This document shows, piece by piece, positions 1-35,851 of a stretch of DNA of 35,851 bases. Every line of letters starts with the position of its first letter. The stretch's first letter is position 1. The position numbers and the translations under genes were made by a program. Below the pieces are notes generated by a model. It had not been told where the DNA came from, did no database searches, and saw only the letters and a program-made list of their open reading frames with translations. This DNA comes from Magnetococcales bacterium (GTDB lineage Bacteria > Pseudomonadota > Alphaproteobacteria > UBA2136): NCBI GenBank assembly GCA_002689455.1, contig NZGE01000036.1, positions 1-35,851 of the forward strand, written 5' to 3'.

Positions 1-1
1 A

Positions 2-418
2 TTTGTTGTTTCAGCAATTGCTTGTTTTATTCATTATGAAATTTTGCACGGGTTACATAAACAATTGCTTAAAATATCAAAGCGTTCCCACCATTATAAG
101 CTTTCAACAATTTTAGTTGGTATTTCTATTGCGCATTTATTAGAAATTATTGTTTACGCCATTGCATTATATGGCTCATCGCATTTTGGTTTAGGTGGTT
201 TAGAAGGCGCTGTTGGTTCCATTGCGAATTTTGAAGATTATCTTTATTTCTCTGTTGTATCTTATTCCACTTTGGGTATTGGTGAAATTTACCCTGTGGG
301 GCACTTGAGGTTGCTTACAGGTGTAGAAGCTGTTGTAGGTTTAATGCTTATTGCTTGGTCGGCTACTTTTTTCTATGCACACATGGAAAAAAGGTGGAAT
401 GGTAAACAGTCCTCATAG
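2..418 (+). CDS. Potassium-channel-like two-TM membrane protein (5' end outside window)
   Basis: The reading frame is open from base 2, so the gene starts before the window; an in-frame TTG at 44 is an unlikely start because homologous-looking sequence (a hydrophobic stretch ending HYEIL) precedes it. The visible 138 residues hold the end of one membrane helix, a second helix (around KLSTILVGISIAHLLEII), a pore-loop-like segment and a final helix. The pore segment reads SYSTLGIGEIYP, resembling the K+ selectivity filter TxGxGD with Glu in place of Asp. This layout (helix, helix, filter, helix, short basic tail) is known from small bacterial ion-channel (Ion_trans_2) proteins. No ligand domain is attached. 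It converges on the cyclic-nucleotide-binding gene at 456. Ion selectivity is inferred, not shown. Confidence 0.75.
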   Translation, partial: FVVSAIACFIHYEILHGLHKQLLKISKRSHHYKLSTILVGISIAHLLEIIVYAIALYGSSHFGLGGLEGAVGSIANFEDYLYFSVVSYSTLGIGEIYPVGHLRLLTGVEAVVGLMLIAWSATFFYAHMEKRWNGKQSS

Positions 419-455
419 AGTGGTTTACAGGTTAATTTTTAACATTTAATCAATA

Positions 456-1004
456 TTAACTTGCTTTTGTTGGGAAAAGCTTTCTAGCCAATGCGATGGA
501 GCATTTTTTTGTTGGCCCGATGTATTTGTTCATATTTTTAATGGCGATATGTGTGTTTTCTGCGGTATGAATCATGCGGTCATAAATATTGTCCTGCACA
601 CTTTTGAGGCGTGTTGTTAGTATTTTTCCGGCTTGTTGGTATAGCTTAGCAGCAATAATAGGGTTTTCTTCTAATAACTCTTCGAGTTTATCGTGTGAGA
701 TTTTGAAATATTTACATTCACTTGTTGCAACAACAGTTGCTTGTCTTGAATCGCTTAAGAATAAATTCATCTCGCCTAAAATATTCGCGCCTTCTAAACT
801 TGCAATGCGCAATGCATTTGGACTGCTTAAAATATCAACACGTTGGTAAATTTCATAGGAGCCGCTAATCATGAAGAATATGTCTTTATTTCTGTCCCCC
901 AGTTCCATAATAATAGAGCCAATGGGTGCATTTCCGGCCTTCATATAACTTTTAAGAATATTACTTTCATCTGCGGTTAACGCAGGAACCAGTCGTTTGA
1001 ACAT
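456..1004 (-). CDS. Soluble cyclic-nucleotide-binding-domain protein without a recognisable HTH
   Basis: 182 residues. Residues about 1-115 form a cNMP-binding (CAP_ED-type) beta-roll. The phosphate-binding-cassette-like motif GEMNLFLSDSRQATV has Glu78 and Arg87 at the spacing seen in PKA-type cassettes, so nucleotide binding is plausible. The tail (about 116-182) is helical and ends in a basic stretch; I see no winged helix of the Crp/Fnr type, so this is probably not a classical transcription factor. The ATG is preceded by AAAGGGG, a good ribosome binding site. It lies downstream of rpoH on the same strand but behind rpoH's terminator. Ligand (cAMP, cGMP or none) and partner are unknown; regulation of another protein through the helical tail is only a guess. 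Confidence 0.8.
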   Translation of the reverse strand: MFKRLVPALTADESNILKSYMKAGNAPIGSIIMELGDRNKDIFFMISGSYEIYQRVDILSSPNALRIASLEGANILGEMNLFLSDSRQATVVATSECKYFKISHDKLEELLEENPIIAAKLYQQAGKILTTRLKSVQDNIYDRMIHTAENTHIAIKNMNKYIGPTKKCSIALARKLFPTKAS

Positions 1005-1095
1005 TTTTTTACCCCTTTAAAACTAAACCCTGCTACTTTATGGGTAGTTGCTTTAATAGTTGATTGAAACAACTGACAGTTTGTACTTTCCATAA

Positions 1096-1122
1096 AAAAC
1101 TCCCCCGGTTAGGGGGAGTTTT
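1096..1122 (-). terminator. Intrinsic terminator of rpoH
   Basis: Perfect 11-bp inverted repeat (AAAACTCCCCC / GGGGGAGTTTT) with a 5-nt loop, lying 25 nt beyond the rpoH stop codon. Read on the minus strand the stem ends in a T-run, as expected for Rho-independent termination. Confidence 0.9.
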
Positions 1123-1147
1123 CAAAGAGAGGTTTTTTAATGTGTAC

Positions 1148-2002
1148 TTATGCTGCCATAAGTTTTTTAACTTTATTGAAAGCTCTAACTTCAAGCTGGC
1201 GCACACGCTCACGTGAGATACCAAACTTTAAGCTTAAGTCTTCAAGTGTTGGTGTTTGCTCTTTTTCAGTTAGGCGACGTGCGATTAAAATCTTTCTTTC
1301 ACGTTCGTCCAGTCTTTCAAGTGCTTCTTGTAATGATTTACGGCGAATAATTGTTGTTTCTTTGTGTCCGTAAACTTCTTCTTGGTTGTCACTTTCTTCA
1401 ATAAGCCAATCCTGCCATTCACCGCCGTTTTCATCATTGATAAAAGCGTTTAAGCTTTGGTCGGATGACATCATGCGTAAGTTCATTTGTTCAACCTCTT
1501 CAGGTTTAACATCTAATTCTTTTGCGATGTGGTCGACAGCGTTCAGTGATAGCTGCTCATCTGACATTTCATTTAACTTGTTACGAATTTTACGCAAGTT
1601 GAAGAACAGTTTTTTCTGCGCAGCTGTTGTACCAATTTTAACCAGTGACCATGAGTTTAATACATATTCTTGAATGGAAGCACGAATCCACCACATGGCA
1701 TAGGTTGAAAGTCTAAAACCTTTGTTTGGGTCAAAACGCTTAATGGCTTGCATAAGGCCAATATTACCTTCTTGGATAATTTCACTTACAGGAAGGCCGT
1801 ATCCCTTGAAGCCAAGTGCGACTTTAACCACAAGGCGTAAATGTGCATTCACAAGTTTGTGTGCAGCATTACGGTTGCCTGTATTTTTCCATTTACGTGC
1901 AAGCTCTTGCTCTTCTTCAAAGCTTAGCGTTTGATAGTGTTGAATAGAGTTTAAATACTGTTGCAGTATATTTCTATTATCTATATTTTCAAATTTACTC
2001 AT
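1148..2002 (-). CDS. rpoH: RNA polymerase heat-shock sigma factor RpoH (sigma-32)
   Basis: 284 residues, the normal length for RpoH. Region 2 is complete, including the STYAMWWIRASIQEY block (99-113) that melts and reads the -10 element. The RpoH-specific box QKKLFFNLR is at 129-137, which separates this from RpoD and RpoS. Region 4.2, with the helix-turn-helix GISRERVRQLE, is near the C-terminus and would read -35 elements of heat-shock promoters. It directs core polymerase to chaperone and protease genes. The ATG is preceded by AGAGGGG. The gene is monocistronic, bounded by a strong terminator and a long AT-rich upstream region. A minus-strand CCCCAT at 2091-2086 resembles a sigma-32 -10 element but lacks a convincing -35 partner, so autoregulation is not supported. 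Confidence 0.97.
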   Translation of the reverse strand: MSKFENIDNRNILQQYLNSIQHYQTLSFEEEQELARKWKNTGNRNAAHKLVNAHLRLVVKVALGFKGYGLPVSEIIQEGNIGLMQAIKRFDPNKGFRLSTYAMWWIRASIQEYVLNSWSLVKIGTTAAQKKLFFNLRKIRNKLNEMSDEQLSLNAVDHIAKELDVKPEEVEQMNLRMMSSDQSLNAFINDENGGEWQDWLIEESDNQEEVYGHKETTIIRRKSLQEALERLDERERKILIARRLTEKEQTPTLEDLSLKFGISRERVRQLEVRAFNKVKKLMAA

Positions 2003-2428
2003 TAATTTTCCCCTCTTTACTATTGAATATGCTTATTACTGTTCTTATATATTGTGGTAACGCACATTCTTTTTCTTACCTTCTTATGGGGAGGGGTTCA
2101 GGCGTTAATAAAAAAAATCTGACAATCAACCCTTGAAATATAAAAAAACATTCTTATGTTGATTTTCTTTTTTGGTGTAAGTATTTGATTTTTATATTTG
2201 AATTTAGTTTGTATTTACATTGAAAATATATGTAAGTTTTTTGTCTGTTTCTAAAAATAACTCTTATAAATGCATGTTGCATTACTTTGGTTGAATGGCC
2301 TTGATAAACACTCGTCATTACATTACATATATAGGAGCGTTTACGAACTTTGAGCACTTTAATATATATAAAACGCTCCTTTATCAAATGAATTGCTCAT
2401 AAAAGGCTGGTTTAGCTTATTTTTTGCC
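2003..2428. other. AT-rich intergenic region between divergent rpoH and rpsB
   Basis: No credible coding sequence: the longest frame (minus strand, 2154-2387) is AT-rich, lysine/isoleucine-biased and has no ribosome binding site. It must hold the rpoH promoter, which I could not assign confidently. It contains a weak AT-rich inverted repeat (TTACAT at 2215-2220 and ATGTAA at 2230-2235) followed by a T-run, and the 10-bp inverted repeat listed at 2333-2380. A small RNA or a regulator-binding region is possible but unproven. Confidence 0.5.
2333..2380. repeat. Perfect 10-bp inverted repeat in the rpoH-rpsB intergenic region
   Basis: AGGAGCGTTT (2333-2342) and AAACGCTCCT (2371-2380) are exact reverse complements separated by 28 mostly A/T bases. 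Neither strand has the long T-run of a good terminator. It could be a hairpin of a small RNA, a split operator, or the foot of a decayed gene. It ends about 49 bases before the rpsB -35 element. Confidence 0.6.
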
Positions 2429-2456
2429 TTGAAATATTGTTGAAAAATGCTATAAC
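2429..2456 (+). promoter_or_regulatory. Probable sigma-70-type promoter of rpsB-tsf
   Basis: TTGAAA (2429-2434), 16-bp spacer, TATAAC (2451-2456). This is the best housekeeping promoter match upstream of rpsB and predicts a transcript start near 2463, giving a leader of about 165 nt. Confidence 0.7.
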
Positions 2457-2474
2457 TGCCAATTAGATATCACA

Positions 2475-2582
2475 CATGCAGTGTTAGGTCTAAACAGTGC
2501 GGGGCAGGTTTAATCCATGCTCAAGCTGTTTTAACCGTCTGGTGTTAAGGGTTTAATTACAAACTTTTAGTTCTGCTGCATG
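2475..2582 (+). promoter_or_regulatory. Candidate structured mRNA leader of rpsB
   Basis: The untranslated leader can close with CATGCAG (2475-2481) pairing to CTGCATG (2576-2582). Inside it a second helix pairs GGT..AAACAG (2487-2497) with CTGTTT..ACC (2526-2536), six plus three base pairs around a two-base mismatch. Ribosomal-protein leaders are often binding sites for their own product. I infer a possible S2 autoregulatory element but cannot match it to a named family by eye. Confidence 0.4.
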
Positions 2583-2629
2583 GAGGTAATAACCAGTAAA
2601 ATAAATGAAATTATAAGGAATATAAAATT

Positions 2630-3490
2630 ATGTCATTTCCGCAATTTACAATTCGCGAATTGATGGAAGCGGGTGTACACTTTGGTCACCGTGCTTCTCG
2701 TTGGAACCCTAAAATGTCACCATTCATCTTTGGTAAGCGTAACGACATCCACATCCTAGATCTACAGCAAACTGTACCAATGCTTTACACAGCTTTAGGT
2801 ATGATCCGTAAAACTGTAGCGGGTGGTGGTCGTGTTCTTTTTGTAGGTACAAAGCCTCAAGCACAGGACATTATCGTTGAAGCTGCAGAACGTAGTGGTC
2901 AATACTATGTAAACCACCGTTGGTTGGGTGGTATGCTAACAAACTGGAAAACAATTGGTTCTTCAATCAAGCGTTTGAAAGATTTGGAAGCAAACTTTGC
3001 TGATGAAGCTTCAATGGCTCACTACACGAAGAAAGAACGTCTAAACCTAGAACGCGAACACGCTAAATTGCACCGCGCATTAGGTGGTATTAAAGACATG
3101 AAAGGTCTTCCAGATATTATCTTCGTAATCGATGCGAAGAAAGAACGTCTTGCAATTCAAGAAGCAAACCTACTTGGTATTCCTGTTGTAGGTGTTATTG
3201 ATACAAACGTTGATCCTGAAGGTATTGATTTCCCAATCCCAGGTAACGATGATGCTGCACGTGCTCTACGCCTGTACGCTCGCTTTGTATCTGACGCTAT
3301 CTTAGATGGTATTGCTGCACAAGTTAAGTCAGCTCCAGCTGCTGCACGCCCTGCTAAAAGCGGTCAGCGTAAAACAGTTGTAAAACTTTCACCTAAAGCA
3401 ACAGCTGCGGCGAAAGAAGAGAAGTCTGAAGATGCTGCTCCTAAGGCATCAGAAGCAAAAGCTGAAAAAGCTTCAGCTACCGCTAACTAA
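2630..3490 (+). CDS. rpsB: 30S ribosomal protein S2
   Basis: 286 residues. The S2 core is complete: it opens with the conserved [24 protein letters not shown] block and carries the DLQQT, GTKPQAQ and [14 protein letters not shown] blocks, followed by the [20 protein letters not shown] signature at about 200-219. S2 binds the head/body junction of the small subunit late in assembly. After about residue 235 there is a low-complexity Ala/Lys/Ser/Glu tail, an extension common in alphaproteobacterial S2 proteins and probably disordered. The gene lies behind a strong promoter and long leader and is the first gene of the rpsB-tsf unit. Codon choice is biased towards codons such as CGT and GGT, fitting high expression. 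Confidence 0.99.
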
Positions 3491-3496
3491 TACAAG

Positions 3497-3517
3497 GGCG
3501 GGGTAACCCGCCTTTTT
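3497..3517 (+). terminator. Terminator-like hairpin (attenuator) between rpsB and tsf
   Basis: GGCGGG (3497-3502) pairs with CCCGCC (3507-3512) across a 4-nt loop and is followed by five Ts. It ends only 24 nt before the tsf start codon. As tsf has no obvious separate promoter, it probably trims rather than blocks read-through and so sets a higher S2 to EF-Ts message ratio. Confidence 0.75.
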
Positions 3518-3541
3518 ACAATATAGAAACGGAGATTTAAA

Positions 3542-4426
3542 ATGACAATTACAGCCTCTATGGTTAAAGAACTGCGTGAAGCTACTGGCGCAGGTATGAT
3601 GGATGCTAAAAAAGCTTTAGTAGAACAAGGTGGTGACTTTGATGCTGCTGTAGACTTTTTGCGTAAAAAAGGTATGGCTAAAGCTGAGAAAAAAGCTGGT
3701 CGTGTTGCATCTGAAGGTTTAGTTTTCACAAAAACAACAGGTTCTAAAGGTGTTGTTGTTGAAGTAAACGCTGAAACAGACTTTGTTGCTAAAAACGAAA
3801 CTTTCCAAGCTTTTGTTGCTAAAGTTGCTGATATTATTCTTGAAACTGGCGCAACAGATGTTGAAACAATTAAAGCTCAAACTTACGAAGGTTCTACAAA
3901 CGTTGGTGATAAGCTTGTTGAGCTAGTTGCTAAAATTGGTGAAAACATGAGCATTCGTCGTGCGGAAATTCTTGAAGTTTCTGGCGGTACAGTAAACGCT
4001 TATGTTCACGCTGGTGGTAAAATTGGTGTTCTTGTTGGCCTGGAAGGTACAGGCGAGAAAGTTGAAGAAGTGGCACGCCACGTTGCAATGCACATTGCAG
4101 CTTCAAACCCTCAGTTTATGGACCGTGCGTCTGTTGACCCTGCGGTTATCGCTAAGGAAAAAGACGTTTACATGGAGCAAGCTAAAAACTCTGGTAAGCC
4201 TGAGAACATTATTGAGAAGATCGTTGAAGGTCGTATCAACAAGTTCTGTGAAGAAATTTGCCTAGTAGACCAAGCATTTGTAATGGACACTGACCGTAAG
4301 GTTGGCCAAGTTGTAACAGACGCTGGTGCAAAACTAGCTGGTTACACTCGCTTTGCACTTGGTGAAGGTATCGAGAAAAAAGAAGAAGACTTTGCGGCGG
4401 AAGTAGCGAAGACTATGGCTTCTTAA
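3542..4426 (+). CDS. tsf: Translation elongation factor Ts
   Basis: 294 residues. EF-Ts is the nucleotide-exchange factor that strips GDP from EF-Tu. The N-terminal UBA-like module ends in the family signature LREATGAGMMDAKKAL, followed by the core signature VEVNAETDFVAKN (about 73-85), whose TDFV residues insert into EF-Tu. The remaining core domains extend to the C-terminus with normal length. The start is preceded by ACGGAGA. It is the second gene of the rpsB-tsf unit, 51 bp downstream of rpsB, and ends in a strong palindromic terminator. Confidence 0.99.
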   Translation: MTITASMVKELREATGAGMMDAKKALVEQGGDFDAAVDFLRKKGMAKAEKKAGRVASEGLVFTKTTGSKGVVVEVNAETDFVAKNETFQAFVAKVADIILETGATDVETIKAQTYEGSTNVGDKLVELVAKIGENMSIRRAEILEVSGGTVNAYVHAGGKIGVLVGLEGTGEKVEEVARHVAMHIAASNPQFMDRASVDPAVIAKEKDVYMEQAKNSGKPENIIEKIVEGRINKFCEEICLVDQAFVMDTDRKVGQVVTDAGAKLAGYTRFALGEGIEKKEEDFAAEVAKTMAS

Positions 4427-4444
4427 GCAATTTTTTGTTTGTTG

Positions 4445-4471
4445 AATAGGCGCCCTAGGGCGCCTATTTTT
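4445..4471 (+). terminator. Intrinsic terminator of tsf
   Basis: A near-continuous palindrome (AATAGGCGCCC / GGGCGCCTATT centred at 4456-4457) followed by a T-rich tract, beginning 19 nt after the tsf stop. Confidence 0.92.
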
Positions 4472-4588
4472 GTTTTTATTTGTCTGTCCGTTAAGTTGGT
4501 GTTTGTTTACAGGTGTCAGTTTTAAGGGTGAAAGAAACGGAAATGGGTGCGCAAATGATGCGAAATGAACGGTATTCGTTTGGAAATA

Positions 4589-4621
4589 AAAAGAACCTCT
4601 GTGAAATGCAGAGGTTCTTTT
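4589..4621 (-). terminator. Intrinsic terminator of the minus-strand membrane-protein unit
   Basis: A 13-bp stem (AAAAGAACCTCTG / CAGAGGTTCTTTT) with a 7-nt loop. On the minus strand it follows the stop codon at 4631 and runs into CTTTTTATTT. It could also stop read-through from tsf on the plus strand. Confidence 0.85.
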
Positions 4622-4630
4622 GTGAATCGT

Positions 4631-5245
4631 TTAATGTTTTTTATTTTGAAGCTTTAAAATACGTGCTTCAAAATATTTTTTGGCATGTTGTGCCTCGGCT
4701 AAGTTTTTAGCATGGGTTGCAATTTTATACTGTGCATCATCTTCATAGTTAGGCTTTGTATATGAAGAGAGTGTTTTGTATAAATCTTCAATGCGAGCCG
4801 AAGTCTCTCTAATGCTCTCAGCTTCATAGTCTAGGTAGTAACGGCTATACATCCACTTTTTAAAAAGAAGGTAGACGCCCCACAATGATAAGCTGGATGA
4901 AGCAAGGTATGTAAGGGCATGTAAAGTGCTTGCCATGTTAAATACATAACCAAAGGCAATGGCATTGCTTGTAACCCAAAAGGCTACTGTTAAAGAACTG
5001 CGGCTACTAAAGGCCATGGCTCTGTCGTAAGGTTTTTTGTAAATAAGCTTGGAATTGCCATAACAGCATGCGTTATGTGCAAAGAAAATGGATGCAATAA
5101 CCGCATAAAAAACACAATCAAGGTAGTTCATGTTACCCAAAGGTGTTTTATAAACAGCGTATGTAACAATTGCGGTGCCGATAAGGGCAATCCACGCCAT
5201 GGCGCTGTGTACTTGTGCGCCGGGGCGATATTGTGTGGTTGTCAT
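4631..5245 (-). CDS. Unrecognised four-helix membrane protein with helical cytoplasmic tail
   Basis: 204 residues from the ATG at 5245, chosen because AGAGG lies 8 nt upstream and this start avoids overlap with the preceding gene; a longer form starting at 5269 is possible. Four hydrophobic segments can be seen at roughly 17-36, 43-64, 83-104 and 107-132, followed by about 75 charged, helix-prone residues (SIRETSARIEDLYKTL and onward) that may form a coiled coil. I recognise no domain. It is the second gene of a two-gene unit with the small membrane protein at 5256-5558, 10 bp apart, driven by the promoter at 5617-5645 and closed by the terminator at 4589-4621. Function unknown. Confidence 0.7.
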   Translation of the reverse strand: MTTTQYRPGAQVHSAMAWIALIGTAIVTYAVYKTPLGNMNYLDCVFYAVIASIFFAHNACCYGNSKLIYKKPYDRAMAFSSRSSLTVAFWVTSNAIAFGYVFNMASTLHALTYLASSSLSLWGVYLLFKKWMYSRYYLDYEAESIRETSARIEDLYKTLSSYTKPNYEDDAQYKIATHAKNLAEAQHAKKYFEARILKLQNKKH

Positions 5246-5255
5246 TAGAAAACCT

Positions 5256-5558
5256 CTATAAATGGGCAATGGCTAAAATGGATCCGATTAAGAAGTGAAT
5301 TATTAGAATAATAAAACTTAAAACCACCAAAGAAGCTGGAAATTCCATGTTGCAACATTTGTTCTTTGTTTTGCTAAAACAAATGTAAATTATAAAATTG
5401 AATAGGAATGCGGCAAGGGAAATGGTCATAGGTACGTTCAGAACGGTTTCATAAGATTTAAAATTAAACATGCCAATCGCAAAAGCGATAGCACTTAAAA
5501 TGTTTAATATAATCGCAAATGAAATTGTGTTGTATTGAGACTTTTTAGAGAGTTGCAT
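5256..5558 (-). CDS. Unrecognised small membrane protein, three hydrophobic segments
   Basis: 100 residues with a short basic N-terminus (QLSKKSQYN) and hydrophobic stretches at roughly 10-31, 42-61 and 72-97. A KTKNKCC motif lies in the loop between the second and third. No family recognised. A weak AGGA precedes the ATG. It is first in a two-gene unit; the next gene follows after 10 bp, so the two products may act together in the inner membrane. The promoter is well placed upstream. Residue composition (Ile, Phe, Leu, Ala) fits a membrane protein and not a random frame. Confidence 0.65.
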   Translation of the reverse strand: MQLSKKSQYNTISFAIILNILSAIAFAIGMFNFKSYETVLNVPMTISLAAFLFNFIIYICFSKTKNKCCNMEFPASLVVLSFIILIIHFLIGSILAIAHL

Positions 5559-5616
5559 AGAAATAAATTCCTAAGAATTGGAAAAGTAAGTGAAAGTGGT
5601 TCAATTATCACCTTGA

Positions 5617-5645
5617 TTTATAGGTGTGTTTTAGTCAGTCGTCAA
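5617..5645 (-). promoter_or_regulatory. Promoter of the 5558-4631 membrane-protein unit
   Basis: On the minus strand: TTGACG (5645-5640), 17-bp spacer, TATAAA (5622-5617). A near-consensus sigma-70-type promoter about 60 bp upstream of the start codon. Confidence 0.7.
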
Positions 5646-5661
5646 GTGTTCCAGTAAAAGA

Positions 5662-5690
5662 AAAGGCACCGTTTATAATAAAAGGTGCCT
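5662..5690 (-). terminator. Intrinsic terminator of the 5699-6082 gene
   Basis: AAGGCACC (5662-5669) and GGTGCCTT (5683-5690) form an 8-bp stem with a 13-nt A/T loop. On the minus strand it is followed by CTTTTCTTTT, and it lies 8 nt beyond the stop codon. Confidence 0.75.
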
Positions 5691-5698
5691 TATAAGGT

Positions 5699-6082
5699 TT
5701 ATTTTCGATATTCTTCCCAAATGGGTGTGAAGCGGTTGTCGAAATAATCAATAAGTGAAATACTTGCAATGATTGTAAACAGTATACCCACAATACAGTA
5801 ACCTGTTATAAATGGTGTGGTTTCATACTTGGTGAATGTAAATACGTTTAAAACGTTGAGTATAGTAGGCCAGGTTCCACCTTCTACTGTGTAACATTCA
5901 CCTTTGGTAAGAAGGTGCCCTTTATCCATCATAGGGGTACTAAGGGTAAGGGATGCCAGTCCAACGGTAATGGTTAAAAAAACAATATCTGGAACAGCCG
6001 TGGTTGTAAGGTTTAAAGTAAAGGCTATGATGGATGTTACTTGTATAAGCTTTAAGTAAGTTTTTGCTTCATCGTAAGGCAT
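5699..6082 (-). CDS. Unrecognised small membrane protein
   Basis: 127 residues from the ATG at 6082, chosen because AAAGGAGG lies 4 nt upstream; a longer frame back to 6154 would start inside the promoter at 6137-6165. Hydrophobic segments lie at about 13-33, 37-50, 73-84 and 92-112, with a polar loop containing a lone Cys (KGECYTVEGG) and an acidic/aromatic C-terminal end (FDNRFTPIWEEYRK). No family recognised. It forms its own transcription unit with a promoter and terminator. Together with 4631-5558 it makes a three-gene membrane island between tsf and pyrH. Confidence 0.65.
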   Translation of the reverse strand: MPYDEAKTYLKLIQVTSIIAFTLNLTTTAVPDIVFLTITVGLASLTLSTPMMDKGHLLTKGECYTVEGGTWPTILNVLNVFTFTKYETTPFITGYCIVGILFTIIASISLIDYFDNRFTPIWEEYRK

Positions 6083-6136
6083 AAAGCCTCCTTTAAAGTG
6101 TGTGGGAAAAGGGTAGGTTTGATATATTTCAGAATC

Positions 6137-6165
6137 AAAATAAACCGTATACATTTTTATTTCAA
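6137..6165 (-). promoter_or_regulatory. Promoter of the 5699-6082 gene
   Basis: On the minus strand: TTGAAA (6165-6160), 17-bp spacer, TATTTT (6142-6137). It sits about 55 bp upstream of the chosen ATG and argues against the longer start. Confidence 0.6.
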
Positions 6166-6193
6166 GTTTTTAGCCAAGCCCTTGTTTGTTTTT

Positions 6194-6223
6194 TTGACTT
6201 TTTAAGCTTTGTTGTGGTAAACC
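6194..6223 (+). promoter_or_regulatory. Weak candidate promoter for pyrH
   Basis: TTGACT (6194-6199), 18-bp spacer, TAAACC (6218-6223). The -35 is good but the -10 is poor. A promoter is needed here because the genes upstream run the other way and tsf has its own terminator. Confidence 0.35.
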
Positions 6224-6257
6224 TTTGGTGGTTCAATAAAAAAAGTAATGCAAACAC

Positions 6258-6989
6258 ATGTCAAATTACAAACGTGTTCTTTTAAAGCTTTCGGGCGAAA
6301 GAATGTCAAAACAAGGCTCGGGCAGAGTTTTGTCTATGGAATCCATTCAACATTTAGCGGACGAAGTTGTTTCACTGCACGACAATGGCATTCAAATTGG
6401 TATTGTTTTAGGCGCAGGTAATATTTTACGTGGCTCAGAAGCGGCTGAAGTTGGATTTGAAGAAGCGCAAGCCCACAGCATGGGTATGCTGGCAACTATT
6501 ATTAATGCACTGGCCTTGCAAAGTGTTTTAGAGGGTATGGGTAAATACACACGTGTGATGACAGCTGTGGAAATGAATTCAATTGCTGAACCTTACATTC
6601 GCCGCCGTGCATTACGCCATATGGAGAAAAACCGTATTGTCATTTTAGCAGGTGGTACAGGGAACCCGTTTTTCACAACCGACAGTGCAGGGGCGTTACG
6701 TGCCATTGAACTGCATGCTGACTTGCTGATAAAAGCAACGCAGGTGGACGGTATTTACGACAAAGACCCAAACAAGTTTGATGATGCACAACACTTAGGT
6801 GATATTTCATATAAAGATGTATTGGTAGATAACTTAAAAGTTATGGACGGTGCAGCCATTGCCCTTTGCCGTGAACATAATATGCCATTGATGGTTTGTT
6901 CAATAACTGGTACAAACAGTTTGTTGAATGCTTTAGAAGGTAAAGTAAAGCGCACATTGGTAAACAATAGTGTAGAAGATACAAAATAA
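6258..6989 (+). CDS. pyrH: Uridylate kinase
   Basis: 243 residues, typical for bacterial UMP kinase, which makes UDP from UMP and ATP. It belongs to the amino-acid-kinase fold, not the adenylate-kinase fold of eukaryotic enzymes. Visible signatures are YKRVLLKLSGE at the N-terminus, GIVLGAGNILRG (about 49-60), the TRVMTAVEM segment and GGTGNPFFTTDSAGALRA near 134-151, followed by KATQVDGIYDKDPNKF. The ribosome binding site is weak. Next gene frr is 30 bp away, the conserved pyrH-frr pairing; the usual upstream partner tsf is separated by three opposite-strand genes. Confidence 0.98.
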   Translation: MSNYKRVLLKLSGERMSKQGSGRVLSMESIQHLADEVVSLHDNGIQIGIVLGAGNILRGSEAAEVGFEEAQAHSMGMLATIINALALQSVLEGMGKYTRVMTAVEMNSIAEPYIRRRALRHMEKNRIVILAGGTGNPFFTTDSAGALRAIELHADLLIKATQVDGIYDKDPNKFDDAQHLGDISYKDVLVDNLKVMDGAAIALCREHNMPLMVCSITGTNSLLNALEGKVKRTLVNNSVEDTK

Positions 6990-7019
6990 TTTTTGATAAA
7001 GATAAAGAAGGAAATTAAA

Positions 7020-7577
7020 ATGATTAATGCTGTTTTGTCTGACTTAACAACCCGTATGGATGGTGCGCTAAGTGCTTTAAAACATGAATTTAATGGTCTA
7101 AGAACTGGCCGTGCAAGTGCCGACCTTGTAGCACCTGTTATGGTGGAAGCTTACGGTGCGCCAATGCCTCTTTCGCAGGTGGCTACAGTTTCAGTTTCTG
7201 GTACACGCTCTTTATCTATCAGTGTTTGGGATGCGGGTCTTGTGAACGCAACCGAAAAAGCTATTCGTGATTCTGGTTTAGGTTTAAACCCAAGCACGGA
7301 AGGTAATGTTTTGCGCATTAACCTGCCTGACTTAAATGAAGAGCGCCGTGCGGAGCTTGTTAAAGTTGCTCGTAAATATGCTGAAAGCGCTCGTGTTGCT
7401 GTGCGTAACGTACGCCGTGACGGAATGGACGCTATTAAAAAAGCTGAAAAAGACGGTGACATCACTGAAGATGATAGCCATAAATACGCTGACGATATTC
7501 AAAAATTGGCAGACAAAAAAGTTGCAGATGTAGATGCGGCTCTTGCATCTAAAGAAGAAGATATTATGAAAGTTTAA
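7020..7577 (+). CDS. frr: Ribosome recycling factor
   Basis: 185 residues from the ATG at 7020, chosen because AAGGA lies just upstream and this gives the canonical RRF length; an in-frame TTG at 6993 would add nine lysine-rich residues. RRF splits post-termination ribosomes with EF-G. The family blocks are all present: LKHEFNGLRTGRAS (about 22-35), the GAPMPLSQVATVSV strand region, NPSTEGNVLRINLPDLNEERR, and the C-terminal three-helix-bundle segment with VRNVRRDGMDAIKK. Co-transcribed with pyrH. Confidence 0.98.
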   Translation: MINAVLSDLTTRMDGALSALKHEFNGLRTGRASADLVAPVMVEAYGAPMPLSQVATVSVSGTRSLSISVWDAGLVNATEKAIRDSGLGLNPSTEGNVLRINLPDLNEERRAELVKVARKYAESARVAVRNVRRDGMDAIKKAEKDGDITEDDSHKYADDIQKLADKKVADVDAALASKEEDIMKV

Positions 7578-7609
7578 TGCTTTTATAAGGAACCTTAAAA
7601 TAATCCAAC

Positions 7610-7645
7610 GGCTAGTTTATCTAGCCTTTGGTTTTCTAAGGCTAG
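7610..7645 (+). promoter_or_regulatory. Alternating hairpins between frr and uppS
   Basis: Three segments GGCTAG (7610-7615), CTAGCC (7621-7626) and GGCTAG (7640-7645) allow two mutually exclusive stems. The first pairs over a 5-nt loop and is followed by TTTGGTTTT, a weak terminator-like form; the second uses the middle and last segments and would occupy the region just before the uppS start. This has the shape of a simple attenuator but no effector is evident. Confidence 0.5.
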
Positions 7646-7655
7646 ATGATACATT

Positions 7656-8393
7656 TTGAAGAAAGTGAAACCCGTGCAAGAAACTTACAAACATGTGGCT
7701 TTTATTATGGACGGAAATGGTCGCTGGGCGACCAAACGTGGTCTTGCACGTTTAGAAGGGCATAGGCAAGGGGCGCAAACGGTGGAAAACATTGTGCGTG
7801 TTGCGCCAAGTTTAGGTATTAAAACACTTACATTTTACGCTTTTTCTAGCGAAAACTGGAAAAGACCAGAAGATGAAGTGAATGGCTTGATGGAGCTTTT
7901 GCGTATTTACTTTACGTCGAAATTAGAAAAGTTAAAGTCTAACAATATCCGTTTACGTGTCTTTGGTGATAAAACACCACAAGGCAAGCTTGGTGATGAT
8001 ATTGTTCAGATTATTGAGCAAGCTGAAGAGATGACAGAAGAATGCGATGGTTTAAATGTAAACTTTTGCATTAACTACGGTGGGCGCGATGAAATTATTC
8101 GTGCGGCACAACAATTTGCCGATGATGTAGAACGTGGTTTGCGTTTTGTGGGTGACTTGGACGAAAAGCTTTTCTCATCTTACTTGGACAGTGGCTTGCA
8201 AGCCGACCCAGACCTTGTTATTCGCACAGGTGGTGACCAGCGCATTAGTAACTTCTTGCTTTGGCAGCTTTCTTATAGTGAGCTTCAATTTGTAAAAACC
8301 GCATGGCCTGATTTTTCAGGGGAAGATTTACGCGATATTTTAATTGAAAAGCAAGCGGTTGAACGCCGCTTTGGTGCCGTAGACGTCTTTTAA
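7656..8393 (+). CDS. uppS: Undecaprenyl diphosphate synthase (cis-prenyltransferase)
   Basis: 245 residues if translated from the TTG at 7656; GTG codons at 7665 and 7674 are alternatives and no ribosome binding site decides between them. UppS extends farnesyl diphosphate with isopentenyl units to make the C55 carrier for peptidoglycan and other surface polymers. The catalytic block HVAFIMDGNGRWA near the N-terminus carries the essential Asp, followed by FYAFSSENWKRP and the C-terminal RTGGDQRISNFLLWQLSYSEL substrate-binding region, which gives length and order normal for the family. It lies 78 bp after frr, is followed by a terminator, and lacks its usual neighbour cdsA. Confidence 0.96.
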   Translation: MKKVKPVQETYKHVAFIMDGNGRWATKRGLARLEGHRQGAQTVENIVRVAPSLGIKTLTFYAFSSENWKRPEDEVNGLMELLRIYFTSKLEKLKSNNIRLRVFGDKTPQGKLGDDIVQIIEQAEEMTEECDGLNVNFCINYGGRDEIIRAAQQFADDVERGLRFVGDLDEKLFSSYLDSGLQADPDLVIRTGGDQRISNFLLWQLSYSELQFVKTAWPDFSGEDLRDILIEKQAVERRFGAVDVF

Positions 8394-8410
8394 TGTAAAA
8401 AATGAAAAGA

Positions 8411-8440
8411 AAAAACACCTGTCATTTGATGGGTGTTTTT
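8411..8440 (+). terminator. Intrinsic terminator of uppS
   Basis: AAAAACACC (8411-8419) pairs with GGTGTTTTT (8432-8440), followed by further T/A, beginning 17 nt after the uppS stop. Confidence 0.85.
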
Positions 8441-8531
8441 TATACTTGAAAATTCATATTTTTACACCACAATAAGGGTGCTAATACTTTAAACTTTTCT
8501 TTTACTTTCTTTTACTCTTACAGGAGGGGTT

Positions 8532-8756
8532 ATGCCTCTGTTCGATAAAGTTACACAGCTGAAATTTGATTGCGAAGCGTTGATTAAGGAAGCTTATGAA
8601 TATCCTGGTGTTGGAAAGTACCTTTCTGGTACAAGCCAAGCTACTTTGCTAAGGCGTTGTCAGAAGCTTCAAGATGCAAAAGACGCAGCGGGTTTAGATG
8701 CTCTTAAGGCGTTACTTATTAATTGCTGCTTGGATTTAAGTAAGCGAAAAAAATAA
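8532..8756 (+). CDS. Orphan 74-residue soluble protein, function unknown
   Basis: The ATG has a very strong ribosome binding site (AGGAGGGG, 3 nt upstream) and the gene is followed within 14 nt by a strong terminator, so it is almost certainly real. The product is mixed-charge, mostly helical, has four Cys (including a CC pair near the C-terminus) and ends in KKRKK-like basic residues (SKRKK). No signal peptide, membrane helix or family recognised. A possible weak promoter is TTTACA (8461-8466), 15 bp, TAATAC (8482-8487). It occupies the slot where cdsA and dxr normally sit between uppS and rseP. Confidence 0.75.
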   Translation: MPLFDKVTQLKFDCEALIKEAYEYPGVGKYLSGTSQATLLRRCQKLQDAKDAAGLDALKALLINCCLDLSKRKK

Positions 8757-8770
8757 ATCTCGAAAATTTA

Positions 8771-8797
8771 AAACCTCCAGTGCTGGAGGTTTTTTTG
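8771..8797 (+). terminator. Intrinsic terminator of the 74-residue gene
   Basis: A palindromic stem AAACCTCCAG / CTGGAGGTTT (8771-8780 with 8783-8792) followed by a run of Ts to 8796. Confidence 0.9.
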
Positions 8798-8879
8798 TAG
8801 GCTGAAAGGGTTGATCTTGCTATCTGTTTAAAAAATAAGCATATAATTGAGCGGTTGCTTATATAAAAAAAGAGTTTAC

Positions 8880-8908
8880 TTGTCATTATATTCATATGCT
8901 TTTATACT
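8880..8908 (+). promoter_or_regulatory. Promoter of the rseP-bamA-lpx operon
   Basis: TTGTCA (8880-8885), 17-bp spacer, TATACT (8903-8908), one of the best sigma-70-type matches in the window, about 33 bp before the rseP start. With the terminator at 8771-8797 it isolates the envelope operon from uppS. Confidence 0.8.
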
Positions 8909-8941
8909 GCCGTCACAAGTAATAATAAGGTAAAGTAATTT

Positions 8942-10114
8942 ATGAATTTTTCTCTCGAATCTATGAACTCACTTGTATCGTCTCTACCTGGTGGTGATAT
9001 TCTTTGGATGGCAATTATGTTCATCATTGTGCTTAGTATTTTGGTGTTTTTCCATGAGCTTGGTCACTATCTAGCGGCGCGCAGTGTGGGTGTTCGTGTT
9101 AACACATTTTCAATTGGTTTCGGTAAAGAGCTTTTTGGCTGGAATGATAAACACGGCACAAGGTGGAAAGTTTCACTTGTTCCTTTAGGCGGCTATGTTC
9201 AAATGTTGGGCATGGACGAAGTGGAAGAAGTGACCGAGAAAAACAAAGAAGAGTCTTTCTCTGAAAAAGGCGTTTGGCAACGTATATGGGTTGTTTTTGC
9301 TGGCCCATTGGCAAACTTTATCTTAGCGGTTGTTTTCTTAATTGGCCTTATGCTGAGCGGTGAAGAAGTTTTAAAGCCGCACGTGGGTGAGGTGATCGCT
9401 GACTCAGCAGCTGAAGCCGCTGGTATTCAAGAAGGTGATTTGTTCCTAACCATGGCAGGTGAAGGCATTATTTCATGGGAAGGTGTTGTTAAAAGCATTG
9501 CTCAAAGCGAAGGTAAGCCTTTTGAAGTAACCGTAGAACGTAACTCTATGCCTGTTACATTAATGGTGTCACCTAAAATTGAAAAGCGTACAAACTTAAT
9601 GGGCGAAGAAGTGATTATCCCATTTTTAGGTGTTTCTCCAAGTGGTGATATGACTGTGGTCGAACATTCATTCAGTGAAGCCGTTGCACTTGGCTTTACA
9701 AAAACTTACGACATTACAAACCGTATTTTAGAAGGTATTGGTAAAATTATTACAGGTTCTATTTCTGCTAAAAATGTAGGGGGCCCTGTGATGATTGCTG
9801 AAGTGGCAGGTCAAGCGGGTAGCCAAGGTTGGTATCCACTTATTATGTTTATGGTTATTATTTCTATTAACTTAGGCTTAATTAACTTGTTCCCAATTCC
9901 TGTACTAGATGGTGGACACTTACTGTTTTACTTTATTGAAGCGGTGCGTGGTAAGCCTTTGGGTGAAAAAGCACAAGAATATGGTTTCCGTATTGGTTAT
10001 GGTCTTATCATGATGTTAATGTTCCTTGCCATTAGCAATGACATTTTACGTGTGGTGGATAAAGTAAGAACCGATAAAGATGAAGTTTCACTAGAAGCGC
10101 CAATTAAAGAATAA
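8942..10114 (+). CDS. rseP: Site-2 zinc metalloprotease RseP
   Basis: 390 residues, an intramembrane protease that cleaves anti-sigma factors and remnant signal peptides in the inner membrane. The zinc motif HELGH is at 38-42 within the first membrane helix and the third zinc ligand motif LDGG is at 322-325 after NLFPIPV. Between them are GGYVQMLGMDE, the conserved WVVFAGPLANF membrane segment (about 117-127), and a PDZ region at about 140-210. Only one clear PDZ domain is apparent; the second half of the periplasmic part (about 210-240) may be a shortened PDZ. It opens the operon with bamA, 28 bp ahead of it, as in most Proteobacteria. Confidence 0.97.
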   Translation: MNFSLESMNSLVSSLPGGDILWMAIMFIIVLSILVFFHELGHYLAARSVGVRVNTFSIGFGKELFGWNDKHGTRWKVSLVPLGGYVQMLGMDEVEEVTEKNKEESFSEKGVWQRIWVVFAGPLANFILAVVFLIGLMLSGEEVLKPHVGEVIADSAAEAAGIQEGDLFLTMAGEGIISWEGVVKSIAQSEGKPFEVTVERNSMPVTLMVSPKIEKRTNLMGEEVIIPFLGVSPSGDMTVVEHSFSEAVALGFTKTYDITNRILEGIGKIITGSISAKNVGGPVMIAEVAGQAGSQGWYPLIMFMVIISINLGLINLFPIPVLDGGHLLFYFIEAVRGKPLGEKAQEYGFRIGYGLIMMLMFLAISNDILRVVDKVRTDKDEVSLEAPIKE

Positions 10115-10142
10115 ATAATAAAAGTAAAACTGGGGTAGTTTG

Positions 10143-12410
10143 ATGAAGACAAAAACGTCGATGATTCTTGCAGGTGCAGCACTTGTAAGCGCTGTAGCAG
10201 CACATGCTGAAGAAGTAAAGAAAGTTACAATTGAAGGTAACGAACGTGTGGAAGACACGGCCGTTTTAAGTTACATCAACATTTCTTCAGGTGATGAATA
10301 CGACCCAAGACAAAGTAGCCGTATTATCAAAAACCTTTACAACACAGGCTTGTTCAACAACGTTGAAATTGTTTTCACAAATGGTGAACTGGTTGTGGAA
10401 GTAGAAGAAAACCCATTGGTAAACAAAGTAGCCTTCGAAGGAAACGACGAAGTTGTAGATGAGCGCTTCCGTGAAGTGATTAGCTTAAAACCACGTGCCG
10501 TTTACACACCTTCTAAAGTTCAAAAAGACGTACAAACAATTCTTTCTTACTACCGTCAAAAAGGTTTCTTCTTAACGAAGGTAAACCCACAGATGATTAA
10601 ACGCGACCAAAACCGTGTTGACGTTATTTATCAAATTGAAGAAGGTCAAGAAACAGAAATTAAAGGCATTGACTTTGTTGGGAATGAACGTTTCAGCGAC
10701 AATGAGCTGAAGTCACTTATTCGTACAAAAGAAAGTGCATGGTGGCGCTTATGGGGTGGCACCGACCTTTACGACCCTGACCTTGTGGAAATTGATAAAG
10801 AGCTTTTACGCCGTCATTACATTCAAGCAGGTTACGCTGACTTTAACGTGGTAAGCGCCGTGGCTGAGCTGACAAAAGAAAAAGATGGTTTCTTTATTAC
10901 ATTTACAATTCACGAAGGTCCCTCATATGACTTTGGTCAAATTGATGTACGCCTAGATGCTATTGATGAAGACCTAGACCGTGACGAAATTCTAAGCACA
11001 TTAGAAGTTAAAAACGGTAACGTTTACAACGGTGCTTTGGTCGAAGAAGATATGGAAAAATTAACAACATATCTAGGGAATAAAGGTTTTGCCTTTTTGG
11101 ATGTTCGCCCTCAATTCCGTCAAGATGAAGCGGCACGCACAGTGGACGTAACATACGACATTGTTCCAGGACCACGTGTTTACGTAAACCGCATTAACAT
11201 TCAAGGTAACGACCGCACACGTGACTATGTGCTGCGCCGTGAAATGCGTTTTTCTGAAGGGGATGCATTCTCTGCAAGTAAGCTTACACGTTCTAAAGAC
11301 CGCTTAACTTACTTAGGCTTCTTTGAAGATGTTAATGTAAGACATCAAGAAACAGGTATTCCAGATAAAGTGGATATTGATGTAAACGTGAAGGAACAAA
11401 GCACAGGTGAATTTAACATTGGTGCTGGTTTCTCTAGTTATGATGGTCCATTGGCAAGTGCTGAAGTTAAAGAGAAAAACTTCCTTGGTAAAGGGCAAGA
11501 AATGAACTTTTCTATGAGCGTTTCTGGTCGTCGTCAGGACTTTAATTTTGGATTCACAGAGCCATACTTTATGAATAAAGAATTAAGCGCAGGTATTGAT
11601 ATCTTTAATGAAGAGCGTGACTACCAAGATGAATCTTCTTACGATACAAAACGTGTGGGTGCGTCCCTTCGTTTTGGTGTGCCTTTAACAGAATATGCGC
11701 GTGACTTTGTAACTGTAGGTATTAAGAAAACTGAAATTACAGGCATTGATTCAACAGCGTCTCAATTTATTCGTGCAGAAGAAGGTGAGAAAACTGCTAT
11801 TTTCTTATCTAATGCCATTACGTATGATACACGTGACAGCCGTTTAACACCAACAAAAGGTTTCAAGGCACAAGGTTCATTAGAATATTCAGGTTTTGGT
11901 TCTGATATTGAATTTTTGCGTGGTCGCATTGGCGGTTCTTGGCATAAAGAAATTCGTGATGACTGGGTGTTCACAGTTGCTGGTGAAGCGGGTGCTATTT
12001 GGGATATTAATAACGACATTCCACTTTATGAAATGTTCCAGCTTGGTGGAAACAACGGTTTACGTGGTTTCGACTTCTCGGGTATTGGCCCACGTGACGC
12101 CACAAACGACGATGCTTTAGGTGGTAAATACATGCTATCCAACACATTGGAACTTAGCTTCCCAATGGGTGCTCAAATGAAAGAAATGGGTATTAATGGT
12201 TTAGTGTTTGCCGACGGTGGATTTGTAACTGAGTTTAAAGAAAACAATTCCAGTGTGATTGACTCTAAAACTTATCGTGCTAGTGTAGGTATAGGTGCTT
12301 ACTGGCGTAGCCCACTCGGCCCACTACGTTTCGAGTTTGCTTTGCCTGTTTCAAAAGCGAAAGAAGATAGAACAAAAATCTTCAGCTTTAACTTTGGTAC
12401 AAGATTTTAA
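10143..12410 (+). CDS. bamA: Outer-membrane protein assembly factor BamA
   Basis: 755 residues from the ATG at 10143 (an in-frame TTG precedes it directly). A signal peptide ends at AAHA|EE. Five POTRA domains follow (about 25-400), each with the glycine-rich strand seen in GNERVED, GNDEVVDERF, GNERFSDNELKS and GNDRTRDYVLRREM. The C-terminal half is a 16-strand beta barrel beginning near GEFNIGAGFSS, including the GLRGF motif of loop 6 and ending in the terminal Phe (FNFGTRF) typical of outer-membrane barrels. BamA folds and inserts beta-barrel proteins. A GGGG ribosome binding site is 7 nt upstream. The following gene encodes the Skp chaperone that delivers its clients. Confidence 0.98.
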   Translation: MKTKTSMILAGAALVSAVAAHAEEVKKVTIEGNERVEDTAVLSYINISSGDEYDPRQSSRIIKNLYNTGLFNNVEIVFTNGELVVEVEENPLVNKVAFEGNDEVVDERFREVISLKPRAVYTPSKVQKDVQTILSYYRQKGFFLTKVNPQMIKRDQNRVDVIYQIEEGQETEIKGIDFVGNERFSDNELKSLIRTKESAWWRLWGGTDLYDPDLVEIDKELLRRHYIQAGYADFNVVSAVAELTKEKDGFFITFTIHEGPSYDFGQIDVRLDAIDEDLDRDEILSTLEVKNGNVYNGALVEEDMEKLTTYLGNKGFAFLDVRPQFRQDEAARTVDVTYDIVPGPRVYVNRINIQGNDRTRDYVLRREMRFSEGDAFSASKLTRSKDRLTYLGFFEDVNVRHQETGIPDKVDIDVNVKEQSTGEFNIGAGFSSYDGPLASAEVKEKNFLGKGQEMNFSMSVSGRRQDFNFGFTEPYFMNKELSAGIDIFNEERDYQDESSYDTKRVGASLRFGVPLTEYARDFVTVGIKKTEITGIDSTASQFIRAEEGEKTAIFLSNAITYDTRDSRLTPTKGFKAQGSLEYSGFGSDIEFLRGRIGGSWHKEIRDDWVFTVAGEAGAIWDINNDIPLYEMFQLGGNNGLRGFDFSGIGPRDATNDDALGGKYMLSNTLELSFPMGAQMKEMGINGLVFADGGFVTEFKENNSSVIDSKTYRASVGIGAYWRSPLGPLRFEFALPVSKAKEDRTKIFSFNFGTRF

Positions 12411-12437
12411 TTAAGGTAAATAAAAAGGGTAAAACTT

Positions 12438-12965
12438 ATGAAAAAATTAGCCTCTATTTTTGCAATCTTCGCTGTTTTAGCAATGCCAGCTATGGCTGAA
12501 ACTAAAATTGCGGTTATTGATATGCAAATGGTAATGAATGGAACTGAAGCGGCTCAAGATACCCAAGAAAAGTTGCGCCAAGAAGGTGAAGAGGCAAACA
12601 AGCGCTTTGCTGAAATGGAAGAAAGCTTCAAACAGCGTGTTGAAGACCTACGCCGCAAAAAAGAAATTTTAAGTGAAGAAAAATACTTAGAAGAAGAATC
12701 TGAACTGCGCAAACTTTATCGTGATCAACAAAGCGAAGTTCAAAGCGTGAACGAACGTTTGTCACGTGAATACAAGCGTGTTCAAAAGCAGATTAGCGAC
12801 GAAGTAGATGATATTGTTCAAGACCTTGCTAAAGAACGTGGCTACGATGCTGTTTTACGCCGTGGATACTTGATGTATGCTTCAAAATCGGTTGATATTA
12901 CAGAAGAAGTACTTAAACGTGCGGACAGTGCTTTGAAAAAGAAAATGTCTAAAAAAGGTCTGTAA
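12438..12965 (+). CDS. skp: Periplasmic chaperone Skp/OmpH
   Basis: 175 residues with a signal peptide (KKLASIFAIFAVLAMPAMA, cut before ETK). The mature protein starts with a beta strand (KIAVIDMQMVM), continues with a long, highly charged pair of helices (about 45-130) forming the coiled-coil tentacle, and returns with the strand AVLRRGYLMYASKSVDIT, the standard Skp trimer architecture. Skp holds unfolded outer-membrane proteins in transit to BamA. It is 27 bp after bamA and 8 bp before lpxD, the conserved order in Proteobacteria. Confidence 0.93.
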   Translation: MKKLASIFAIFAVLAMPAMAETKIAVIDMQMVMNGTEAAQDTQEKLRQEGEEANKRFAEMEESFKQRVEDLRRKKEILSEEKYLEEESELRKLYRDQQSEVQSVNERLSREYKRVQKQISDEVDDIVQDLAKERGYDAVLRRGYLMYASKSVDITEEVLKRADSALKKKMSKKGL

Positions 12966-12973
12966 TATAAGAT

Positions 12974-13930
12974 ATGCCAAGACCATTTCATAAATACAAA
13001 GGGCCTTTTAAGGTGAAAGACCTAGCGGATACGCTGGGTCTTTCTTACGCTGGCGATGGTGAAAAACTGGTGCACGATGTCAACACGCTTTCAGTGGCCA
13101 CACCTGATGACTTAAGTTTTTTAGACAACGTAAAATATGCAAGCCAGCTTGAAGAAACAAAGGCAGGCGTGGTGGTTTTAAACCAAAAGCACGAAAGTAA
13201 AGTGCCAAGTGGTTGTGTTGCCATTTTAAGCGACATGCCCTATGCCGATTATGCTAAAATTTTAAACCTGTTTTACCCTGTGGAAAGTGCAGGGGTTATT
13301 CATCCAACGGCTGTGGTGGAAGCAACAGCATCCATTGGTCAAAACGTCAGTATTGGTGCGAATACTTATATTGGTGAAGGCGTGGTCATTGGCGACCATT
13401 CTATCATTGAAGCAAATGTAACCATTACATGTGCACACATTGGGCATCACACTATTATTCACAGCGGTGCTGTGATTGGTGGCGACGGTTTTGGCTTTGC
13501 TTATGATGGTCAAATGGTTCACAAGGTGCCACAAATTGGCATGGTTAAAATTGGTAACTTTGTTGAAATTGGCTCTTGCACAACGGTGGACCGAGGCTCG
13601 CTTGAAGATACAGTTATTGAAGACTATGTTAAAATTGATAACTTGGTACAAATTGCGCACAACGTAAAAGTGGGTATGGGCACTCAAATTGTTTCTCAAT
13701 CGGGTGTTGCAGGCAGTACAAAAATTGGTAAAGGTGTTATTATTGGCGGGCAATGTGGTATTGTTGGCCACATTGAACTAACCGATGGCGTGATGATTGC
13801 AGCACGCTCGGGTGTAACCAAAACCTTAACAACCAAAGGCACATATGCAGGTTTCCCTGCAGTTGAATTTAGACAATGGAAAAAACTTCAAGCGGTTATA
13901 AGCCGTTTGGTTAAGTCGAAGGAAAAGTAA
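12974..13930 (+). CDS. lpxD: UDP-3-O-(3-hydroxyacyl)glucosamine N-acyltransferase
   Basis: 318 residues, a little short of the usual 335-345. LpxD adds the N-linked hydroxyacyl chain in the third step of lipid A synthesis. An N-terminal uridine-binding domain (about 1-100) is followed by a left-handed beta helix of hexapeptide repeats starting at IHPTAVVE. Family motifs GGDGFGFA and TVDRGSLEDTVIED are present and the catalytic His is in NLVQIAHNV. A C-terminal helix (FRQWKKLQAVISRLV) closes the trimer. The ATG has a weak ribosome binding site, but the residues upstream of FKVKDLADTLG match the family's usual start. fabZ begins one base after its stop codon. Confidence 0.97.
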   Translation: MPRPFHKYKGPFKVKDLADTLGLSYAGDGEKLVHDVNTLSVATPDDLSFLDNVKYASQLEETKAGVVVLNQKHESKVPSGCVAILSDMPYADYAKILNLFYPVESAGVIHPTAVVEATASIGQNVSIGANTYIGEGVVIGDHSIIEANVTITCAHIGHHTIIHSGAVIGGDGFGFAYDGQMVHKVPQIGMVKIGNFVEIGSCTTVDRGSLEDTVIEDYVKIDNLVQIAHNVKVGMGTQIVSQSGVAGSTKIGKGVIIGGQCGIVGHIELTDGVMIAARSGVTKTLTTKGTYAGFPAVEFRQWKKLQAVISRLVKSKEK

Positions 13931-13931
13931 A

Positions 13932-14366
13932 ATGGCGACAGATTATATTGTAAAAGACCTTATACCGCACAGAGACCCTATTTTATTGGTGGACGAAATT
14001 GTAGCTGCTGAACCAAGCAAGTTTATTAAAGCAACAAAACTTGTTAAAGAAGATGAAGAAGTGTTTAAAGGGCACTTTCCATCACACCCTGTATGGCCAG
14101 GCGTTTATGCAGTTGAAGCCATTGCACAAACAGGCGCTTGTTTGGTGAATATTTCGCTTGAAAAATGCGCAAAAGATACTATTTTCTACTTCATGTCTGT
14201 GGACAGTGCAAAATTCCGTGCACCTATTTTACCAGGTGAATTGCTGGAAATGGAAGTGGAGCAAATTAAAATGAGAGGTACAATCTTTAAATTTAGTGGT
14301 CACATTAAAGTAGGTGACCAGCTGAAAGCCGAAGTTGCTTTCACAGCTAAAGTTGAAGATGTTTAG
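13932..14366 (+). CDS. fabZ: 3-hydroxyacyl-[acyl carrier protein] dehydratase FabZ
   Basis: 144 residues, normal length. A hot-dog-fold enzyme that dehydrates 3-hydroxyacyl-ACP in fatty-acid elongation and so competes with LpxA/LpxD for the same substrates. The active-site block is KGHFPSHPVWPGVYAVEAIAQ, with the catalytic His in GHFP and Glu in EAIAQ; Trp replaces the commoner Met in PVMPGV. The N-terminal LIPHRDPILLVDEI block is present. GAAGGAAA precedes the ATG and lpxD ends one base upstream, so the two are translationally coupled. Confidence 0.98.
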   Translation: MATDYIVKDLIPHRDPILLVDEIVAAEPSKFIKATKLVKEDEEVFKGHFPSHPVWPGVYAVEAIAQTGACLVNISLEKCAKDTIFYFMSVDSAKFRAPILPGELLEMEVEQIKMRGTIFKFSGHIKVGDQLKAEVAFTAKVEDV

Positions 14367-14380
14367 GGGAAAGTAATTTA

Positions 14381-15175
14381 ATGTCAGCGGTTATTCATCC
14401 AACAGCCATTGTGCACGAAGGCGCAACTTTAGGTCCAAATGTTCAAATTGGTCCATACTGCATTGTTGATGCAGAAGTTGAAATTGGCGAAGGCACAGTC
14501 CTTCAAAGCCATGTAGTTGTAAAAAACAATACAACAATGGGTAAAAACAACATTGTGTACCCATTTGCATCATTAGGGCAAGTACCACAAGATTTGAAAT
14601 ATGAAGGCGAAAAAACAACGCTGATTATTGGCGATGGCAACACAATTCGTGAATCGGTAACCATGAGCATTGGCACAAATGGTGGCGGTGGCGTTACTAA
14701 AATTGGTGATAATAACTTATTTATGGCACTTGCCCATGTGGGACACGACACACAAGTAGGCAATGGAAACGTGTTTGCCAACGGTGCAACCCTTGCAGGA
14801 CACGTTGAAATTGGAAACAACGCAACGCTGGGTGGTTTATCGGCTGTGCATCAGTTTACCCGCGTGGGTGACTATGTCATGGTGGGTGGTATGACAGCAG
14901 TGGACCGTGATGCAATTCCTTATGCCGTGGTTTCAGGCGGTCGTGGTGTGCTTGCAGGTTTAAACCTGCGTGGCTTAAAGCGTCGTGGGTTTGATAAAGC
15001 ACGCATTGCACGTATCCGTGAATATTACAGCCTTATTTTTGAAGACCAAGAAGGCACTTTAGAAGAACGTATGCAAGCCCTTTGGCTTGAAAATCAAAAC
15101 TGTGAAGACATTAACCTGTGGCGCGACTTTATTAAAGGTTCGTCACGTGGAATGAGCATGCCTTCACGTATTTAA
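14381..15175 (+). CDS. lpxA: UDP-N-acetylglucosamine O-acyltransferase
   Basis: 264 residues. LpxA transfers a 3-hydroxyacyl chain from ACP to UDP-GlcNAc, the first step of lipid A synthesis. A left-handed beta helix with hexapeptide repeats begins at HPTAIVHEGA; the catalytic His lies in MALAHVGHDTQVGN (about 110-123). The ASLGQVPQDLKY motif and the C-terminal helical domain (RRGFDKARIARIREYYSLIF onward) are typical. The start is preceded by AGGGGAAAG. It sits between fabZ and lpxI in the usual alphaproteobacterial order. Confidence 0.98.
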   Translation: MSAVIHPTAIVHEGATLGPNVQIGPYCIVDAEVEIGEGTVLQSHVVVKNNTTMGKNNIVYPFASLGQVPQDLKYEGEKTTLIIGDGNTIRESVTMSIGTNGGGGVTKIGDNNLFMALAHVGHDTQVGNGNVFANGATLAGHVEIGNNATLGGLSAVHQFTRVGDYVMVGGMTAVDRDAIPYAVVSGGRGVLAGLNLRGLKRRGFDKARIARIREYYSLIFEDQEGTLEERMQALWLENQNCEDINLWRDFIKGSSRGMSMPSRI

Positions 15176-15190
15176 AAAGAATATAAATAT

Positions 15191-16030
15191 ATGCAAGCAA
15201 CACAAAAAATTGGAATTATTGCAGGTGGCGGCACATTGCCCGACCTGTTGGCAAACCATTGCCAAAAAGAAGGTATTCCTTTTTATGTTGTTGTGTTTAA
15301 GGGTCAGCCAAAGCCTGAAGGTTTAGATTCTTACCATATTCACAGTACAGAATTGGCTTTAGGGCAGGTAGGTAAAGTGGTAGACACTTTTAAAGAAAAA
15401 CAAGTAACTCATGTGGTTATGGCGGGTAACCTAGAAAAACCTTCTTTGTTTGACTTGAGATTGGATATGCCAGGGTTGAAGCTTATAAATCAAGTGCGCC
15501 GTAAGCATGATGATGAAATTTTATCGACCATTTGCACATTTCTTGAAAAAGAAGGTTTTGTGGTGATGGGTGCCCATGAACTTGCACCTGAAATTATTAT
15601 GCCAAAAGGCTTACTGGGTAAAGTAAAACCAAGCGAAGCGCAGTTGTCTGACATTGCGATTGGTTTAGAAGCTTTAGAACATATTAGCGCTTTAGATATT
15701 GGTCAGTCTATCATTGTGAAAGATGGTGTTGTGCTTGGCGTTGAAGCTGTTGAAGGCACAACCAAGCTTATTGAGCGTTGTGCCACTTTGCGTGGTGGTA
15801 AAAATAAAGGCGGCATTTTAATTAAAGCGGCCAAAAAAGGGCAAAACTTAAAAGTGGATATGCCAACCATTGGCGACCAAACCTTAGAAAGGTTGGCCGA
15901 ATTAAAATTTGATGGATTAGCCGTTTTATCGGGTAAGTCTTTATTCATTGGGCAAGAAGAATCTTTAAAAATTGCCAATAAAAATGGTTTGTTTGTATGT
16001 GGGGTTGACGAAAATGGTCAATACGCCTAA
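15191..16030 (+). CDS. lpxI: UDP-2,3-diacylglucosamine diphosphatase LpxI
   Basis: 279 residues. LpxI hydrolyses UDP-2,3-diacylglucosamine to lipid X plus UMP and replaces LpxH in Alphaproteobacteria. The N-terminal domain starts GIIAGGGTLPDLLANHC and contains VVMAGNLEKPSLFDLRLD; the C-terminal domain (DUF1009 part) contains GTTKLIERCATLRGG and the VDMPTIGDQTLERL segment, whose first Asp corresponds to the essential Asp described in the Caulobacter enzyme. Position between lpxA and lpxB confirms the call. Its 3' end overlaps the start of lpxB by 17 nt. Confidence 0.97.
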   Translation: MQATQKIGIIAGGGTLPDLLANHCQKEGIPFYVVVFKGQPKPEGLDSYHIHSTELALGQVGKVVDTFKEKQVTHVVMAGNLEKPSLFDLRLDMPGLKLINQVRRKHDDEILSTICTFLEKEGFVVMGAHELAPEIIMPKGLLGKVKPSEAQLSDIAIGLEALEHISALDIGQSIIVKDGVVLGVEAVEGTTKLIERCATLRGGKNKGGILIKAAKKGQNLKVDMPTIGDQTLERLAELKFDGLAVLSGKSLFIGQEESLKIANKNGLFVCGVDENGQYA

Positions 16031-17153
16031 ACGTCCACACATCATGCTAATTGCTGGCGAAAGTTCGGGTGACTTACTTGGCGCTGGGCTGATGGCTGAA
16101 TTAAAACAAAAATACCCTTATGCCACTTTTGTAGGTGTTGGTGGTGACAAAATGAAAGCCCAAGGGTTACGTTCTGTTTTTGATATGGAAGAACTGAACG
16201 TGATGGGTATTTTTGAAGTTTTACCTAAAATTCCAAAGCTTTTAGGGCGCCGTAATGAACTTATTGAAGTGATTAAAACCGAACAGGTTGATTTGCTCAT
16301 AACCATTGACGCACCAGATTTTTGCTTGCGTGTGGCGCAAAAAGCGAAGAAGAAAGCAGGGGTGAAATGTGTGCACTATGTCAGCCCTTCTGTTTGGGCT
16401 TGGCGTCGTGGACGTACCTTTAAAATGGCAAAGTTTTTGGACCATATTTTGCTGTTGTTCCCCTTTGAAGTGGAAATTTATGAAAAAGCGGCACTGCCGT
16501 GTACTTTTGTGGGGCACCCCGTTGCGGAACGCTTAAGCTATTTAAGCCCTAAAAAGTTAACCTTCCCTGAAGGTGATCCTTATTTGGCAATTCTACCAGG
16601 TAGCCGCCGTGGTGTTATTTCACGCATGTTCCCTGTTATGATGGAAACATTCCGTAACTTGCAACAAGAAATCCCAAATCTGAAAGGGGTTATGCCTTTG
16701 GTGCATGAGCATCATAAAAAATGGTTGGAAGAATTTGGTGGCAGCTTAGAAGGGATTGAATTCGTTTCTGAAGATAAGCGTTTTGATGCCTTGGCAAAGT
16801 GCCAAGCGGCTATTGCAACCAGCGGAACTTCAAACCTAGAACTTGCGATGATTGGACTGCCAACGGTTGTGGGCTATAAAATGTCCGAAAATACATATAA
16901 AATTGCTTCAAAGTTGGTGAAAGTTCCATACATTAGCCCTGTAAACTGGGTGCTGGAAGAAAAAGCATTGCCAGAATTTATTCAAGATGAAGCCACGGCT
17001 GAAAACTTTAAAACAGCGCTAATGCCACTGCTACGTGACACGAAAGACAGAGAATACCTTGCTTTAAGGCTGCTTCACACAAGGCAAAAACTTTTACTGA
17101 AAAACAAAACACCATCTCAGCGTGCCTGTGAAGCGGTTTCTCAGTTTCTATAA
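16014..17153 (+). CDS. lpxB: Lipid A disaccharide synthase
   Basis: 379 residues from the ATG at 16014, chosen because the family begins just before HIMLIAGESSGDLLGAGLM; in-frame codons further upstream lie deep inside lpxI. LpxB is a GT-B glycosyltransferase (GT19) joining lipid X to UDP-diacylglucosamine at the inner membrane. Visible blocks are GESSGD, VGVGGDKM, FEVLPKIPKL, the ITIDAPDF segment, YVSPSVWAWRRGR, FVGHPVAER, LPGSRRGVISRMFP and TSGTSNLELAMIGLPTVVGYK. It ends the lipid A gene run; no terminator is evident before the next gene. Confidence 0.97.
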   Translation: MVNTPKRPHIMLIAGESSGDLLGAGLMAELKQKYPYATFVGVGGDKMKAQGLRSVFDMEELNVMGIFEVLPKIPKLLGRRNELIEVIKTEQVDLLITIDAPDFCLRVAQKAKKKAGVKCVHYVSPSVWAWRRGRTFKMAKFLDHILLLFPFEVEIYEKAALPCTFVGHPVAERLSYLSPKKLTFPEGDPYLAILPGSRRGVISRMFPVMMETFRNLQQEIPNLKGVMPLVHEHHKKWLEEFGGSLEGIEFVSEDKRFDALAKCQAAIATSGTSNLELAMIGLPTVVGYKMSENTYKIASKLVKVPYISPVNWVLEEKALPEFIQDEATAENFKTALMPLLRDTKDREYLALRLLHTRQKLLLKNKTPSQRACEAVSQFL

Positions 17154-17273
17154 TTCCCCATTCAAATTCTCAAAAGCTATTGAATTTAATGAATTTATAA
17201 CCATCTGCCTATAAAATTGGCACGTTTTATGCTTCTTAACCTATCAAACCGATTCAAAATGGGAGAGAAGAGA

Positions 17274-17903
17274 ATGAAAACGACAGTTGCTGTAAGAGAA
17301 AAACTACAGGAAGTACAAGTAGAGCGTAAGCCTACGGTAAAGTCACTGCTAGATGAAATTTCAAAACTGCGTGAAGTTCTTGCCGACCAAGAAACGCAAA
17401 TTCAAACGCTTACAAAGCAGGCCCTTGAAGACGCATTAACAGGTTTACCAAACCGACGTGCGTTTGAAACAGAAGTTGAAAAGTCTATTTCTTACTTTAA
17501 GCGTTATAACCGAAACGGCGCACTTTTACTGATTGATATTGATGCATTTAAAGGTATTAATGATACTTTAGGCCACCTTGCAGGGGACGCTTTGCTTAAA
17601 CACCTTGCAAAGCAGCTTAAAAACCAAGTACGTGAAACCGACTTTGTTGCAAGGCTTGCAGGTGATGAGTTTTGTATTTTACTGCGTGAAGTTAGCCAAG
17701 AAGAGGCGATTCGTAAAGTTGATGAAATTGCAATGGCTGTAAGCTTGACACCATGCACATATGAGGGTAAAGACATTTACCTAAGCATTAGTGTTGGACA
17801 TTGCATGTTTGGTGGTGCTTCTGGTGAGCAGGAATTACTGGATAAAGCCGACCGTGCTATGTACGCACATAAAAATGACCTAACTTTGATTGATAACTCT
17901 TGA
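17274..17903 (+). CDS. GGDEF-domain protein (AGDEF variant), probable diguanylate cyclase
   Basis: 209 residues from the ATG at 17274, preceded by GGGAGAGAAGAG; a longer TTG-started frame from 17217 lacks a site. A short N-terminal part (1-50) is helical and probably coiled coil. A full GGDEF domain follows from DALTGLPNRRAF (53-64). The active-site motif reads AGDEF (129-133), a variant found in some working enzymes. The RxxD inhibitory c-di-GMP site is present as R120-E-T-D123, five residues ahead of it. No sensor, receiver or membrane segment exists. The second GGDEF gene follows after 56 bp and is similar along its whole length, so the two arose by duplication. Role in c-di-GMP signalling is inferred from the family. 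Confidence 0.9.
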   Translation: MKTTVAVREKLQEVQVERKPTVKSLLDEISKLREVLADQETQIQTLTKQALEDALTGLPNRRAFETEVEKSISYFKRYNRNGALLLIDIDAFKGINDTLGHLAGDALLKHLAKQLKNQVRETDFVARLAGDEFCILLREVSQEEAIRKVDEIAMAVSLTPCTYEGKDIYLSISVGHCMFGGASGEQELLDKADRAMYAHKNDLTLIDNS

Positions 17904-17928
17904 AATATATTCATAGGTTCGCTATGTT
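17900..17928 (+). promoter_or_regulatory. Candidate promoter of the second GGDEF gene
   Basis: TTGAAA (17900-17905), 17-bp spacer, TATGTT (17923-17928). It overlaps the stop codon of the first GGDEF gene and would let the second be expressed separately. Confidence 0.5.
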
Positions 17929-17959
17929 AGATTGGTATACAATATAAAGGTGTGATGAG

Positions 17960-18607
17960 ATGTTTGGAAAAAGAGGAAAAAGTTACAGAAAAGAAAGTCA
18001 GGCAAACTTGAATGACTTTAAAAACTTTGACGAAACTGATCCGTCTTTTGTTCAAATGCTTATGTCTCAGGTTATGGAACTGGAAGTTAAAATACGTGAC
18101 CAGCAAAGCCTAATTGAATCTTTAGAAAAAGATGCCATGACCGATGCCTTAACAGGTCTTTCGAACCGCCGTGTTTTTGAAGGTGAACTTAAGAAATCGC
18201 TCGCTTTTGTCAAACGTTACAAGCGTCGCAGTGCTTTAATGTTTGTAGATGTCGATGCTTTTAAAAGCATTAACGACCAGTTTGGTCATTTAGCAGGTGA
18301 CCATGCATTAAAGCTGATTGCCGATGTTTTAAAACAAAATACACGCCCAACCGATGTTGTTGCTCGATTAGGGGGTGATGAGTTTGCAGTTATTTTAAAC
18401 GAAATTGATTCTTCTTATGATGTAACAGCCCGCGCGCGTGAGCTGGAAAGCATTGTTGCCCGCACACCGCTGGTTTTTGACCATAACACCATTCATTTAA
18501 CGGCCAGCATTGGTTCTAAAACATTTGGTCAGCACGATTCTTTTGAAAGCATTATTGACGCGGCTGATCACAAAATGTATGAAAACAAAAGAAATCACAA
18601 CAGTTAA
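17960..18607 (+). CDS. GGDEF-domain diguanylate cyclase, canonical motif
   Basis: 215 residues. An N-terminal basic stretch (GKRGKSYRKES) and a predicted coiled-coil helix (about 30-58) lead into the GGDEF domain at DALTGLSNRRVF. The active motif GGDEF is at 138-142 and the inhibitory RxxD site is R129-P-T-D132, so both synthesis of c-di-GMP and product feedback look intact. The substrate-binding block FVDVDAFKSINDQFGHLAGDHAL is complete. No sensor domain is fused, so activity would depend on dimerisation through the helix or on a partner. AAGGTG lies 8 nt before the ATG. Paralogue of the gene just upstream. Confidence 0.93.
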   Translation: MFGKRGKSYRKESQANLNDFKNFDETDPSFVQMLMSQVMELEVKIRDQQSLIESLEKDAMTDALTGLSNRRVFEGELKKSLAFVKRYKRRSALMFVDVDAFKSINDQFGHLAGDHALKLIADVLKQNTRPTDVVARLGGDEFAVILNEIDSSYDVTARARELESIVARTPLVFDHNTIHLTASIGSKTFGQHDSFESIIDAADHKMYENKRNHNS

Positions 18608-18726
18608 GCGTTTCTATTTCCATTGCCTTCTTCGTTAATTACGTTTTTTGTTGTGTAGTCTTCCTCATTGAAAATAAAGATATATCTCGCTTAGTCATTG
18701 CAGTTGAGCTTTAGTTTTATTTTTTA

Positions 18727-18755
18727 TTGAACTTTGCCTGTATACATATTATGTT
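18727..18755 (+). promoter_or_regulatory. Promoter of the 18821 membrane-protein gene
   Basis: TTGAAC (18727-18732), 17-bp spacer, TATGTT (18750-18755), about 65 bp before the start codon. The elements resemble those in front of the second GGDEF gene. The rest of the 213-bp gap after 18607 shows nothing I recognise. Confidence 0.6.
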
Positions 18756-18820
18756 GCCATTGTTATTTCACATTCATTTTTTCAAAAGGGTATATCCCCC
18801 TTAACCTTTGAGGAACATTT

Positions 18821-19513
18821 ATGTTCAAATTTGATAATTACGTCGACGGTGCAAAGCCGTGGGTTATTGCCAGTTGGTTTTTAACTTCACTTCTTGTGGT
18901 TTGTTTTGTCTATACACTTTGTGCTGTATTGCCAATTGAATTTATTCCGAATATGTTGCCGTATAATCCATATATTGCATTGGCGGTGCCCATTTTAGCG
19001 CCCATTTGTATGGTTTTAAATTTTGTACTTAAAGTTGGGGGTGGCTATATGGAAGTGAATAACTTTCAGTGCGCTTCTAGCAAAAAGTATGGCTCTCGGT
19101 TTAGCTTTTCTTTAACAATCTTTTTTCTATATACAATGTTTTCAACGCTTTTGGTTGTTTATGGTCTTATACCTGAAACTTGGATTGTTTCAGCGTATGT
19201 TTACAGCAGTGCCCTGAGCTTTATTTTGTTTTGGGTTTTACGCTGGATGATTGTTAAACAATTTAAAGCAGGTTGGGAAAAAATTCAGCTACGCAATGAA
19301 AAGGAACGTTTGTGGTCGATAGTTACAGCGATAACTTGCACAGGTAATAATCCTCTAAATGATAATTTTATGAGACAGTTAGACTTTTTAGAGAGGTCAT
19401 TAAAAGAATCTTTAGACTATGACCAAGTTAAAAAAGCTGTTGTTGCAGTGCGTAAATTAGCTGGTGCTTTAGACTCTATGGATGAAATTTTAAACCAGAA
19501 AAACAATGGTTAA
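18821..19513 (+). CDS. Unrecognised four-helix membrane protein with helical cytoplasmic domain
   Basis: 230 residues. Hydrophobic segments at about 14-38, 50-71, 91-115 and 121-144 suggest four membrane helices. The C-terminal 85 residues are charged and helix-rich (QLRNEKERLWSIV, then RQLDFLERSLKESLDYDQVKKAVVAVRKLAGALDSMDEIL), likely a cytoplasmic helical bundle. GAGGAAC lies upstream of the ATG. It has its own promoter and ends at a strong terminator. No family recognised; the location beside two GGDEF genes is suggestive, but no c-di-GMP-binding motif was seen. Overall plan is like that of the 4631-5245 product, though I see no clear sequence match. Confidence 0.75.
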   Translation: MFKFDNYVDGAKPWVIASWFLTSLLVVCFVYTLCAVLPIEFIPNMLPYNPYIALAVPILAPICMVLNFVLKVGGGYMEVNNFQCASSKKYGSRFSFSLTIFFLYTMFSTLLVVYGLIPETWIVSAYVYSSALSFILFWVLRWMIVKQFKAGWEKIQLRNEKERLWSIVTAITCTGNNPLNDNFMRQLDFLERSLKESLDYDQVKKAVVAVRKLAGALDSMDEILNQKNNG

Positions 19514-19524
19514 ATGTCGAAATG

Positions 19525-19551
19525 AAAAAGCCTGCTTAAAGCAGGCTTTTT
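19525..19551. terminator. Bidirectional terminator between the 18821 gene and the fad operon
   Basis: AAAAAGCCTGC (19525-19535) pairs with GCAGGCTTTTT (19541-19551) across a 5-nt loop, with T-runs when read in either direction. It can close both convergent units. Confidence 0.9.
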
Positions 19552-19627
19552 TGTGTTTTTACCGTAAAGTGTCAAAAGTAAAATTCCAACGCTTATAAGT
19601 ATAATGCAGTCAAGCTGGCTCAGCTTG

Positions 19628-22042
19628 TTAGCGAAGTTCTTTATATTCTTCAGGTGTGTATTCGTTCACCTGAATCACATCAAGTTTCGCTTTTTCTGCT
19701 GCTTTAATCAGCTTCAATTCATCATCTGAAATGATGCCTTCTTTTTTCGCAAGCTTAGCCATTTCAAGCACAGAACCTTTATCAAGTTTACCAGTACGGC
19801 GTGCCTCCACCAACTTATGGCGTGCATCGGCAGCAGCCAATGTTTTTTCATAAGCGGATTCAAGCGCACCAAGGCCTGGCACTTTTGCTTTTGGTACAAA
19901 GACACCATCGCTCACCATTTCACGTATTTCTGGGTTGCTGTTTAACAACTTAACAACACGGTTTGATTGTTTGTCGCTTGGTTTTTTGTAGCATGCACCG
20001 TAAGGGAAGCATAGGAACTTCAACGTTTTACCAACCAACTTGCTTGGCATGTTGTCGCACAGGTCACGCAAGGCTGTTTCTGTGTTGTGAAGGCAGTTGG
20101 TCATCACCCAGTCCAGCATTGGAAGTTCTTCCTTGTTACGTCCACGGTCATTGTAGCGTTTCAGTGTAGCAGATGCTAAGAACTGATAAGCTAAAGCGTC
20201 CGCAAAGCGACCACTTAAACTCTCACGGAATTTTAAGCTACCGCCAAGTGTAAGCAATGCCACGTCTGTCATGAAGGCAAATACAGCACTAAAATGTGTC
20301 AGTGACTTATAGTACTTCTGTTCAGGGCCAACCACAGGGGCAGGGATAAACGCACCACATGTTAAACCATAGAAAATTGTGCGCACTTTGTTACGTACAA
20401 AATGGTTAATGTGACCGAACAAGTTTTTATCGAATTTTGCAACATCACCTGCAGCAATAGCTTCAATTTCGTTTTGCACAAATGGATGGCAACGAATAGC
20501 ACCTTGACCGAAGATAATCATAGAACGTGTTAAAATGTTTGCACCTTCTACGGTGATCCCAATTGGGATAGAGTAGTAAGGGCGGGCGAAGATATTACGG
20601 TCACCACGGCAAATGGCCGCACCACCGAAGATATCCATCGCATCGTTTACACTTTTACGCATGGTTTCTGTGATATAAGCTTTCGCCACAGCGGATAGAA
20701 CCGATGGGTTTTCTCCTTCGTCAATGGCGCCACAAGTTACTTGGCGTGCTGCATCAATCATGTAAGCAGATGTTGCAATGCGTACAAGTGGTTCTTGTAC
20801 ACCTTCAAAACGCCAGATTGGTAAACCAAACTGTTCACGCACATGTGTATAAGCTGTTGTTGCACGTGCTGAAAGTTTTGTAGCTGCAACAGAAAGAGAC
20901 GGTAATGAAATACCACGTCCAGCCGCTAAACATTCCATCAGCATACGCCAGCCTTTACCAAGACCACTTTCTGCACCAATCACATATTCCATTGGAACAA
21001 ACACATCGCTACCACGCACGGTGCCGTTCGGGAATGGAATGCCCATTGGGTCGTGGCGGTTACCAATTTCAAGGCCTTCAGTGTCACGTGGTAACAAGGC
21101 ACATGTAATTCCAAGGTCCTTTTTGTCGCCTACTAAACCGTCAGGGTCGTAAAGCTTGAAAGCTAAACCAACCACAGAAGCCACAGGCGCTAATGTAATG
21201 TAACGTTTGTTAAAGTTTAGGTTAATACCCAAAACTTCTTTGCCTTTGAATTTACCTTTGGTGATAACACCTGTTGATAAACCGTTGGCAGCATCACTAC
21301 CAGCTGTTGGCTCGGTTAAAGCAAAGCAAGGGATTTCTTTACCTTCAGCAAGGCGAGGGAGGTAGTGTTTTTTCTGTTCGTCGGTACCATAGTGAGAAAG
21401 AAGTTCACCAGGGCCAAGCGAATTTGGAACCATAACAATAACCGCAGCGGCTGGGCTTCGGCTTGAAATTTTCATAATAACAGCACTTTGTGCCGCAGCT
21501 GAAAAACCAAGGCCACCATGTTCTTTGGCAATAAGCATACCGAAGAATTTGTTCTTCTTAATGAAGTCCCACGCTTTTTTAGGTAGGTCACGGTTCTTAG
21601 AGATTTCTTCATCATCAAGCATAGCGCAAAGCTCTTCAACAGGGCCATCTAAGAAAGCTTGCTCATCTTTAGAGATTTTTTTGATGTTGTTGTTGAGGAA
21701 CTTTTTCCAGTTTGGGCTACCTGAGAAAATATCACCATCGAAGCTAACAGAACCAGCTTTTAAAGCAATTTCTTCGGTTTCACCCAGTGTTGGAAGTGCA
21801 CTTTTCATCAGTTTAAGTGCCGCACTTGAAATAAGTGGGCGACGCAGTGAAGGCACGGCAAACAAGCAGGCAATTGCAGCAACAATTACCACATATGCAT
21901 TAAAAGCGGCTTGATGTTCCACACCTGAGTTGATCCATCCAGCTGCAATAATAATCGCAGCGGAAACCCAAGCAAGGAAACCTTTGCCAATGTACGCAAG
22001 GCCTAAAAAGGCAACAATGGCAAAAATAATGTAAGTTGTCAT
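19628..22042 (-). CDS. fadE: Long FadE-type acyl-CoA dehydrogenase
   Basis: 804 residues, close to the roughly 815 of E. coli FadE and about twice the length of ordinary acyl-CoA dehydrogenases. It catalyses the first oxidation of beta-oxidation, acyl-CoA to trans-2-enoyl-CoA, using FAD. Residues 1-65 contain two or three hydrophobic helices, giving membrane attachment as in FadE. The dehydrogenase core spans about 110-530: FGMLIAKEHGGLGFS, the FAD/substrate motif CFALTEPTAGSDAANG (about 230-245) and DIFGGAAICRG (about 465-475). The FadE-specific C-terminal part follows (about 540-804). A GGGAGAA site precedes the ATG. It is the last gene of the five-gene operon, 22 bp after the FadN-like gene. 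Confidence 0.94.
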   Translation of the reverse strand: MTTYIIFAIVAFLGLAYIGKGFLAWVSAAIIIAAGWINSGVEHQAAFNAYVVIVAAIACLFAVPSLRRPLISSAALKLMKSALPTLGETEEIALKAGSVSFDGDIFSGSPNWKKFLNNNIKKISKDEQAFLDGPVEELCAMLDDEEISKNRDLPKKAWDFIKKNKFFGMLIAKEHGGLGFSAAAQSAVIMKISSRSPAAAVIVMVPNSLGPGELLSHYGTDEQKKHYLPRLAEGKEIPCFALTEPTAGSDAANGLSTGVITKGKFKGKEVLGINLNFNKRYITLAPVASVVGLAFKLYDPDGLVGDKKDLGITCALLPRDTEGLEIGNRHDPMGIPFPNGTVRGSDVFVPMEYVIGAESGLGKGWRMLMECLAAGRGISLPSLSVAATKLSARATTAYTHVREQFGLPIWRFEGVQEPLVRIATSAYMIDAARQVTCGAIDEGENPSVLSAVAKAYITETMRKSVNDAMDIFGGAAICRGDRNIFARPYYSIPIGITVEGANILTRSMIIFGQGAIRCHPFVQNEIEAIAAGDVAKFDKNLFGHINHFVRNKVRTIFYGLTCGAFIPAPVVGPEQKYYKSLTHFSAVFAFMTDVALLTLGGSLKFRESLSGRFADALAYQFLASATLKRYNDRGRNKEELPMLDWVMTNCLHNTETALRDLCDNMPSKLVGKTLKFLCFPYGACYKKPSDKQSNRVVKLLNSNPEIREMVSDGVFVPKAKVPGLGALESAYEKTLAAADARHKLVEARRTGKLDKGSVLEMAKLAKKEGIISDDELKLIKAAEKAKLDVIQVNEYTPEEYKELR

Positions 22043-22064
22043 TTTTCTTATTCTCCCTTATTTT

Positions 22065-24431
22065 TTAGTTACGCAGCGGTTTGCCCTTGGTGAGCATGTG
22101 GTTAATACGCGCTTGCGTTTTCTTTGTTTTAGAAAGCCATAAAATGCCTTCTAATTCCAATTTCAACATATCTTCTTCGGTGATTTCTTCCGTAACGTCG
22201 GCGTTACCACCTGTTAAAATGTGTGAAAGTTTACCAGCAATGGTTACGTCATGCGGGGTTGCAATACCTTTAAGTGCAAAGTCATTTACACCAATTTTAA
22301 GGGCAGCCGCACCACCATGACCTGCTGGCTTGTAAACAAATGGTTCAGGCTTTTTAAAGTCCTTCGCCAGTTCCAATACTTTTTGTTTAGCACTGTAAAG
22401 CACACGGTCACGGTTCATGATGATGTCGTCGCCATCACGCAGAATGTTCATGTCTCGTGCTTCTTTTGCAGACGTTGCAACTTGTGCTGTTGCAATAGCT
22501 TCAAAGGCTTTCATTGGCCCAGCCATTGGACCTTTGTTTGTTTGGCCTTTGCGGTTTGCTTCACGACCAACCAATTCCTTACAGCCACCCCAAGCAGGTA
22601 CTAAACCAACGCCAGCTTCAACCAAGCCAACGTATGTTTCAGCATGTGCGGTGAGGGCGTTACAGTGAAGAAGCACTTCGCAACCACCACCTAAAGCCAT
22701 GCCTGAAGGTGCACCCACGATTGGTGCATCGGCATATTTCATGTTCATAAACGTTTTTTGACCCTTGCGGATAAACCAGCTTACAAATGGCCAAAGTTTA
22801 ACCTTTGTTGCCATTGTCACAAGGCCAAGGTTTGCACCCACGCAGAAGTTTTGATCCTCATTGTAAATAACCATACCCTTGTACTTGCTTTGACCTTTCA
22901 TTAGGTCAACCGCTTTGTTCATCACACTCATAATAAGTGGGTCCATCGCATTCATTTTAGAGTTAAACTCTAAACATAGAACACCGTCACCAATATCCCA
23001 TAAGTTGGCACCTAAGTTGGCGCCTACAAATGGAATGCGGAAGTTTTTCTCGTAAACAGGTTTGCTGTTGCGCTTAATATCTTCAAGCAGTAGCACACCT
23101 TCAGGGCGTACAACGTCTTCATACATACCCGCAAGGCTTAAGAATTGAAGCTTCCCGCCTTCAACCTTATAAAGCTTTTTGCCAACGGCAATTTGCAAGA
23201 ACTTTGGAACGTCGTAGCCAGTGGCTTTGAGTTTTTCAACAAAGTGCGTTACGCCAATTTTGTCGATCAGTTCAAACGGACCATATTTCCAGTTATAACC
23301 AAGGCGCATCGCACGGTCGACCAGTTCAATGTCGTCGGCAATTTCACCCACTAAGGAAGCAGCATAGCAAAGGGTGTTTGCCAACACGTCCCATGCGTAT
23401 TTACCTTCTTTAGAGTCATGATCTACCAATGCACGTAAGCCACCTTTTTTAGAAGCTTCAGCTGCATCTGGCTTTGGACGTTTTGCTTTGCTGTATGTTC
23501 CGTCTTCTAGTGAAATAACTTCTTTTACTTTTTTACCACCGTCTGTATTAAGGCGGTAAAAGCCACCTTTACCTTTACGGCCTGTGTAGCCATCATCAAT
23601 CATTTTAGAAAGAAGTTCAGGGGCGTCACCCAGTTGAATGAAAGGGTCACTTTCATGGAGTGATTTTTGGAAACTAGAGAAAATGTGTGGCATAAGGTCT
23701 AGCCCCACAAGGTCAATTAAACCAAACACACCTGTTTTAGGTACACCTGTTGGGCGACCCAGTAAAGCATCCGCTGTTTCTACATCAACGCCATGTTTAA
23801 TGGCTTTGGTAACGGCGGCATGAATCCAGAAAGTACCAATACGGTTGGCAATAAACCCTGGTGTATCATGACAGTTTACTAAGCTTTTACCCATTTTATA
23901 GTCAATAAATTGAGTCACAGATTCAAGCGTTTCCTCTGCCACATGCTTACTTTTTACAATTTCCATCAAGCGCATGTAGCGTGGTGGGTTGAAAAAGTGC
24001 GTAATGAAGAAATGTTTTTTAAATGCATCTGATGCATCTTCTGTTAGCATTTCAAGGGGCAGGGTAGATGTGTTCGATGACACAACCGCACCCTTTTTAA
24101 GATGCTTTTCAATTTTTTTGTAAAGATCCTTCTTAATATCAATGTTTTCAATGACCGCTTCAATAATCCAGTCGCAGTCTTTGATATCTTTTAAGTTATC
24201 TTCAATGTTACCCACCGTCATAAACTTGGCGTTCTTTTTATGCATAAACGCTGCTGGTTTAGACTTCTTAAGCTTTTCAAGTGCGCCTTTTGCAACCACG
24301 TTACGGTCGTCTGCACCTTTTGGTACAATATCTAAAAGAAGCACTTCTGTTTCGGCATTGGCTACTTGGGCTGCAATGCCTGCACCCATGACACCTGCGC
24401 CAATAACAGCTACTTTTTTAATTTCAGACAT
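22065..24431 (-). CDS. Bifunctional 3-hydroxyacyl-CoA dehydrogenase / enoyl-CoA hydratase, FadN type
   Basis: 788 residues from the ATG at 24431 (GGAGG 7 nt upstream; the start overlaps the thiolase stop as TAATG). The dehydrogenase half comes first: NAD Rossmann motif GAGVMG (11-16) and catalytic His145 in THFFNPP. The enoyl-CoA hydratase half follows, with FCVGANLGLV, GMALGGGCEV (about 575-585) and VEAGVGLVPAWGG carrying the two expected acidic residues. This order is the reverse of E. coli FadB/FadJ and matches FadN of Bacillus. The C-terminus ARINHMLTKGKPLRN is nearly that of FadN as I recall it. It performs hydration and the second oxidation of beta-oxidation, next to its thiolase partner. 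Confidence 0.93.
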   Translation of the reverse strand: MSEIKKVAVIGAGVMGAGIAAQVANAETEVLLLDIVPKGADDRNVVAKGALEKLKKSKPAAFMHKKNAKFMTVGNIEDNLKDIKDCDWIIEAVIENIDIKKDLYKKIEKHLKKGAVVSSNTSTLPLEMLTEDASDAFKKHFFITHFFNPPRYMRLMEIVKSKHVAEETLESVTQFIDYKMGKSLVNCHDTPGFIANRIGTFWIHAAVTKAIKHGVDVETADALLGRPTGVPKTGVFGLIDLVGLDLMPHIFSSFQKSLHESDPFIQLGDAPELLSKMIDDGYTGRKGKGGFYRLNTDGGKKVKEVISLEDGTYSKAKRPKPDAAEASKKGGLRALVDHDSKEGKYAWDVLANTLCYAASLVGEIADDIELVDRAMRLGYNWKYGPFELIDKIGVTHFVEKLKATGYDVPKFLQIAVGKKLYKVEGGKLQFLSLAGMYEDVVRPEGVLLLEDIKRNSKPVYEKNFRIPFVGANLGANLWDIGDGVLCLEFNSKMNAMDPLIMSVMNKAVDLMKGQSKYKGMVIYNEDQNFCVGANLGLVTMATKVKLWPFVSWFIRKGQKTFMNMKYADAPIVGAPSGMALGGGCEVLLHCNALTAHAETYVGLVEAGVGLVPAWGGCKELVGREANRKGQTNKGPMAGPMKAFEAIATAQVATSAKEARDMNILRDGDDIIMNRDRVLYSAKQKVLELAKDFKKPEPFVYKPAGHGGAAALKIGVNDFALKGIATPHDVTIAGKLSHILTGGNADVTEEITEEDMLKLELEGILWLSKTKKTQARINHMLTKGKPLRN

Positions 24432-25567
24432 TAGATAGCCTCCAGAACTGTTGCAATACCTTGGCCACCACCAATACATTGAGTGGCTAGGGCATATTTA
24501 CCTTTTTCACGTACAAGCAGTTGCGCTGCTTTACCTGTAATACGTGCACCTGTGGTTCCAAGTGGGTGACCCAGTGCAATGGCACCGCCATCAATGTTAA
24601 TTTTATTAATGTCTAGCCCAAGGTCGCGAATAACAGCTAAACTTTGTGAAGCAAACGCTTCGTTAAGCTCAATAACGTCAAGGTCGGCGGCTGTAATGCC
24701 TGCACGTTCAAGTGCTTTTTTGGCAGCAGGAACAGGGCCGATACCCATAATTTCAGGGTCACAACCAGCCACAGCGATTGATTTAATACGAGCCAGCGGC
24801 TTTAGCTTGTTTTCTTTTGCGAAATCTTCACTGCAAACAAGTACAGCGCAAACACCGTCTGTGAGCGGTGAAGATGTACCCGCTGTTACTGAACCGTCTT
24901 CTTTGAAGGCTGGTTTTAAACCACCTAAGCCTTCCGCTGTTGTTTCAGGGCGAATACATTCATCTTCGCTGATGGTACGGTTACCGTCTTGAATTGGGAT
25001 AATTTCATCTTTGAAGTTACCAGCTTCACGCGCCTTAGCTGCTTTTTTGTGGCTAAGCGCTGCAAACTCATCCATTTCTTCGCGTGTGAGCTTATATTTG
25101 TCTACCACGTTTTCAGCTGTTTCGCCCATGCCCATGTAAGCTTCAGGCATTTTTTCAAAAAGCCCTGGGTGTGGCATTGGGTTAAAGCCTGTCATCGGTG
25201 TACGGGACATGTTTTCCATACCTGCACAAATGAAAGCATCGCCTGCACCCATTTGGATCATACCAGCGGCATTGTGAATGGCCTGCATGGAAGAACCACA
25301 AAAACGGTTAAGCGTACAACCCGCCACAGACTTAGGCAGCCCTGCAAGGAAACACACCAAGCGTGCAATGTTAAAGCCTTGCTCACCTTCAGGGAAGGCG
25401 CAACCCATAATAAGGTCTTCAATTTTTGCAGGGTCAACTTTTGTTTTCTTCACAAGTTCTTTAATAACTTGACCGGCCATTTCATCGGCACGAACGGTTT
25501 TAAGTGAACCTTTGTGTGCTGGTGTTAATGGGCTTCTGTAATATGCTGCAATAACAACGTTTTTCAT
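24431..25567 (-). CDS. Acetyl-CoA acyltransferase (3-ketoacyl-CoA thiolase)
   Basis: 378 residues, slightly short of the common 390. Cleaves 3-ketoacyl-CoA with CoA to give acetyl-CoA, the last step of beta-oxidation. The acyl-accepting Cys90 is in LNRFCGSSMQ; the other catalytic residues are H334 in ALGHPLGTTGAR and C364 in TQCIGGGQG, and NEAFASQ is also present. FadA- or FadI-like by context rather than a biosynthetic thiolase. It is coupled at both ends: its ATG shares one base with the fadD stop codon and its stop overlaps the FadN-like start. Exact chain-length preference cannot be judged. Confidence 0.94.
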   Translation of the reverse strand: MKNVVIAAYYRSPLTPAHKGSLKTVRADEMAGQVIKELVKKTKVDPAKIEDLIMGCAFPEGEQGFNIARLVCFLAGLPKSVAGCTLNRFCGSSMQAIHNAAGMIQMGAGDAFICAGMENMSRTPMTGFNPMPHPGLFEKMPEAYMGMGETAENVVDKYKLTREEMDEFAALSHKKAAKAREAGNFKDEIIPIQDGNRTISEDECIRPETTAEGLGGLKPAFKEDGSVTAGTSSPLTDGVCAVLVCSEDFAKENKLKPLARIKSIAVAGCDPEIMGIGPVPAAKKALERAGITAADLDVIELNEAFASQSLAVIRDLGLDINKINIDGGAIALGHPLGTTGARITGKAAQLLVREKGKYALATQCIGGGQGIATVLEAI

Positions 25568-27267
25568 TATTTTTGGTTCCTTTTTTCTTTTTCTTCAGCG
25601 ATAAGCTCTTTTTTAGATAACTTACCGATGAGCGTTTTTGGTAGTTCGTCTCTAAATTCAATCTCCGCTGGTTTCTCAATTGGATTCAAGCGTGATTTAA
25701 CAAACGTTAACAATTCTTCTTTAGTTATATGGGCATCCGCTTTCAATTTTACAAATGCCTTTGGTACTTCGCCTTTGTTATCGTCTGGAATGCCAATAAC
25801 AATAACTTCTTCGACCATTTCATTTTTATAGAAGGCTTCTTCAATCATACGAGGGTAAACATTATAACCAGAAGTAATGATAATTTCTTTCAGGCGGTCG
25901 GTTAAGAAAACATATCCGTCTTCATCCATGTAACCCACATCACCTGTTTTTAACCAGTCATCAATAAGTGTTTCTTTTGTGGCTTCTTCTTTACCCCAGT
26001 AGCCTTTCATAACTTGCGGTCCACGAATGAAAACTTCACCGCGTTCGCCTGTTGGTAAAACTTTTTCGTTTTTATCAAGGTCACGAATTTCAACACATGT
26101 ACCAGGAAGTGGAATACCAATGGCGTTTGGTTTACCACCTGTGTGTGGTGGGTTACATGTTGCCACAGGTGAGCACTCAGATAGTCCATAACCTTCTACC
26201 ATTTTACAGCCTGTTAAGTTGACAAAAGTGTCTCGTACTTGTTCTGGCAATGTTGCACCACCAGAAATACAATACTTCAGTGAACTTAAGTTATAGTTCA
26301 AAATATCTTTGTGGTTGTTAATGGCATTAAAGATGGTTGGAACACCTGGGAAAATGGTTGGCTTAAGTTTATGTATTGCTTTAAGAGTGTCGTCTAAGTT
26401 AAAGCGTGGATACATAATAATGCGTGAAGCTGTGTGAATGGCTAAGTTCATGACAGCGGTCATCGCAAAGACGTGGAAGAATGGTATAACGCCTAAAAAG
26501 CGTTCGCCATTTTCGTCAACATCGCCCAGCCACAAGCGTACTTGTGCAGCATTGCTGTAAACATTTTCATGGGTAAGCATGGCACCTTTAGGTACACCTG
26601 TTGTACCACCTGTGTACTGAAGCAATGCAATATCATTTTCAGGGGATATTTCAACCTTTGTAGGTTGACCATCATTGGCAATAAGGTTGGTAAACAAAAT
26701 ATTTGTATTGTTTTCTTCAATGGTAGCCAGCTCTTTACCTTTAAACAGTTTAAATAAAATGCTTTTAACACAGGAAAGGGCACCTGGTAGTGAACAAACC
26801 ACAATTTTAGAAAGCTGTGTATGGTCAACTGACTTTTCAACTTTTTCGTAAATGGCTTCCACATCGAGCGTGAACATCAGGCGGATACCACTGTCGTTAA
26901 TTTGGTATTCCAACTCTTCTTGTGTGTAAAGTGGGTTAAAGTTTACAACTGTGCAACCTGCTTTCATGGCACCAAAATATGCCGCAATATAGTAAGGGCA
27001 GTTTGGTAGGCATAAGCCAATACGGTCACCTTTTTTCATGCCAAGGTCTTGCAAACCTTTGGCAACTTGGTTGGCCATTCTCATAATTTCGTCATAGGCG
27101 TATTCACGTCCTAAAAAGTCCGCACATATGCGGTCAGGGTGGTTTTCTGCAGCTGTTTCCAGTAAGCGGTAAACAGGTTGTGATTTTGCAGTGAATGCCC
27201 AGTTCATATTTTCTGGATATGACTTTTCCCACAGATGTGGCTTCATACTTTTTGCAGTGTGACTCAT
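25567..27267 (-). CDS. fadD: Long-chain fatty-acid--CoA ligase
   Basis: 566 residues, the usual FadD length. Activates fatty acids to acyl-CoA through an acyl-adenylate, trapping them in the cell. AMP-binding P-loop YTGGTTGVPKG is at 218-228; VEGYGLSECSPV (about 345) and TGDVGYMDEDGYVFLTDRLKEIIITSG (about 435-460) are the other adenylation motifs, and the C-terminal lysine lies in PKTLIGKLSKKEL (about 549). The motif order and length fit long-chain ligases better than acetyl-CoA synthetases. The ATG overlaps the stop codon of the preceding gene as ATGA, so the two are translationally coupled. Confidence 0.95.
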   Translation of the reverse strand: MSHTAKSMKPHLWEKSYPENMNWAFTAKSQPVYRLLETAAENHPDRICADFLGREYAYDEIMRMANQVAKGLQDLGMKKGDRIGLCLPNCPYYIAAYFGAMKAGCTVVNFNPLYTQEELEYQINDSGIRLMFTLDVEAIYEKVEKSVDHTQLSKIVVCSLPGALSCVKSILFKLFKGKELATIEENNTNILFTNLIANDGQPTKVEISPENDIALLQYTGGTTGVPKGAMLTHENVYSNAAQVRLWLGDVDENGERFLGVIPFFHVFAMTAVMNLAIHTASRIIMYPRFNLDDTLKAIHKLKPTIFPGVPTIFNAINNHKDILNYNLSSLKYCISGGATLPEQVRDTFVNLTGCKMVEGYGLSECSPVATCNPPHTGGKPNAIGIPLPGTCVEIRDLDKNEKVLPTGERGEVFIRGPQVMKGYWGKEEATKETLIDDWLKTGDVGYMDEDGYVFLTDRLKEIIITSGYNVYPRMIEEAFYKNEMVEEVIVIGIPDDNKGEVPKAFVKLKADAHITKEELLTFVKSRLNPIEKPAEIEFRDELPKTLIGKLSKKELIAEEKEKRNQK

Positions 27268-29594
27268 GATGCATCCTTATTTTTTGTTGCTTTTTTGGCA
27301 TCTTTTACGAATTGTATCAAAAGTTTATGGGTTTCGCCAATATTGTCATAAATAATGCCGTGTCTTGCCGTATCTATCATATGTACGACTTTTTCTTTAA
27401 TGTTCAGTGCTTTAAATAAAACTTTAGCGGCTTTAGGGTTTACCACAGGGTCTTCTGTTGCTTGAATAATCGTAACAGGGCATGTGATGTATTGCAGGCG
27501 CTTTTTAACGCTTTGCACAAGGTAACGCAGTTCATTTAAGGCCGAAACAGGCATGGTTGCGTAGTTGGTTTTTGGGTAAGCCGACTTGTTTGGTTTAAAT
27601 GGAACCAAACTTTCAAGTTTTGGTATCACACTAAACAACTTATTAATGAAGTGAAGCAGGGGCACAAGGTGCATCATCTTATCTTTTAAAATAAGAGGGG
27701 TGCAAACACTGGCAACACCTGCAAGTTGTTTAGGGTTGGTAGATGCATGCCTTAAAGCAAGTGCACCACCACCACTAAAGCCAATGATATAAATTTCATC
27801 GCAAAATGCGCTTAAAATTTTGTAGTTACGACGCACAGAGCCTAACCACTGTTCATGTGTTCTGCTATCTAAGTCCCAAGGGCTGGTGCCGTGACCGCTA
27901 ACACGCATACCTAAAACAGCGTGGCCTTCTTTATGAAGTTTTATGCCCAGTTCAGAAAGTTCACCAGGTGATGATAAGAACCCATGGATAAGAAGCACAC
28001 CTTTTTTGGCCTTTTTCTTTTGAGGCAGAAGGTAAGGGTCGGTGCTTTCGGTTATGGTTTCTTGTTTGTTAATTTCTTCGTGGCGCTTTTTGCTGTAAAG
28101 CTCTTTGTTGTAGGCTGTTGCACGAATTTCATCGTCAAACATTAGCAAAGCTAGTTCGCGTTCGTCATATTTATCAATCTTTTTAATGGTTTCTAAAATT
28201 GTTTTTTTAACTTGAGTGACAGGCGCAATTTCGTTTACACGCATCTTAATTGGGTTTTCCATGCGCACAAGGTTCGAGTCCCCATCGGTGAGTACTTTAT
28301 CTTGGAAATAATAATTTTTCGCATCTTCTTTAATGAGGCCAGCTAGCTTATTGGTGCGAATGTTTCGCTTTAATAAAAGGCTTTTACCACGGTATAAGTT
28401 TTTATAGTCACGTGGCCTAAAGAAACTGCTATGCAAGTGAACTTTAGGGTCTTCTTGAAGTTTTTTGAAGGAGATGTATATCATTTTATGAAAAACATCC
28501 TTTGGAAGGCTGAAAACCTCCTGTTTCATAAGTTCTGTTATGGTTGTGGCTGTAATGTGGGCCAAGTTTACGGTAACACCGTCGTAAAGGTGCTCCATAT
28601 ATTGGTCACGAATTTTGTCGGTTTCTTTTGAAATAAACTGCGCAAGAAGTTGTTCCGACCATGTGTCCGCTTGGTGTCTTAAACTGAACAGTTCATCAAG
28701 GGAGTTTACACCCAAGAAATACTTTTTAAGAAGCATACGTTCCCACCAGTGCCAAGTTTTATGAATTTCAATGGGTTCAGCAAATCGAATGTCCATGTCG
28801 GTGTCTTTTAAAAGGATATTCCCTTCAATGACAATTTCTTCCAACGCCGATTGAGGGAGCTTTTTAACAAAGAACTCAGCTAATTTGGTTGCAATGTTAT
28901 CGCTGACACGAATTGGGTAAAACGTAATGGTGCCTGGCACAATGTTTGTGGGCTTGTTGGCTTGTTTTAAAAGCTCTTCAACCGATTCAAGCTCGAGTGA
29001 TTGACGCCATCTTTCAAGCCTTTCCATGTCACCGTCTTCGTGAAGGTCCTTAATACGGCGTTTGAACAGGTCAAGCGTGAGCGCTAAAATGGCAGCGCCT
29101 CGGTGGTGTTTACGAAAAGCCATGGCTGTTTTAGAGAAAACACCATACTTACCGCTATCGTCCATAACACGGCGGTCCTTAATCATGCCACCTTCTGGGA
29201 AAATAACAACTTTACGTCCACGTAAAATTTCGGAAGCCAAGAACGGTAATAAACCAGGCAAGTCATTAGGTACAGCACCGCCACCGCGCATAAACTTAGA
29301 GAGCTTCTCGCTGGCGTCGAACAATTCAGCGTGGGCAATGGTTCTGGTGTAATAGCCACCTTGTTTATAAAAAATGTAAGGCGGAATGCCTGTTTCAAAG
29401 CGGGCAAAATGGTTGAAGAGGAATATTTGACCATCTTCAAGCGTGTTGTCATCTAAATGAACATGAACTTTAAGGCCGAAATTGTCTTGCACACGGTCAA
29501 AGTTTTTCACACACCAGTCGTAGGTTTCTTTACTGCATGCGTAATATTCGTTTAGGTTTGTTGGGTCTATGTCTTTTTTTTCTTCGTCGCTCAT
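27264..29594 (-). CDS. Acyltransferase (PlsC superfamily) fused to an alpha/beta hydrolase
   Basis: 776 residues from the ATG at 29594; a longer form starts at 29651 but that ATG lies only about 11 nt after the predicted transcript start, and neither has a good ribosome binding site. Residues about 50-330 are an LPLAT/PlsC-like acyltransferase: NHFARFE (motif I as HX4E, H62/E67, instead of HX4D) and FPEGG (132-136). A helical linker of unknown fold spans about 340-520. The C-terminal part is an alpha/beta hydrolase like monoacylglycerol lipases: oxyanion motif LLIHGF (about 535), nucleophile GFSGGG (about 605), acid in ATEDPVV (about 715), His in TARHGIIYD (about 744). One chain may thus both make and cleave glycerolipid esters. 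It heads the beta-oxidation operon, suggesting it frees or diverts acyl chains for FadD. Substrates unknown. Confidence 0.85.
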   Translation of the reverse strand: MSDEEKKDIDPTNLNEYYACSKETYDWCVKNFDRVQDNFGLKVHVHLDDNTLEDGQIFLFNHFARFETGIPPYIFYKQGGYYTRTIAHAELFDASEKLSKFMRGGGAVPNDLPGLLPFLASEILRGRKVVIFPEGGMIKDRRVMDDSGKYGVFSKTAMAFRKHHRGAAILALTLDLFKRRIKDLHEDGDMERLERWRQSLELESVEELLKQANKPTNIVPGTITFYPIRVSDNIATKLAEFFVKKLPQSALEEIVIEGNILLKDTDMDIRFAEPIEIHKTWHWWERMLLKKYFLGVNSLDELFSLRHQADTWSEQLLAQFISKETDKIRDQYMEHLYDGVTVNLAHITATTITELMKQEVFSLPKDVFHKMIYISFKKLQEDPKVHLHSSFFRPRDYKNLYRGKSLLLKRNIRTNKLAGLIKEDAKNYYFQDKVLTDGDSNLVRMENPIKMRVNEIAPVTQVKKTILETIKKIDKYDERELALLMFDDEIRATAYNKELYSKKRHEEINKQETITESTDPYLLPQKKKAKKGVLLIHGFLSSPGELSELGIKLHKEGHAVLGMRVSGHGTSPWDLDSRTHEQWLGSVRRNYKILSAFCDEIYIIGFSGGGALALRHASTNPKQLAGVASVCTPLILKDKMMHLVPLLHFINKLFSVIPKLESLVPFKPNKSAYPKTNYATMPVSALNELRYLVQSVKKRLQYITCPVTIIQATEDPVVNPKAAKVLFKALNIKEKVVHMIDTARHGIIYDNIGETHKLLIQFVKDAKKATKNKDAS

Positions 29595-29668
29595 TTTCAA
29601 CCGTTCGTTAAGGGTCTTTTTATTTTTCTTATTCCTTATAGGAAGGTGCATTAAATGCTTTTGTGACT

Positions 29669-29699
29669 ATTATAGACTATTTGCCGAAGAATTGTGCAA
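29669..29699 (-). promoter_or_regulatory. Promoter of the five-gene fatty-acid operon
   Basis: On the minus strand: TTGCAC (29699-29694), 19-bp spacer, TATAAT (29674-29669). The -10 is consensus; the spacer is long, which may mean an activator is needed. I saw no FadR- or PsrA-like palindrome over it. Confidence 0.55.
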
Positions 29700-29721
29700 C
29701 TGTTTTTTTGACAACAAAAAA

Positions 29722-29743
29722 AAGCCTCCCAGAAGAGAGACTT
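29722..29743 (-). terminator. Intrinsic terminator of the 217-residue gene
   Basis: On the minus strand AAGTCTCTC / GGGAGGCTT pair over a 4-nt loop, including two G-T wobbles, followed by a run of Ts. It begins about 19 nt beyond the stop codon at 29762. Confidence 0.75.
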
Positions 29744-29761
29744 TTTTGTCGATAATTGTGG

Positions 29762-30415
29762 TTAGTTAACGTACTGATTCAGCCACGCTTTAACTTTACC
29801 CCAGAAAGAGGTTGTGTAGCCTTGCGCATGAACGTTTTTAAACGCACGGTCAATGGTTTCAAGTTGGTATTTAAAGCGTGAACCTTGATCACCGTTTAAA
29901 TAGTCAGCGACAAATTCTTCATAGCTGACAGTTTTAATGCCGACAATTTTCCCACCAACTTCAATGTTGTTGAACTGTTCTTTGGAAAGAACGATGTAAC
30001 GTTCAAATGCAACACGTTTAATGGGGAAGGCACCGTATGGTGTATTCAGTGGTTCTGCCATGGCTTCAGCTGGATATTCACAAATACTGAAAGAGCTTAC
30101 TTTCACACACCCGCTTACATTAATATTCAGCATGTTTTTGGCGTGCACATCTGCAAGCTCAGCAAATGAACATGGGCCTGAAACAAGACCGCCGTTAAAC
30201 CCACCAATCAGGCATGTTGGACCATTTTCGGGAATAGCATTTGGTACATCGCCTTGCGGTAAAATGCCTAAAATGAGCTGACCATCTTCAGTGAACGGAA
30301 TGTTGGTGGCACTAAAAGCCAACCACGTTTGTACCATTTGGGTGCGTAACTCGGCAGGTGCGGTTTTTAAGGTTTCAGTAATAGCTTCATTTGATAAAGC
30401 ATTTTGATCACACAT
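29762..30415 (-). CDS. Unrecognised 217-residue soluble protein
   Basis: No signal peptide or membrane helix. The centre (about 60-150) is rich in short beta-like stretches with glycine and cysteine: GPTCLIGGFNGGLVSGPCSF, then NINVSGCVKVSSFSICEYP. The last 40 residues are amphipathic helix and aromatic (FWGKVKAWLNQYVN). Five Cys in all, with no metal-binding CxxC. It vaguely recalls split-barrel flavin-binding proteins but I cannot support that assignment. GGAGAA lies 7 nt before the ATG. It has its own promoter and terminator, between the ppiD unit and the fatty-acid operon. Composition is that of a true protein; function unknown. Confidence 0.75.
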   Translation of the reverse strand: MCDQNALSNEAITETLKTAPAELRTQMVQTWLAFSATNIPFTEDGQLILGILPQGDVPNAIPENGPTCLIGGFNGGLVSGPCSFAELADVHAKNMLNINVSGCVKVSSFSICEYPAEAMAEPLNTPYGAFPIKRVAFERYIVLSKEQFNNIEVGGKIVGIKTVSYEEFVADYLNGDQGSRFKYQLETIDRAFKNVHAQGYTTSFWGKVKAWLNQYVN

Positions 30416-30476
30416 AGAATGTTCTCCATAGTTGTATGTGTAAAAAGGGAAATGTGTTTCGATTAAATCGGATATA

Positions 30477-30504
30477 GTTATAGGTGTTTTAAATGAAAAA
30501 TCAA
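30477..30504 (-). promoter_or_regulatory. Candidate promoter of the 217-residue gene
   Basis: On the minus strand: TTGATT (30504-30499), 16-bp spacer, TATAAC (30482-30477), about 60 bp before the start codon. Confidence 0.55.
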
Positions 30505-30514
30505 GGGGGAAGGG

Positions 30515-30841
30515 TTATTTAAACATCACTGAAATGTGGTTTTCTTCAGCGTTACCTTCAATTTCTTCAATAGTAACAGCTTTTTTGAGTTGTTTTTCTA
30601 GAATATCACGCAGAACAATAAGGCGTTCAATCACAACTGTTCGGTTGCCTTCAGGTAGCTTGACAAGGAAATTTGTAACATTTTGAGATTTAGCGGTTTT
30701 AAGCAGGTTGCGTAAACCTGTTGCATCTTCAGTTGCCACCCAGCGGTTTTGCTTTTGGTAAACAAGGTCATATGTTTCCTTCGCAAAGGCTGGTGTTGTT
30801 AAAACTGTGAATGTGAGTGCTAAAACCGCTAAAATTCTCAT
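30515..30841 (-). CDS. Small secreted protein, function unknown
   Basis: 108 residues with a clear signal peptide (RILAVLALTFTVLTTPAFA, cut before KETY), giving a mature periplasmic protein of about 88 residues with no Cys. The mature part alternates strand (FLVKLPEG), helix (RLIVLRDILEKQLKKA) and strand (VTIEEIEG, HISVMFK), a plan that recalls a shortened OmpA-like domain, but key OmpA residues are not evident and I do not assign it. AGGAG lies 12 nt upstream. It follows ppiD by 21 bp on the same strand, so it is probably co-transcribed with that folding factor. Confidence 0.75.
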   Translation of the reverse strand: MRILAVLALTFTVLTTPAFAKETYDLVYQKQNRWVATEDATGLRNLLKTAKSQNVTNFLVKLPEGNRTVVIERLIVLRDILEKQLKKAVTIEEIEGNAEENHISVMFK

Positions 30842-30862
30842 AGATCTTTTAACTCCTAATCC

Positions 30863-32746
30863 TTATTGGCTCACGTAGGCACTGCCTAAAGCCGCTTTAA
30901 TGCTTGATTCATTAATAGTAATACTTGCTTGGTTACGTTTGTAAAGCATGTATTGAGCAAACAGGTCTTCTTGCCATGCGTTTGACATTTGGCTTTTGAA
31001 GATGTTGAGCTCTGTTTCGTCAGGGTTTTTGTCTTCAATTTTAACAAGTTCAACCAATGCCATGCCGTCTGGTGTGCTTACAAGTGAGCTAAGCGCTTGA
31101 CCTTCTTTCATTGCAAATAATAGGTTGATGTGCATTTGCTTAAGCCATGCAGGTGCACCTGTTGCATTGCGCTTAATGCCTGCTGTTTCAAACAGGTCTG
31201 ATGACATATTGTGTGCCGCAGCAACTTTGCTTAAGCTGTTTTTGTTTTGACGTTCAATCAGAAGTTCTTGCGCTTTGTCAGCGACCATTTTTTGTTTTTT
31301 AGCATCTGTGATTTCGCTGATAATTTGTTCACGAGCTTCATCAATGGAAAGGGTACGCTCGGCGTTTAGTTTGTTCAGTTCTGCAAATACAGTAACCGTG
31401 TCTTGACCTTCTACTAAAATAGGGTCTGAAACTTGGCCTTCGTTTAGGTCGAACACAACAGGTAAAACATCGGTTGCAAAGGTTACATTGCTGTTAATGC
31501 GTTTTACTTCTGTGTATTTGTTTGATATTAGGTTAAGTTCTTTTGCAATGGTTTCAAGTTTTTGACCAGCTGCAATTTTATCTTCTACTTGGTCTAACAT
31601 ATCGTAATAAACATCTTCAGAGCGCTCAAGTTTAAGGTCCGCAATGATAGAGTTTTTAACTTCATTAAATGTTTGTGGTTTTTCAGCTTGAATCTCTGTG
31701 ACTTGAATCACGTGGTAGCCAAATGGTGATTTTATAGGTTCACTAATAGCACCAACTTCAAGGTTGAAGGCTGCATCTGAAAAGGCTTCCACCATGTCAG
31801 CATACACGAAGAATCCAAGGTCACCACCTTTGTTTTTTGTGAAAGTATCTGTGCTTTTTTCTTTTGCAAGGGTTGCAAAGTCTGCACCTTTATCAAGCTG
31901 GTTAATAATATCCATAGCTTCATCTTCACTGCTGACAAGAATGTGACGTGCTTGGCGTTCTTCTTCGCTTGCAAAAGCTTCCGGGTTGTTATCGTAAACT
32001 TCTTTTGCTTCTGCTTCTGTAACAGTTACGCGGTCTTTCAGCTTATCTGCACGCACTGCAAGGGTTGTAAAATTACGCGTTTCTTCAGCTGTAAAACGGT
32101 GGGAGTTACTGTCATAGTAGGACTTAACTTCAGCAGGTGTAATGGCAGGGATATCACCAATGTGACTTTCATTAACCATTAAGCTGCGAATTGTCATGTC
32201 GGCATTAATATGCTTAAACAGCTTAACAAGGTAGTCGTCTTGATTGATGTTTGTGTTGAAAATGTTGTAAAGGTTTTGTTTTACAGCTTCTTCTTTTAAT
32301 ACTTTTTCGTAGCCTGGTGTGCTGAAACCATAGTTGGAAACGCTGGCACGATAAACTTCTTTATTAAAGTTGCCGTTTTCATCATGAAAGGCTGGGTTGT
32401 TTACAATTTGCGCACGCAAGCCAACAGGTGAAGCTCTAAAACCAAGGGAATGTGCTTCATCTAAAGCCAGTTTCGATGTGATTAAGCGGTTCACCGTTGT
32501 GTTACCAAGTTGCATGGCATTTAAGAATTCTTGGGAAAGTTTTCCACCGAATTGCTTTTCAGCTTCTTTCAGACGGAAGTTATATTCTGTTTGTAGTTCA
32601 CTAACAGATACTTTTTCACCGTTGACTTCAATAGCAATTGACTTTGGCGTGTTTACAAAATAGCTGTTGGCACCCCATGTTAGGAACGATGCTGCAAGTA
32701 AAACCATAAATACTTGAGCGAACAATTTCTTAGCGTTTTTAAACAT
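30863..32746 (-). CDS. ppiD: Periplasmic peptidyl-prolyl isomerase / folding factor PpiD
   Basis: 627 residues, matching E. coli PpiD in length and plan. An N-terminal membrane anchor (about 11-28, AQVFMVLLAASFLTWGANS) is followed by a SurA_N-type chaperone region with the KSIAIEVNGEKVSVSELQTEY start, a single parvulin domain (about 262-355: ARHILVSSEDEAMDII, GGDLGFFVYADMVEAFSDAAF, SPFGYHVIQV) and a C-terminal chaperone part. PpiD sits at the periplasmic exit of the SecYEG channel and helps new secreted proteins fold. It is divergent from tpiA-secG, which places it beside a gene for a Sec subunit. Whether its parvulin domain is catalytic cannot be told. Confidence 0.93.
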   Translation of the reverse strand: MFKNAKKLFAQVFMVLLAASFLTWGANSYFVNTPKSIAIEVNGEKVSVSELQTEYNFRLKEAEKQFGGKLSQEFLNAMQLGNTTVNRLITSKLALDEAHSLGFRASPVGLRAQIVNNPAFHDENGNFNKEVYRASVSNYGFSTPGYEKVLKEEAVKQNLYNIFNTNINQDDYLVKLFKHINADMTIRSLMVNESHIGDIPAITPAEVKSYYDSNSHRFTAEETRNFTTLAVRADKLKDRVTVTEAEAKEVYDNNPEAFASEEERQARHILVSSEDEAMDIINQLDKGADFATLAKEKSTDTFTKNKGGDLGFFVYADMVEAFSDAAFNLEVGAISEPIKSPFGYHVIQVTEIQAEKPQTFNEVKNSIIADLKLERSEDVYYDMLDQVEDKIAAGQKLETIAKELNLISNKYTEVKRINSNVTFATDVLPVVFDLNEGQVSDPILVEGQDTVTVFAELNKLNAERTLSIDEAREQIISEITDAKKQKMVADKAQELLIERQNKNSLSKVAAAHNMSSDLFETAGIKRNATGAPAWLKQMHINLLFAMKEGQALSSLVSTPDGMALVELVKIEDKNPDETELNIFKSQMSNAWQEDLFAQYMLYKRNQASITINESSIKAALGSAYVSQ

Positions 32747-32804
32747 ATTTTTATTCCAGAATTCTTAGTTAGGTTATTTATGTCCGTGCAGATAATGCCA
32801 ATGT

Positions 32805-32833
32805 TTGTTAAGATATGCAAGTTAAGTTATATA
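32805..32833 (+). promoter_or_regulatory. Candidate promoter of tpiA-secG
   Basis: TTGTTA (32805-32810), 17-bp spacer, TATATA (32828-32833), 37 bp before the tpiA start. It lies in the 124-bp gap shared with divergent ppiD, whose promoter I could not place. Confidence 0.5.
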
Positions 32834-32870
32834 TATGACGATTATTTCAGCAAAAAAAGAAGGGGGTTAT

Positions 32871-33659
32871 ATGCCAAAAACGCTAACAGTTGCCAATTGG
32901 AAGATGAATGGAAACAGAAAACTGTGGAAAGAGTTGGCCCGTGAAGTAACGGCAGGCATGTCCGAAATTAACACAAAAGTTGTTCTTGCAACGCCAGCTG
33001 CAGCATTTGCTGATGTAAGTAGCTTTTTGAGTGAACATTCGAAGGTTTCGCTTGGCGCACAAGATATTCATCAACAAAGTTCGGGTGCACACACAGGCGA
33101 CATTAGCGCTGAAATGGTTAAAGACTTTGGTGGGAAATACACACTTGTTGGACATAGTGAGCGTCGCTTGGAACACCACGAAAAAGGATTTTTACTGAAT
33201 GATAAAGTAAAGCAAGCTATTAAAGAAGGGCTTGTTCCTATTTTTTGTTTTGGAGAGTCCTTAGGTCAAAAAGAAAATGGCCGCACTTTAAGTGTTTTAG
33301 AGGAACAAGTGAACGAAGCTTTAGAAGGCGTTGTTTTAAAAACAGGGGAAGAACTTGTTTTAGCTTATGAACCTGTTTGGGCCATTAGCTCATCTGCTGG
33401 GTCATTAGGGCGTGAGCCTTCAGAAGGGGAGCTTTCAGAAGTGTTTGAATTTATTTATAAATTGTTGTTGGAGCGTTTTGGTGAAAGTGTGGCGTCAAAC
33501 GTAAAACTTCTCTATGGTGGTTCTGTTAAGGCAGATAATGTTGCAAAAATTATTTCAAACCGTTATATTGCAGGCGTGTTGGTTGGCGGCGCAAGCTTAA
33601 AAGCGGACAGTTTCCTTGCAATTGCAAGGGGTGTAGCGTCAAAACCAAATGAAGTTTAA
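32871..33659 (+). CDS. tpiA: Triosephosphate isomerase
   Basis: 262 residues from the ATG at 32871, preceded by AAGGGGG; a frame from 32835 would add 12 unconserved residues. Interconverts dihydroxyacetone phosphate and glyceraldehyde 3-phosphate. The active-site residues are all visible: N9 and K11 in VANWKMNG, H95 in LVGHSERR, and E167 in LAYEPVWAI, with the phosphate-gripping LLYGGSVKADN near 215. Slightly longer than the usual 250, partly from an insertion after the loop-6 region (SSSAGSLGREPSEGELSEVF). secG follows after 21 bp. Confidence 0.98.
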   Translation: MPKTLTVANWKMNGNRKLWKELAREVTAGMSEINTKVVLATPAAAFADVSSFLSEHSKVSLGAQDIHQQSSGAHTGDISAEMVKDFGGKYTLVGHSERRLEHHEKGFLLNDKVKQAIKEGLVPIFCFGESLGQKENGRTLSVLEEQVNEALEGVVLKTGEELVLAYEPVWAISSSAGSLGREPSEGELSEVFEFIYKLLLERFGESVASNVKLLYGGSVKADNVAKIISNRYIAGVLVGGASLKADSFLAIARGVASKPNEV

Positions 33660-33680
33660 ATAAAGGATTTTTACAAGCTC

Positions 33681-34043
33681 ATGCTTTTAGCTAATATTTT
33701 ATTGTTCTTCAACATCACTGTTTCAGTGTTGTTGGTGATTGTTATTTTACTACAACGTGCATCTAGTGGCCTTGGTGCTTTAGGTGGTGGCGGTTCTTCT
33801 GCTGCATTTAGTAGTGCAAGTGCTGGCAATGCACTTACAAAGGCAACGAAATATTTAGCAATTATGTTTTTAGGTTCTTGCCTTTGGCTAGCTGTTGAAT
33901 TGGGCGGTAAAGGTCGTCACACAAGTATTGTGGACCAGACGGTTGAAAGTGTTATTCCTGTAGAACAAGCAGCTGAAGATGCTGCGCTTCCAACAGTACC
34001 AATGACATTGCCAGAAGCGGAAGGTTCAAATGTTGCTGAATAA
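33681..34043 (+). CDS. secG: Preprotein translocase subunit SecG
   Basis: 120 residues. Small third subunit of the SecYEG channel in the inner membrane. Two membrane helices (about 1-23 and 54-72) flank the family's glycine/serine-rich loop: LLQRASSGLGALGGGGSSAAFSSASAGNAL. The C-terminal 40 residues are acidic and alanine/proline-rich, probably disordered, an extension usual in alphaproteobacterial SecG. AAAGGA lies somewhat far (about 13 nt) from the ATG. Last gene of the tpiA-secG unit, closed by a terminator. Confidence 0.95.
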   Translation: MLLANILLFFNITVSVLLVIVILLQRASSGLGALGGGGSSAAFSSASAGNALTKATKYLAIMFLGSCLWLAVELGGKGRHTSIVDQTVESVIPVEQAAEDAALPTVPMTLPEAEGSNVAE

Positions 34044-34065
34044 AATTGCAATGTAACACGCATTC

Positions 34066-34098
34066 AAAAGGCCAGCTCCAATAGGGGTTGGCCTTTTT
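34066..34098 (+). terminator. Intrinsic terminator of tpiA-secG
   Basis: A 14-bp stem from AAAAGGCCAGCTCC (34066-34079) with GGGGTTGGCCTTTT (34084-34097), including two G-T wobbles, a 4-nt loop and a T-run; it starts 22 nt after the secG stop. Confidence 0.9.
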
Positions 34099-34188
34099 CC
34101 TTTGAGGGTGAAAAAAGAAAAATTCAATTTAACGTAGATTTTTAAAACTAAATTTGTTTAAAATAAAATAAAACGGGGTTCGTTCAAA

Positions 34189-35778
34189 ATGCCAAAGAAA
34201 ATCAAAAATCTTAAAAAAACCAATTATATTTTCGTAACAGGTGGTGTTGTTTCATCTTTAGGTAAGGGGTTAACAGGGGCTTCTTTAGCGGCTGTTTTAC
34301 AAGCCCGTGGTTTTAGCGTTGTGATGCAAAAACTTGACCCTTATTTGAACGTAGACCCAGGTACTATGAGCCCACTGCAGCACGGTGAAGTGTTTGTAAC
34401 AGAAGACGGTGCTGAAACCGACCTTGACCTTGGACACTATGAGCGCTTTACAGGTAATGCATGCAGTAAGGACAGTAACTACACCACAGGCCGTATTTAT
34501 ATGGATATTCTTACAAAAGAACGTCGTGGGGATTATTTAGGCGCCACTGTTCAGGTTGTGCCACATGTAATAGGGGCTATTTGCGATGCAATCCGCACCA
34601 ATGAAGGTGTGGCCGACTTTGCCATTGTTGAAATTGGCGGCACTGTGGGTGATATTGAGTCACCCGCTTTTTATGAGTCCATTCGTCAATATGCATATGA
34701 AGTTGGGCGTGACCGCTGTTTGTTTATGCATCTCACCCTTGTGCCTTACCTTAAAACGGCAGGAGAAGTTAAAACAAAGCCAACACAGCACAGCGTGCGC
34801 GAGCTTTTAAAGCTGGGTATTCAAGCAGATGTATTGGTTTGTCGAAGTGACCGTGATATCCCAGAACCAGAACTTAAAAAAATGGCAATGTTTTGCAACG
34901 TTCCAGAAAACCATGTGATTGCATGTAAGGACAGCGACAGCATATACAGAGTGCCAATGAACTTGCATAAAGCAGGGCTAGATGAAGCGGTGATGGATTA
35001 CTTTAACCTTGGTTCTCCAATGCCAAACTTATCTGATTGGGATAAATGCGCCGATACCTACTTAAACCCTAAAGGCGAAGTGAATATTGCTGTTGTGGGT
35101 AAATACACAAGCTTGAGCGATGCGTATAAGTCGCTTAATGAAGCTTTAATTCATGGGGGTATTGCAGAAGATGCGCGTGTGAATATTCAATTTGTCGACT
35201 CTGAAGCTTTAGAAAATTATTCCGAATCTGAATTTTCCAAAACATTTGAAAATGTAGGCGGTATTTTAGTACCAGGTGGTTTTGGTGGGCGTGGCACGGA
35301 AGGTAAAATAAAAGCGGTGCAATTTGCCCGTGAAAATAATGTGCCATACTTTGGCATTTGCCTTGGCATGCAAATGGCGGTGATTGAATATGCCCGCAAC
35401 GTGGCTGGAATTGAAGACGCAGGGTCTTCCGAGTTGGGGGATTATCAAAACCCTGTTATTGGTTTGATGACTGAATGGCAAACAGATGAAGGTGAAACGA
35501 AACGGGATTCAAAATCGGACCTTGGCGGCACCATGCGTTTGGGTTCATATCCATGCACACTTCAAAAAGGCACAAAAGCTTATGATATTTATGGTTCTGA
35601 AAACATTACAGAGCGCCATCGCCACCGTTATGAGTTTAACAATACCTATAAACAAAAATTAGAAGAATCTGGTTTGGTTTTCAGTGGCACAAGCCCTGAT
35701 GGTACACTTTGTGAAATTGTTGAAATTCCTGAACATGCGTGGTTTGTGGCAGGGCCGGTTCACCCTAAGGTTAAGTAA
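34189..35778 (+). CDS. pyrG: CTP synthase
   Basis: 529 residues, a little below the usual 540-545. Makes CTP from UTP, ATP and glutamine. The synthetase domain opens with [26 protein letters not shown] and includes [39 protein letters not shown]; the C-terminal class-I glutamine amidotransferase domain (from about 290) has its nucleophile Cys in FGICLGMQ and the His/Glu pair near the C-terminus in PEHAWFV, with HRHRYEFN before it. The ten-residue lysine-rich lead-in ([10 protein letters not shown]) is longer than usual. GGGG lies about 12 nt before the ATG. No clear promoter was found in the 90-bp gap after the secG terminator. Confidence 0.98.
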
Positions 35779-35851
35779 AGCCCAAGGAAGCCACATCCGC
35801 TGTTTGCATCGTTTGTAAAGGCAGCCAAAGCGCAAGCAAACAATGTAAAAA
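35779..35851. other. Window end after pyrG, nothing assigned
   Basis: 73 bases with no frame worth calling. A 7-bp inverted repeat (TGTTTGC at 35801-35807, GCAAACA at 35836-35842) has a 28-nt loop and no T-run, so I do not call a terminator. Confidence 0.4.

Follow-up and report, generated by a model that had tools for sequence, protein, structure and literature searches.

Enzymes of the FadD family convert free fatty acids into acyl-CoA. Aas, an acyl-ACP synthetase/lysophospholipid acyltransferase, re-acylates lysolipids (PMC13170283). In plants, PES1 and PES2 of the esterase/lipase/thioesterase family contain an acyltransferase domain and make fatty acid esters (PMC12048435). Here, we describe a bacterial gene that encodes a PlsC-type acyltransferase and a monoacylglycerol-lipase-like hydrolase in one polypeptide. 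Each part of this fusion protein is of a known kind, but the combination appears to be undescribed: the open-access texts searched gave no account of the bimodular fusion or of the trimodular form discussed below.

The gene is located in a stretch of 35,851 nucleotides from a Magnetococcales bacterium (contig NZGE01000036.1), which is called the window. The features that matter for the fusion protein and for the genes behind it are the following.

27264..29594, minus strand: gene of the fusion protein, an uninterrupted open frame with full-length homologues; 776 aa from the ATG at 29594, or 795 aa from an in-frame upstream ATG at 29651, which adds 19 residues
28044..29594, minus strand: GPAT-like unit, residues 1-517, including a helical region; assigned by predicted fold and the match to human GPAT1
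29136..29471, minus strand: core of the PlsC-type acyltransferase, residues 42-153; PF01553, with the HX4E motif NHFARFE at 61-67 and PEGG at 133-136
27345..28013, minus strand: monoacylglycerol-lipase-like alpha/beta hydrolase, residues 528-750; PF12146, with Ser607, Asp715 and His745
27264..27267, minus strand: ATGA overlap, seen in the sequence, between the stop of the fusion gene and the start of fadD
25567..27267, minus strand: fadD, long-chain acyl-CoA ligase; PF00501 (E 1e-97) and PF13193
24431..25567, minus strand: fadA, 3-ketoacyl-CoA thiolase; Thiolase_N/C, TIGR01930 above cut-off
22065..24479, minus strand: fadB, 3-hydroxyacyl-CoA dehydrogenase/enoyl-CoA hydratase; 3HCDH and ECH
19628..22042, minus strand: fadE, acyl-CoA dehydrogenase; ACDH_C (E 3e-93), NF007000 above cut-off

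The genes are closely packed in the order fusion-fadD-fadA-fadB-fadE, and the fusion gene is thus found where the original prediction had placed it, i.e., at the head of a beta-oxidation operon and coupled to fadD by an ATGA overlap. We lean slightly towards the view that the protein is an enzyme for the salvage and remodelling of acyl chains, which would run a deacylation-reacylation cycle on acquired lipids with FadD as the activator.

All motifs on which the claim of a single 776-residue frame with PlsC-like and lipase-triad elements was founded were located in the translated frame; besides the two listed above, these are LLIHGF (534-539), GFSGGG (605-610), ATEDP (712-716) and ARHG (743-746, all in the 776-aa numbering). 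Both domains score above the Pfam cut-offs, i.e., Acyltransferase (PF01553) on residues 42-153 with an E value of 1.3e-5, over the gathering score, and Hydrolase_4 (PF12146) on residues 528-750 with an E value of 7e-22, which bears out that two activities predicted to be opposed are combined in one chain. None of the curated NCBIfam models reached its cut-off for the protein. An assembly artefact or a chance join of two genes is excluded, since full-length homologues without internal stops recur across genomes: the same architecture is present in 17 of the 18 genomes of the order and in 80 loci fetched from other assemblies. The frame of the congener comprises 772 aa. Elsewhere, the full-length fusion was found in 12 of 289 genomes of the class and in three of 299 genomes of the phylum, one of them with an in-frame TGA, all other hits being hydrolase-only. 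The GTDB contig collection yielded at least 570 confirmed stretches; the 80 kept for comparison are alpha-, beta- and gammaproteobacterial records, plus a few labelled otherwise. On these counts, the fusion is common but patchy. The possibility, raised at the outset, that it belongs to a common, already characterised family is borne out as to its frequency, but the open-access literature searched yielded no description. A plasmid search with the fusion gave partial matches only, over the hydrolase side.

The AlphaFold2 model of the whole protein, for which 65 homologues were used, has a pLDDT of 93.8 and a pTM of 0.91, and the latter suggests that the acyltransferase and hydrolase parts are held in a fixed arrangement. 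No hydrophobic stretch of sufficient length or strength for a membrane span was found (best 19-residue Kyte-Doolittle mean 1.27); the protein would be cytoplasmic or associated peripherally with the membrane.

The family profile and the HX4(D/E) and PEG motifs place the N-terminal part in the PlsC/LPLAT acyltransferase superfamily (PF01553). In an alignment of 98 sequences, with a few near-duplicates among them, Asn61, His62, Arg65, Glu67, Pro133, Glu134 and Gly135 are invariant in all 98, and the motifs take the form NHF[A/T]R.E and PEG across the family. The protein had been thought to contain a linker of about 180 unassigned helical residues. This view had to be abandoned: the gap between the Pfam domains measures about 375 residues and lies within a GPAT-like fold, and an unstructured linker is excluded by the confident model of residues 1-517 (AlphaFold2, likewise with 65 homologues; pLDDT 93.7, pTM 0.91). 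Arg329, Tyr337, His346, Arg444, Asn454 and Glu455 in the helical region are invariant as well. For the modelled residues 1-517, human GPAT1 (8e4y) was the sole PDB match with E<0.001 (E 6.9e-7, probability 1.00, 564 alignment columns, TMq 0.46, 12% identity), with Thermotoga PlsC and mycobacterial PatA as weaker fold matches. Because of this match, the helical region seems to correspond to a GPAT C-terminal domain and not to a linker, and it is by predicted fold alone that the protein has the PlsB/GPAT1-type combination of a PlsC core and a helical C-terminal domain. The corresponding Pfam family, GPAT_C (PF19277), had no match in the two genomes of the window's genus or among the Pfam families of the scanned fusion members, and profile-profile comparison produced no significant match either. 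Pfam, a PDB sequence search and hhalign, the latter with E. coli PlsB, 24 PlsB-type proteins and five short alphaproteobacterial GPATs as partners, gave nothing significant for the helical part; one weak hhalign result did align residues 326-459 with the last part of GPAT_C and kept the YAN motif in register. Since the sequence methods were not significant, the fold comparison is the one line of evidence for equating the helical part with GPAT_C.

The C-terminal part of the window protein has the alpha/beta fold and the GxSxG serine, aspartate and histidine of a monoacylglycerol-lipase-like serine hydrolase. Its nearest relatives by sequence and fold are the lipase LipS and the Bacillus MGL (22-25% identity), and the hydrolysis of monoacylglycerol is a predicted activity. 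Asp715 and His745 are invariant in the 98 sequences, whereas position 607 is occupied by Ser in 89, by Ala in seven and by Gly in two. The nine relatives that lack Ser607, i.e., Kiloniella and relatives (n = 7) and Novispirillum (n = 2), correspond to two changes on the tree. All nine have kept the acyltransferase, and the seven of the Kiloniella clade still precede fad genes. Since Ser607 was lost in these relatives while the acyltransferase motifs are invariant, the acyltransferase is the more constant half; since the gene is retained without the catalytic serine, hydrolysis is dispensable in some lineages that carry the fusion. Nevertheless, the possibility that one half has lost its catalytic residues in the majority of homologues is rejected: the acyltransferase motifs are invariant, and the hydrolase serine is absent in only 9 of 98. 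ABHD5 (a.k.a. CGI-58) is a pseudo-hydrolase, and the hydrolase of the fusion may similarly be, in the main, a non-catalytic platform that binds acyl chains or membranes for the acyltransferase. Such a role would agree with the fact that Ser607 has given way to Ala or Gly in two separate lineages whose proteins are otherwise conserved. However, a platform needs none of the triad residues, of which the serine is kept in 89 of 98 sequences and the aspartate and histidine in all, and we consider this option very unlikely.

The connection with FadD extends beyond the window. A FadD homologue is encoded directly behind the fusion, and on its strand, in 36 of 97 loci; for FadA, FadB and FadE, the downstream counts are 33, 32 and 26, respectively. 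The fad neighbourhood is kept in most alphaproteobacterial loci but not in most gammaproteobacterial ones, so that the association with fad genes stands for the former group and fails for the latter; the survey of neighbours in the gammaproteobacterial loci revealed no recurrent gene that explains the function. In eight loci (L021, L023, L024, L026, L043, L054, L070 and L086), the frame runs on into FadD, which yields trimodular proteins of 1313-1398 aa with an acyltransferase, a hydrolase and an acyl-CoA ligase, in this order, in one chain. Four of them were scanned with Pfam and contain Hydrolase_4, AMP-binding and AMP-binding_C in that order; PF01553 reached an E value of 0.001 in only one of the four, but the alignment shows the acyltransferase motifs in every one of them. 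The FadD-fused label changes four times on the tree and its confinement to a single clade is rejected (p-AU 9e-34), which argues that fusion to FadD, or loss of that fusion, happened repeatedly and was not a single event inherited since. No other observation speaks as strongly for joint action of the enzyme and FadD as these recurrent fusions, which reinforce the functional coupling that had been proposed for the two separate genes of the window. The fad operon, and the fact that monoacylglycerol lipases are closest to the hydrolase, would also suit a neutral-lipid enzyme, i.e., a monoacylglycerol acyltransferase combined with a monoacylglycerol lipase that channels stored fat into beta-oxidation. 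This is distinctly unlikely, as the acyltransferase falls outside the DGAT families and the proteins of the window and of the neighbourhoods examined include neither WS/DGAT nor any other product of a storage-lipid gene.

The window's genus appears to have a gap in phospholipid synthesis. PlsX, PlsY, PlsB (searched as GPAT_C), stand-alone PlsC and CdsA (PF01148) were not detected in the window's genus, i.e., in the window's genome and its congener, two drafts that are 86% (G000) and 97% (G001) complete and on which these absences rest. In both, the fusion is the sole match to PF01553. General failure of the search does not account for the missing pls and cdsA genes, since FabF was found in the genus. 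Among the 18 genomes of the order, PlsY was found in none, PlsX in one and CdsA in five. Six other genomes of the order contain a second strong PF01553 match, and the four of these that were read are Aas-type proteins; two weak PF01553 matches are DUF374 proteins. In the cluster that runs from rpsB to the lpx genes, cdsA and dxr usually lie between uppS and rseP. In the window, this cluster reads rpsB-tsf-pyrH-frr-uppS-rseP-bamA-lpx, where frr and uppS are putative names given from sequence and from place in the cluster, and neither cdsA nor dxr is present at the usual position.

8394..8941, plus strand: slot between uppS and rseP, without cdsA and dxr; the only ORF, of 74 aa, is at 8532-8756

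In the congener (G001), other ORFs occupy the gap. LpxD, LpxI and LpxB are encoded in the window.

These data also bear on the possibility that the protein is a true glycerol-3-phosphate acyltransferase, which makes LPA and PA de novo in place of PlsB or PlsX/PlsY and whose hydrolase would be a domain for editing or for thioesterase-like proofreading. Human GPAT1 is the best structural match, helical part included, and PA needs another source in those genomes of the order that have CdsA, because PlsY was found in none of the 18 and PlsX in only one. However, PlsB and GPAT1 have HX4D where the fusion has HX4E, members of the family are also present in free-living bacteria, in which the standard enzymes would be expected, and new PA would be barred from the usual phospholipid route in the window's genus, where CdsA was not found. 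A role in de novo synthesis is therefore unlikely.

For acyl-chain salvage and remodelling, the reading that we prefer, we infer the substrates, the direction of flux and the origin of the lipids as follows. The C-terminal hydrolase, judging from its nearest relatives, would take an acyl chain off a lysophospholipid or a monoacylglycerol, and FadD would convert the freed fatty acid into acyl-CoA. The latter may then be oxidized by FadE, FadB and FadA, or be used by the GPAT1-like N-terminal acyltransferase, which would re-esterify a lysolipid or glycerol 3-phosphate. The whole would amount to a Lands-type deacylation-reacylation cycle from which acyl chains can leave by oxidation. In the window's genus, it would most likely serve to edit lipids acquired from another organism, because the searches revealed no pathway to PA and CDP-DAG there. 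A lysolipid is favoured over glycerol 3-phosphate as the acceptor in this genus, since new PA would lack its usual outlet where CdsA is not found, which is an argument and not a demonstration. The original prediction had offered two roles for an enzyme that feeds FadD, i.e., lipid remodelling or the mobilization of storage lipids. The operon, the FadD fusions and both domains speak for the former, and salvage of membrane lipids fits the window's genus better than storage-lipid mobilization, because none of the searched enzymes of PA or CDP-DAG synthesis was found in it.

Several observations count against salvage and remodelling. The substrates of both halves are predictions; nine relatives lack the catalytic serine, seven of which are nevertheless encoded before fad genes; and most gammaproteobacterial members have no adjacent fad genes. 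Furthermore, the resemblance to GPAT1 comes with a TM-score of 0.46, 12% identity, no GPAT_C match in Pfam and a non-significant profile comparison of the helical part, and the failure to find the pathway genes concerns drafts that are 86% and 97% complete. A more far-reaching proposal, which we hold to be doubtful, is that removal, activation and re-attachment of acyl chains form a single-chain cycle that is complete in the trimodular relatives, and that this cycle replaces the lost phospholipid acyltransferases in the reduced genus, where the membrane would be built from the lipids of others. If true, this would show how such bacteria maintain their membranes, and the trimodular relatives would place fatty-acid cleavage, activation and re-esterification in one polypeptide. 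With the fusion, a large uncharacterised protein family gains a biochemical hypothesis that can be tested, and attention is drawn to an alphaproteobacterial order in which searches for PlsX and PlsY, together the standard entry into phospholipid synthesis, gave PlsX in 1 of 18 genomes and PlsY in none.

Compared with the known systems, the plant PES1 and PES2 proteins resemble the fusion by description, in that they contain an acyltransferase domain although their family is named after lipases. However, their acyltransferase is of the MFAT/DGAT2-related type, and their domain order is reversed relative to that of the window fusion. Human GPAT1 and the PlsB-type GPATs likewise have a helical C-terminal domain behind a PlsC-type core, and GPAT1 is the best PDB fold match of residues 1-517; the fusion differs from them by HX4E instead of HX4D, by the lack of a GPAT_C Pfam match and by the attached hydrolase, and its acylation of glycerol 3-phosphate would be a prediction from the model. 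The bacterial monoacylglycerol lipases of the Hydrolase_4 family, i.e., the MGL of Bacillus sp. H257 and LipS, have the same fold and triad at 22-25% identity, but they are free-standing, whereas the hydrolase of the fusion is joined to an acyltransferase. The closest functional parallel is Aas, in which an acyltransferase and a fatty-acid-activating enzyme act together on lysophospholipids. In the window, the ligase is encoded by the separate fadD gene and not in one chain with the acyltransferase. In the trimodular relatives, the two are present in one chain as in Aas, but there the hydrolase sits between them and the ligase is FadD-like, i.e., of the CoA type.

Glycerophospholipid synthesis in the order that includes the window seems to have another kind of start, or none. 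FabF is common among its 18 genomes (G000 to G017), whereas PlsY was found in none of them and PlsX in a single one. The interval between uppS and rseP is usually occupied by cdsA and dxr. Neither gene is present in this interval of the window (8394-8941), where a 74-residue ORF takes their place, and the corresponding interval of the congener G001 holds ORFs other than that of the window.

Five alphaproteobacterial proteins of about 470-520 residues (L130 to L134), which match the PlsB-family profile GPAT_C weakly but above the cut-off, are putative short PlsB-like GPATs. A conserved gene resembling crotonyl-CoA reductase adjoins each of them.

Two further features of the window concern the flank of the acyltransferase-hydrolase fusion and a pair of related genes:

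29762-30415, immediately upstream of the fusion, a 217-residue protein that no family could be assigned to with confidence
17217-18607, two neighbouring related genes, the first encoding a GGDEF diguanylate cyclase

No homologue of the 217-residue protein was seen outside the genus among the fetched loci. The second gene of the pair cross-matches the first, with ~45% identity in the congener. GGDEF-type proteins (clusters 9 and 13 of the neighbour-protein clustering) also adjoin the fusion repeatedly in several loci without fad genes (L049, L052, L059, L061, L085, L088, and L092).

The fusion proteins of two contigs titled Klebsiella pneumoniae (L078 and L091) group with those of environmental Gammaproteobacteria; these titles are probably wrong.

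Finally, the FadB of the window (22065-24479) differs from that of E. coli in that the dehydrogenase part comes first, and the enoyl-CoA hydratase match is only partial and lies toward the C-terminus.
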